DNA of 41,541 nt from the NCBI GenBank assembly GCA_021798975.1, contig JAJZBJ010000008.1, positions 1-41,541 of the forward strand. The letters run 5' to 3'. This DNA is from Bacillota bacterium. GTDB taxonomy: Bacteria; Bacillota; Sulfobacillia; Sulfobacillales; Sulfobacillaceae. This document shows positions 1 to 41,541 of the stretch, piece after piece; position 1 is the stretch's first letter, and the number at the start of each line of letters is the position of its first letter. Below the pieces are notes generated by a model. The model was not told the DNA's origin and ran no database searches. It was given only the letters and a program-made list of their open reading frames with translations. A program made the position numbers and the translations under genes.

Positions 1-101
1 ACCAGGAAGCCGTCTCCCGATACCGAGCGCATCAACAATGCATCCTCGTTATTGGGCCGCTTCAGTCCGCGATGGCTGCGCCCGTACGTTCTCAGGGTGA
101 T
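1..101 (-). CDS. prpC: PrpC-like PP2C phosphatase, N-terminal fragment
   Basis: This is the N-terminal piece of a PPM/PP2C serine/threonine phosphatase and it runs off the left edge of the window. The minus strand encodes SHRGLKRPNNEDALLM, which matches the G-x-x-R-x-x-NED signature at the start of bacterial PP2C enzymes, where the Asp helps bind metal. The position directly after rlmN is where Bacillus-type operons carry prpC followed by the kinase gene prkC. No ATG, GTG or TTG lies in frame at the expected place. An ATC (99-101) sits 7 nt after a GGAGGAGG that lies inside the rlmN end. A CTG (93-95) would give the same N-terminal length as Bacillus PrpC. An in-frame GTG lies further upstream within rlmN. 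The start is therefore uncertain; the family call is good. Confidence 0.7.
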   Translation of the reverse strand, partial: MTLRTYGRSHRGLKRPNNEDALLMRSVSGDGFL

Positions 102-1156
102 ACTGGTTCCTCCTCCCGCAACCGCAATTGACCGCACGCCGCGTCGATTTCCTGACCTAATTCTCTCCGTATCGTACAAGAAATTCCGTATTCTTGCACG
201 ATGCTTTGAAAACGTCGAACACGGGCCTTTGGTGACGGCTGGAAGGGATGTTCATCAACCGGATTCCACGGAATCAAATTGACATGGTTGGGAAAGCCCC
301 GCACCAGCTGCGCCAGTTCATGAGCTTGCTCTTCACCGTCGTTCACCCCGTCCAGCAAGAGATACTCGAATGTAACACGCCGACCGGTGCGCTCGGCATA
401 ATACCGGCACATCGGAATCAACTGGCCGAGGGGGTACGCGCGGTTTACCGGCATGAGTTTCAAGCGCAGGGCATCGTTGGGCGCGTGCAGTGATACCGCC
501 AGCGTCACCGGCTTGCCGCTGTCCGCCAACTTTTGCATAGCGGGGACCAGACCGCTGGTCGACACCGTGATGTGTCGGTAACTGAGATTGAGTCCAGCCG
601 GTGCATGGACCAACTCCAGGAACCGCATCAAATTCGCGAAGTTGTCCATGGGTTCGCCAATGCCCATCACATCAATTCGGCTAATCTTACTGCTCCGTTC
701 ATGCAGTACCAAATTGCCGTAGGCCACCTGGTCCGCCATTTCTCCCGCCGTGAGTTGACGCACCCGGCCTTTGAGGCCGGAAGCGCAAAACTTGCATCCC
801 ATGGCGCATCCCACCTGCGACGACACACATACGCTATAGCCATAGCGATGGGGCAACAGCACCGTCTCAACCCGTTGGCCGTCTTTCATGGCCAGTAAGA
901 GCTTGGTCGTGCCGTCTGTGGCGACCTGGCTCTGAACCAAGGACAGCCGCGATATCGGATAGCTGCCCTGCAGCCGCTCGCGCAACTCGCGCGGCCACAC
1001 CTGAATCTCCTCGTAGCTCTTCGCATCATGCCGCCACAACCATTCGAACAACTGTCGGCCTCGGAACCGAGGGGCTCCCAGAGATTCCAACAAATCGCCT
1101 AGTTCCTGTTCGGTCAATGACAGCACATCATTGTGATCGACGATACTCTTGGTCAT
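92..1156 (-). CDS. rlmN: Dual-specificity rRNA/tRNA A2-methyltransferase RlmN
   Basis: RlmN is a radical-SAM enzyme that methylates C2 of A2503 in 23S rRNA and of A37 in some tRNAs. The 354-residue protein has the Fe-S motif CAMGCKFC (Cys117, 121 and 124). Cys110 lies seven residues earlier, where the family has one of its catalytic cysteines. The second catalytic Cys is in the C-terminal ACGQL (about residue 341). I chose the ATG at 1156 because AAGGAGGTC precedes it and because it overlaps the rsmB stop as ATGA. A longer reading frame upstream lies inside rsmB and looks like shadow sequence. The order rsmB-rlmN-prpC is the Firmicute standard. Function is secure. Confidence 0.95.
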   Translation of the reverse strand: MTKSIVDHNDVLSLTEQELGDLLESLGAPRFRGRQLFEWLWRHDAKSYEEIQVWPRELRERLQGSYPISRLSLVQSQVATDGTTKLLLAMKDGQRVETVLLPHRYGYSVCVSSQVGCAMGCKFCASGLKGRVRQLTAGEMADQVAYGNLVLHERSSKISRIDVMGIGEPMDNFANLMRFLELVHAPAGLNLSYRHITVSTSGLVPAMQKLADSGKPVTLAVSLHAPNDALRLKLMPVNRAYPLGQLIPMCRYYAERTGRRVTFEYLLLDGVNDGEEQAHELAQLVRGFPNHVNLIPWNPVDEHPFQPSPKARVRRFQSIVQEYGISCTIRRELGQEIDAACGQLRLREEEPVSP

Positions 1157-2466
1157 GCTTGACCTCCTTGTTCCAAGCGGGCAATGAAAAACCCGTCCAT
1201 GCCAAAATCTCCGGGCTCCAACACCAGACAGCCCGAGCGCACCCTGTCTCGCAAATCCGGATGGGGAAGAAAGGGGCTCACATCCGTGCAATGCCAGTCT
1301 CCATGTGCTGTCAGCACCGCCTCCAGCACCGCATCGGTCTCCTCCGGCTCGGTCGAACAGGTGCTGTAAACCACCACCCCACCGGGTTTCGCGGTCGCGA
1401 GCGCAGCCTCCAAGAGCCGCCTCTGTCTCGCGGCCATCTCGTCAAAGGTATCCCGCTTGCTCCAGCGCGCGTCAACACGCCGCCGCAGCACGCCCAACCC
1501 GCTGCACGGAGCATCCAAAAGAACCCGCTCATAGCTCTGAGGATGGCGGGCCGCAAAGTCCTCGGCCGGACCTGCTACGGTCTGAACCCGCGATGCGAGC
1601 TGCGTGCGGGACAGATTTTGATCGAGCAGCTGGAGCCTTTTGGACGAGATATCCAACGCCGTCAGATGGCATCCAGGAGCCTTTTCCAAGGCGTGCAGGG
1701 CTTTCCCTCCAAGACCCGCCGCCATGTCGAGGATGTGGTCGCGCGGCCGCGGGTCCAAAATCCAGGCCACCAGCATGCCGCTTTCATCCTGCACCGTAAT
1801 CCACCCACGCCGGAACGATTCAAGATTCTCAAGCCATAACGATCCCGATACGCGAATGGCCTCAGGCAGGTACGGTGACGGGTGCGCGTCCGCACCCGCT
1901 TCCCGAATTTCCTCCACGACCTTCTCCCGGGTTGTCCCGGTCAGATTCACCCGCAGCGTCAACGGCGGCACCTCGTTGTCGGCGGCCAAAATTGTCTCCA
2001 ACCTCTCTCCATAGCGCGACCGCCACCGATCCACCAGCCAGTCGGGATGGGAATAGCGCTCCCCCACCGTGAGGTTCTGGGGCCGCTCCCGCAGGGCGCG
2101 CCGCAGGAGAGCATTAACCATGTTGGCTGCCCGCGGTTTGTGCACTTTGGTTTGCTCAACCGCCGCATTGACCGCCGCATAAGGGGGTACGCGATCCAAA
2201 AACTCCAACTGAAACAGTCCGATTCGCAAAATATCCGCCACCACGGGATCGAGGGGGCCACGGAGCCAGGGGCGCACCCACGCATCCAGGTACCGTCTGT
2301 TTCGCAACACCCCGTAAACGATTTGCGCCATCAGTGCCCGATCCGGCCCTTCCAGTGTCCGCCCCGATTGGATGGCATCGCTGACGGCGAGACCGCGTTG
2401 GGTGCGCTGAAGCGCCCGCAGGGCCTCTTCGCGAGCCGGCCCGATCCGTATCATGTCAGACGCCAT
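1153..2466 (-). CDS. rsmB: 16S rRNA (cytosine-967-C5)-methyltransferase RsmB
   Basis: RsmB makes m5C967 in 16S rRNA. The 437-residue protein has an N-terminal NusB-like RNA-binding domain (about residues 1-150) and a C-terminal NOL1/NOP2/Sun methyltransferase domain. The latter carries the SAM-binding DMAAGLGGKALH, the DAPCSG motif and the STCS motif holding the catalytic Cys. The ATG at 2466 is preceded by GAGGGGAG at good spacing and overlaps the fmt stop by 16 nt. An alternative ATG at 2454 would give an ATGA overlap. The stop overlaps the rlmN start by 4 nt, so the two are probably translationally coupled. Confidence 0.93.
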   Translation of the reverse strand: MASDMIRIGPAREEALRALQRTQRGLAVSDAIQSGRTLEGPDRALMAQIVYGVLRNRRYLDAWVRPWLRGPLDPVVADILRIGLFQLEFLDRVPPYAAVNAAVEQTKVHKPRAANMVNALLRRALRERPQNLTVGERYSHPDWLVDRWRSRYGERLETILAADNEVPPLTLRVNLTGTTREKVVEEIREAGADAHPSPYLPEAIRVSGSLWLENLESFRRGWITVQDESGMLVAWILDPRPRDHILDMAAGLGGKALHALEKAPGCHLTALDISSKRLQLLDQNLSRTQLASRVQTVAGPAEDFAARHPQSYERVLLDAPCSGLGVLRRRVDARWSKRDTFDEMAARQRRLLEAALATAKPGGVVVYSTCSTEPEETDAVLEAVLTAHGDWHCTDVSPFLPHPDLRDRVRSGCLVLEPGDFGMDGFFIARLEQGGQA

Positions 2467-3371
2467 GCCGTCTCCCCTCGTCGTCCGCGCGCAAAGTCCG
2501 CCGGCGCCATGGGCCGCCGACCGGCCGGTTGAATGGCCGAGACTAGCACAGATTTTGTGCCGCCGGAAGCGACACGCCACTCAGTGCCCTCCAGGCGCGC
2601 CGTACCGGGCGGGTCGCCAACCGCCACCCCGCTTACCGAAGTCTGCAAAATTTTGATCCGTTCAGATCCCAGCATAGTATAGGCGCCCGGTTCCGGTGTC
2701 ATGCTTCGCACCCAGGCATCAATCCGCTCCGCCGGCAAGTTCCAATCCAGCCGACTCTCCGCGGGATCGAACTTAGGCGCATGGGTGACGCCTTCTGACG
2801 GCTGTGGCACTTCCGGGAGGCGCCCCACCGCGGCTGCCGCAGCCCTGAGCCAGAGGTCCGCAGCCGCGTCTGCCAGCCGCGTGGTCATGTGGCCCGTGGT
2901 CTCGTGCGGACCCAATGCCAGCTCGACCTGGCTCACTACCGGCCCTGTGTCGACCCCTTCGTCCATCCGCATCAGTGTAACGCCGGTCACCGCATCTCCG
3001 CACCGGATGGCCCATGCAATGGGATTGGGCCCTCGCCAGCGGGGCAGCAGCGAGGCGTGCAGGTTATACGCCCCATATCGGGGAAGCTCCAAAGCCCAGC
3101 GCGGCAGAATGCGTCCAAACGCGGCGGTCAAAATCCAGTCGGGCTGAAATGATTCCCAATCCGCACGCGCGTCCTTAAGACGACCCGGTTTAAGTACGGG
3201 CAGCCCGTGCGATCCGGACCACTCCGCCACCGGCGAAGGCGTCAACCGCCGATGCCGGCCCACCGGCATATCGGGTTTTGTCACCACGAGAAACTCGTCG
3301 CGGTCCGATTGGATGGCTTCTAAAATCCGCCGGGCATAATCCGGCGTTCCCATGAACAATATGCGCGCCAT
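2451..3371 (-). CDS. fmt: Methionyl-tRNA formyltransferase
   Basis: Fmt transfers a formyl group from 10-formyl-THF to Met-tRNA(fMet), preparing the initiator tRNA. The 306-residue protein has the N-terminal Rossmann-like GTPDYARRIL, the active-site segment NLHASLLPRWRG with catalytic Asn and His, and the conserved Asp in MDEGVDTGP. The C-terminal third is the tRNA-binding OB-like domain. The ATG at 3371 follows GAGAGGGG. It lies 21 nt after priA. Many Firmicutes have the peptide deformylase gene def between priA and fmt, but there is no room for it here. Confidence 0.94.
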   Translation of the reverse strand: MARILFMGTPDYARRILEAIQSDRDEFLVVTKPDMPVGRHRRLTPSPVAEWSGSHGLPVLKPGRLKDARADWESFQPDWILTAAFGRILPRWALELPRYGAYNLHASLLPRWRGPNPIAWAIRCGDAVTGVTLMRMDEGVDTGPVVSQVELALGPHETTGHMTTRLADAAADLWLRAAAAAVGRLPEVPQPSEGVTHAPKFDPAESRLDWNLPAERIDAWVRSMTPEPGAYTMLGSERIKILQTSVSGVAVGDPPGTARLEGTEWRVASGGTKSVLVSAIQPAGRRPMAPADFARGRRGETAWRLT

Positions 3372-3392
3372 GCCTTGCCCCTCTCTGGTCGC

Positions 3393-5546
3393 CTACATCA
3401 TAAAATAGGGATCCCGGGTGATATTGATCCCCGGCCGCCGGGCTTGCAGATCCCGCAGGCGGGTGCTGATGTCGGACTCGCCCCGGCCGCGGTCCTGCTT
3501 GATTAAGACATGAAACCGAAAGTGGCCGCGCACCTTGGCCAACGGGGCGGGCGCCGGACCCAGCACCTGCTCGTCGAGTCCGGATTGCCGGAGTTCCCGC
3601 GCCACGGCATCCGCATCCCGGCGCACCTCATCGAGATCGGCCCCCTCCAAGACCAGCAGCCACAAATCCGTAAACGGAGGATATCCTGTGGCCTGGCGAT
3701 AGAGAATTTCATCCTGGTAGAAATGCCCGTAGTCGTGCTCGGCAGCCCACTGCACAGCGTAATGATCGGGGTTGTATGTCTGCACCACCACACGTCCGCC
3801 CCGTTCGCTGCGGCCCGACCGCCCGCCAGCCTGCACCAGCAGTTGAAAGGTCCGCTCGGCACTGCGAAAATCGGGCAGGTGCAACGCTGTATCGGCTGCC
3901 ACGACTCCGACCAGCGTGACCCGCGGGAAATCCATCCCTTTGGCGATCATCTGCGTCCCCACCAGCACGTCCGCCTCGCCTCGGAAGAACTGGTAGTACA
4001 AATCCGCGTAGTCTTGGGGCCGCGTTAAGGTGTCGCGATCGGCTCGCACGATCCGAGCCTCGGGGAACAACCGGGCCACCTCGTCCACCACGCGCTCGGT
4101 TCCCGCACCGAAGTGCCGAATTTTGTCGCTCCCGCACTCCGGGCACTGCGTGGGCACGGCCGCCGTCCGTTCGCAGTAGTGGCACAGCAGCTGATTCTCC
4201 CGCTGATGAAAGGTCATCGACACCGAGCACTGCGGGCATTCGACCGCTTGTCCGCAGGACCGGCACAACACGAACGTCGCGAACCCACGACGGTTCAAAA
4301 ACAGGATAGCTTGTTCGCGGGCAGCGAGGGTTTCTTCGAGGGCATGTTTCAAGGTTCCGCTAAATATGTCGCGATTCCCCGCTCTGAGTTCTTCCCGCAT
4401 GTCCACCACCTCGACAGTGGGCAAGGGGCGCCCTAAGACGCGGGAGGGCAGACGGACATATCCGATGGATCCGCTGTCAGCCGCAAACCGTGTTTCCAAG
4501 GATGGGGTCGCACTGCCCAGAATGACCCGCGCCCCCTCCTGCTGACCGCGTTTCAACGCCACATCGCGGGTATGATAGCGGGGATGTTCATCTTGCTTGT
4601 AGCTGGGCTCGTGCTCCTCGTCCAGGACAATCAACCCCAACGAGTCAAATGGCAAAAACACCGCCGATCGCGCCCCGACCACCACGCTTACCTCATGAGC
4701 GCGCACCGCTTCCCAGGTAAGTCGGCGCTCCCCAGCCGAGAGTCCACTGTGCCAGACCGCCACATGATTGCCAAAGCGCTCGCGAAATCGTGACACTGTC
4801 TGCGGCGTCAAGGCAATCTCTGGGAGGAGCGCGAGCGCCTGTTTGCCGTCCCGCAGGGCGTCTTGAATGAGCGACAGATACACCTCGGTCTTACCCGAGC
4901 CCGTGACCCCTTCAAGAAGCCAACTGGTCTCTCGCGCTGACCGAATGGTCGCCAGCACCACTTCTTGGTCAGGTGTCAAGGCAGGGCTCGCTGAGGCCTG
5001 AAAATCCCGTTCGGGAACGCGCGTCAACACTTCCAGCGCTTCCTCCGCCACCAGAGCCCGCAGCGCCGCCCCCGCATTGGGAAAGACGTCGAGCACGGTG
5101 CGCCGATCGACGGGACCATGCTGGGCAATATACTCAAATACCGTTTGCTTCAGGGACGGGCGTCCCACACGCGTTCCCACTGTGCGATACCAGAGCACCT
5201 GGGGCCGTGCGCTCCGGTCCTGGCGAACGGACGTTGGAACCATGGCACGGACCGCTTGCGCCTGGTAACAGAGGTAGGCGTCCGACATCCAATCAGCCAG
5301 TTCCAGCAGATGAGGGGTGAGCACGGGCTCCGGAAGAACCAAGCCTGTGATGGGCTTCAGCTGCGGACTATCCTCGCCTTCATAAACCCGCTGCACCACT
5401 CCCTGGGCCTCAGCGCGCCCCAAGGGCACGCTGACCCAATGTCCGACTTTAAGGTCGTCGTCCAATGAGTCTGGAACCCGGTACGTGAACGGGTGGTCCA
5501 GCACGCCGACCACCCGGTCCAGGATGACATCTGCCAATCGCACCAT
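3393..5546 (-). CDS. priA: Primosomal protein N' (replication restart helicase PriA)
   Basis: PriA is a 3'-5' superfamily 2 helicase that reloads the replisome at stalled forks. The 717-residue protein has a 3'-DNA-binding N-terminal domain, Walker A GVTGSGKTEVY, a DEEH box and the zinc module CRSCGQAVECPQCS followed by CHYC and CPECG. The helicase C domain (AKGMDFPRVTLVG, QAGGRSGRSERGG) and the PriA C-terminal domain come next. The ATG at 5546 is 2 nt past the coaBC stop, with AGGGGA about 8 nt upstream. A longer frame to 5579 would overlap coaBC and is less likely. Confidence 0.95.
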   Translation of the reverse strand: MVRLADVILDRVVGVLDHPFTYRVPDSLDDDLKVGHWVSVPLGRAEAQGVVQRVYEGEDSPQLKPITGLVLPEPVLTPHLLELADWMSDAYLCYQAQAVRAMVPTSVRQDRSARPQVLWYRTVGTRVGRPSLKQTVFEYIAQHGPVDRRTVLDVFPNAGAALRALVAEEALEVLTRVPERDFQASASPALTPDQEVVLATIRSARETSWLLEGVTGSGKTEVYLSLIQDALRDGKQALALLPEIALTPQTVSRFRERFGNHVAVWHSGLSAGERRLTWEAVRAHEVSVVVGARSAVFLPFDSLGLIVLDEEHEPSYKQDEHPRYHTRDVALKRGQQEGARVILGSATPSLETRFAADSGSIGYVRLPSRVLGRPLPTVEVVDMREELRAGNRDIFSGTLKHALEETLAAREQAILFLNRRGFATFVLCRSCGQAVECPQCSVSMTFHQRENQLLCHYCERTAAVPTQCPECGSDKIRHFGAGTERVVDEVARLFPEARIVRADRDTLTRPQDYADLYYQFFRGEADVLVGTQMIAKGMDFPRVTLVGVVAADTALHLPDFRSAERTFQLLVQAGGRSGRSERGGRVVVQTYNPDHYAVQWAAEHDYGHFYQDEILYRQATGYPPFTDLWLLVLEGADLDEVRRDADAVARELRQSGLDEQVLGPAPAPLAKVRGHFRFHVLIKQDRGRGESDISTRLRDLQARRPGINITRDPYFMM

Positions 5547-5548
5547 CG

Positions 5549-6733
5549 CTATCGTCCCCTGAGCCGCTCGGATATCCAATCCACCAAGCGCTGAGCCGTC
5601 TCCGCTTTGGTCTGGCCTGCGAGCTCTTCGACGCCCTCACCCGTAACCAGCCAGGCCTGATGGGAGCCGTGGCCGAACCCCCGACCCGGGCCCACCAGGT
5701 TAGCCAGCACCGCATCCAGGCCCTTCTCCCGGCGCTTCTTCTGGGCCTGCTCGACCGGGTTTTCGGTCTCGGCGGCGAAGCCTATCATGAGCTTTTGGCC
5801 CCCGTACTCCGTGGCCATCGTCCGGATGATGTCGGGATTCGGCGCCATGGCCCAATCACGCGCGATGTCCGGTTTGTGGACCTTGAACTCGGCAACTTGC
5901 TCGGGCCGGAAATCCGAAACCGCCGCGGCTCCGACCAGGACATCAGCGCCGTGCATAGCCGAACGGACCTCGGTCAACATGTCCAAGGCGGATACGACCG
6001 GGCGAATCTCCACGTGGGGGTGGACCGTGTCAAGCGTCACACTCGGCCCCGCCACCAACACAGTCCGCGCCCCACGGCGAGCCGCTTGGTTGGCGACCGC
6101 CACCCCCATCATGCCGGTCGAAGGATTGGTCAGCAGGCGAACCGGATCGAAATGCTCCCATGTGGCACCAGCCGTCACAACCAGTGTTCGACCGGCCAGG
6201 TCATGGGGCGACACGGCGTCCTGCAGGGCCTCCACAATCGTCTCGGGTTCTGCCATCCGGCCCACTCCGATGTAACCGGACGCCATCCTTCCCTCCTCCG
6301 GGCCCACTAACCACACGCCGTCTTGCTCCAAAACAATGCGATTGGCGATCGTACGGGGATGCGACCACATTTCCGGTTCCATGGCGGGTGCCATCACAAC
6401 CGGACCGCGAAATCCCATATATACCAAGGTGACCATGTCACGCGCGTCTCCTGTGGCGAGGCGTGCCATCAAGGAAGCGGTAGCCGGCGCAATGACCAAC
6501 GCCTCCGCCCACCGCGCCAAGGCCACGTGGCCAATGGCGCCGCCCTCGTCCCCATCGACATTGACCGACACCGATTGGCCCGACAAGGCGCGAAAAGTCA
6601 GCGGCGCCACAAATTGTGCCGCCGCTGGCGTCATGACTACTCGCACCTCGTGGCCGCCCTTCACCAGCCGGCTCACCACATCGCAGGCCTTATAGGCGGC
6701 AATGCCGCCCGACACAGCCACTACGACGCGCAT
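5549..6733 (-). CDS. coaBC: Bifunctional CoaBC: PPC decarboxylase / phosphopantothenate-cysteine ligase
   Basis: CoaBC makes 4'-phosphopantetheine precursors for coenzyme A: CoaB ligates cysteine to phosphopantothenate and CoaC decarboxylates the product using FMN. Residues 1 to about 180 form the flavodoxin-like CoaC domain (VSGGIAAYKA; His69 in GHVALARWAE). Residues about 185-394 form CoaB (TAGATWEHFDPVR, NPSTGMMG, VHKPDIARDW). Two CoaC positions differ from the E. coli pattern as I recall it: PAMEPEMW has Glu119 where E. coli has Asn, and ASGYIGVGRM has Ser152 where E. coli has Cys. Actinobacterial enzymes also vary here. The gene abuts rpoZ with no spacer. Confidence 0.93.
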   Translation of the reverse strand: MRVVVAVSGGIAAYKACDVVSRLVKGGHEVRVVMTPAAAQFVAPLTFRALSGQSVSVNVDGDEGGAIGHVALARWAEALVIAPATASLMARLATGDARDMVTLVYMGFRGPVVMAPAMEPEMWSHPRTIANRIVLEQDGVWLVGPEEGRMASGYIGVGRMAEPETIVEALQDAVSPHDLAGRTLVVTAGATWEHFDPVRLLTNPSTGMMGVAVANQAARRGARTVLVAGPSVTLDTVHPHVEIRPVVSALDMLTEVRSAMHGADVLVGAAAVSDFRPEQVAEFKVHKPDIARDWAMAPNPDIIRTMATEYGGQKLMIGFAAETENPVEQAQKKRREKGLDAVLANLVGPGRGFGHGSHQAWLVTGEGVEELAGQTKAETAQRLVDWISERLRGR

Positions 6734-6943
6734 CTACTTAATGCCGGAAGGCGGCACTTCCACGGAAACCAGTCCGCGCTGAATTTCTTCGAGGGCAATG
6801 GTCACAGGCTTCGTCGCCTGAACCTGCACTAAGGGCTGGTACCCGTCCATAATGGCGCGGCCGCGCCGGGCCGCCGCCACTACCAGAGCGTATTTACTTT
6901 TGGTTTCGTTCACCAGATCTACTACGGATGCTCCCTTGGCCAC
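6734..6943 (-). CDS. rpoZ: RNA polymerase omega subunit
   Basis: Omega binds the beta' subunit and helps RNA polymerase assemble. The 69-residue product has the family core LVNETKSKYALVVAAARRGR followed by a segment ending KPVTIALEEIQRGLV, as in Firmicute omega proteins. It uses a GTG start immediately after the remA stop. Its GGAGG Shine-Dalgarno site is supplied by the GAC/GAG codons of the acidic RemA tail, so translation of the two genes is probably coupled. In most Firmicutes gmk lies between remA and rpoZ; here it does not. Confidence 0.9.
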   Translation of the reverse strand: MAKGASVVDLVNETKSKYALVVAAARRGRAIMDGYQPLVQVQATKPVTIALEEIQRGLVSVEVPPSGIK

Positions 6944-7234
6944 CTACTCGTCGTCCTCCTCGTCGTCCTCATCGTCATCGTCCACTTCGGCGGGACGGCT
7001 GGTCAGGCGGTTCGCCACCGTCTCCGGTTGAACTGCGGACAAGATCACGTGGTCGCTATCCGTCATAATGACCGCTCGGGTGCGCCGGCCATAGGTCGCA
7101 TCAATCAACACCCCGCGGTCGCGGGCTTCGGTAATAATGCGCTTTATCGGGGCCGAATCCGGGCTGACGATCGCCACAATACGGTTCGCGGATACAATGT
7201 TGCCAAACCCTATATTCACCAGCTTGATATCCAA
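6944..7234 (-). CDS. remA: RemA-family DNA-binding regulator (DUF370) with acidic tail
   Basis: RemA in Bacillus subtilis is a DNA-binding activator of biofilm matrix and osmoprotection genes. The N-terminal region ([45 protein letters not shown]) is typical of the family. The 96-residue protein ends in an extension of almost only Asp and Glu (about residues 83-96), longer than the Bacillus form as I recall it. The start is TTG, with AGGAGG 6 nt upstream. This is the first gene of the operon, behind a recognisable promoter at 7282-7311. Local targets cannot be told from sequence. Confidence 0.88.
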
Positions 7235-7281
7235 GGGGATCCTCCTAGCGCCCGCCAGCGCTGCCTATTTTTCTCGTTGGT

Positions 7282-7311
7282 ATCGTACGGGAAAATGTCA
7301 GGAGATGTCAA
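7282..7311 (-). promoter_or_regulatory. SigA-type promoter of the remA-rlmN operon
   Basis: On the minus strand TTGACA (7306-7311) is followed after 18 nt by TACGAT (7282-7287). It lies 48 nt upstream of the remA TTG and just past the end of the ABC permease gene. The -35 box is perfect and the -10 box matches four of six consensus positions. Transcription would start near 7275. Confidence 0.6.
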
Positions 7312-7340
7312 CGAACCGGAGCTCCTGATCCCTGCACCGG

Positions 7341-8135
7341 CTAATCGCGAAAGGGTTGAAACCACAGGATGGCCGCCCAGAAGAGGGTCATGTACACCGC
7401 GTATACCTCCAGCCCGCGCAGCAAGGGAGCCCAGTCGATGGGATAACTGAGGACGTCGCCGACCCGCGAGAAATAGCTGGTAAAAAAGAAGCGCTGGGTT
7501 GCTGCCAGAAACGGAATGTCGCCCAGCATCGAGAGGAACACCAAAATCCCCACCGCCACCATGATGGCCGAAACCGTCATGCGGGAAAAGGCGCTCACCA
7601 AGAGGCTCATGGTCATGACAACAATCTGGCCGGCAGCTGTATACCCAGCCATCACCGCCACGATATCCAGAAATCCTGCTGGAGACACCATAACGCCCGA
7701 AGGAATGGCGGCCCCACGCATGCCAAACCATACCATCCCGCTGACCAGGGCACTCAGAGCCAAGACTAGGACGGCCAGCACCGCGTACCCGGCGCCGAAC
7801 CACCACTTGCCCAAGTAGAGGCGCCACGGGCTAACCCCCTGGGTCAATAAGATGTTCCACGTCCCCAACTGCCGTTCCCCCGACACCAAGTCGGCGCCCA
7901 CAACCCCGGTGAAGAACGGTAAAATAACCCCCGTGCACAGAATAAGCGCAAGAATCGGCACAAAAAACCCATTGCCGGCCACGCGTCCCAAGATCGCCTG
8001 AATGTCCGCCTGCCCGCGCATTTGGCTGTAACCGTACGCGAACAGCACGCCGAGAATCGCCAATGCCGCCAATGAACCCCAAAATCGGGCTTGCCGGGTC
8101 TGCCGGCGCCACTCCCACTTAACGCATATCCACAT
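7341..8135 (-). CDS. ABC-2 type transporter permease
   Basis: This is a membrane permease of the ABC-2 exporter class. The 264-residue protein has about six hydrophobic segments: residues about 20-40, 60-80, 100-125, 140-165, 170-190 and 230-250. Between the second and third is GADLVSGERQLGTWNILL, resembling the cytoplasmic segment of ABC-2 permeases of the NatB/YhaP kind. The ATG at 8135 is chosen over the ATG at 8141 because GGAGG directly abuts the upstream one. The gene overlaps the ATPase gene by 17 nt. Substrate unknown; antibiotic, peptide or ion export are all possible. Confidence 0.8.
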   Translation of the reverse strand: MWICVKWEWRRQTRQARFWGSLAALAILGVLFAYGYSQMRGQADIQAILGRVAGNGFFVPILALILCTGVILPFFTGVVGADLVSGERQLGTWNILLTQGVSPWRLYLGKWWFGAGYAVLAVLVLALSALVSGMVWFGMRGAAIPSGVMVSPAGFLDIVAVMAGYTAAGQIVVMTMSLLVSAFSRMTVSAIMVAVGILVFLSMLGDIPFLAATQRFFFTSYFSRVGDVLSYPIDWAPLLRGLEVYAVYMTLFWAAILWFQPFRD

Positions 8136-9039
8136 GATCATCCTCCAAATAGCGCAGGAGCCGGGACTCCAAACTGGCCGAACGGCGCATGACCGTTCGG
8201 ATGGTGATACCGGCTGATATCAGCGATACGTTGATGGAACCCAACTCATGGGATTCGTCCCAACGCGCGGCAATCCGTCCATCACCTATGGCCCACACCT
8301 CAAACCCCATGGACCGCAAGTGGTGCAGGGCCATGTCGATGGGGCGCACCTCCCAGATCACTTCGTCACCGTCGGGGTTGCCTAGGCCGCCTGTCGGCCC
8401 GCAATAGCGAAGTCGTCCCCGGTCAAATACGGCAATGCGGTCGCACAACCGCTCAATGTCCTGAAGCACATGACTGGACATGATGATGGTGGGCGCGAGA
8501 TCCTGCCGAATGCGGATGATGAGTTGCCGCATTTCTTCGAGGCGGGCCGGGTCCAGTCCGTCCTGCGGCTCGTCCAAGATGAGCAGGCCCGGTTCCTTCA
8601 GGAGCGCCGCAGCGATTCCGAGCCGCTGGCGCATACCGTGCGAGAAGCCCCCCACCCTGCGCCCCGCATCGTCCTCGAGATGCACATAGTGCAGGACTTC
8701 GTCCACTCGGCCGGGTTTCAATCGCCGCAGTTCCGCCAGCATGGACAGATTCTCCCGGGCTGTAAAATAGGGGTAAAACTGCGGCGCATCCACAAATCCG
8801 CCCACGGCGTCCATGACGCGGGCCGGATCCGGCCACAACGGCCGCCCGTCATAGAGGATGCGTCCCGAGGACGGCCGGGACACCCCCAGCAGCATCCGCA
8901 GCAGTGTAGATTTGCCGGCGCCATTGGGCCCGACCAGCCCCAGCGCGGACCCGCCCGGGACGGTAAAGGAGACATCCTGCAGGGCCGGTTTGTCGCGATA
9001 TTGTTTTGTGAGTTTGTCCGCTTCGACCGCTACCGCCAT
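8119..9039 (-). CDS. ABC transporter ATP-binding protein
   Basis: This is the nucleotide-binding partner of the downstream permease. The 306-residue protein has Walker A GPNGAGKST, signature FSHGMRQR (in place of LSGGQ, as in the CcmA/NatA-like exporter class), Walker B LLILDEPQDGLDP and the switch His in SSHVL. A C-terminal extension of about 90 residues follows the ATPase core. The ATG at 9039 begins MAVAVEADKLTKQYRDK, where homologues start. It overlaps the upstream gene by 10 nt and has only a weak Shine-Dalgarno site, suggesting coupling. Confidence 0.88.
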   Translation of the reverse strand: MAVAVEADKLTKQYRDKPALQDVSFTVPGGSALGLVGPNGAGKSTLLRMLLGVSRPSSGRILYDGRPLWPDPARVMDAVGGFVDAPQFYPYFTARENLSMLAELRRLKPGRVDEVLHYVHLEDDAGRRVGGFSHGMRQRLGIAAALLKEPGLLILDEPQDGLDPARLEEMRQLIIRIRQDLAPTIIMSSHVLQDIERLCDRIAVFDRGRLRYCGPTGGLGNPDGDEVIWEVRPIDMALHHLRSMGFEVWAIGDGRIAARWDESHELGSINVSLISAGITIRTVMRRSASLESRLLRYLEDDHVDMR

Positions 9040-10154
9040 GCGCTCGCCGCCCAATTGGCCAGTTGTTGTTGGCTTCGACTGCCCATCAGTGTCACTTCCC
9101 GTCCATGATAGGGGAAGGTCACCACACTCCACACGCCATCAGTAACCCCTTCATCGTGCGGGGCGCCCGGGACCGGCCGGAGGAAACTGGATGCCCGGCC
9201 GCGTCGGGCCCAGGCCTTAGTCTCTGATGACAACACCAACACGCGCCCCGGACCGGATCCGTAAACGGCCAAGGCGGTTCCCCCCTCCTGGTGAACCGTG
9301 CCCCGAGCCAACGGCCCCAACGTGGATGGAAAGGCCGCTGTCGGCAGGGCGGATGCCGATCCCAACGACAACTGCCCGGCTGCCTGTGACAGCGCAGGCG
9401 AGGCGTGCCATGCCACGACCTGCCCTACCGTGGGCGGCGTAGAGGCGCGGCCGGGGTTCCCGGGGGTAAAGGTGACCGCCCGCGCGCCCAACACCGTGTC
9501 GCCAGACCGGTCGGTGACCCGAAATCCGAGCGGAGCAAAGTCTTGTCCTTGGAACCAATAGGTGACGGTGCCCCATAAGGTACCGGGAACGCGAGGACGG
9601 AGCGTCACCGCATAGGCCGGGATACCCGCCACGCTCGTAATCCCTGAAGTAGCGGTCCACTGGCCGTCCAAACTTTGAGGACTCGGAATCGGCCAGAGAG
9701 TCCACGCGGCGCTCGCCTCCCCAGGCAACTGGGCGACAATGCGATGGTTGTTCTGGGCCTGATACGTGACGAGCCGGTCCTGCTGCCGGGCGATAACCGC
9801 CATGACGTTGTTGTTTTGGTTCAACTCCTCCAGCCGCCACGACATGGGCGATTGTTGATACACGTTGACGCTCTTCACGCTGCCGTCAGGAATGGGCAGG
9901 TTGAACAGTTTTGGTACCTGCACCTGCGCTGGCAGCAAATTATTGGTATAGGTCAAGTTTTCGCTGAAGCCCGTTTGGCGGCCAGTCCGCCAAGCCCGTG
10001 TCAACACGGCGTTGGCCGACATGGGCCGAAGCCGGGTGTGTGCAATTGCCATAGGCGCCAGGAAGAAGGCCAGGGCTGCCGCCCCGGCCCCGAGGGTGGC
10101 GATGGCATACCATTTTTTGCGGTCCACGATGAGGCCCCCTTTTGGTTTGCCCAT
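9030..10154 (-). CDS. Secreted LolA/RseB-like protein, ABC-exporter partner
   Basis: I do not recognise a named gene. The N-terminus has a basic stretch, a hydrophobic segment (about residues 18-38) and a possible signal-peptidase site PMAIA-H, so the protein is probably exported or anchored outside. There is no lipobox Cys. The body is rich in beta-forming stretches and loosely resembles the LolA/RseB fold. The last about 40 residues (FPYHGREVTLMGS, then QQLANWAASAW) resemble the end of DUF4367-type proteins. No Shine-Dalgarno precedes the ATG at 10154. A GTG at 10127 behind AAAGGGGG is a plausible alternative start. The tight overlap with the ABC ATPase suggests a joint function in envelope sensing or lipid and peptide export. 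Confidence 0.6.
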   Translation of the reverse strand: MGKPKGGLIVDRKKWYAIATLGAGAAALAFFLAPMAIAHTRLRPMSANAVLTRAWRTGRQTGFSENLTYTNNLLPAQVQVPKLFNLPIPDGSVKSVNVYQQSPMSWRLEELNQNNNVMAVIARQQDRLVTYQAQNNHRIVAQLPGEASAAWTLWPIPSPQSLDGQWTATSGITSVAGIPAYAVTLRPRVPGTLWGTVTYWFQGQDFAPLGFRVTDRSGDTVLGARAVTFTPGNPGRASTPPTVGQVVAWHASPALSQAAGQLSLGSASALPTAAFPSTLGPLARGTVHQEGGTALAVYGSGPGRVLVLSSETKAWARRGRASSFLRPVPGAPHDEGVTDGVWSVVTFPYHGREVTLMGSRSQQQLANWAASAWR

Positions 10155-10258
10155 AGTTTACCCAGGGTGCCAAAATCTCACTCCGGAGGAACGAATTTTC
10201 TCTTGCCTGGCAGGTAATCATTCGGGTCGGGCGTTCGTCCAATGGAGGAAGCCTCGTG

Positions 10259-10267
10259 TGCTATACT
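10259..10267 (+). promoter_or_regulatory. Candidate extended -10 promoter of dedA
   Basis: TGCTATACT has the TGn extension plus a TATACT -10 box, 31 nt before the dedA TTG. No convincing -35 hexamer is visible, which extended -10 promoters can tolerate. Confidence 0.4.
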
Positions 10268-10297
10268 GTCGACAATTCAGACCGAAGGAGACCGCGA

Positions 10298-10921
10298 TTG
10301 CTCACGATATTTACTCAGGTTAGCCACTGGGTGCACGCGCTCGGGTTAGGCGCCGTATTCCTCGTCCTATTCGTTGAGTGTTTCGGCGTTCCCAGCCCCG
10401 ACGAGATTATCCTCCTTTTTTCGGGATACTTGGTGTTTACCCACCAGTTTAGCTACCCGTTGGTCATTGCGACCGCTGTGGCCGGCAGCACGGCCGGCGC
10501 GACGGGCGCGTACCTGATTGCTCGCCTGGGCGGACGCAAACTCATGCTCAAGTACTTCAGGTTTCTGTTCCGTACCCCGGAGCGCTTGGAGTATTGGGAG
10601 CAGTACTTTGCAAAGCGCGGCGACATCGTGGTCCTCATCGGGCGCATCATTTCGGGTGTCAGGGCCGTAATTTCCTACCCAGCGGGTTTGTTCGAGATGC
10701 CGTATTGGCGCTTCTTAGCCTATACCGTCATTGGGTCGACCATCTGGGCTCTCTTAGCCGTAACCGTAGGCTATCTGCTGGGTCCCCACGTCGTCAGCGC
10801 TCTGACGGCGAGTAAGAAGTACGAAGTCCCCATCGTCATCGGCCTCGTGGCCCTGGCCGTTGTCTGGTACTGGTGGGAGCGACGAAAAAAGCGACGGCGC
10901 GAAGCCCCGTCGCCCAACTAG
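10298..10921 (+). CDS. DedA family membrane protein
   Basis: DedA/SNARE-associated (VTT) proteins are polytopic membrane proteins implicated in polyprenyl-phosphate or phospholipid flipping. The 207-residue protein has the typical re-entrant segment with FVECFGVPSPDEIILL and the downstream motif FAKRGDIVVLIGRIISGVRA. Its glycine-rich helix contains the family's conserved Arg. Four to five hydrophobic segments are evident, and the C-terminus is basic (WWERRKKRRRE). I chose the TTG at 10298 because AAGGAG lies 7 nt upstream; the in-frame ATG at 10256 has no site. The 3' end overlaps a terminator serving the opposite strand. Confidence 0.88.
   Translation: MLTIFTQVSHWVHALGLGAVFLVLFVECFGVPSPDEIILLFSGYLVFTHQFSYPLVIATAVAGSTAGATGAYLIARLGGRKLMLKYFRFLFRTPERLEYWEQYFAKRGDIVVLIGRIISGVRAVISYPAGLFEMPYWRFLAYTVIGSTIWALLAVTVGYLLGPHVVSALTASKKYEVPIVIGLVALAVVWYWWERRKKRRREAPSPN
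10885..10913 (-). terminator. Intrinsic terminator of dapF inside the dedA 3' end
   Basis: Read on the minus strand, arms GCGACGG/CCGTCGC (10891-10897 and 10907-10913) form a 7-bp GC-rich stem with a 9-nt loop, followed directly by six T (10885-10890). It sits 16 nt past the dapF stop and lies within the last codons of dedA, so it also constrains the basic DedA tail. Confidence 0.7.
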
Positions 10922-10928
10922 TGTCAAA

Positions 10929-11789
10929 TTAGGTGCCGTTCCATTCCCAAAAACCATGGAAGACCTCCTCAGCAGGCCCGGTCAAAAAGGCTGGGGCGTT
11001 TTCCTGGCCCGACCATTCCACGACCAATTCGCCCCCGGGCACCTCCACCACAGCCGGCATCTCTACGAGCCGCAGCCGTGACGCGAGAATGGCGCCTCCG
11101 GTCGCTCCGGTTCCACAGGCCATGGTAATGCCCGAACCCCGCTCCCAGTGGCGCATCCGCATGCGATGCCGATCGAGGATTTCTGCGGAATGGACATTGA
11201 TGCGGTGGCGAAACCACACGTGCCGCTCCAGAAGTGGTCCCCGCCGCGCCATTTGTTCGAGGCTCCATAGTGCCCCAAAGAAGACCACATGGGGATTGCC
11301 CATCGAGACCCAGTGCCCGGTAAGGTTCTCTCCTTCGATGGAAAACTGGCCGCATTCGCAGGATTGGCCCGGGTCCCCGGTCATGCCCACCGCCGCCCCG
11401 CTGAAGCGCGGCGATCCCATGTTGACCCGAATCCGGACAGCCCTTCCTTGCACCGCCTCCACCACGTCCGGGTAGAGAACGCCGGCGCCGGTCACAATGG
11501 ACTGCGCCCGGCCGGCCTCGCCGCGGTCGTAGAGCCATTTGGCCATGGCCCGCAGCCCATTGCCGCACATTTCCGATTCACTGCCATCCGCATTGAAAAT
11601 ACGCATCCGCGCATCATGCCCGGCGGCGGCATTAATGGTGATCAGGCCGTCAGCCCCCACGCCCCAGCGCCGGTCCGAAAGGCGCCGGGCTAAACGGGGC
11701 CAATCCGGTTCTAGCGCGAGCGGATTTCGGACGTCCATGAATAGGTAGTCGTTGCCACACCCATGCAGTTTCCAAAATTCCAGCTTCAT
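10929..11789 (-). CDS. dapF: Diaminopimelate epimerase
   Basis: DapF converts LL- to meso-diaminopimelate for lysine and peptidoglycan synthesis without a cofactor. The 286-residue protein has the two catalytic cysteine segments, ESEMCGNGLRA (N-terminal half) and TMACGTGATGG (C-terminal half), and the N-terminal HGCGNDYLFMD. The ATG at 11789 follows GGAGG. The long in-frame extension up to 11903 would lie in the ATPase gene and has no family similarity. It is 8 nt downstream of the P-type ATPase, so both are probably co-transcribed and end at the terminator in dedA. Confidence 0.95.
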   Translation of the reverse strand: MKLEFWKLHGCGNDYLFMDVRNPLALEPDWPRLARRLSDRRWGVGADGLITINAAAGHDARMRIFNADGSESEMCGNGLRAMAKWLYDRGEAGRAQSIVTGAGVLYPDVVEAVQGRAVRIRVNMGSPRFSGAAVGMTGDPGQSCECGQFSIEGENLTGHWVSMGNPHVVFFGALWSLEQMARRGPLLERHVWFRHRINVHSAEILDRHRMRMRHWERGSGITMACGTGATGGAILASRLRLVEMPAVVEVPGGELVVEWSGQENAPAFLTGPAEEVFHGFWEWNGT

Positions 11790-11797
11790 GACTCCTC

Positions 11798-14497
11798 CTA
11801 TCGCGCCTCGGCCCTCACCGTCCGGCGCAGCGGCCGAAGAATCAAATCGCGGAGCGCCGCCAGCAATTGGATAAACCCGGAAGCGAGGAATACAACCGCC
11901 CAATCACCCAGCGCGAGCGGGTCGGTCTTGAACAGCTGACTCAGCCACGGTACGTAAATGACAGCCAGCAACATGCCGATGGACGAGAGAACAGCCATGA
12001 CGGCCCATGGGTTGGAGAACAACCCGACCTCCAAGAAGCTGCGGTCTTCCGAGCGGGCGTCAAACACGTGCAAGAGTTGGCTCAATACCAGCGTCGCCAA
12101 GGCCATGCTGCGCGCCTCGCGAAGACCCAGTCCCCACGGGCCCAAACTCAAGGCGAACACCGCCAACGTACTGACGCCGATGAGAATGCCGCGAAACGCA
12201 ATCTTGGTGCCCAAGCCGCGGGCGAAGATGCTTTCGGCCGGCGGTCGGGGCGGTCGTTCCATCACCCCGGGCGCGGGCGGATCGATGCCCAGCGCCATGG
12301 CCGGAAGCCCATCGGTGACCAAGTTCACAAACAGTATTTGAATGGGCAGCAGCGGGAGCGGCAGTCCCATGAAGGCCGCCAAGAACATCACCAACACTTC
12401 GCCCACATTGCACGACAGCAGGTAGCGGATAAACTTGCGGATATTGTCGTAGATCGCGCGTCCCTCTTCGATGGCGCGTACGATGGTCGCAAAGTTGTCA
12501 TCCGTCAAAATCATGGCGGAGGCTTCTTTGGTGACATCCGTGCCAGTCTGCCCCATCGCCACGCCGATGTCGGCCTCCTTCACGGCCGGTGCATCGTTCA
12601 CGCCGTCTCCCGTCATGGCCACCACCTGGCCACGGGCTTTCCATGCGCGCACCACGCGCAGCTTGTGCGGGGGCGAGACTCGGGCGTACACCCGAATCCG
12701 ATCCACACGCTGGCTTAATTGCTCGTCATCCAGCTGGTCCAATTCGCGGCCGGTGATAATCTCATCCCCCTGCCCCAGCATCCCCAGCTGCTGCGCAATG
12801 GCGCGGGCGGTGTTGGGATGGTCGCCCGTAATCATCACCGTCCGAACCCCAGCCCGATGGGCTTCCCGCACCGCCTGGATGGCCTCGGGGCGGGGGGGAT
12901 CAATCATACCGGCCAGGCCCAGCACAATCAGATCGTCCTCCCATCCATCCTCGGACTCGCCGTCCCGCAGGGGACGATATGCAACCAACAACACCCGCAG
13001 GGCGTCCTCGGCCATATCGTCATTGGCTAGCATCACCTGACGCCGACGGGCGTCGTCGAGCGGCTTGATTTGGCCATCCGTTAAAATGTAACGGCATCGC
13101 GGCAGGAGCGCGTCGGCCGCCCCCTTGACATAAACCATGGCCTGATTTTTCTCGTTCTTGACGGCTACGGCCATCCGTTGGCGTTCAGACTCAAAGGGGA
13201 TTTCGCCGGTCCGCGGGTTGGCGGCGACAAGGGCCGACGGCTTTTGGCCCGCTGCGACCGCGGCCTGCAATAGGGCGACTTCCGTTGGGTCTCCCTGCCC
13301 CTCCCCATCACTGTCGGGGGTTTCCGCACGGAGCCGGGCGTTATTGCACAGCACCGCCCCTCGAATCAGCTGCTGCAGTCCCTCGGCGGCCGTTCCTTGC
13401 ACGGCCCCCCCGGCATCGCCGAATCCGCCAATATCCGCCGAAAGGCGCAGCCGTCGTCCGTCGGTCCATAAGTCGGTCACCGTCATCCGGTTCCTCGTTA
13501 GCGTCCCGGTCTTGTCAGAGCAAATGACGGTGGTGCATCCCAAAGTTTCCACAGCCGGCAGACGGCGGACGATGGCGTGAGCTCGAATCATCCGCTGAAC
13601 GCCCAGTGCCAGCGCGATGGTGACGATCGCTGGCAATCCTTCCGGAATCGCGGCCACCGCCAAGCTGACGCCCGTGAGAAACATCTGGTACAGCGGTTCG
13701 CCGCGCAGGAGCCCCGTGACCACGACCACACCAACAATCAACAGAGACAAAATGACCAGCACCTTGCCTAGTTGCTCCAGCCGCTTTTGCAACGGCGTCT
13801 GGTCTTCGACGGCCTCCCGGATGAGGTGCGCGATGGTGCCCATTTCGGTATTCATTCCCGTGGCGGCCACGACCGCCGTAGCACGACCGCGCGACACCGT
13901 CGTGCCCATGAATACCATATTGGTCCGTTCCGCCAACGGTGCGTCGGGATCAGGGATGTAGCTGGTCATCTTCTTAACCGCGGTGGACTCTCCGGTCAGA
14001 GCGGCCTCTTCGGTCTCCAGTCCCGTCTGATGAATAATGCGAGCGTCCGCCGGCACCCGGTCTCCCGCTTCCAGCAATACCAGGTCGCCTGGCACGAGAT
14101 CCCGAGCCGGTACCTCCATCAAGTCCCCGCCGCGCATCACGCGGGCCTCGGGAGCGGTTAAGGCGCGCAACGTTTCGACCGACTTCTCGGCACGAAACTC
14201 CTGCGCAAATCCCAGGATCGCGTTCATAATGACAATAGCGATAATGGTGATGCCGTCCCCCGTCTCGCCCAGCAGGAAAGAGATGACGGTCGCTGCGAGC
14301 AGCACCATCACCATAAAGTCTTTGAATTGTGCCAGGAAAATGGTCACGGGCGAGGTCTTTTGGGCCTCCTTGAGTGCATTGGGGCCCACTTCATCCAGCC
14401 GTCGATGGGCCTCCTCAGTCGTCAATCCTCGTTCGCCGTCGGAACGCAGCTGCAACACTGCTTCGTCCGGCTTCAGGGTGTGCCATAGGGCCGCCAA
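11798..14497 (-). CDS. P-type Ca2+-transporting ATPase (P2A, SERCA/PMR1-like)
   Basis: This is a P-type cation pump, probably exporting Ca2+ (possibly Mn2+) at the cytoplasmic membrane. The 899-residue protein has the cation ATPase N-domain, the actuator motif LTGES, the phosphorylation site DKTGTLT (about residue 330) and TGDGVNDAPA near the hinge. Membrane helices match calcium-pump ligand sets: PEGLPA in M4, SCNVGEVL in M5 and VNLVTDGLPA in M6. A C-terminal cation ATPase domain follows. The start is TTG, with AGGAGGG 6 nt upstream. Ca2+ as substrate is inferred from these ligands. Confidence 0.93.
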   Translation of the reverse strand: MAALWHTLKPDEAVLQLRSDGERGLTTEEAHRRLDEVGPNALKEAQKTSPVTIFLAQFKDFMVMVLLAATVISFLLGETGDGITIIAIVIMNAILGFAQEFRAEKSVETLRALTAPEARVMRGGDLMEVPARDLVPGDLVLLEAGDRVPADARIIHQTGLETEEAALTGESTAVKKMTSYIPDPDAPLAERTNMVFMGTTVSRGRATAVVAATGMNTEMGTIAHLIREAVEDQTPLQKRLEQLGKVLVILSLLIVGVVVVTGLLRGEPLYQMFLTGVSLAVAAIPEGLPAIVTIALALGVQRMIRAHAIVRRLPAVETLGCTTVICSDKTGTLTRNRMTVTDLWTDGRRLRLSADIGGFGDAGGAVQGTAAEGLQQLIRGAVLCNNARLRAETPDSDGEGQGDPTEVALLQAAVAAGQKPSALVAANPRTGEIPFESERQRMAVAVKNEKNQAMVYVKGAADALLPRCRYILTDGQIKPLDDARRRQVMLANDDMAEDALRVLLVAYRPLRDGESEDGWEDDLIVLGLAGMIDPPRPEAIQAVREAHRAGVRTVMITGDHPNTARAIAQQLGMLGQGDEIITGRELDQLDDEQLSQRVDRIRVYARVSPPHKLRVVRAWKARGQVVAMTGDGVNDAPAVKEADIGVAMGQTGTDVTKEASAMILTDDNFATIVRAIEEGRAIYDNIRKFIRYLLSCNVGEVLVMFLAAFMGLPLPLLPIQILFVNLVTDGLPAMALGIDPPAPGVMERPPRPPAESIFARGLGTKIAFRGILIGVSTLAVFALSLGPWGLGLREARSMALATLVLSQLLHVFDARSEDRSFLEVGLFSNPWAVMAVLSSIGMLLAVIYVPWLSQLFKTDPLALGDWAVVFLASGFIQLLAALRDLILRPLRRTVRAEAR

Positions 14498-14533
14498 CGA
14501 AATCCCTCCTGTCCGTCCTCGCCACTAAGGTAT

Positions 14534-14569
14534 GTCCCCCGTGGGATGGACAGAACCGATGCGGGGGAC
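14534..14569. repeat. Inverted repeat in divergent intergenic region
   Basis: Arms GTCCCCCG (14534-14541) and CGGGGGAC (14562-14569) are perfect complements separated by 20 nt. They lie between the divergent P-type ATPase and MBL hydrolase genes, close to the ATPase start. The repeat could be an operator or a leader hairpin in the ATPase mRNA. No T-run follows on either strand. Confidence 0.45.
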
Positions 14570-14638
14570 TGGCGCACAGCCACTCGCTTTTTGATAAGCT
14601 ATTTGCAGAGTACAAATTGTTCACTGGAGAGAGACGGT

Positions 14639-15643
14639 ATGACCATTGATTACCCGGCTGTGGGCATCGCCCGGGTGCCCATCCCGGTGCCTTTGCCCGT
14701 CGAAACCACCAACTGCTACGTATTGGACAGCGGCGATGGTCTCGTCATCATCGATGCCGGCATGGATACACCCGAGGCGCGTGACGCGTGGGACAGCGCC
14801 ATCCCCCAACTGCATCTGCGGGAGACACCCGTCCGCGGTATCTTTGTGACTCATTTTCATCCCGACCATCTCGGCCTGGCTGCTTGGCTAAGCGACCGGC
14901 TTGAGGCCCCGGTGCGCATGATCCAGGGAGAAACGGAGACGGCGCGCCAGTATCTTCGACCGTGGACCGACGGTGATTGGGATCAGTTTCGAAGCTTCTA
15001 CACGATGCATGGACTCTCCCACGAGCAGACCCGCGCCTGGTGGGACCAGGAACAGCTCTTTCGCCACGGTCTGACGATGCCCGCCCATGTCGACCCAATC
15101 CACGCCGGCCGCACCGAGTGCCTCGGCGGCCTCAGGATGGTCTTTTTGGAGCAGGGCGGCCATACCGAACACCAAGGTCTGGTGTGGCTTCCCGAGCGCC
15201 GGATCCTCTTTACCGGCGACCAGGTTCTGGCGCGAATTACGCCCAACGTCAGTGTGTGGCCGCAGAGCGGTGCCAATCCTCTGAAGGAGTACCTGCAGTC
15301 CCTGCACCGACTGAAAGCCCTGAACGCCGGGCTGGCCCTGCCGGCCCATGAAGCCCAAATCGACCATCTCGATGCCCGTATCGATGTATTATTTGAGCAC
15401 CATCGGCAGCGCAACGAACGAGTCTTGCAGCTTCTCACACCCGGAGGCCAAACTGGGCTCGAATTGACCCGCCAGCTGTTTGTCCGGCCGCTTCACGATT
15501 TTCAGTTGCGCTTCGCTTTGGGTGAAACTCTCGCGCACGTGGAGTACCTGCGGCACCTGGGAGCGATTCGTGTCTCCGACGACGTGCCGCGGCGCTTGTG
15601 GCTAAGTGAAGGAGGGTCTCGTGAAACCTTGGGTCACGTTTGA
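14639..15643 (+). CDS. MBL-fold metallohydrolase
   Basis: This is a metallo-beta-lactamase-fold hydrolase. The 334-residue protein shows the metal site in order: THFHPDHLG, GGHTEHQ, FTGDQVL and PAHEA. An additional C-terminal helical region (about residues 235-334) resembles the LACTB2-like/DUF winged-helix tail. The substrate cannot be named; thioester, lactone and phosphodiester hydrolases share the fold. The ATG at 14639 follows GGAGAGAG. It overlaps the HAD gene by 23 nt, so the two enzymes are probably made together. Confidence 0.88.
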   Translation: MTIDYPAVGIARVPIPVPLPVETTNCYVLDSGDGLVIIDAGMDTPEARDAWDSAIPQLHLRETPVRGIFVTHFHPDHLGLAAWLSDRLEAPVRMIQGETETARQYLRPWTDGDWDQFRSFYTMHGLSHEQTRAWWDQEQLFRHGLTMPAHVDPIHAGRTECLGGLRMVFLEQGGHTEHQGLVWLPERRILFTGDQVLARITPNVSVWPQSGANPLKEYLQSLHRLKALNAGLALPAHEAQIDHLDARIDVLFEHHRQRNERVLQLLTPGGQTGLELTRQLFVRPLHDFQLRFALGETLAHVEYLRHLGAIRVSDDVPRRLWLSEGGSRETLGHV

Positions 15644-16295
15644 TCTCGACAATACCTTAATTCGAAGTCCCTTTGCCTATTTACATTTCCTGCCCTGGTT
15701 GAAAGATCAAGCCCAGAAGCGCAACCTCGGCGATGACCAGTTATGGGAACGCATTCGGGGCCATGCAGAGCGCAAATGGCGGCGCGGCGACTGGGTCGCA
15801 TCGTTCGACTGGGCCACTATCGTGCAGGAGTCCGGTCTGGATGTACTGCCCGATCCCATGCAGCCACGAGCCGTCAACCTTCGCCCGCTGGTGCTCCCTC
15901 ACGTTGATAGGATGCTGAGGGAACTCCGGCGCTTGCCGGTCTCCTTGGCGTTGGTGACCAATGGCTTTTACGCCTATCAGGCGCCGTATGTTCGAGCTTT
16001 GGGCTGGGACTATGTCTTTGACGCCATTATCACGCCGGACCGTTCCGGATACGCCAAACCTCATCCGCTCACCTTCGCGGAAGTCACTCCCGGCCTGGTC
16101 CACGTGGGTGATCGACTGACTCACGATGTGTTAGTCGCCCACAGGGCGGGCCGTTTGGCCATCCGAGCGGGACACCGAAGCCCTGAACGGGACCGCATTG
16201 ATCCCTTATCTCCGACCCGCATCCATCCCGACTTGACCGTGGAGGACTATCGTCAGCTGCCAGCCATTATCGAGTACCTCCTGCGTCGCGTTTGA
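15621..16295 (+). CDS. HAD-superfamily hydrolase
   Basis: This is a haloacid-dehalogenase-type phosphatase. The 224-residue protein has motif I FDLDNTLI (nucleophile Asp plus acid/base Asp), motif II VTNG, motif III Lys in GYAKPHPLTF and motif IV HVGDRLTHDV. The helical cap between motifs I and II is of the C1 type, as in YjjG/phosphoglycolate phosphatase-like members. The GTG at 15621 has AAGGAGGG just upstream, inside the MBL gene; the frame upstream of it lacks family similarity. A glycolate operon lies 3 kb away, so 2-phosphoglycolate is one possible substrate, but this is only suggestive. Confidence 0.88.
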   Translation: MKPWVTFDLDNTLIRSPFAYLHFLPWLKDQAQKRNLGDDQLWERIRGHAERKWRRGDWVASFDWATIVQESGLDVLPDPMQPRAVNLRPLVLPHVDRMLRELRRLPVSLALVTNGFYAYQAPYVRALGWDYVFDAIITPDRSGYAKPHPLTFAEVTPGLVHVGDRLTHDVLVAHRAGRLAIRAGHRSPERDRIDPLSPTRIHPDLTVEDYRQLPAIIEYLLRRV

Positions 16296-16359
16296 CCGCG
16301 CGCCCGTAACCGTTTGGAAACAACTTTGGGCCTAACTAAGAAAAAGGATGTGAGGACGG

Positions 16360-17373
16360 ATGCGGGTAGGCCGCCTGCTGTGGAAACTCATCGGATTTGG
16401 CGCCCTGGGGATCGCGGCATACCAAGGCGCCCACGCCATCCCCATGATGATTCAAACCTACCGGGCCGCGGAACTGCCGTCCTCGACGATGCCTCGGGTG
16501 CCGCAACAGGCGCCAGTCGTTCCGCCGCTATCCTCCGCATCGCCGAATCCCCACAGCGGCGCCAACACAACCACGTCCTCGTCCCATCTGCCGATTGATG
16601 CCACCTCGTCCAACTGGGCCGGTATCATACAAGCGGGCAGCCACGAGAAGAGCGTCAAGGCAACCTGGACGGTACCTCAGATTGCCGGAGCGCGGCCGGG
16701 CAGCGCGGTGGCGGAGTGGGTCGGTTTGGGCGGGATGCAAAAAGGCGAACTGATTCAAATCGGCACCATTACCACCGCTAATTCTACGGGCCAAGGCGCC
16801 ACTACAGTGTTCTGGGAAGAACTTCCGGCCTCGGCCACCCAGACGGCATCCATTCCTGCCGGCACTACCGTGACGGCCTCCATCACGCCGGCTGGACAGC
16901 GCGCCTGGCGGTTGCAGCTATTCGCCAAAGGACAGTCCAAACCGCTGATTAATAAAGTGATCGCGCTTAGCGCGCGACAGGCGGCCTCCGTAGAGACCTC
17001 GGCCGATTGGATTACCGAAGCGCCCACAACCAACCATGGCGTAGCGCCGTTGGCACCCATCGATTCCACTACCATGAGCGGCGTCCAAGCGAACGGTACC
17101 CCGCTCGCGAAGTTGAGTCCACAATCCCTCGAAACCGTCGGGTTGTATAACAATAATGGCTCGTTGGAAGCTGCCCCGACGAGTACAAAAACCAACAGCA
17201 TTCAGGTCAGCACGGTATACGGCAACCTCCCGTCATCCTCGACGAGCGGCAACGGATTTACCATCACCATTAAACCTGGCCAAGGCGGTTCCATTAGCAT
17301 CGGCGGCGGCAGCGGCTACAACGGCGGTGGGCCTGGGGACGGCGGCGGCTATGGCTATGGCGGCGGCTACTGA
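16360..17373 (+). CDS. G1-family (eqolisin-like) glutamic peptidase, catalytic Glu replaced by Asp
   Basis: This is a secreted or membrane-anchored member of peptidase family G1, acid proteases with a Gln/Glu dyad. The N-terminal hydrophobic segment (about residues 8-30) acts as signal or anchor, followed by a Pro/Ser-rich linker to about residue 80. The beta-sandwich domain contains SNWAG, WVGLGG, ELIQIGT (Gln133, the expected catalytic Gln), VFWEELP and SADWITEAP. Family members have AEW there; Asp216 replaces the expected catalytic Glu. The last about 30 residues are a Gly/Tyr-rich tail. GAGGACGG precedes the ATG. Family assignment is strong; activity is uncertain. Confidence 0.85.
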   Translation: MRVGRLLWKLIGFGALGIAAYQGAHAIPMMIQTYRAAELPSSTMPRVPQQAPVVPPLSSASPNPHSGANTTTSSSHLPIDATSSNWAGIIQAGSHEKSVKATWTVPQIAGARPGSAVAEWVGLGGMQKGELIQIGTITTANSTGQGATTVFWEELPASATQTASIPAGTTVTASITPAGQRAWRLQLFAKGQSKPLINKVIALSARQAASVETSADWITEAPTTNHGVAPLAPIDSTTMSGVQANGTPLAKLSPQSLETVGLYNNNGSLEAAPTSTKTNSIQVSTVYGNLPSSSTSGNGFTITIKPGQGGSISIGGGSGYNGGGPGDGGGYGYGGGY

Positions 17374-17380
17374 GTGGTTG

Positions 17381-18013
17381 CTATGGATGGCCGGATTGGA
17401 GCAGTTGGACCCCGTAGGCGCCCGCAAGGGCCCACATGATGAGTGCCGAAGCTCGGTTCAACCACAACAGGGTGCGAGGGCCGCGGCTGGTCCGGCGAAT
17501 GCCGCGCCCCGCCAGGGACAAGAATAGGAACCATAGCCACGACACCAAAATCGCGGCCACGGCATAGGTCGCCTTTTCCTCCCACACGGGGTATACGGCC
17601 GCCCCTCCGCCGATAACCACGACGGTATCGATGATGGCATGCGGGTTCAGCAGCGAGACGGACAGGCTGTACCGAATACGCCGAGCGAGCGGCCATTCAT
17701 TCTCCCCGATCTGCCCCACATCCCCCGCAGGACGTGCCCGCCACGAGTTCCAGCCCATCCAGGCCATAAACGCCATGGCCAGAAGACTGAGGACGCTGCG
17801 CAACGCGGGGACGGCTCCAATCATCAAGCTTACGCCGGCAACGGCAGCCACAATCAGCAGGGTATCTGACAGGGCGGCCGTAACCACCACGGGAACGGCT
17901 CGACGATAACGCGCATGCGAAGCTCCCTGGGTGAGTACAAACGCGTTTTGCGGGCCGAGGGGAAGAATCAAACCCAACGCAAGAATAAAGCCGTGTGCAA
18001 ATGCGGTACCCAT
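17381..18013 (-). CDS. LysE/ArgO-family amino acid exporter
   Basis: LysE-type exporters extrude basic or other amino acids by cation antiport. The 210-residue protein has five to six hydrophobic helices, the diagnostic N-terminal ILPLGPQNAFVLTQG and the central LNPHAIIDTVVVIGG, both as in LysE and ArgO. The ATG at 18013 follows GGGGGG by about 5 nt; the longer frame to 18061 includes non-family residues. It converges on the G1 peptidase with 7 nt between stops. Arg or Lys as substrate is inferred from the motifs. No LysG/ArgP-type regulator is adjacent. Confidence 0.87.
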   Translation of the reverse strand: MGTAFAHGFILALGLILPLGPQNAFVLTQGASHARYRRAVPVVVTAALSDTLLIVAAVAGVSLMIGAVPALRSVLSLLAMAFMAWMGWNSWRARPAGDVGQIGENEWPLARRIRYSLSVSLLNPHAIIDTVVVIGGGAAVYPVWEEKATYAVAAILVSWLWFLFLSLAGRGIRRTSRGPRTLLWLNRASALIMWALAGAYGVQLLQSGHP

Positions 18014-18093
18014 TGAGACCCCCCCTGCAGCCTGCCAGAAGATTCGCGTCCGCGCAAACAAATTCCTCCGACCAAGAGGGCGTGGTCGTGGCG

Positions 18094-18099
18094 TATAAT
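18094..18099 (+). promoter_or_regulatory. Candidate -10 box of the micro-ORF
   Basis: A perfect TATAAT lies 31 nt upstream of the 32-codon ORF. I see no clear -35 box at 16-18 nt, so the promoter may be weak or activator-dependent. Confidence 0.45.
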
Positions 18100-18130
18100 G
18101 GAGTCAAACGCAGCAGAGAGGACGATCTGA

Positions 18131-18229
18131 ATGGTCATTCATACCATTTTGATTTTACTGGCTAGCCTAGTAGGCGGCGCGATCGTTTCGGGATTGATGG
18201 GCCTGTTGGCCACGGCCATTTTCAAATAA
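18131..18229 (+). CDS. 32-residue single-helix membrane micro-protein
   Basis: The ORF encodes 32 residues: a short polar start (MVIHT), one hydrophobic helix of about 24 residues and a C-terminal Lys. The helix holds small-residue packing motifs (LVGGAIVSGLMG). An AGGA site lies 8 nt upstream. It has its own TATAAT upstream and a strong hairpin terminator downstream, so it looks like a stand-alone transcript of about 170 nt. I do not recognise it. Size and composition fit a regulatory small membrane protein or a type I toxin-like peptide; neither is proven. It is too short for standard gene callers. Confidence 0.55.
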   Translation: MVIHTILILLASLVGGAIVSGLMGLLATAIFK

Positions 18230-18244
18230 CCCTGAGCTACCGAC

Positions 18245-18275
18245 GGCGGGTCCCGCCCGGGACCCGCCATTTCTC
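18245..18275 (+). terminator. Hairpin terminator after the micro-ORF
   Basis: Perfect 10-bp arms GGCGGGTCCC (18245-18254) and GGGACCCGCC (18259-18268) with a GCCC loop are followed by ATTTCT. The stem is very stable but the T-run is short. It lies between the micro-ORF and the convergent hisC stop, and may also slow transcription from hisC. Confidence 0.6.
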
Positions 18276-18277
18276 AC

Positions 18278-19363
18278 CTAGGAGGCTCCCATCACTCGGT
18301 CGAATGCCCCTAAAAATTGTTCCATAATGGGCCATGGCCCCATCGTAATGCGCAGGTGGCCGGGCAGCCCGAACGCACCGGCAGGCCGCACCACGAACCC
18401 CTCCTGAACCAGCGCCTCCGCCGTGCTGCTCTCGCGATCCACGGACACCGCCACGAAATTGGTGGCGCTGGGATAGAAGCGCTGCGAACGCGCCCTCAGT
18501 GCCTCCATAAACCGAGACCGAGATTGGAGTGTCTCAGCCCGTACGCGATCAAAAAAGGCTTGATCCTCTAATGACGCTTTAGCCGCCTCCACAGCTAGAG
18601 CACTGACGGAAAATGGCTCCCGCACCTTCATCAAGGATTTCACCACGTCGGACGGAGCGGCCGCCCAGCCGATGCGCAAACCGGCCAGGGCATAGAGCTT
18701 GGAGAAGGTGCGCACCACCACCACGGCGCGGCCCGCCCGCACCGCTTCGAGATAATCAGGGCTTTCTAAGGAGTACTCCAAGTATGCACCGTCCACCACA
18801 GTCAGTACGGAGTCCGGAACGCGCTCCAGGTACCGCTGCCAGGCCGCCGGCGAAACGGCCCCGCCGGTCGGGTTGTTCGGCGTGCATACATACACCACCC
18901 GGGTCCGGGGCGTAATGGCGGTTAGCAGTGCGTCCATGTCGGTACTGCCGTCAGGCGCCAGGGGCACTTCGCGCGGCGTGCCGCCCGCAACCAGCGTTGC
19001 GTGTCGATAGGCCGAAAAGCTCGGATAGGGATAGACGACCTCGTCGCCGGGAGAGACGTACGCCGAAGCCACAAGACGCAGCAACTCGTCGGCTCCGCTC
19101 CCCACGACTAGCTGGTCTTGATCCATCTGATGCATGCGCGCCAACTTGGCTGCCAATCCGGGATCCTGCACCAGCGGGTAGTATTGCAGTTCGAGAGCGG
19201 CCCGCCGCACAGCCTCCACAGCCAGCGGAGACGGCCCCCATAAACTCTCGTTGGAGGCCAACTTGATCATTTCCACGCGTCCGCTGGCCGTCCGGGCATC
19301 GTTAAGGGAGCGCCCGGGCTGATACAACACCAAAGAATCAATTTCCGGCCGTGCACTCAGCAT
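18278..19363 (-). CDS. hisC: Histidinol-phosphate aminotransferase-like enzyme
   Basis: This is a class I/II PLP aminotransferase of the HisC group, which makes histidinol phosphate in histidine synthesis. The 361-residue protein has LASNESLWGPSP near the N-terminus, SGADELLRLV, CTPNNPTGG, VDGAYLEY and the PLP lysine in TFSKLYALAGLRIGW. The C-terminal Arg segment is LRITMG. The ATG at 19363 has AGGAG 8 nt upstream. The gene is alone rather than in a his operon, so it may also serve aromatic amino acid transamination, as HisC does in some Firmicutes. Confidence 0.87.
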   Translation of the reverse strand: MLSARPEIDSLVLYQPGRSLNDARTASGRVEMIKLASNESLWGPSPLAVEAVRRAALELQYYPLVQDPGLAAKLARMHQMDQDQLVVGSGADELLRLVASAYVSPGDEVVYPYPSFSAYRHATLVAGGTPREVPLAPDGSTDMDALLTAITPRTRVVYVCTPNNPTGGAVSPAAWQRYLERVPDSVLTVVDGAYLEYSLESPDYLEAVRAGRAVVVVRTFSKLYALAGLRIGWAAAPSDVVKSLMKVREPFSVSALAVEAAKASLEDQAFFDRVRAETLQSRSRFMEALRARSQRFYPSATNFVAVSVDRESSTAEALVQEGFVVRPAGAFGLPGHLRITMGPWPIMEQFLGAFDRVMGAS

Positions 19364-19406
19364 GCCTTCATCTCCTCTTCGCGTTCCAAATCGTGCCAAC
19401 CTCTCC

Positions 19407-19412
19407 ATTATA
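19407..19412 (-). promoter_or_regulatory. Candidate -10 box of hisC
   Basis: The minus strand reads TATAAT at 19407-19412, 43 nt upstream of the hisC ATG. The -35 region is poor, so this is a moderate call. The divergent glcE start is 52 nt away on the other side. Confidence 0.4.
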
Positions 19413-19464
19413 GCCTCCTGGGCTGTCTGTGCCGGAGAGAATTTCCCCCTGACAGGAGTTCTGG

Positions 19465-20502
19465 ATGCCGGAAGAGAATAGCCCTATCATATGCATCGGC
19501 AAGGGGATGACGAATTTGTCCCTTCAAGAACAGGCACTCCACGAAGAGCTTCTTTCCCAAAGACGCGCTGTCCCGCTCGGAGCGGGAGGCCGTGTTCCCC
19601 ATGGGTTAGGAGGTGTGTGGCCCCTGCCGGTTGGCTCGGCCGCGCCTGAGTATCATCCAGAAGACCTGGTGGTCACCGTGCCCGCCTCGCTGCGCATACA
19701 CGAACTGGAATCAATGCTCGGCGCCCATCGGCAATGGTCCGCGTTGACGCTTCCGGACCACGGCCAAGACAGCTTGGGCGGAGTGATTGCCTTGGCACTC
19801 GAGGGATGGTTCCGCTCCCCGTTGTTCCGTGATCGCATTTTAGGGCTCCGAGTCCTCACTCCGGCCTTTGGCTCCATCACGACGGGAGCCAAGGTGGTGA
19901 AGAGTGTCGCCGGCTACAACCTTCCACGACTGTTTTTAGGAAGCCGAGGTGCCCTTGGGGTCATCACGGAGGTCACCTTGCGCGTCAGCCCCAGGCCCCC
20001 CGTGCAACGGGTCTGGGTTCAAGATGTGATGAGTCCTGAAACAAGCCTCGACGCCCTGAGGAGTACCGGCATTGCCTGGGCGTCGCTCGGCTTCCTGCGG
20101 CAATCCGGCAGGCTGTTGCTTACCGCGGTGTTGACCGGCCACGACACGGACGACACATTGGCGCACCCGCTGGGGCCGCCTGCCGCGACGCCCCTGCCGC
20201 CCCGGTTGGACCCTCCGGCTGAAGGCTGGCTGACCTATGGCTCGGTACCCATCAGCAGGGCACTCGCACTTCTTCGCGGCTGGCCCCCAGAGCAGCCGCT
20301 TTTTCTGGAACTTACGACCGGCGGTTTTTGGGGCTACGTGACCGACGCAGCGGAAGCCCATCTGGTACGGCAGTGCGCGGCCGAGATGGGAGGCTTGGCC
20401 TCCACCCCGTTTCTGCGGCCGTCTTCTGCCCCGCCACCGTGGTGGAAGACTCTAAAGAAATCGTTCGACCCTGATGGGTGCCTATGGGATCCCTGGGAGT
20501 AA
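19465..20502 (+). CDS. glcE: Glycolate oxidase FAD-binding subunit GlcE
   Basis: GlcE is the second FAD-binding subunit of the membrane-associated glycolate oxidase (GlcDEF), which oxidises glycolate to glyoxylate. The 345-residue protein has a PCMH-type FAD domain: PLGAGGR, DLVVTVPASLRIHELE, DHGQDSLGGVIA and VVKSVAGYNLPRLFLGSRGALG. It lacks the C-terminal cap of GlcD, as expected for GlcE. The ATG at 19465 follows CAGGAG by 7 nt; a second ATG at 19507 is too close to its AAGGGG. It is first in a three-gene operon, with glcF 15 nt downstream. Confidence 0.85.
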   Translation: MPEENSPIICIGKGMTNLSLQEQALHEELLSQRRAVPLGAGGRVPHGLGGVWPLPVGSAAPEYHPEDLVVTVPASLRIHELESMLGAHRQWSALTLPDHGQDSLGGVIALALEGWFRSPLFRDRILGLRVLTPAFGSITTGAKVVKSVAGYNLPRLFLGSRGALGVITEVTLRVSPRPPVQRVWVQDVMSPETSLDALRSTGIAWASLGFLRQSGRLLLTAVLTGHDTDDTLAHPLGPPAATPLPPRLDPPAEGWLTYGSVPISRALALLRGWPPEQPLFLELTTGGFWGYVTDAAEAHLVRQCAAEMGGLASTPFLRPSSAPPPWWKTLKKSFDPDGCLWDPWE

Positions 20503-20517
20503 AGTGGAGGTGATGGC

Positions 20518-21762
20518 ATGGCGAATTTGGAGGATTGCGTCCACTGTGGACTGTGTCTTAGTGCCTGCCCGACCTATCAAGTCACCGGACTCGAAGTCGA
20601 GTCGCCCCGTGGCCGACTGGTGCTGTTGAGTCAGTGGCGCGAGCAAGCCGCCGCCCGCGACTCCGAGACGCGGGGGTGGCTGGACGACTGTCTGGACTGC
20701 CGAGCGTGCGAAGCGGTCTGCCCCGCCCACATTCCCACCGGGCATCTGGTAGAGGCCTGGCGGAGTCAGGATGCCCCGGAAGCCCGTCCGGCGCGCGCGC
20801 TCATTCGCCTATTGGGGCTATTCCTCGGCTCACCCCGGGGACTGTCATGGTTTCGGCGTCTCGCCCGGATGAGCCAGACACGGTGGGGAGACTGGCTCAT
20901 CCGACGTATGGCCCGTTGGCTCCCGCCGGGTGCTCCCGCGGTCAAGGCCGGGTTACCCACCCTAAGCGCTGCCGGCGTCAGCCGGCGGGACCTTTCCGGC
21001 GATGGCACCAGCGCCGAGATTTTCTTCTTTGTAGGCTGTGTCATGGATGCTCTGTATGCCGACACTAACCGCCACGCTGCCGAATTGCTCCGCATGGCCG
21101 GTTACCGGTTGTCCATCCCCCAGGATCAGCGATGCTGCGGCGCCGTCCATCGACACAGCGGCAGTCCGGAGGCAGCCCGGCACTGGGCCAAGACCAACAT
21201 CCTGTTGTTTGAGCATAGCGAAGCCCGGTATGTTGCCGTAGACGCGGCTGGATGCGGTGCCGCCCTTAAGGAATATGCCAGTCTCTTCCCGCCCGATTCT
21301 CCTTGGTATGCTCGGGCTCAGCGGTTTGAAGACGCTGTACGCGACGTGGTGGAACTTTTGGCCGAATCGCTGCCCCCGCTTGCCCCCCAATCGGACCGGG
21401 CCATAACCGTCCATGACCCATGCCACCACGTACATGCTCAAGGCATCGCTCAGGAGACCCGCGCGCTCCTTCACCGCGCCGGCTATACCCTCGCCGAGAT
21501 GCGGGAATCAACCTTGTGCTGTGGATCGGCGGGCATCTATAACCTCACCCACCCTGAGAAGAGTCAAGCGCTGTTGCAGCGAAAGCTGGCCGAAATACCG
21601 GACGGCGCGGCGTTCGTGGCTGCCGCCAATCCGGGGTGTCTATTGCACATGCAGTCCGGTTTGTCCGCCCAAGGCGGCACACAGGCGGTCCACCCGATCG
21701 ACCTGGCGTGGCAAGCCTATCACGATGCGGGCTTGGGGACCCCAGGGAGCGTGACGCTATGA
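20518..21762 (+). CDS. glcF: Glycolate oxidase iron-sulfur subunit GlcF
   Basis: GlcF passes electrons from the flavin subunits to the respiratory chain. The 414-residue protein has two 4Fe-4S motifs, CVHCGLCLSACP and CLDCRACEAVCP, followed by two cysteine-rich CCG domains (CCGAVHRHSG; DPCHHVHAQG with CCGSAGIYN). These CCG repeats are shared with heterodisulfide reductase and LutA-type subunits. The ATG at 20518 has GGAGG 7 nt upstream. The stop overlaps the glcD start by 4 nt. Confidence 0.9.
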   Translation: MANLEDCVHCGLCLSACPTYQVTGLEVESPRGRLVLLSQWREQAAARDSETRGWLDDCLDCRACEAVCPAHIPTGHLVEAWRSQDAPEARPARALIRLLGLFLGSPRGLSWFRRLARMSQTRWGDWLIRRMARWLPPGAPAVKAGLPTLSAAGVSRRDLSGDGTSAEIFFFVGCVMDALYADTNRHAAELLRMAGYRLSIPQDQRCCGAVHRHSGSPEAARHWAKTNILLFEHSEARYVAVDAAGCGAALKEYASLFPPDSPWYARAQRFEDAVRDVVELLAESLPPLAPQSDRAITVHDPCHHVHAQGIAQETRALLHRAGYTLAEMRESTLCCGSAGIYNLTHPEKSQALLQRKLAEIPDGAAFVAAANPGCLLHMQSGLSAQGGTQAVHPIDLAWQAYHDAGLGTPGSVTL

Positions 21763-23168
21763 CCGTGTGGCTGGATCAAGTCCGCCGCGTGGTCGGCCCG
21801 GACCAGGTTCTGACACACCCGATCGCTCTAACCGCGTACGCGCAGGATGGCTATACGCTGGCGTCCGGCCATCCAGCGGCCGTAGTGCTTCCCTCAACCG
21901 CGCCCCAGGTCCAAGCGGTCGTCCAAGTTCTTTCGGCCTGCGACATCCCAATCGTCGCCCGGGGCGCCGGAACCAGCCTGTCCGGGGGCGCCATTGCGGG
22001 TCCCGACTCCGTCATCCTGCATTTCTCACGGATGAACCGAATCCACTCCATCGATTGGGTAAACCGCATTGCTGAAGTCGACCCTGGGGTCGTTAACCTC
22101 GATATTTCACGCGCGCTGGCTCCCGGTGGACTCTTTTACGCACCCGATCCCTCATCCCAGCAGGCTTGCACGATTGGGGGAAACTTTGCCGAAAACTCAG
22201 GCGGGCCGCACTGTCTGAAATACGGCGTGACGCTGAACCACATTCTGATGGCCGACCTCGTCCTCCCCGATGGACGGGAAGTCCGGCTCGGGAACCTTGC
22301 TGGAGAGCCCGATGGCCCTGATTGGCTGGGACTCATGATTGGCTCCGAGGGCACCCTCGGCATCGCGACACGCCTCTGGCTGCGCGCGTTGCCTGTTCCT
22401 CCAGCCAGCCGAACCTTCTTGGCTCTCTTCGACAGCGTCTCCGAAGCAAGCCGCGCCGTATCGGACGTCATTGCCGCTGGCGTAATACCTGCCGCCATGG
22501 AAATGATGGACCGATTGGCTATCCATGCCGTCGAACGCGGAGCCTACCCGGTTGGGTATCCGGAAGACGTGGAGGCTGTCCTGCTTATAGAACTGGATGG
22601 AGAGCCCGGCGTGGTGGACGCAGATCGGCACACCGTGCACGCGCTCTTGAAGGCGCGTCAGGTCCGCGCGCTGCGTGAAGCTGAAACACCGCAGGAACGA
22701 AACCTATGGTGGGCCAACCGCAAGACTGCATTCGGCGCCATGGGCCTGATCTCGCCGCGCTACTATGTACAGGACGGCGTGATTCCCCGCCACGTCCTCC
22801 CGGATGCACTCGACACGATACGCCGCATCGGTCAACACTACCGCATCCGCATCGCTAATGTGTTCCACGCCGGCGACGGGAATCTTCATCCCCTGCTTCT
22901 GTATAACGACCGGGATCCCGATGAGGTGGAGCGCGTGAAGGAAGCCGGCTCCGAGATCCTGGCGTACTGCATCCGCGTTGGCGGCAGTATCAGCGGCGAA
23001 CATGGCATCGGGCTGGAGAAGCTTCAGGAGATGGCCTGGCAATTTTCTGCGGACGACCTCCGTGCCCAGCAGAGCATCAAGCAGACATTCGATCCCAGCG
23101 GGCGCTTCAATCCTGGAAAACTGCTGCCAACCCCGGGACGTTGTATCGACTTTCATCCGCTCCCCTGA
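21759..23168 (+). CDS. glcD: Glycolate oxidase FAD-linked subunit GlcD
   Basis: GlcD is the catalytic FAD subunit (FAD_binding_4 plus FAD-oxidase C domain) of glycolate or D-lactate type oxidases. The 469-residue protein has IVARGAGTSLSGGA, NFAENSGGPHCLKYG, IGSEGTLGIATRLWL and the C-terminal NVFHAGDGNLHPLLLY and GGSISGEHGIGLEK segments typical of GlcD. The ATG at 21759 shares ATGA with the glcF stop; the longer upstream frame lies in glcF and is shadow. D-lactate is an alternative substrate, but having E and F partners favours glycolate. Confidence 0.9.
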   Translation: MTVWLDQVRRVVGPDQVLTHPIALTAYAQDGYTLASGHPAAVVLPSTAPQVQAVVQVLSACDIPIVARGAGTSLSGGAIAGPDSVILHFSRMNRIHSIDWVNRIAEVDPGVVNLDISRALAPGGLFYAPDPSSQQACTIGGNFAENSGGPHCLKYGVTLNHILMADLVLPDGREVRLGNLAGEPDGPDWLGLMIGSEGTLGIATRLWLRALPVPPASRTFLALFDSVSEASRAVSDVIAAGVIPAAMEMMDRLAIHAVERGAYPVGYPEDVEAVLLIELDGEPGVVDADRHTVHALLKARQVRALREAETPQERNLWWANRKTAFGAMGLISPRYYVQDGVIPRHVLPDALDTIRRIGQHYRIRIANVFHAGDGNLHPLLLYNDRDPDEVERVKEAGSEILAYCIRVGGSISGEHGIGLEKLQEMAWQFSADDLRAQQSIKQTFDPSGRFNPGKLLPTPGRCIDFHPLP

Positions 23169-23181
23169 TGCAGAGGTCCCG

Positions 23182-23808
23182 TCATAGGTGCAGCCATCCA
23201 TGCCCCGCCATGAGAATCATGGGAACCACGAAGACAGCCAACACATTTACCAGAAGCACAGCGGGCAGTATCGTCATCCACAGCGGATCGCGGCGGTGGC
23301 GAGCCTCTCGCTCATGGTTCAGACGGGCCTCGAGATGTTGTACGTGTGCCCGGATTTGTTCTGTAGAGAGACCATGCAGGTATCCGTGCTGCAAGAGGAC
23401 AAGACTCAGCCCCCCGTCCAGGTCGCGAAGTCTATCAATGTCGGATGTAAAACCGGACCGGCCGAGTATGGCCTGCGCTCCCTGCATGATGGGCACGGCC
23501 AGGAGGGGCTCCTCAACCGCAGCGGTCTCGACCGCCTGCCAAAAGGTAAGCTCAGCGCTAAGGAGTACCGAGACTTGCTGCCAGAACCGTGTCAACGCTT
23601 CGGCAAGCAGGCGCGGCTGCCGCCGTGTGGGCCGTCGCGTCGTGAGACTGAGCCAGGCGCTGGCCCCGGCCAGCAATCCCAACACCCCCATCTGATGGAA
23701 CAGCACCGCCCCCGGCACCACCCCCAGGACCGCCAGCCAAGCCCACTGCGGTTGTCCGCACCATATGAGCCAGGCCATCGCCGCACACCATCCCGCCAGC
23801 GCCATCAC
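23182..23808 (-). CDS. tadC: TadC-like T2SS F-domain membrane protein
   Basis: This is an inner-membrane platform protein of the type II secretion F-domain class, the TadC position in tight-adherence pilus loci. The 208-residue protein has N-terminal hydrophobic helices (about residues 3-60), a cytoplasmic helical domain (LAEALTRFWQQVSVLLSAE, then a LRDLDGGLS segment) and a C-terminal helix (ILPAVLLVNVLAVFVVPMIL). It is short for TadC. It starts with GTG at 23808 or ATG at 23805; both overlap the tadB stop. It is the last gene of the operon and converges on glcD. Confidence 0.7.
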   Translation of the reverse strand: MMALAGWCAAMAWLIWCGQPQWAWLAVLGVVPGAVLFHQMGVLGLLAGASAWLSLTTRRPTRRQPRLLAEALTRFWQQVSVLLSAELTFWQAVETAAVEEPLLAVPIMQGAQAILGRSGFTSDIDRLRDLDGGLSLVLLQHGYLHGLSTEQIRAHVQHLEARLNHEREARHRRDPLWMTILPAVLLVNVLAVFVVPMILMAGHGWLHL

Positions 23809-24512
23809 CGCTGCATCGCCTCCCGGCGCTCATGATGAGCCAAAATGGAGAACACCACCGCCGTGGCGACCCCAACCCCCGCCAATGTGCCCCCACCCAG
23901 CGGTGAGCCCGCCAACGTGCGATAAAAACTCGGCACGGCCACCCGGAATATGCCCAGCACTCCCCACGGAGCGAAGGCCAGCACCACGACAGTAGCGCGC
24001 TGGGCCGCCTCCTCCAATTGCCTCCCGTGCCGCCGTGCCTGGTCCCCGTGCACGGCATCTACCGCCCACGCCAGGAGGGGGGACAGCGACCCGCCATAGC
24101 GATGCACCACCCGTACCACGCGGCTGACGAAACTGAGCGCTGAAATCTGATAACCGGCCGCCACCTGCGCCAGCACTCTCTCTCCGGCATCCGCTCCGCG
24201 CAACGGAGACCGGTACCCCATCTCCTGCAGAGCCCCGGCCAGCGTTCCCCGCACTCTCAGCAATTGGTCGAGGCGGACAAGAAACAACAAGGCCGCCTCC
24301 TCATCGCGGTCCCGACTCGCGGCAAACCGCCGGGCGGTGACTAACTGGTTCCATCCGATGGCCGTCAATAAGCCGCCAACCATCACGCCTGGGGACTGAA
24401 GAAGCAGACCCCAGCCCGCAAAGGCGGCCAGCGGCCACCAAAGTCCGCCAGTCAACCACACCCAAACCGCACTCCCGGCGAAAGTCGCCCATACCACGCT
24501 GCCCGCCATCAT
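23805..24512 (-). CDS. tadB: TadB-like T2SS F-domain membrane protein
   Basis: TadB pairs with TadC to form the membrane platform on which the TadA ATPase acts. The 235-residue protein has two N-terminal helices, a cytoplasmic F-domain (ALLFLVRLDQLLRVRGTLAG, GALQEMGYRSP) and C-terminal helices (about residues 160-225). The ATG at 24512 shares ATGA with the tadA stop. Sequence divergence is high; the call rests on topology, the F-domain pattern and its place next to tadA. Confidence 0.7.
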   Translation of the reverse strand: MMAGSVVWATFAGSAVWVWLTGGLWWPLAAFAGWGLLLQSPGVMVGGLLTAIGWNQLVTARRFAASRDRDEEAALLFLVRLDQLLRVRGTLAGALQEMGYRSPLRGADAGERVLAQVAAGYQISALSFVSRVVRVVHRYGGSLSPLLAWAVDAVHGDQARRHGRQLEEAAQRATVVVLAFAPWGVLGIFRVAVPSFYRTLAGSPLGGGTLAGVGVATAVVFSILAHHERREAMQR

Positions 24513-25702
24513 AGCCGCACGTCCCGAGTCAAGCCGGCACCCGTCCACCGCCACAGCACATGGAATTCGCCGGACTGCACGGCCGTCACCGTGTCGATGC
24601 GCCGAAGGCCATCCGGGTCGCGGATTAAGTAGACGATGATATCCACGGCATCCATAATCTCATCGCGCAGCGCGTCAAAGGACAGACCGCTTCCTCGCTG
24701 CAGGGCCAGGCGCGCCAGCCGGTTAATGGTGCGATGCCCCCCGCCTCCGCTATGGACGGTGCAGAGACTGCCCGGATGCCCGCTGGCCATGGCCTCCACC
24801 AAGTCGAGGGCCTCGCCCCCGCGCACTTCGCCTACAATGATACGGTCCGGACGCATCCGTAGAGCATCAGACACCAATCGCTTGAGCGTAAACTCCCGGA
24901 AGGTCTCCAACCGCACCACATTGTCATGCTCGATTTGCAATTCCCGGACATCCTCAATGGTCACGAGCCGTTCATCAGCCGGTATCGTCTGCGCGAGCAA
25001 CCGCAACAGGGATGTCTTGCCGCTGGCCGCCCCGCCCGCAATAATCAGATTGCGGCGCTCAGCCACCAGCCGCGTCAAGTCCTCCCAGACTTCGCGACTC
25101 CACGCGCCGGAGCCCAGACAGTCCTCTAACGTCAACGGTTGCATGGGTGCTCGACGGATGGTAATGCTGGGGCGGTCACTGACCGGCGGGAGTGCACAAT
25201 GGATGCGCGACCCGTCACTCAGTCTGGCGTCGCACAGAGGATTTTCCGTATTGAGTTCGCGCCCAGCCCGGTGGGCAATCCGGCGGGCTAAGTCCGCTAC
25301 ATCATCCGCGTCCGCAAAGGCGGTTGCTCGCTCCATCCGCCCTTGCCGCTCCACGAACACCTCTTGGCCGTTAACCATGATTTCCGTAACCGACTCGTCC
25401 ACCAGCAGCGCGTCGAGAGGACCCAGCCCGGTAATCCGGTTAATCAGGGAACGGCGGTAGAAAGCCCGTAGATGCTCGGGACAGGAATCATCTGCCGTCA
25501 CCACCTCGTCGACGGCCATTTCCAAGCCGCGCACCCGTTCGGCATCCCATACCAAATGCGAGAGACGGTCTGGGTGGCGTTCGGTCAGCTCTGCCATCCA
25601 CCGGGTCAAGACCGTCTGGAAATCGCTCTCGACATCCTCCGCCGCTCCCATCCATGGCCGCTTCGCGGTTCCATCGCCGGGTGCCCATAGAAAGTCTGTC
25701 AA
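24509..25702 (-). CDS. tadA: TadA/CpaF-family secretion ATPase
   Basis: This hexameric ATPase drives pilus assembly or secretion. The 397-residue protein has the CpaF N-terminal segment GLGPLDALLVDESVTEIMVNG, Walker A GGAASGKTS (about residue 224), the Asp box TIEDVRELQI, Walker B IIVGEVRGGEAL (about residue 286) and the His box in ASGHPGSLCTVHS. The start is TTG at 25702, sharing TTGA with the upstream stop, with AAGGGG 7 nt before it. It is a clear CpaF relative rather than a VirB11 ATPase, although VirB-type genes lie upstream in the same operon. Confidence 0.9.
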   Translation of the reverse strand: MTDFLWAPGDGTAKRPWMGAAEDVESDFQTVLTRWMAELTERHPDRLSHLVWDAERVRGLEMAVDEVVTADDSCPEHLRAFYRRSLINRITGLGPLDALLVDESVTEIMVNGQEVFVERQGRMERATAFADADDVADLARRIAHRAGRELNTENPLCDARLSDGSRIHCALPPVSDRPSITIRRAPMQPLTLEDCLGSGAWSREVWEDLTRLVAERRNLIIAGGAASGKTSLLRLLAQTIPADERLVTIEDVRELQIEHDNVVRLETFREFTLKRLVSDALRMRPDRIIVGEVRGGEALDLVEAMASGHPGSLCTVHSGGGGHRTINRLARLALQRGSGLSFDALRDEIMDAVDIIVYLIRDPDGLRRIDTVTAVQSGEFHVLWRWTGAGLTRDVRL

Positions 25703-26667
25703 CGCTCCACCCCTTTCCTATGCCGAAACGGTGCCCACCATCGCGATCGCGATGCCCCAGAGACAGTCTCCTCCGATGCCGGGGAAGCCAGCGAGACAAC
25801 CCGCCCCAACCGCCGCTCATCTTTGGCCCATGCCGGCAGGCCATCTTCGGACACCATCCAGCATTCCAACTGCGGCTGATAGAGGCGAACCATCTCCCAC
25901 GTCCGCCGAAACGCCGCCTCGGGAGTCGTGGCTGCAGCCCAAAAGAGCACCGTGGCCATGTGAGGCAGGATCGCTGCTGCGCGCTCATCGGCAATTCGTC
26001 CGCCCAACCACCAACCCTGCCAGTCCCACCCCCCCCGAATCCAGCCGCGTATTTGATCCAGCCCGGGGCGCACCATACCCGGAAGCCAAGGCGGTGCTGC
26101 AGGCACGAGTAGGCCCCAGCCGTTTTGCATCGGCCTCAGAGTGCTGGGAACTTCCATGCGCTCGATGCGGGATGAGGCGAGAGCCAGTGAGAGAGACCCT
26201 AAGCCCCAATCGTTGTCCACCAAGAGGCCGTTTGTCCCGTAGCGGCCCGACACCAGCGGAAGAAGGGTGCGTACCAAAGGCTCCGCCGCCGGATAGGGAA
26301 ACAGCGAGATGACACTCCAGACTGCGGGCAGATCCGCGAGCCCCGACACGGGGTGTCCGCACCATGTACGGAGTGCCTCTCCATCAATTTCCCCGCGCCA
26401 TATGTGGACCGCAGAGTGACGCTCCACCCACCCCGGCAGGGCCGCATCAAGGCTGACCCAGAGCAATACAGGTCGGTCCGGCGGATTCTGGCGCAACCAT
26501 TCCAGAGCCTCTCCAAAGTCATGCAGGCTCTCCCCCAACAGCACGCGCTGCGCACTCTGCCACAAGGGCAAGACCTCCGCCCAGGTGCTGGCCACCTGAA
26601 TATCAATAGACTCGATCTGGCCAACAAAACGGTCCACCCCGGCGTGCCCGCTGGCTACCACAATCAC
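25699..26667 (-). CDS. TadZ/CpaE-like protein lacking a P-loop
   Basis: The 322-residue protein has no family hit I can name with certainty. Its middle (LLVDNDWGLGSLSLAL) strongly recalls the second conserved block of TadZ/CpaE ATPases (LLVDxDxxxGxxxxxL). The stretch where the deviant Walker A should be reads ISLFPYPAAEP, with no GKT/GKS. The N-terminal about 110 residues look like a degenerate receiver-like domain. The place between CpaB and TadA is the usual TadZ slot. The GTG at 26667 shares GTGA with the cpaB stop. I infer a scaffold or polar-localisation role without ATP hydrolysis. Confidence 0.55.
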   Translation of the reverse strand: MIVVASGHAGVDRFVGQIESIDIQVASTWAEVLPLWQSAQRVLLGESLHDFGEALEWLRQNPPDRPVLLWVSLDAALPGWVERHSAVHIWRGEIDGEALRTWCGHPVSGLADLPAVWSVISLFPYPAAEPLVRTLLPLVSGRYGTNGLLVDNDWGLGSLSLALASSRIERMEVPSTLRPMQNGWGLLVPAAPPWLPGMVRPGLDQIRGWIRGGWDWQGWWLGGRIADERAAAILPHMATVLFWAAATTPEAAFRRTWEMVRLYQPQLECWMVSEDGLPAWAKDERRLGRVVSLASPASEETVSGASRSRWWAPFRHRKGVER

Positions 26668-27221
26668 GAATCCATCCCCAGAATCTCCACGCTACCGCGG
26701 CGGCTGATCCCCTCATATTGCATGGCTTGCCTGAATGACATGAGCACGCTGATGCTGGGGTTGGCGCCCACCTGCGCACTAACCGCCACCACCGGGACAG
26801 GGCCAGACTGCCATGCCACAGAGCCCGGATATCGAACCAGCACATCGACCGACGAGCCAACGCGGGCAATGCGCGCGTCCGCGGCTGAGGCCGGGGTCAC
26901 GGCAACCGTAACCCGTGTCGCCGCCACACCTCCCAGCACCGCTGGGGATAACACCTGGCCGGGTTCCAGCGGCACGCGTGCCACCCCCGTCACCTGATTG
27001 ACTTTCACGGCCCTCAAGGCTGACTCCGGCACCCAGCGCCAATCCTGCCGCGAGACCGTTTGTCCTGCGGCCACAAAGCGCGTCACCACGGGAACCATGA
27101 CCCGGGAAGGGGAGAGTCCGGCCTTTGGGGCGCGCACCATGCTGAGTACTCCAAACACCATCGCACTGGCCAAAAAGGCCACCGCTCCGGGACGAGACTT
27201 AATCCGCTCAGTTATGGACAT
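26664..27221 (-). CDS. cpaB: CpaB/RcpC-like SAF-domain protein
   Basis: CpaB/RcpC proteins of Tad systems have an SAF domain and act at the outer side of the membrane. The 185-residue protein has one N-terminal transmembrane segment (about residues 13-31), an SAF domain (VAAGQTVSRQDW, VPLEPGQVLSP) and an RcpC-like strand region (VTVAVTPASAADARIARVG, then VDVLVRYPG). The ATG at 27221 gives the expected MSITERIKSRPG start and overlaps virB4 by 14 nt. Its Shine-Dalgarno site is weak, consistent with coupling. Confidence 0.75.
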   Translation of the reverse strand: MSITERIKSRPGAVAFLASAMVFGVLSMVRAPKAGLSPSRVMVPVVTRFVAAGQTVSRQDWRWVPESALRAVKVNQVTGVARVPLEPGQVLSPAVLGGVAATRVTVAVTPASAADARIARVGSSVDVLVRYPGSVAWQSGPVPVVAVSAQVGANPSISVLMSFRQAMQYEGISRRGSVEILGMDS

Positions 27222-28929
27222 GCGCACTCGCCTCCTCGCCCCGCCCGGACGCCAGCAATATCTCCTCTCGGGAAGCGACAACCCGAAACGGCAGGTGGTC
27301 ATCGTGAAGAAGCAAGAGCCCTTCTCCCACCCCAGCATTGGCCACCTGCTCCAGCTCTCCATCATGGAGATGCAAGACCTGCTGCGCTTCCGCGAGACTG
27401 TCCGGATGCTGACGCAGCAGCATCACCAGAGGGGCATTATGCAAACACACTGACGCAGCTCGACTGCGCGTAAAGTCACCAATGTCCTGCGAAATCAGGG
27501 ATATCGCGCAACCCCTTTTGCGCGCCCGGCGGAACAACTCCTCCAGATACGGGGCGGTCGAGTCATCTGTAAGCAGATGCCACGACTCGTCGAATATCAC
27601 TAACCGCCGGCCCTGTTCGTGTCCCATCCGTCGCATGATCCACTCGGTGAGCGCCAGGTATACAGCTCCGCGCATGCCCGGAGCCATCCGACTCACATCG
27701 AACACCTCGAATGGTTCCATGCCATGATGGCTCGACGATCCCGCCATGCGGACCCAACGCTCATAGACCAGTTGAAGGCGCTCCTTCGCCCTCCCGCTTT
27801 CCTGCCCCACCTGCGTGGCCCACTGCTCCACCAAATCGTGGCCAGTGCCGCCTCGCGGGGTGAACTTGCCCCCCTCCATGCCGCGCGCCGCTCGCCATAG
27901 CGCATCCCGGACTATCCCCCCGAACTCTTCCATCAGCCCCCCATCCAGCCGGGTCAGGAACCGCAGCAGAAAGTCACACTGGCGGTCGAGCTCGTCCGGT
28001 CCCCGGCCGCCTTCGAAGCTAAAGGGATTGAACGGAAACTCTGTGCGCCCCTCGTGGCTCTCGCCCAGGTTCCAGACATGTGCGCCCGCGCGGTCGAGGG
28101 TGCGATATTCGCCCTCCGGATCGATTACGGTAACTGCCAGTCCCCGGTACCGGGCTCGGACCGCTTCCAGCTTTGCGGCAAAGCTTTTGCCTGCGCCCGA
28201 CCAGCCGACCGTGATGGAATGAGGAGAGGACAACGCGAACCGGTCCACGATGACGAAGTTCCGACTCCGGGTGTTAACCCCGAACACCTGCCCCTGCGCG
28301 TGGACTAAGTCGCGCGACGAGAAGGGAAACAGAGTGGCCCAGGCCCGGCTGTCCATTTCCCGCACCTTATCCACCGGTTCACCCAAGGGGAGATTGCGCC
28401 GCAGGCCCAACTGCTGCTGGTACTGCAGCGGCCGAAGCACCAGCATCATGCCCTGGGCCAAGCTCTCCAAAATCCGGCTGGAACGCTCGAGGTCCTCGCC
28501 GTTCTCAGACCAGAGGCTGAGCGTCATACCAACCTCCAGCATGCGGGTTTCACCGCGGGCCAGACCGAACCGCGCTTGTTCCGCATCCTCGATAGCCACC
28601 ACCTGTTCCGCACGTGTCAGACGACCGCGCTTCTGGTCGGATTCCGTGGATCCGCGACTCCAAATCATGCGCCGATTCATGGATTGCACCACGTCCTCGG
28701 TGGCAAGCGGCGCACAATGAATGGCCAATGTCAAGGGATGCGGGAACCCCAGCAGCGGTTCCATCCAGCCTGGCTGGACGGTGCGGGGATATCCGACTAC
28801 GGTATAGCTCTTGACACGCTGCTTTCCCACCTCCGCATATCCGGGAAACAGTTGCACATGGGACGGCCAAAGCACGTCCATGGCATCTCTTTTAGCGCTG
28901 GTTGCACATCGCCTCAATCCCACGCCCAA
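27208..28929 (-). CDS. virB4: VirB4-family type IV secretion ATPase
   Basis: VirB4 is the conserved motor ATPase of type IV secretion systems. The 573-residue protein has the family N-terminal TVVGYPRTVQPGW, Walker A GWSGAGKSF (about residue 241), IDPEGEYRTL, and Walker B LVIFDESWHLL (about residue 444) followed by SLISQD. It is short for the family because the usual extra N-terminal domain appears to be in the separate protein upstream. Start is uncertain: TTG at 28929 or 28917 keeps KRDAMDVLWPS, which fits homologues; the first ATG is at 28881. It overlaps the upstream gene by 16 nt. Confidence 0.88.
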   Translation of the reverse strand: MGVGLRRCATSAKRDAMDVLWPSHVQLFPGYAEVGKQRVKSYTVVGYPRTVQPGWMEPLLGFPHPLTLAIHCAPLATEDVVQSMNRRMIWSRGSTESDQKRGRLTRAEQVVAIEDAEQARFGLARGETRMLEVGMTLSLWSENGEDLERSSRILESLAQGMMLVLRPLQYQQQLGLRRNLPLGEPVDKVREMDSRAWATLFPFSSRDLVHAQGQVFGVNTRSRNFVIVDRFALSSPHSITVGWSGAGKSFAAKLEAVRARYRGLAVTVIDPEGEYRTLDRAGAHVWNLGESHEGRTEFPFNPFSFEGGRGPDELDRQCDFLLRFLTRLDGGLMEEFGGIVRDALWRAARGMEGGKFTPRGGTGHDLVEQWATQVGQESGRAKERLQLVYERWVRMAGSSSHHGMEPFEVFDVSRMAPGMRGAVYLALTEWIMRRMGHEQGRRLVIFDESWHLLTDDSTAPYLEELFRRARKRGCAISLISQDIGDFTRSRAASVCLHNAPLVMLLRQHPDSLAEAQQVLHLHDGELEQVANAGVGEGLLLLHDDHLPFRVVASREEILLASGRGEEASAHVHN

Positions 28930-29513
28930 TTCACCCCCGCCGGCAAACTCTGCCCGCCGCCCAAACTCGCGTAAAGGAAACGGAACAAGGCATCGCGCTC
29001 CAGTGTCTTGATCCGGACGCCCAAGGGCTTCAGCCCCTCAGCCACCAAATCCCGGCGCCGCTCCAACTCGGCCTCCGCCTCGTCCCACAGCACTTCTCCG
29101 CGACGCATAGGACGGCTGCGGGTATCCACCCCCTGCCACGATAGGATGATAAAGAACCGCCTCCGTACCAAATGCTGGACCGATGCGGTCTCCCGCAAGA
29201 ACTCAATGTAGTCGCCCAGAGACGGGCGCAGGTGTGGCTCGATCTCATCTTCGTGACTTTTCAGTTCCCCGAGATAGTTATCGATCCGGAGGTAGTCCGA
29301 ACGCACCAGAATCTCAATCGGAAAGCTGAGCCCATTGAGGAATGCGGTATAGGCGTTGACCAGCCTTTCCTGATCTTTGTAGGACCGAAGACCAAAGTTG
29401 ACCGGAAAGGCCTCCATGACAGCCGAGAAACGGTCCCGGCCCACCAGACAGATGCTGGGCCCAATCGCTCGGATTGGAAACACTTGACGGATTTCTGCAG
29501 CCAATTCATTCAC
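28914..29513 (-). CDS. TraC-like protein, probable detached VirB4 N-terminal partner
   Basis: The 199-residue protein is soluble and mostly helical and beta mixed. AYTAFLNGLSFPIEILVRSD and LRETASVQHLVRRRFFIIL resemble the N-terminal region of TraC/VirB4-type proteins (TraC-like domain). It ends in a charged helix and directly overlaps virB4. The GTG at 29513 lies next to a GAGG; the stop of an unrelated shadow frame also falls there. It probably binds VirB4 and completes it. The family call is tentative, the T4SS link is strong from context. Confidence 0.6.
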   Translation of the reverse strand: MNELAAEIRQVFPIRAIGPSICLVGRDRFSAVMEAFPVNFGLRSYKDQERLVNAYTAFLNGLSFPIEILVRSDYLRIDNYLGELKSHEDEIEPHLRPSLGDYIEFLRETASVQHLVRRRFFIILSWQGVDTRSRPMRRGEVLWDEAEAELERRRDLVAEGLKPLGVRIKTLERDALFRFLYASLGGGQSLPAGVNWAWD

Positions 29514-29559
29514 CTCGTCATTTCATTAACGGGCATCCCACGGACACCCAGGTATTCGT

Positions 29560-29841
29560 TTATGGTAGGAACAACCGCGAAGAGAGGTAAAACCGCCCCC
29601 ATCGCCAGATCCATTGCGGCAGGCTCACGTCGCGGTGGCGAACCGTGGCCAATGCCAGCCCCGCCACAGATGCCGCGCCAAGGGCTGCCCAGGCGGGGGG
29701 CGATATATGCCGGGAACCGTGCCAGACCACCAAGTCCACGGCAGCAGCGGCCGCGATCCAAATCAGGTCAGACATCTTCAACCCGAAGAGAACTTCGGGC
29801 TCCCGCCCCAACGGGATGCTGACCACTCGGTTCATCGCCAT
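29560..29841 (-). CDS. prgI: PrgI-family membrane protein
   Basis: PrgI-type proteins are small two-helix membrane parts of Gram-positive type IV secretion systems, where they commonly precede virB4. The 93-residue protein has the N-terminal signature VSIPLGREPEVLFGLKMSDL, then two hydrophobic helices (about residues 24-41 and 50-66) and an amphipathic basic tail. The ATG at 29841 overlaps the upstream gene by 10 nt; an ATG at 29835 would give an ATGA overlap and is equally possible. There is a 46-nt gap to the next gene. Confidence 0.75.
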   Translation of the reverse strand: MAMNRVVSIPLGREPEVLFGLKMSDLIWIAAAAAVDLVVWHGSRHISPPAWAALGAASVAGLALATVRHRDVSLPQWIWRWGRFYLSSRLFLP

Positions 29842-30617
29842 GCGTATCCAGCCCCCATTCGAGATCCCATCAGACGCCGCACCTGGCCGGGGAGTTTCGC
29901 CATATACCAGAGTAGGGCCAGCTCGAGAAAGAAATCGGCCAAATGACCGCCCGCAGCAGACAACAGTTGTACTGCCAGCCAAAAGGCTCCTGCCTGAAAG
30001 GCCTGCACAAACACCACCGCGGCCAGCTCACGACTCAAAGCCGCCAGCACCGGACTATCCTCCCGCATGGCCCACCACAGGGCAAACCACGGCACGGCGG
30101 CCGTCAGCACATAGATCTCCACGGCCCGAATCGCGTAGAAGACCCCGAGATACAGCATTAAGGCCAGCATAGCCAGTGCCGAGGCCAACACCAACAGCGG
30201 CGAGAGGATGCCGGTGGGGGCTCCACTAATCTGCCAATGAGCCAGACCGGACAGAAGTCCCGAAACCACCGCGTTGTTGAGGGCGGCCAGCATCTGCACC
30301 GCCCACGCGCCACCGGCACTAATCAGAGCGGCGGTCACCAGCCGCTCCATATAGACCGGAATGGCCAATACCCGGCCCTTGGCCGTCAGACTAGGCCACA
30401 TGCTTCGCACGACCACCAGCAGCGTAGCGGTGCCGGCGAGTGTCCAGGCCAGGTCGCGGCTGTCGGCATACAACGTCATGACCGGACGCGGCCACGGCAA
30501 GGGGGCCAAAATCCACCGTTGAAATCCGCGGCCGCTCACCACAACCACCTGCTGCCAAGCCCAGCGGGATAAGGTATTGATGCCCCACACCACCGGGTTC
30601 AAAGAGGGTCCGGCCAT
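29832..30617 (-). CDS. VirB6/TrbL-like polytopic channel protein
   Basis: The 261-residue integral membrane protein has six or seven hydrophobic segments (about residues 55-80, 95-125, 125-150, 155-180, 185-205 and 215-240). That topology, its size and its place between the pilin-like gene and prgI fit VirB6/TrbL, the inner-membrane channel of type IV secretion systems. Direct sequence similarity is weak. The ATG at 30617 shares its A with the upstream stop (TAATG). The longer frame upstream runs over the pilin gene and the leader and is shadow. Confidence 0.65.
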   Translation of the reverse strand: MAGPSLNPVVWGINTLSRWAWQQVVVVSGRGFQRWILAPLPWPRPVMTLYADSRDLAWTLAGTATLLVVVRSMWPSLTAKGRVLAIPVYMERLVTAALISAGGAWAVQMLAALNNAVVSGLLSGLAHWQISGAPTGILSPLLVLASALAMLALMLYLGVFYAIRAVEIYVLTAAVPWFALWWAMREDSPVLAALSRELAAVVFVQAFQAGAFWLAVQLLSAAGGHLADFFLELALLWYMAKLPGQVRRLMGSRMGAGYAWR

Positions 30618-30850
30618 TAGGAAACCACGTACTGGATGATCTGCTTGACCACGTCGACCATCAACACCAGGCCGAGCCCCATTGCTGCCCGTCCCATTAG
30701 CTCCTTGCTTACCTGGACGGCGCGCGGCGTATGGGCCAACATGAACCGTATGCCGCCATAGACCATCACCAGCGTGAACACGCCCCCAGCCACGTCGACC
30801 AGCATGCTGGTCATTCGGGTAATGACTTGCAGGACTGCGGTATCGGGCAC
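30617..30850 (-). CDS. VirB2/TrbC-like small pilin-type protein
   Basis: This is the first gene of the T4SS-Tad operon. The GTG at 30850 has a perfect AGGAGG 7 nt upstream, giving a 77-residue protein. It has two hydrophobic helices (MLVDVAGGVFTLVMVYGGI and AAMGLGLVLMVDVVKQII) joined by a short basic loop with PRAVQVSKE. Two helices with a Gly-rich first helix and a compact loop are the VirB2/TrbC pilin pattern. A longer frame to 30946 would run through a terminator-like hairpin and is rejected. It lacks a cleavable signal peptide. Confidence 0.65.
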   Translation of the reverse strand: MPDTAVLQVITRMTSMLVDVAGGVFTLVMVYGGIRFMLAHTPRAVQVSKELMGRAAMGLGLVLMVDVVKQIIQYVVS

Positions 30851-30864
30851 CTTGGCGCCTCCTA

Positions 30865-30899
30865 GAAACAAAGTCGGTGAGGAAGATTTCCTCACCGAC
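30865..30899 (-). terminator. Terminator-like hairpin in the leader of the T4SS-Tad operon
   Basis: Arms GTCGGTGAGGAA (30873-30884) and TTCCTCACCGAC (30888-30899) are perfect 12-bp complements with a 3-nt loop. On the minus strand TTTGTTTC follows at once (30865-30872), and then the Shine-Dalgarno site of the first gene. It looks like an intrinsic terminator placed between any upstream promoter and the operon, so it may act as an attenuator. Confidence 0.65.
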
Positions 30900-30904
30900 A
30901 TGGT

Positions 30905-30931
30905 ACAGGGAATATCCGGGTGGATCCCTGT
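30905..30931. repeat. Second leader inverted repeat
   Basis: ACAGGG (30905-30910) pairs with CCCTGT (30926-30931), and the inner ATCC pairs with GGAT across a gggt loop with a small bulge. It sits just upstream of the terminator-like hairpin and could be an alternative RNA structure or an operator. Confidence 0.5.
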
Positions 30932-30947
30932 CCAAATTTTCGCCACT

Positions 30948-31027
30948 ATTCGACACTAATTTCGCTCATTCCATAAGAAAAACCGCGTCACAACACGCCG
31001 TACGGCCTTATCTGACGCGATTCGACA
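30948..31027. repeat. Direct repeat ATTCGACA flanking the thioesterase terminator
   Basis: ATTCGACA occurs at 30948-30955 and 31020-31027, 72 bp apart in the same orientation, in the gap between the thioesterase gene and the T4SS-Tad operon. It could be a regulator site; two 8-bp copies alone are weak evidence. Confidence 0.3.
30978..31019 (-). terminator. Intrinsic terminator of the thioesterase gene
   Basis: On the minus strand CGCGTCA (31013-31019) pairs with TGACGCG (30984-30990), around an inner GCCGTACGGC palindrome. A run of five T (30978-30982) follows after one nucleotide. It lies 32 nt after the thioesterase stop and insulates that gene from the T4SS-Tad operon. Confidence 0.75.
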
Positions 31028-31050
31028 TTATTACATAACTTTTCCCACTT

Positions 31051-31527
31051 TTACCTCTTCCGGTTTTTCAGACGTTCGTGGCGGCGTGCTTCAGCGGCAT
31101 GGAAACGCTCCTCCTCTTCCGGGCTGGTCAAGACCAGCGGCGGCACCTCGACCGGCTCCCCGACTTGGTTCAGGGCCACGAAGGTCAGAAAGGCCGTAGA
31201 GGTCTTGCGCTTTTCGCCGGTGTCCATATTTTCCCCATAGACATCCACGCCGACCTCCATGGACGTTCTCCCGACCCAGTTGACCTGCGACACCAAGTGC
31301 ACCACTTCCCCCACCCGGATGGGATGCAGAAACTCCAAACTGTCCATGGAAGCTGTAACCGCCACGTGTCCGGCATGGCGATTGGCCGTGATGGCAGCGG
31401 CCAAGTCAATCCAGTGCATCACCTTGCCGCCCAAAATATTGCCGAGTTGATTCGAGTCCCCTGGCAGCACTAGTTCTGTCATTTCTGTCCGCGATTGCTG
31501 GACGGTCTTGCCCCTCAATACTGTCAC
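31051..31527 (-). CDS. Acyl-CoA thioesterase, hotdog fold (YkhA/YciA-like)
   Basis: This hotdog-fold hydrolase cleaves acyl-CoA thioesters. The 158-residue protein has the family N-terminal PGDSNQLGNILGGKVMHWID, with the conserved Asn and the catalytic Asp of this subgroup. VTASMDSLEFLHPIRVGE and STAFLTFVALN are also standard. The C-terminal tail is charged (EEEERFHAAEARRHERLKNR). The GTG at 31527 has GGAGG 7 nt upstream. Monocistronic, with a strong terminator. Confidence 0.9.
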   Translation of the reverse strand: MTVLRGKTVQQSRTEMTELVLPGDSNQLGNILGGKVMHWIDLAAAITANRHAGHVAVTASMDSLEFLHPIRVGEVVHLVSQVNWVGRTSMEVGVDVYGENMDTGEKRKTSTAFLTFVALNQVGEPVEVPPLVLTSPEEEERFHAAEARRHERLKNRKR

Positions 31528-31635
31528 CTCGACACCTCCGTATAGATGCGGCCGACCACGGTGATGCTAACGCGGCCTATAAAGGTGTTACCAAAAACAG
31601 AAATCTCTTGTCAAACTGGAAAGGAGGCGGTGGTT

Positions 31636-33051
31636 ATGGGCATCAAAACACCCGGCCGCAGACGAACCCGCACGCGGTCGCCCCATCACCAGGCCTTTCA
31701 GCGCGATTTAACCTCTTCCACCCTAACACTCCTGACCATTGGCGGGATCATGGGCTCGGGCCTGTTTATGGCCAGCGGATTGGCTATCCGGCACGCCGGG
31801 CCGATCGTACTGGCCATGTACGCACTAGGCGCTCTGGTGATGGTGTTCGAAATCCGGGCACTCGCCGAAATGTCCGTGGCCACCCCGCATCCCGGTTCGT
31901 TTCTCGTCTACACCCGGCAAGTGCTGGGGCCCGGATGGACTTTCGTGGCCGGTTGGATTTTCTGGTTTTCCAGCGTGCTGACCATGTCTAGCGAGGTTAC
32001 GGCTGCCGCCCTGCTGTCGCGTCTGTGGTACCCGGGGGTTCCCCTGTGGCTCTGGTCGCTGGGCTACTCTGCCCTCATTATCGCTGTCAACTTCGTTAGT
32101 GTGCGGGGATTTGGCGCCATCGAAGGCGTGATGGCTGGAATAAAAACCCTGGCCGTGTTAGCCTTCGTGGCCTTTGGATTGCTGATGCTGTTTCACGTCC
32201 TGCCGGCCCGGCATGCCGTACCTCCTCTGGCCGCTCTGGGATCCGGCACGGGCGGATGGCTGCCGACCGGCTGGCACGGGGCGGCGCCGGCCATGATTCT
32301 GGTCTTGTTTTCTTTTGCCGGTACCGGGGTTATCGGCATGGCCGCCGCCGAGACCAAGAAGGTTCAAACCACCATACCGCAATCGGTGCGGGCGACCGTG
32401 GTGCTGGTGACGGTGATGTTTTTAGGTTCCATCTTCGTAATCCTGAATTTGGTGCCATGGACTGCCGAATCTGGTTCAGTCAGTCCCTTCATCCTGGCGC
32501 TCCGCCAAAGTCCAGTTCCCTACGTATCTACCATCATGAACCTGGTGCTGCTGTTCGCAGTTCTCTCGACCATGAACGCCGCGCTCTATTCCAATGTGCG
32601 GGTCTTGTACTCGCTAGCGCAACAGGGCGAGGCTCCCAAACTTCTCGGCCAGTTGAACCCGAAAGGGCTGCCCACACGGGCCATCTGGACCAGTGCCGCG
32701 CTTCTCGCCCTCACTATTGTGCTGGCCTACGTTCTGCCCAAGAAAGCCTATAGTTATTTGGTGACAGCGACCGGATTCCAGGCCATGTTCATTTGGCTGA
32801 TGGTGCTCTTGACAGAACGGTTTTACCGTCCCTACCTGCAGGAACATCATCCCGATAAGCTCACCTATAAGCTTTGGGGGTATCCCTTCACCAACTATTT
32901 CGTCATGGCGGTGGTATTGGCGGCTATGGCCCTTTCACCGTTTGCCCAGGGCGAACTGGTCGGCGCAATAGTGGGAGTGGGTGGCATCGCGGCCGCGCTC
33001 ATCGTCTGGTTCGTGGTCAGAAGTCGGCTGCCCTCCCAGCAGAGAACCTAG
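31636..33051 (+). CDS. APC-superfamily amino acid permease (AAT-like)
   Basis: This is a cytoplasmic-membrane amino acid transporter of the amino acid-polyamine-organocation superfamily. The 471-residue protein has twelve predicted helices. Helix 1 contains TIGGIMGSGLFMASG, the conserved substrate-binding break of this family. EIRALAEMSVATPHPGSFLVY and FSFAGTGVIGMAAAETKK match the AAT subgroup. The basic N-terminal stretch is cytoplasmic. The ATG at 31636 has AAGGAGG 8 nt upstream. Substrate is not resolved; relatives carry aromatic amino acids, GABA, proline or lysine. Confidence 0.9.
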   Translation: MGIKTPGRRRTRTRSPHHQAFQRDLTSSTLTLLTIGGIMGSGLFMASGLAIRHAGPIVLAMYALGALVMVFEIRALAEMSVATPHPGSFLVYTRQVLGPGWTFVAGWIFWFSSVLTMSSEVTAAALLSRLWYPGVPLWLWSLGYSALIIAVNFVSVRGFGAIEGVMAGIKTLAVLAFVAFGLLMLFHVLPARHAVPPLAALGSGTGGWLPTGWHGAAPAMILVLFSFAGTGVIGMAAAETKKVQTTIPQSVRATVVLVTVMFLGSIFVILNLVPWTAESGSVSPFILALRQSPVPYVSTIMNLVLLFAVLSTMNAALYSNVRVLYSLAQQGEAPKLLGQLNPKGLPTRAIWTSAALLALTIVLAYVLPKKAYSYLVTATGFQAMFIWLMVLLTERFYRPYLQEHHPDKLTYKLWGYPFTNYFVMAVVLAAMALSPFAQGELVGAIVGVGGIAAALIVWFVVRSRLPSQQRT

Positions 33052-34403
33052 GACGGGGCCAACTGCAACAGCGAGGCGACTTCTACATGGTCGGTGCGGG
33101 GAAACATGTCCACCGGCACCGCGTGTTGCAGCCGATAGCCCGCCTGGAAGGCCGCCACATCCCGGGCCCAGGTCTCGGGATTGCAACTGATATAAACAAT
33201 CTGGGGACTCTTAAGCTCCAGGAGTTGGTGCACCACCTGCGGATCCAAACCGGCGCGCGGCGGATCGACGATGACGGCCTCGGGCGGGGCCTGTTCGGCT
33301 TGGACCCACCGGCCGATGAGATCCTCGACGCGGCCCACGTCCATCTGGATATTGGACAGGGCGTTGGCGGTGAAATTTCGCTCGGCATCGGCCACGGCCG
33401 CCGGATTCGCCTCCAAAGCGCGAACCCTCCGAGCCCGCTTGGCCGCCAGCGACGCCAGCGTTCCCACACCCGAATACAAGTCCCAAACCTCCTCCGCGCC
33501 CGCCGGTAGAAAGTTCAGGGCCTCTCCGTACAACACTTCCACCTGCTGGGGATTGACCTGAAAGAACGAGGTAAACGACAGGTGGAATGTTAGCCCCAGA
33601 ATGGTGTCCGTAATGTGAGCATCGCCGGCGATGCGGCGCGTCTCGGGCCCCAAAATGCGATTGGTCTTGTCGCGATTGATATTGACCCCCACGCCGCGCA
33701 CCACGGGGTTCTGGGCCATAATCTCGGAAGCCACAGAGGCCAAATCGGGCGGGTTCCGCCTCACCACCAACAGCACGAGCGCAGCGCTTTCAGCGGACGA
33801 CCATCGGATGATGACGTGGCGGAGTGCGCCCTGTTCATTCATTTCGTCGTAGGGTTCCACCCTATATTGGTTAAGCACTCGCTGCACTCCCGCCAACACC
33901 TGGTTGATGCCGGCATCCTGAATATCGCACACCTCGGTTGGCACCAGTGCGTGCGTGCCGCGCCGATATAAGCCCAATACCAAATGGCCCGGCTCGCCGC
34001 CCACCGGGAACTGCCCTTTGTTGCGATACCCGAAGGGACTGGGTGCGGGGCGAATGGCATCCACCACCCGGCTGTCTACATGGGCAATCCGCTCCAATGC
34101 GTCACGAACGCGGGATTCTTTGTACCGCAGCTCGGAATCATAATGCCAATGCTGAAAGCTGCATCCCCCACACTCTGCGAAAATGGGGCAGCGCGGCTCA
34201 ATGCGCTCCGCCGAGGGGGCGGTGACAGACACAACGCGGGCTCGCACGAAGTTACGGCGCTCGTCGGTCACCTCCGCCGCCACCCGCTCGCCGGGCAATG
34301 CGCCCATTACGAACGCCAGACGTCCGTCGGGCATGCGCGCCACGCCGTCTCCAGCTTGTCCCATACGCTCCACCAACAATTCGGTTCGCTGCCCCACGCT
34401 CAA
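33048..34403 (-). CDS. rlmD: 23S rRNA m5U methyltransferase (RlmD/RlmCD family, TrmA-like)
   Basis: This SAM-dependent enzyme makes 5-methyluridine in 23S rRNA. The 451-residue protein has a TRAM domain at the N-terminus, iron-sulfur cysteines in RCPIFAECGGCSFQH with a later Cys (EVCDIQ), the SAM motif DLYSGVGTL, the DPPRAGLDP motif and the catalytic Cys in YISCNPETWARD. The TTG at 34403 has GGAGG 7 nt upstream and overlaps the ldcA stop (TTGA). In Firmicutes one member may serve both U747 and U1939, so RlmCD is equally apt. Its stop codon overlaps the permease stop in a CTAG. Confidence 0.9.
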   Translation of the reverse strand: MSVGQRTELLVERMGQAGDGVARMPDGRLAFVMGALPGERVAAEVTDERRNFVRARVVSVTAPSAERIEPRCPIFAECGGCSFQHWHYDSELRYKESRVRDALERIAHVDSRVVDAIRPAPSPFGYRNKGQFPVGGEPGHLVLGLYRRGTHALVPTEVCDIQDAGINQVLAGVQRVLNQYRVEPYDEMNEQGALRHVIIRWSSAESAALVLLVVRRNPPDLASVASEIMAQNPVVRGVGVNINRDKTNRILGPETRRIAGDAHITDTILGLTFHLSFTSFFQVNPQQVEVLYGEALNFLPAGAEEVWDLYSGVGTLASLAAKRARRVRALEANPAAVADAERNFTANALSNIQMDVGRVEDLIGRWVQAEQAPPEAVIVDPPRAGLDPQVVHQLLELKSPQIVYISCNPETWARDVAAFQAGYRLQHAVPVDMFPRTDHVEVASLLQLAPS

Positions 34404-35263
34404 TCCCGTACCTCCCCCACCCGCACACGCCCGTCTCTCTCGATCATTAGGGGCCAGCCGAGCGGAATCGTCCACATCGGTTCACGGTGGCCGGATTCCA
34501 TACCTGTCCACACCGGAATGCCATACCGTTCCCCGATAGGGCGCAACAAGTCTCGCACCACCGGTTGCAGATCGCGGTCCCCGATGACGGCTGGCCCAAA
34601 AACCAGGCCGCAGATCTTGCCCAAGATTCCGGCTAGATCCAACTGCTGCAGCATGCGATCGATGCGGTATGGCTCCTCGTTGACTTCCTCCAGATATAAG
34701 ACTGCGCCGTCCCATGCTGGTTGATACGGCGTGCCCGCCAGCGCGGACACCAATGCCAAATTTCCACCGTGCCAGGGAGCTCGGAGGGGTTTTGGGGGAG
34801 CGTGTCCGACCGCCTCCAGGGGCCGGTCGGAGATGGCGTCTTCGCCCCCCACCATGATCCGCCAGAACCGCTCGGAACTCTCAGCGTCGCGGCTCGTCAG
34901 CCCCAGGGGACCATGCAGACTCCACCACCCACGGCGGGCTGCCCAGTGATGCAAGGCCGTGACGTCGCTGAATCCCAGAATGGGCTTAGGGTGCAGAGCC
35001 GGTGCGGTGTCAAGCCAGGGAAGAATCCGCATGGCGCCATAGCCCCCGCGCAACGCCACCACCACATCCACCGCAGGATCTCGCAACGCATCGATCAGGT
35101 CTTGGGCACGGTCTTTGTCCAGTCCGGCCAAGTCCAAGTCGGCATGCCAGCGATCGCGCACATGCGCACCGGTGCTCACCGTAAAGCCGCGGGCGGCCAG
35201 GGCGTGCTCGACTTGGTCGAGTTCCTCCGCGCTGACCGCCCGGCTAGGGGCCACGAGACGCAT
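34400..35263 (-). CDS. LD-carboxypeptidase (peptidase family S66)
   Basis: S66 LD-carboxypeptidases trim the terminal D-alanine of murein tetrapeptides during cell wall recycling; MccF relatives cleave other substrates. The 287-residue protein has the Ser nucleophile in GFSDVTALHHW, the Glu in YLEEVNEEPYRIDR and the His in GHREPMW, which form the family triad. ALRGGYGAMRILPWLD is typical. The ATG at 35263 lies 13 nt after gatB, with GAGG upstream; a start at 35296 would overlap gatB and is less likely. Confidence 0.88.
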   Translation of the reverse strand: MRLVAPSRAVSAEELDQVEHALAARGFTVSTGAHVRDRWHADLDLAGLDKDRAQDLIDALRDPAVDVVVALRGGYGAMRILPWLDTAPALHPKPILGFSDVTALHHWAARRGWWSLHGPLGLTSRDAESSERFWRIMVGGEDAISDRPLEAVGHAPPKPLRAPWHGGNLALVSALAGTPYQPAWDGAVLYLEEVNEEPYRIDRMLQQLDLAGILGKICGLVFGPAVIGDRDLQPVVRDLLRPIGERYGIPVWTGMESGHREPMWTIPLGWPLMIERDGRVRVGEVRD

Positions 35264-35276
35264 GTGCGCCTCGGGG

Positions 35277-36752
35277 CTAATCCTGAGACGCCGCATAGTT
35301 CTTCTGAATGCTGTCCCGCAACAGTTGGTTGACCAGATCCGGTTTGGCCTGACCTCGGGTTTGCTTCATCACCTGGCCGACCATAAACGCCAGCGCCTTC
35401 TCCTTGCCGGACAAAAAGTCTTGGACAACTGCCGGGTTATCGTGCAGCACCTGATCCACAATGCTCTGGATGGCACCCGCATCGGTAATTTGGCTAAGAC
35501 CCTTGTCTTTGACCACCTGGGACGCGGTCTGCCCGGATTCGAACATGGCTTCCAACACCTCTTTGGCCATACGCCCAGACAACGTGCCGGCCTGGATGAG
35601 TCCCAACAGTTCCACTAGCCCTTCCGGGCGCACCCCGGAGTTCGCGAACGACTCGCCGCGGGCGTTAATCAGACGGGACAGGTCAGACAGCATCCAGTTT
35701 GTCACCAAGCGCTCATCCTGGAACAACGCTGTGGCCTCCCTCCAATACTCGTAGGCCTCACGGTCCAAAACCAGCACTTCCGCGTCCTTCTCAGGAATAC
35801 CCCGGCCCACCAGATCCGCCCGGATGGCGTCGGGCAAAGCGGGCAGCCCACGCTTCATATCCGCGATCCATTGAGGGTCCAGCACCAAAGGCGGCAAGTC
35901 TGGCTCGGGGAAGTAGCGATAGTCATTGGCCTCTTCTTTGCTGCGCTGGCTGTATGTCTTGCCGGTGGCATCGTCGAAGCCGCGCGTCTCTTTCACGATG
36001 CGCTCTCCGGCGGCCAAAAGTTCCGTTTGCCGGATTACTTCGTACTCGATGCCCCGCTGGACATTTCGGATGGAGTTGACGTTTTTAATCTCGACCCGGG
36101 GCAAATCCTCCAAACTCCCGGCAAACCCTTCGGGCCGCAGTGACACGTTGGCATCGCACCGCATCGATCCCTCTTCCATGCGGAGGTCGGAGACGTCCAA
36201 GTAACTTAGCACCGCGCGAAGCTCGGTCAAATACAAGCGAGCCTCCTCGGCCGAGCGCAAATCGGGCTCCGACACAATCTCAATCAACGGAACCCCGGCC
36301 CGGTTGAGGTCCACCAAGGAACCGGTCGCATCGCCCAAGCGCTGGCCCAAGTGATTGAGCTTTCCCGCATCCTCCTCAACGTGGACACGCCGCACCCCAA
36401 TTTTCTTGGCAGCGTCATCCGCCCCACGGATGGTCACCCATCCGTACTCGCCCAAGGGCTGATCATACTGGGAGATCTGATAGGCTTTGGGCAAATCGGG
36501 ATAGAAGTATTGTTTCCGGTCGAATTTTGACACCGCCCGAACCGTGCAGTTCAGTGCCAGGGCCGATCGAACCGCCAGACGAATAGCTTCCTGATTGATG
36601 ACTGGCAAGACGCCGGGCATGCCCAAGCAGACGGGACAGGTATGGGTGTTGGGATCCCCCCCGAAAGCGGCCGAACAACCGCAAAAGAGTTTAGTGGCCG
36701 TCTTCAGTTCGACATGAACTTCCAATCCGATAATGACTTGGTACTGGCTCAT
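35277..36752 (-). CDS. gatB: Asp/Glu-tRNA amidotransferase subunit B
   Basis: GatB binds misacylated Glu-tRNA(Gln) or Asp-tRNA(Asn) and activates the carboxyl with ATP in the GatCAB complex. The 491-residue protein begins with the conserved GLEVHVELKTATKLFCGC, followed by CPVCLGMPGVLPVIN and SKFDRKQYFYPDLPKAYQIS. The C-terminal GatB/YqeY domain is complete. The ATG at 36752 shares ATGA with the gatA stop. Presence of GatCAB suggests Gln-tRNA or Asn-tRNA made by the indirect route. Confidence 0.97.
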   Translation of the reverse strand: MSQYQVIIGLEVHVELKTATKLFCGCSAAFGGDPNTHTCPVCLGMPGVLPVINQEAIRLAVRSALALNCTVRAVSKFDRKQYFYPDLPKAYQISQYDQPLGEYGWVTIRGADDAAKKIGVRRVHVEEDAGKLNHLGQRLGDATGSLVDLNRAGVPLIEIVSEPDLRSAEEARLYLTELRAVLSYLDVSDLRMEEGSMRCDANVSLRPEGFAGSLEDLPRVEIKNVNSIRNVQRGIEYEVIRQTELLAAGERIVKETRGFDDATGKTYSQRSKEEANDYRYFPEPDLPPLVLDPQWIADMKRGLPALPDAIRADLVGRGIPEKDAEVLVLDREAYEYWREATALFQDERLVTNWMLSDLSRLINARGESFANSGVRPEGLVELLGLIQAGTLSGRMAKEVLEAMFESGQTASQVVKDKGLSQITDAGAIQSIVDQVLHDNPAVVQDFLSGKEKALAFMVGQVMKQTRGQAKPDLVNQLLRDSIQKNYAASQD

Positions 36753-38203
36753 GCTTCCACCCCCATCGGCCACACCATTGGCTCCATCTGCGGCTCAAGC
36801 GTTGCCGCCGCGTCAAACAGGGCTGTGTCAGCCAGTCCCGGCGCCAGCCACTGCAGTCCTACCGGCAGGCCATCCGCAACCCCGGCCGGCATCGAGAGGC
36901 CCGGTATACCCGCCAAATTGGCGGTGACGGTGTAGACGTCACCCAAGTACATCTTGATGGGATCGTCGTCGCGCTCACCGCGTCGAAATGCCACGTCGGG
37001 CGTGGTCGGTGTCACGATGAAGTCAACCTCCTGAAAAGCTTTGTCAAAGTCCTGGCGAATCAGGGTGCGGACTTTCTGCGCCGTCAGGTAATACGCGTCA
37101 TAGTATCCGGCCGAGAGGGCATGGGTTCCCAATAGAATGCGCCGCTTGACCTCCGCTCCGAACCCCTCGTCGCGGGTTTTCTCGTACATCGTGAGGAGGT
37201 CCCGCCCCTCGGCCCGCATCCCATACCGCACTCCGTCAAAGCGGGAGAGATTGGAGGATGCCTCCGCCGGGGCAATAAGATAGTAGGTTGCAATGGCATA
37301 GGACGTGTGCGGCAAAGAAATCTCGACCAACGCGTGGCCCATGCCGCGCAGACGTTCCAAGGCAGCTTCCGTCAGTCGCCGGACCCCCGCATCCATGCCC
37401 TCTCCAAAGTACTCGCGCGGCACACCGATACGCCAAGGGCCGCCGGACACGGTACGATCCCCGGCCGACGACAAGGCGGTGGAGTCGTGCCTGTCCGCTC
37501 CCTGGATGACGTGGTACAGGAGCCGTGCGTCCCGGATAGACCGAGCCATCGGCCCAATCTGGTCCAAACTGGAGGCAAACGCAATCAGTCCATAGCGAGA
37601 CACCCGGCCATAGGTTGGTTTCATGCCGACAATCCCGCAATACGAAGATGGCTGGCGAATGGATCCGCCCGTGTCGGAGCCTAGCGCCAAAGGCACCAGT
37701 TGGGCGGCCACTGCAGCGGCCGATCCTCCGCTCGAGCCGCCGGGCACCCGGCTAAGATCCCAGGGATTGCGGGTCTCAGCCAGCGCCGAGTGTTCCGTCG
37801 ACGACCCCATCGCGAACTCGTCTAGGTTAGTTTTGCCGATAATCACAGCACCCGCCTGCTTGAGCTTCACGACAACCGTCGCATCGTACGGAGAGACAAA
37901 CTCGCCCAAGATTTTGGATCCCGCGGTGGTGGGCATCCCCTGCGTGACAATATTATCCTTGACCGCGACCGGCACGCCAGACAGAGGCCGCTCCCGCCGC
38001 TCGGCGGCCGACCACTGGTCCTGGCGCCGCGCCTCGGCCACAGCTCCCGCCTCATCGACGTATAAGAAGGCCCCGACGCTCGCATCGACGGCGCGAATAC
38101 GGGCGAGATGCGACGTGACAATCTCTTCCGCGGAGACTGCTCCCTCACAAAACAGGTCATGCAAAGTGTGGGCCTCGTAGGTCCACAACGGTTTACTCGC
38201 CAT
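36749..38203 (-). CDS. gatA: Asp/Glu-tRNA amidotransferase subunit A
   Basis: GatA is the amidase subunit that releases ammonia from glutamine for GatB. The 484-residue protein has the Ser-cisSer-Lys triad in VAVKDNI (Lys), PGGSSGGSAAAVAA and GSDTGGSIRQPS. The ATG at 38203 gives MASKPLWTYEAHTL and lies 9-10 nt after GGAGGG; the long extension to 38389 reads through gatC and is shadow. It overlaps gatC by 11 nt. Confidence 0.97.
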   Translation of the reverse strand: MASKPLWTYEAHTLHDLFCEGAVSAEEIVTSHLARIRAVDASVGAFLYVDEAGAVAEARRQDQWSAAERRERPLSGVPVAVKDNIVTQGMPTTAGSKILGEFVSPYDATVVVKLKQAGAVIIGKTNLDEFAMGSSTEHSALAETRNPWDLSRVPGGSSGGSAAAVAAQLVPLALGSDTGGSIRQPSSYCGIVGMKPTYGRVSRYGLIAFASSLDQIGPMARSIRDARLLYHVIQGADRHDSTALSSAGDRTVSGGPWRIGVPREYFGEGMDAGVRRLTEAALERLRGMGHALVEISLPHTSYAIATYYLIAPAEASSNLSRFDGVRYGMRAEGRDLLTMYEKTRDEGFGAEVKRRILLGTHALSAGYYDAYYLTAQKVRTLIRQDFDKAFQEVDFIVTPTTPDVAFRRGERDDDPIKMYLGDVYTVTANLAGIPGLSMPAGVADGLPVGLQWLAPGLADTALFDAAATLEPQMEPMVWPMGVEA

Positions 38204-38498
38204 CGCTGCCGCCCTCCATGATGCGCGGCACCAAGAACATGTGCTGCGCAACTTTGGGTCCGTTCTTCGTGGCCTCGGCCACGGACAGCGAAGCCGCCTC
38301 GACATCCTCGCGCAACGGCGCCTGGTCATTAGCCGCATGCAAGGTGGGCTCCACACCATCCAGATCGAGACGTTGCAGTTGTGAAACATAGTCCAACACG
38401 CGGTTCAAGTCCTGTCGCAACGGTTGCAGCTCGTCCGCCGTGAGGCGCAACCGGGCCAACCGCGCGACGTGCAAAATCTCCCGATCGCTCAGTTCCAC
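38193..38498 (-). CDS. gatC: Asp/Glu-tRNA amidotransferase subunit C
   Basis: GatC is the small clamp that wraps GatA and GatB. The 101-residue protein has the N-terminal helix pattern HVARLARLRLTADEL, DLNRVLDYVSQLQRLDLDGV and the C-terminal VAQHMFLVPRIM segment. The GTG at 38498 has GGGGG 7 nt upstream. It is the first gene of gatC-gatA-gatB-ldcA-rlmD, behind the promoter at 38529-38537. Confidence 0.95.
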   Translation of the reverse strand: MELSDREILHVARLARLRLTADELQPLRQDLNRVLDYVSQLQRLDLDGVEPTLHAANDQAPLREDVEAASLSVAEATKNGPKVAQHMFLVPRIMEGGSDGE

Positions 38499-38528
38499 TC
38501 CATTACCCCCTACTTGTCCATAACTTGG

Positions 38529-38537
38529 ATTATAGCA
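38529..38537 (-). promoter_or_regulatory. Extended -10 promoter of the gatCAB operon
   Basis: The minus strand reads TGCTATAAT: a perfect -10 box with the TGn extension, 31 nt upstream of the gatC GTG. The -35 region (AATGAG at about 17 nt) is poor, as extended -10 promoters often are. The promoter lies between kdpD and gatC. Confidence 0.6.
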
Positions 38538-38552
38538 TGGGGGCGCCGCATC

Positions 38553-39701
38553 TCATTCGTTAGGCTCCTCGCCCAGCACCAAGATATCGATGCCGCTGCT
38601 AAGCCGCAGCACCTCGTTAATCACCGACCCGCCGAATTTCTCCTGCCAGCGCGACCGATGCGACTCGCCTAAAATGATTTCGGTTACATGATGCTCTTTG
38701 GCGTAGCGGACCAGCGCTTCGGGTACATTGGCCTCACGCAGTTCAACCACGTGTGCGCCCAGCTTCCGAGCCAGGGCCAGGTGGGACTGCAGACGATCCG
38801 CATCGGCCGGCTTCAGCCCGCCGGGTCCTCCCGGGGTTACCGTAACCACGGTCAGTTCGCCCTTCATGCGCCGCGCGCGGCGATAGCCGCGCCGGATAAG
38901 CCGCGAGCCATTCGGTGACGGTGTCAGGGCGACCAAAATGCGGTCGTGCGTCGCCCACGGCCCCACGATGTCATGGTCATCCATATAGTCTTCCAACCGG
39001 TCGTCGGTATCGTCCGCCACGGCCCGCAGCGCTAATTCGCGGAGCGCCGTGATGTTCCCCTTGCGGAAAAAGTTGTGGAGCGCATTGACGACTGTTTCGC
39101 GGGGATAGATTTTACCTTCTTTTAGGCGTTCGATGAGTGCATCCGGAGTTAGGTCGATGAGGCGAATCTCGTCCGCCTCTCCTAAGACGGAGTCGGGTAT
39201 CGTCTCCCGGACCCGCACCCCTGTCACCTGCCGTACCGTATCGTTCAACGATTCCAGGTGCTGGATATTGAGGGTCGACCACACGTTAATCCCGACCGCG
39301 AGGATATCGTTGACATCTTCATAGCGTTTGCCGTGCCGGGAGTCATCCGCGTTGGTGTGGGCCAGTTCGTCCACCAGCACGAGATCGGGCTCGCGCGCCG
39401 CAATGGCGTCGACGTCAAGCTCCCCGACCTCCATCCCCTTGTACATGGCCCGACGCAAAGGGATCATTTCGAGATCCCCGATCATGCGCTCGGTCTCCTC
39501 GCGACCGTGAGTATCGAGACACCCGACCACCACGTCGAGGCCGCTGGCCTTAGCGGCATGCGCGTCGCTCAGCATGGCGTACGTTTTTCCTACCCCGGGC
39601 GCCGCCCCAATATAGATGCGGTGCTTGCCGCGACTCATCCGTTTGATGTCTTCCAGAATCTGTTCGGGGGTCCGGCGCTTGAATGTGTTGGGCACTCCCA
39701 T
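38553..39701 (-). CDS. kdpD: Short KdpD: sensor N-terminal plus universal stress domain, no kinase
   Basis: KdpD normally senses K+ limitation and turgor and controls kdp genes by phosphorylating KdpE. This 382-residue version has only the KdpD cytoplasmic domain (Walker A GAAPGVGKTYAM at about residues 32-43; VDELAHTN; INVWSTLNIQHLESLND) and a UspA-like domain (about residues 250-378; GESHRSRWQEKFGGSV). It lacks the four membrane helices and the histidine kinase of the full protein. Such short forms are known in some other bacteria. The ATG at 39701 has a weak AAGG site. Confidence 0.88.
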   Translation of the reverse strand: MGVPNTFKRRTPEQILEDIKRMSRGKHRIYIGAAPGVGKTYAMLSDAHAAKASGLDVVVGCLDTHGREETERMIGDLEMIPLRRAMYKGMEVGELDVDAIAAREPDLVLVDELAHTNADDSRHGKRYEDVNDILAVGINVWSTLNIQHLESLNDTVRQVTGVRVRETIPDSVLGEADEIRLIDLTPDALIERLKEGKIYPRETVVNALHNFFRKGNITALRELALRAVADDTDDRLEDYMDDHDIVGPWATHDRILVALTPSPNGSRLIRRGYRRARRMKGELTVVTVTPGGPGGLKPADADRLQSHLALARKLGAHVVELREANVPEALVRYAKEHHVTEIILGESHRSRWQEKFGGSVINEVLRLSSGIDILVLGEEPNE

Positions 39702-39762
39702 CCAACCTTTCCGTGCTGACTTCTGGATTCAGCCTACTTCAAATCTTGCCCCGCGCCAATCC

Positions 39763-40236
39763 TCACAGGCCCGTTTTAGCCCACGGGCCGCGTACCGGCA
39801 TGGGCCTCGATGGCGCCCGGATGACCAGTACCGAGGCATCTGTCTTACGCAGAACCTCCGCGCCGACCCCGCCCCCGACCCACCGTCGAAAACCCCGCGG
39901 TGGGCGTCCGCCCAGTACAATCATCGGGCACCGCAACACCTCCGCTGCCGCGACAATCACGTCGCTCACGGAGATGCCCGACTCGTGGAGGAACCGCACC
40001 CGGTCCCCTAATCCGTCGAAGACATCGTATTCCAGCCGGGCCTTGATCGCGTGCGCGATCTCCCGGTCATAGTCGGACGACCAGCGCGGACCCGCGAACC
40101 GCGGCGACGCCGCCAGCACGGTGACATAGAGTACCGTCACCTCGACGGTGGGATCCGCGAGGAGCTTGCGCCGCACCCACTGACTGGCTGCCTCGGCATG
40201 GCCACGGTCATCCCAGGCCAACAGAATGCGCTGCAC
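39763..40236 (-). CDS. Universal stress protein (UspA family)
   Basis: UspA-fold proteins bind nucleotides and help with stress survival. The 157-residue protein begins with ILLAWDDRGHAEAA, has VLYVTVLA after the first strand and the nucleotide-binding region IVLGGRPPRGFRRWVGG followed by VLVIRAP. The GTG at 40236 has GGGGGG 7 nt upstream; the longer frame to 40389 passes through a hairpin and is shadow. Sitting between kdpC and the short kdpD, it is probably part of the potassium response. Confidence 0.85.
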   Translation of the reverse strand: MQRILLAWDDRGHAEAASQWVRRKLLADPTVEVTVLYVTVLAASPRFAGPRWSSDYDREIAHAIKARLEYDVFDGLGDRVRFLHESGISVSDVIVAAAEVLRCPMIVLGGRPPRGFRRWVGGGVGAEVLRKTDASVLVIRAPSRPMPVRGPWAKTGL

Positions 40237-40258
40237 GTCATCACCCCCCTCCAATGCA

Positions 40259-40290
40259 GGAAGCGCCGGTGCGAGACACCCGGCGCTTCC
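40259..40290. repeat. Perfect 11-bp inverted repeat between kdpC and usp
   Basis: GGAAGCGCCGG (40259-40269) and CCGGCGCTTCC (40280-40290) form a stable hairpin with a 10-nt loop. No T-run follows on the minus strand (TGCATTGG), so it may be a processing or partial-termination site that lowers usp-kdpD expression relative to kdpBC, or protect the kdpC mRNA end. Confidence 0.55.
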
Positions 40291-40313
40291 TCTCTCGATT
40301 GTTCTTGACTGAG

Positions 40314-40913
40314 CTAACCGTGCCGGGCCTTGTAAATTTCGATATTCAACTCCGTCACGTTCACCACCCGGTTTCCGAAGAGACCCCACTGCGGACCAGA
40401 GGTCGCTTGGTCGATGAGGGTGTGCAAGTATGGGGCGGACAATCCCGTGACGCGTGAAATGCGAGCAATCTGGATTGTCGCGGCTTGAGGGCTGATATAT
40501 GGGTCCAAGCCCGAGGCCGATCCTTCAACCAGGTCCGGCGGTATCTGGCTCACCTTCAACCCGGGGTTCGCCTTCACCAAGGCGGCAATGCGCGCCTTAA
40601 TGTTCGCAATGAGGACTTGGTTGGTCGGTCCCAAGTTGCTGCCGGTCGAATTGGCCCCGTTGTAGGGCTGGGGTTTCCCGGTTGCCGCATTCACGGTGTC
40701 GGAGGGACGGCCCCAGAAGTAACCCTTTTGGTCAAAGTACTGTCCGACAATGGCCGACGCCACTACCCGGTTGCCGATTTTCACCACGCTGCCATTCGCC
40801 TGATAGGGAAACAGCAATTGACTGATGCCGGTCATCGCCAATGGGTACGCCAGTCCCAACAACACCCAGAGGAAAAGGGTTATCCCGATTAGCGGCTTCA
40901 AATATTGCTTCAT
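40314..40913 (-). CDS. kdpC: K+-transporting ATPase subunit C
   Basis: KdpC is the single-helix accessory subunit of the KdpFABC potassium pump. The 199-residue protein has one N-terminal membrane helix (about residues 8-30), then QYFDQKGYFWGRPSDT, NSTGSNLGPTN and SGLDPYISPQAATIQIARIS, all hallmark KdpC segments. The ATG at 40913 has GGAGGGGG about 8 nt upstream. It lies 14 nt after kdpB. Confidence 0.97.
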   Translation of the reverse strand: MKQYLKPLIGITLFLWVLLGLAYPLAMTGISQLLFPYQANGSVVKIGNRVVASAIVGQYFDQKGYFWGRPSDTVNAATGKPQPYNGANSTGSNLGPTNQVLIANIKARIAALVKANPGLKVSQIPPDLVEGSASGLDPYISPQAATIQIARISRVTGLSAPYLHTLIDQATSGPQWGLFGNRVVNVTELNIEIYKARHG

Positions 40914-40927
40914 CTCTTCACCCCCTC

Positions 40928-41541
40928 CTAAGCCAATCCAAATAGCCCGAGCACCCGGTCAATCGCCCAGATACCCACAAACGGGATAATCACGCCCAGC
41001 ACACCCCAATTGAAGATATTGCGAGCCAGCATCCGGTCGGCCGACTCGGCCCGGTACTTCACCCCACGAATCGCAAAGGGTATCAGCGCCGGAATGATTA
41101 AGGCATTGAAGATAAGTGCCGACAGAATAGCGCCATGCGGTGTCTTCAACCCCATGATGTTGAGCTTGCCCAGCACCGACAAGGCCGGAACCGCTGCAAA
41201 CATCGCGGGTATGATGGCGAAGTATTTCGCCACGTCATTGGCGATTGAGAAGGTTGTCAGCGCCCCCCGCGTGATGAGGAGCTGCTTGCCGACCATCACC
41301 ACGTCCAGCAGCTTGGTGGGGTTGGACTCCAAGTCAATCATATTGCCCGCCTCTTTAGCCGCCATGGTTCCCGTGTTCATCGCCAGACCGACATCCGCCT
41401 GCGCCAACGCGGGTGCATCGTTAGTGCCGTCGCCCGTCATGGCGACTAGTTTCCCTTCCCCCTGCTCCTTTTTGATGACCTCGATCTTGTCCTCGGGCTT
41501 CAGTTCCGCGATGAAGTCGTCGACACCGGCCTCCTGCGCGA
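40928..41541 (-). CDS. kdpB: K+-transporting ATPase ATP-binding subunit B, C-terminal part
   Basis: KdpB is the P-type ATPase subunit that powers KdpFABC. Only the last about 204 codons are in the window; the gene runs off the right edge. Visible are [55 protein letters not shown] and the final membrane helices ([32 protein letters not shown]), which are specific to KdpB. The genes kdpA and kdpF would be expected further upstream, outside the window. Confidence 0.96.

Follow-up and report, generated by a model that had tools for sequence, protein, structure and literature searches.

An order-wide chromosomal operon of type IV secretion and Tad genes preceded by Spo0A-type boxes

Background

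Conjugation machines are usually owned by plasmids and transposons. The co-occurrence of type IV secretion system (T4SS) genes with TadABC/CpaF on Sulfobacillus plasmids has already been published (PMC6803676). The conjugation region of Sulfobacillus thermotolerans pL15 (NC_025041) and the Kr1 integrated region resemble the locus described here in that a single element carries VirB4/TraC, a TrbL-like protein and TadA/TadB/TadC. However, pL15 is mobile, with its own relaxase, a linked coupling protein and a lytic transglycosylase, and about 15 kb separates its T4SS block from its Tad block, whereas our locus is chromosomal, lacks these elements and forms one operon; the two VirB4 proteins belong to different clades. 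Similarly, Geobacillus subterraneus pGspE55-1 carries CpaB, an ATPase at the TadZ position, TadA, TadB, TadC, PrgI, TraC-N and VirB4 on one plasmid, but in two blocks split by regulatory genes and with an M23 peptidase. Gram-positive conjugation systems of the CD1110 type, such as pTZC1, share the VirB4 family, PrgI, a VirB6-like protein and VirD4. They differ by a relaxase and a cell-wall hydrolase, and TadABC is not found nearby in pTZC1 and in most of the loci examined.

Archaeal Ced and Ups, likewise without relaxase, pair a type IV pilus (ATPase and platform) with a chromosomal system of VirB2, VirB6 and split VirB4. They are nevertheless separate, DNA-damage-induced loci, whereas the promoter studied here bears putative Spo0A boxes instead, and neither VirD4, PrgI, CpaB nor TadZ has been described for them. 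The canonical Tad/Flp pilus comprises CpaB, TadZ, TadA, TadB and TadC in the same order as our operon, which lacks the Flp pilin, TadE/F and TadV and whose TadA forms a separate clade.

The window analyzed here is the whole 41,541-nucleotide stretch of DNA. The original prediction presented its T4SS-Tad locus as a new hybrid. The pairing itself is known from the published Sulfobacillus plasmids and was also found on the Geobacillus plasmid; only the stand-alone, core-chromosomal, single-operon form appears to be undescribed.

Gene content and organisation of the operon

Ten genes run along the minus strand from 30850 to 23182, the T4SS parts being followed by CpaB, TadZ, TadA, TadB and TadC (Table 1). 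All were present where the original prediction had placed them, and reading the junctions bore out its near-gapless arrangement. The g1/g2 junction is TAATG and g2/g3 is ATGA; a gap of 46 nt separates g3 from g4; g4 overlaps g5; virB4 and cpaB (g5/g6) overlap by 14 nt (27221/27208); and the remaining junctions are GTGA (g6/g7), TTGA (g7/g8), ATGA (g8/g9) and GTGA (g9/g10). A scan of the operon interior revealed no promoter-like sequence above chance.

Table 1. Coordinates of the operon genes and of the predicted upstream elements in the window
Feature	Coordinates	Strand	Evidence or remark
Additional putative Spo0A box TGTCGAA	31021..31027	-	in related genera, placed ~168 nt ahead of g1
Terminator-like hairpin past the upstream thioesterase gene	30984..30997	-	part of a longer stem
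Putative Spo0A boxes in tandem before g1, TGTCGAA-N3-TGGCGAA	30939..30955	-	motif match
12-bp hairpin then T-rich tail, g1 leader	30873..30899	-	altered in sequence but kept in several relatives
g1, VirB2-like T4SS pilin of 77 aa with two hydrophobic stretches	30617..30850	-	PF18895
g2, membrane channel protein of VirB6/TrbL type, 261 aa	29832..30617	-	PF19597 (TrbL_4), E 6.5e-7; 38 loci
g3, PrgI (VirB3-like), 91 aa	29560..29835	-	PF12666, E 2.7e-5, just under cut-off; 38 loci
g4, VirB4/TraC N-terminal part as its own protein, 199 aa	28914..29513	-	NF045971 N-terminal match
g5, VirB4 ATPase, 573 aa, CD1110-like	27208..28929	-	NF045971, E 6e-61
g6, CpaB/RcpC-like SAF-domain protein, start within g5 (14 nt)	26664..27221	-	PF08666, E 1.2e-5
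g7, TadZ/CpaE-like protein, degenerate ATPase motif	25699..26667	-	AF2 model, pLDDT 87
g8, TadA/CpaF secretion ATPase, 397 aa	24509..25702	-	TIGR03819, 1.3e-69
g9, TadB-like platform protein	23805..24512	-	T2SSF in 13/18 relatives, best 2e-6
g10, TadC-like platform protein	23182..23808	-	T2SSF in 3/12 relatives

Of the names given to the first five products, VirB6/TrbL-like, PrgI, TraC-like and VirB4 were upheld by profile matches, with g3 below cut-off and g4 weak; g1 is a candidate VirB2-like pilin. The match of g1 to PF18895 (T4SS_pilin; E 9e-4) scored 19.7 bits, below the curated cut-off of 26.6; the gene is present in 38 loci of the order, with a dN/dS of 0.04. Alone, g4 matched the N-terminal part of NF045971 weakly (0.02), yet it is conserved in 39 loci, has a dN/dS of 0.02 and immediately precedes g5 in 38/38 loci. 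With 206.6 bits against an equivalog cut-off of 325, g5 is a match to the CD1110 family below the equivalog level, and its profile matches the VirB4 structure 4ag5 in the PDB (3e-50). In VirB4, the GxGKS of Walker A and the DE of Walker B are invariant. VirB4 is encoded in two pieces, g4 and g5.

For the Tad half, the names CpaB, TadZ-like, TadA, TadB and TadC were likewise supported by profile, fold and the matches of relatives, the own Pfam matches of g7, g9 and g10 being weak or none. The predicted model of g7 comprises a MinD/ParA-like domain and a receiver-like N-terminus, as in TadZ/CpaE, and its fold matches in the PDB are MinD/ParA/BY-kinase proteins and response regulators. Counterparts of g7 in family f2 retain a GGVGVTT-type loop. 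In TadA (g8) the Walker A GKT and the catalytic acidic and His residues are invariant; a VirB11 identity was rejected because CpaF fits far better in the PDB search (6e-91 against 4e-55). For g10, the best nine PDB matches were all T2SS-F/PilC domains, with E-values of 0.5-2 and none significant alone, and its assignment as TadC draws on weak matches together with gene position.

Conservation and phylogeny

VirB4 was detected in 40/42 genomes of the host's order. Its gene adjoins cpaB in 38/38 loci, CpaB and TadZ remain with virB4 in all 38, and tadZ adjoins tadA in 22/26. In several genera, forming part of one family, tadABC has been relocated away from the T4SS half yet retained, so the two halves need not stay together on the chromosome. 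The upstream neighbours (thioesterase, amino-acid permease, tRNA methyltransferase and gatB) are common to families f1, f2 and f3. Genome-wide clustering of flanking ORFs was too noisy to be used by itself. Purifying selection acts on each of the ten genes (dN/dS 0.02-0.22). The original prediction of one operon of T4SS and Tad parts is supported by this gene order, common to the host's order. The doubt raised with it, that the order might not be conserved and stem from a recent insertion in this strain, was checked in relatives and does not hold, as the same chromosomal site and neighbours are found across three families.

One genome, G012, has neither VirB4, either kind of TadA, VirD4 nor canonical Tad. 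We gave this co-loss little weight because G012 is a MAG with 5% contamination and the canonical Tad locus is missing too. Copies on mobile elements occur in the same genomes, and another class has a kindred operon on the chromosome, which includes TadE and an M23 peptidase (2.9e-21).

In the trees, VirB4 of the host's order forms a single clade (support 100/100). The hybrid TadA proteins, relocated copies included, also form a single clade (98/99), and canonical Tad in the same genomes falls in another; most of these genomes possess a separate canonical Tad locus with TadE. The deep branching of the TadA tree lacks resolution. A single origin for all hybrid VirB4 proteins was not supported by the tree: those of f9/f39 and f47 are placed elsewhere, on long branches, and the T4SS-Tad pairing may therefore have arisen more than once.

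Sequences upstream of the operon

The Spo0A box has TGTCGAA as its core motif (PMC3485338). Such boxes precede g1 in 28 of the 38 loci, against a mean of 5.7 and a maximum of 14 after shuffling, and their positions at -168 and -96 relative to g1 recur across genera. The same motif precedes spo0A. Before g1 it is absent in one genus, in which a Spo0A-type motif precedes secreted Y_Y_Y/Ig-like proteins. Judging from these motifs, the sporulation regulator appears to switch the operon on, and expression would be expected when cells begin stationary phase or sporulation. No Rfam match to a riboswitch or known RNA was obtained in the g1 leader.

Parts encoded outside the operon

The original prediction noted the lack of a VirD4 coupling protein. 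This is correct for the neighbourhood but not for the genome, in which VirD4 is an unlinked chromosomal gene (PF02534, 1.4e-19). Counted by genome and ignoring relatedness, 44 genomes have both VirB4 and VirD4, 5 only VirB4, 1 only VirD4 and 51 neither. A strict sigma-H-type promoter precedes VirD4 in 7/25 loci versus 0.07, and in several relatives the gene has a sigma-H/Spo0A-type promoter sequence. The unlinked VirD4 probably works with this T4SS.

No relaxase was found in the ten genes or the scanned flanking genes, as the original prediction had it, and its statement that Flp pilin and TadV are missing also holds for the operon. Flp/TadE pilins are absent from the operon, TadE genes occurring elsewhere in most genomes; the same is true of a prepilin peptidase, with a PF01478 match elsewhere in the genome (e.g. 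G000:C31). The operon contains no VirB1-like cell-wall hydrolase, and no mobility genes accompany the chromosomal VirB2, VirB6 and VirB4 locally.

Discussion

The order-wide fixed operon and its apparent sporulation control suggest a conjugation machine that was taken over by the host. The explanation that we tentatively put forward as the best is a domesticated, vertically inherited, host-owned contact-transfer machine made of a T4SS core, a Tad platform and the unlinked VirD4. The core, of VirB2 pilin, VirB6 channel, PrgI and two-piece VirB4, would be coexpressed with a platform in which TadB/TadC form the membrane base, TadA the rotary ATPase and TadZ the positioning protein, together with CpaB. 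Both halves would build one machine, the VirB parts providing the channel and the Tad parts either making or retracting a contact filament or standing in for VirB11, while a VirD4-type coupling protein would be supplied from elsewhere on the chromosome. Against a single physical machine, the operon lacks a Flp/TadE pilin and a prepilin peptidase, and tadABC is separated in several genera. The machine would be made at the transition to stationary phase or sporulation. It would move DNA and, by analogy with archaeal Ced plus Ups, the cargo would pass from sister cell to sister cell.

The same machine might instead export effector or matrix proteins via VirD4, to neighbours or to the medium. Effector T4SSs typically have VirD4 without a relaxase nearby, as is the case here, and in one genus the Spo0A-type motif also precedes the secreted Y_Y_Y/Ig-like proteins. 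However, these proteins look Sec-exported, with signal-peptide-like N-termini, and are unlinked to the locus, and no effector or immunity genes were seen beside the operon; we consider protein export somewhat unlikely. That the promoter serves two separate machines, a T4SS plus an accessory Tad pilus that would be cotranscribed since attachment is the task of both, would fit the relocation of tadABC in several genera. This is unlikely in view of the constant association of CpaB and TadZ with virB4, of the relocated tadABC, never lost and still within the hybrid TadA clade, of the separate canonical Tad locus already present in most of these genomes, and of the recurrence of the T4SS-Tad pairing on plasmids.

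Two further readings are far less probable. The homology to CD1110-type conjugation systems and the mobile-element copies in the same genomes could point to a functionless leftover from a plasmid or integrative conjugative element, a very improbable reading that we rejected on account of the low dN/dS of all ten genes, the intact catalytic motifs of both motors and the same site in three families. Tad-like pili can serve transformation in some Gram-positive bacteria, and a transformation pilus would feed a ComEC channel. ComEC (PF03772) was detected in 0/12 genomes of the order against 10/14 control genomes, so that we rejected ComEC-linked competence as extremely improbable; the DNA-uptake idea of the original prediction is therefore unlikely in its classical form, ComEC-independent uptake belonging to the domesticated-machine explanation.

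Conclusions

In its fullest form, which we regard as possible but doubtful, the domesticated-machine explanation holds that spore-forming acidophiles use a vertically inherited, Spo0A/sigma-H-controlled T4SS-Tad machine with an unlinked VirD4 to pass chromosomal DNA to sister cells at stationary phase or sporulation. It would be a bacterial counterpart of Ced plus Ups and would give an order devoid of ComEC its native route for exchanging DNA. Whether VirB and Tad parts form one apparatus, and whether DNA is exchanged in such an order, are thereby made testable questions. If true, this would extend to bacteria a machine domestication for which cases so far come from archaea, with a conjugation machine kept on the chromosome throughout an order, joined to a pilus motor and wired into the sporulation network.

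Organisation of the operon

The ten genes of the minus-strand run are joined by an overlap or a short gap at every junction, in agreement with the near-gapless arrangement originally noted. The first five are T4SS parts and the last five Tad parts; their assignments are collected in the table, together with the other located features.

Located features and gene assignments (positions in the window unless a contig is named; matches are to Pfam/NCBIfam)
Feature	Position	Assignment	Match
Operon g1-g10	30850-23182 (-)	T4SS-Tad hybrid	
g1		T4SS pilin	weak
g2		TrbL/VirB6	good
g3		PrgI	weak
g4		N-terminal part of VirB4, encoded as separate protein	
g5		VirB4, CD1110 family	good
g6		SAF/CpaB	good
g7		TadZ/CpaE-like	
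g8		TadA/CpaF	good
g9		TadB-like	
g10		TadC-like	
g1 leader hairpin	30873-30899	12-bp perfect stem, T-rich tail	
Peptidase gene	16360-17373	acid-acting glutamic (G1/eqolisin) peptidase-like protein, by eye	
VirD4-like gene	G000:C92:50373-51851 (L163:5371-6852 -)	coupling protein	T4SS-DNA_transf, 1.4e-19

An assignment of g8 to VirB11 was rejected in favour of CpaF (PDB profile E-values of 4e-55 and 6e-91, respectively). No match to g7 was obtained in sequence searches; its predicted model (pLDDT 87) is similar to MinD/ParA/BY-kinase proteins and to response regulators, a two-domain plan resembling that of TadZ/CpaE, with the nucleotide loop lost in the window's family. T2SSF matches were detected for 13 of 18 relatives of g9 and only 3 of 12 relatives of g10. 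For g10, each of the nine best structural neighbours is a cytoplasmic domain of T2SS-F or PilC type, none being significant singly. In both motors, VirB4 and TadA, the catalytic residues are invariant across the aligned relatives.

Housekeeping genes flank the operon on both sides. One side carries genes for a thioesterase, an amino-acid permease, a tRNA methyltransferase and an LD-carboxypeptidase, together with gatB; the other has glycolate-oxidase-like genes. The genome is a MAG of 2.9 Mb (87% completeness), with Sulfobacillus harzensis among its close relatives.

Conservation in Sulfobacillales

VirB4 was found in 32 of the 34 genomes of the family and in all 8 other genomes of the order. 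At all 38 order loci virB4 adjoins cpaB and cpaB adjoins tadZ; tadZ adjoins tadA at 22 of the 26 loci having both genes on the fetched stretch. The gene order is shared by relatives. One family includes several genera in which tadABC has been inverted, lies a few kb off or is found elsewhere (for example 23-24 kb away in genomes G022 and G025); the displaced genes are still present and their TadA falls within the same TadA clade. Families f1, f2 and f3 have the upstream neighbours in common, which marks the site as ancestral; a recent insertion in this strain is rejected on this ground. Between the window and G006, dN/dS ranges from 0.02 to 0.22 across the ten genes. The anatomy and conservation are strongly supported, and this is very probably a real, functional and conserved T4SS-Tad operon. 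The complete genome G035 carries a tandem pair of hybrid operons (L057/L058), one with a diverged VirB4.

Hybrids outside the order

Three genomes of the same class (G047, G072, G088) show the similar order VirB6, PrgI, VirB4, SAF, TadZ-position gene, TadA, TadB, TadC, adjoining metG and tatD. In two genomes of another class (G104, G150) pilin, VirB6, PrgI, TraC-N, VirB4, M23 peptidase, CpaB, TadZ, TadA, TadB, TadC and TadE run in one direction; this fuller operon (L134/L135) adjoins a carbon-monoxide-dehydrogenase-like gene. TadABC is not nearby for most other CD1110-type VirB4 genes fetched from the phylum. The VirB4 tree, uncertain owing to long branches, does not unite all hybrids; it is therefore possible that the pairing arose repeatedly.

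The hybrid had been proposed as new. The pairing itself is known: a paper on S. thermotolerans (PMC6803676) reports VirB4, a relaxase, a TraG-like protein and CpaF/TadB/TadC on the plasmids pL15 and pY0017 as well as in an integrated region, and interprets the set as conjugation machinery that includes homologues of T4SS and T2SS. We confirmed the gene content of pL15, and Geobacillus pGspE55-1 is a second plasmid case. What appears to be new is the core-chromosomal form, of which a full-text search of open-licence papers returned no description. The window's own genome encodes two more T4SSs with their own coupling proteins (G000:C1 and G000:C123; L070, L071), nearer pL15 than the hybrid.

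An unlinked coupling protein

Relaxase, integrase and VirD4 had been described as absent. Neither of the first two was found among the scanned genes at the locus; a VirD4-like protein of about 490 aa with a Walker motif is encoded elsewhere on the chromosome, unlinked to any T4SS gene and distinct from the coupling proteins beside the mobile T4SSs of C123 and C1. It is present in 45 of 101 relatives; most order genomes have it, as do class members with the hybrid VirB4. VirB4 and VirD4 occur together in 44 genomes, VirB4 only in 5 (four being 59-83% complete), VirD4 only in 1 and neither in 51; the Fisher value is very small, the statistic ignoring relatedness. In the sole VirD4-only genome, G072, a profile search nonetheless found the hybrid VirB4. 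We infer that the unlinked VirD4 serves the hybrid machine.

Putative upstream regulatory sequences

Repeats of TGTCGAA, the published Spo0A box core (PMC3485338), are present upstream of g1. When genomes were scanned for TGTCGAA-N3-TGTCGAA, each contained 2-7 sites, versus 0-3 for the reversed control, with tandem sites upstream of g1, of the VirD4 gene in genus g8 (not gene g8) and of spo0A (identified by PF08769, 1.5e-44). At 28 of the 38 loci g1 is preceded by TGNCGAA boxes; 200 shuffles, which make no correction for relatedness, averaged 5.7 such loci and never exceeded 14. The distances of the boxes to g1 recur, including between f1 and f2. A strict sigma-H-type promoter pattern lies upstream of VirD4 at 7 of 25 loci (0.07 expected); in the window's own genome the sequence before VirD4 does not fit it. 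Spo0A control of the operon is probable, and direct regulation is predicted.

In genus g8 (L195, L197, L198, L211, L214) tandem TGTCGAA sites also precede a set of secreted proteins, about 480 aa long, that carry Y_Y_Y and Ig-like domains; Spo0A or sigma-H probably targets these as well. The hairpin in the g1 leader shows matching changes in relatives; it might act as an attenuator or operator, or form a stem at the 5' end of the mRNA.

Possible function

ComEC (PF03772) was not found in any of the 12 order genomes tested, and ComEC-dependent DNA uptake is therefore unlikely; such an absence is unusual against bacteria at large. The main rival to a role in DNA exchange is protein export by the hybrid machine. 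The nearest working model is the archaeal Ced system: its VirB2, its VirB6 and a VirB4 divided between two proteins are encoded on the chromosome, it lacks a relaxase and, with Ups type IV pili, it serves DNA exchange (PMC9905601, PMC11868833). The VirB2, VirB6 and two-protein VirB4 core is common to both, and the window operon adds a pilus motor to it. The machine would most likely serve DNA exchange between cells as they pass into stationary phase or sporulation.
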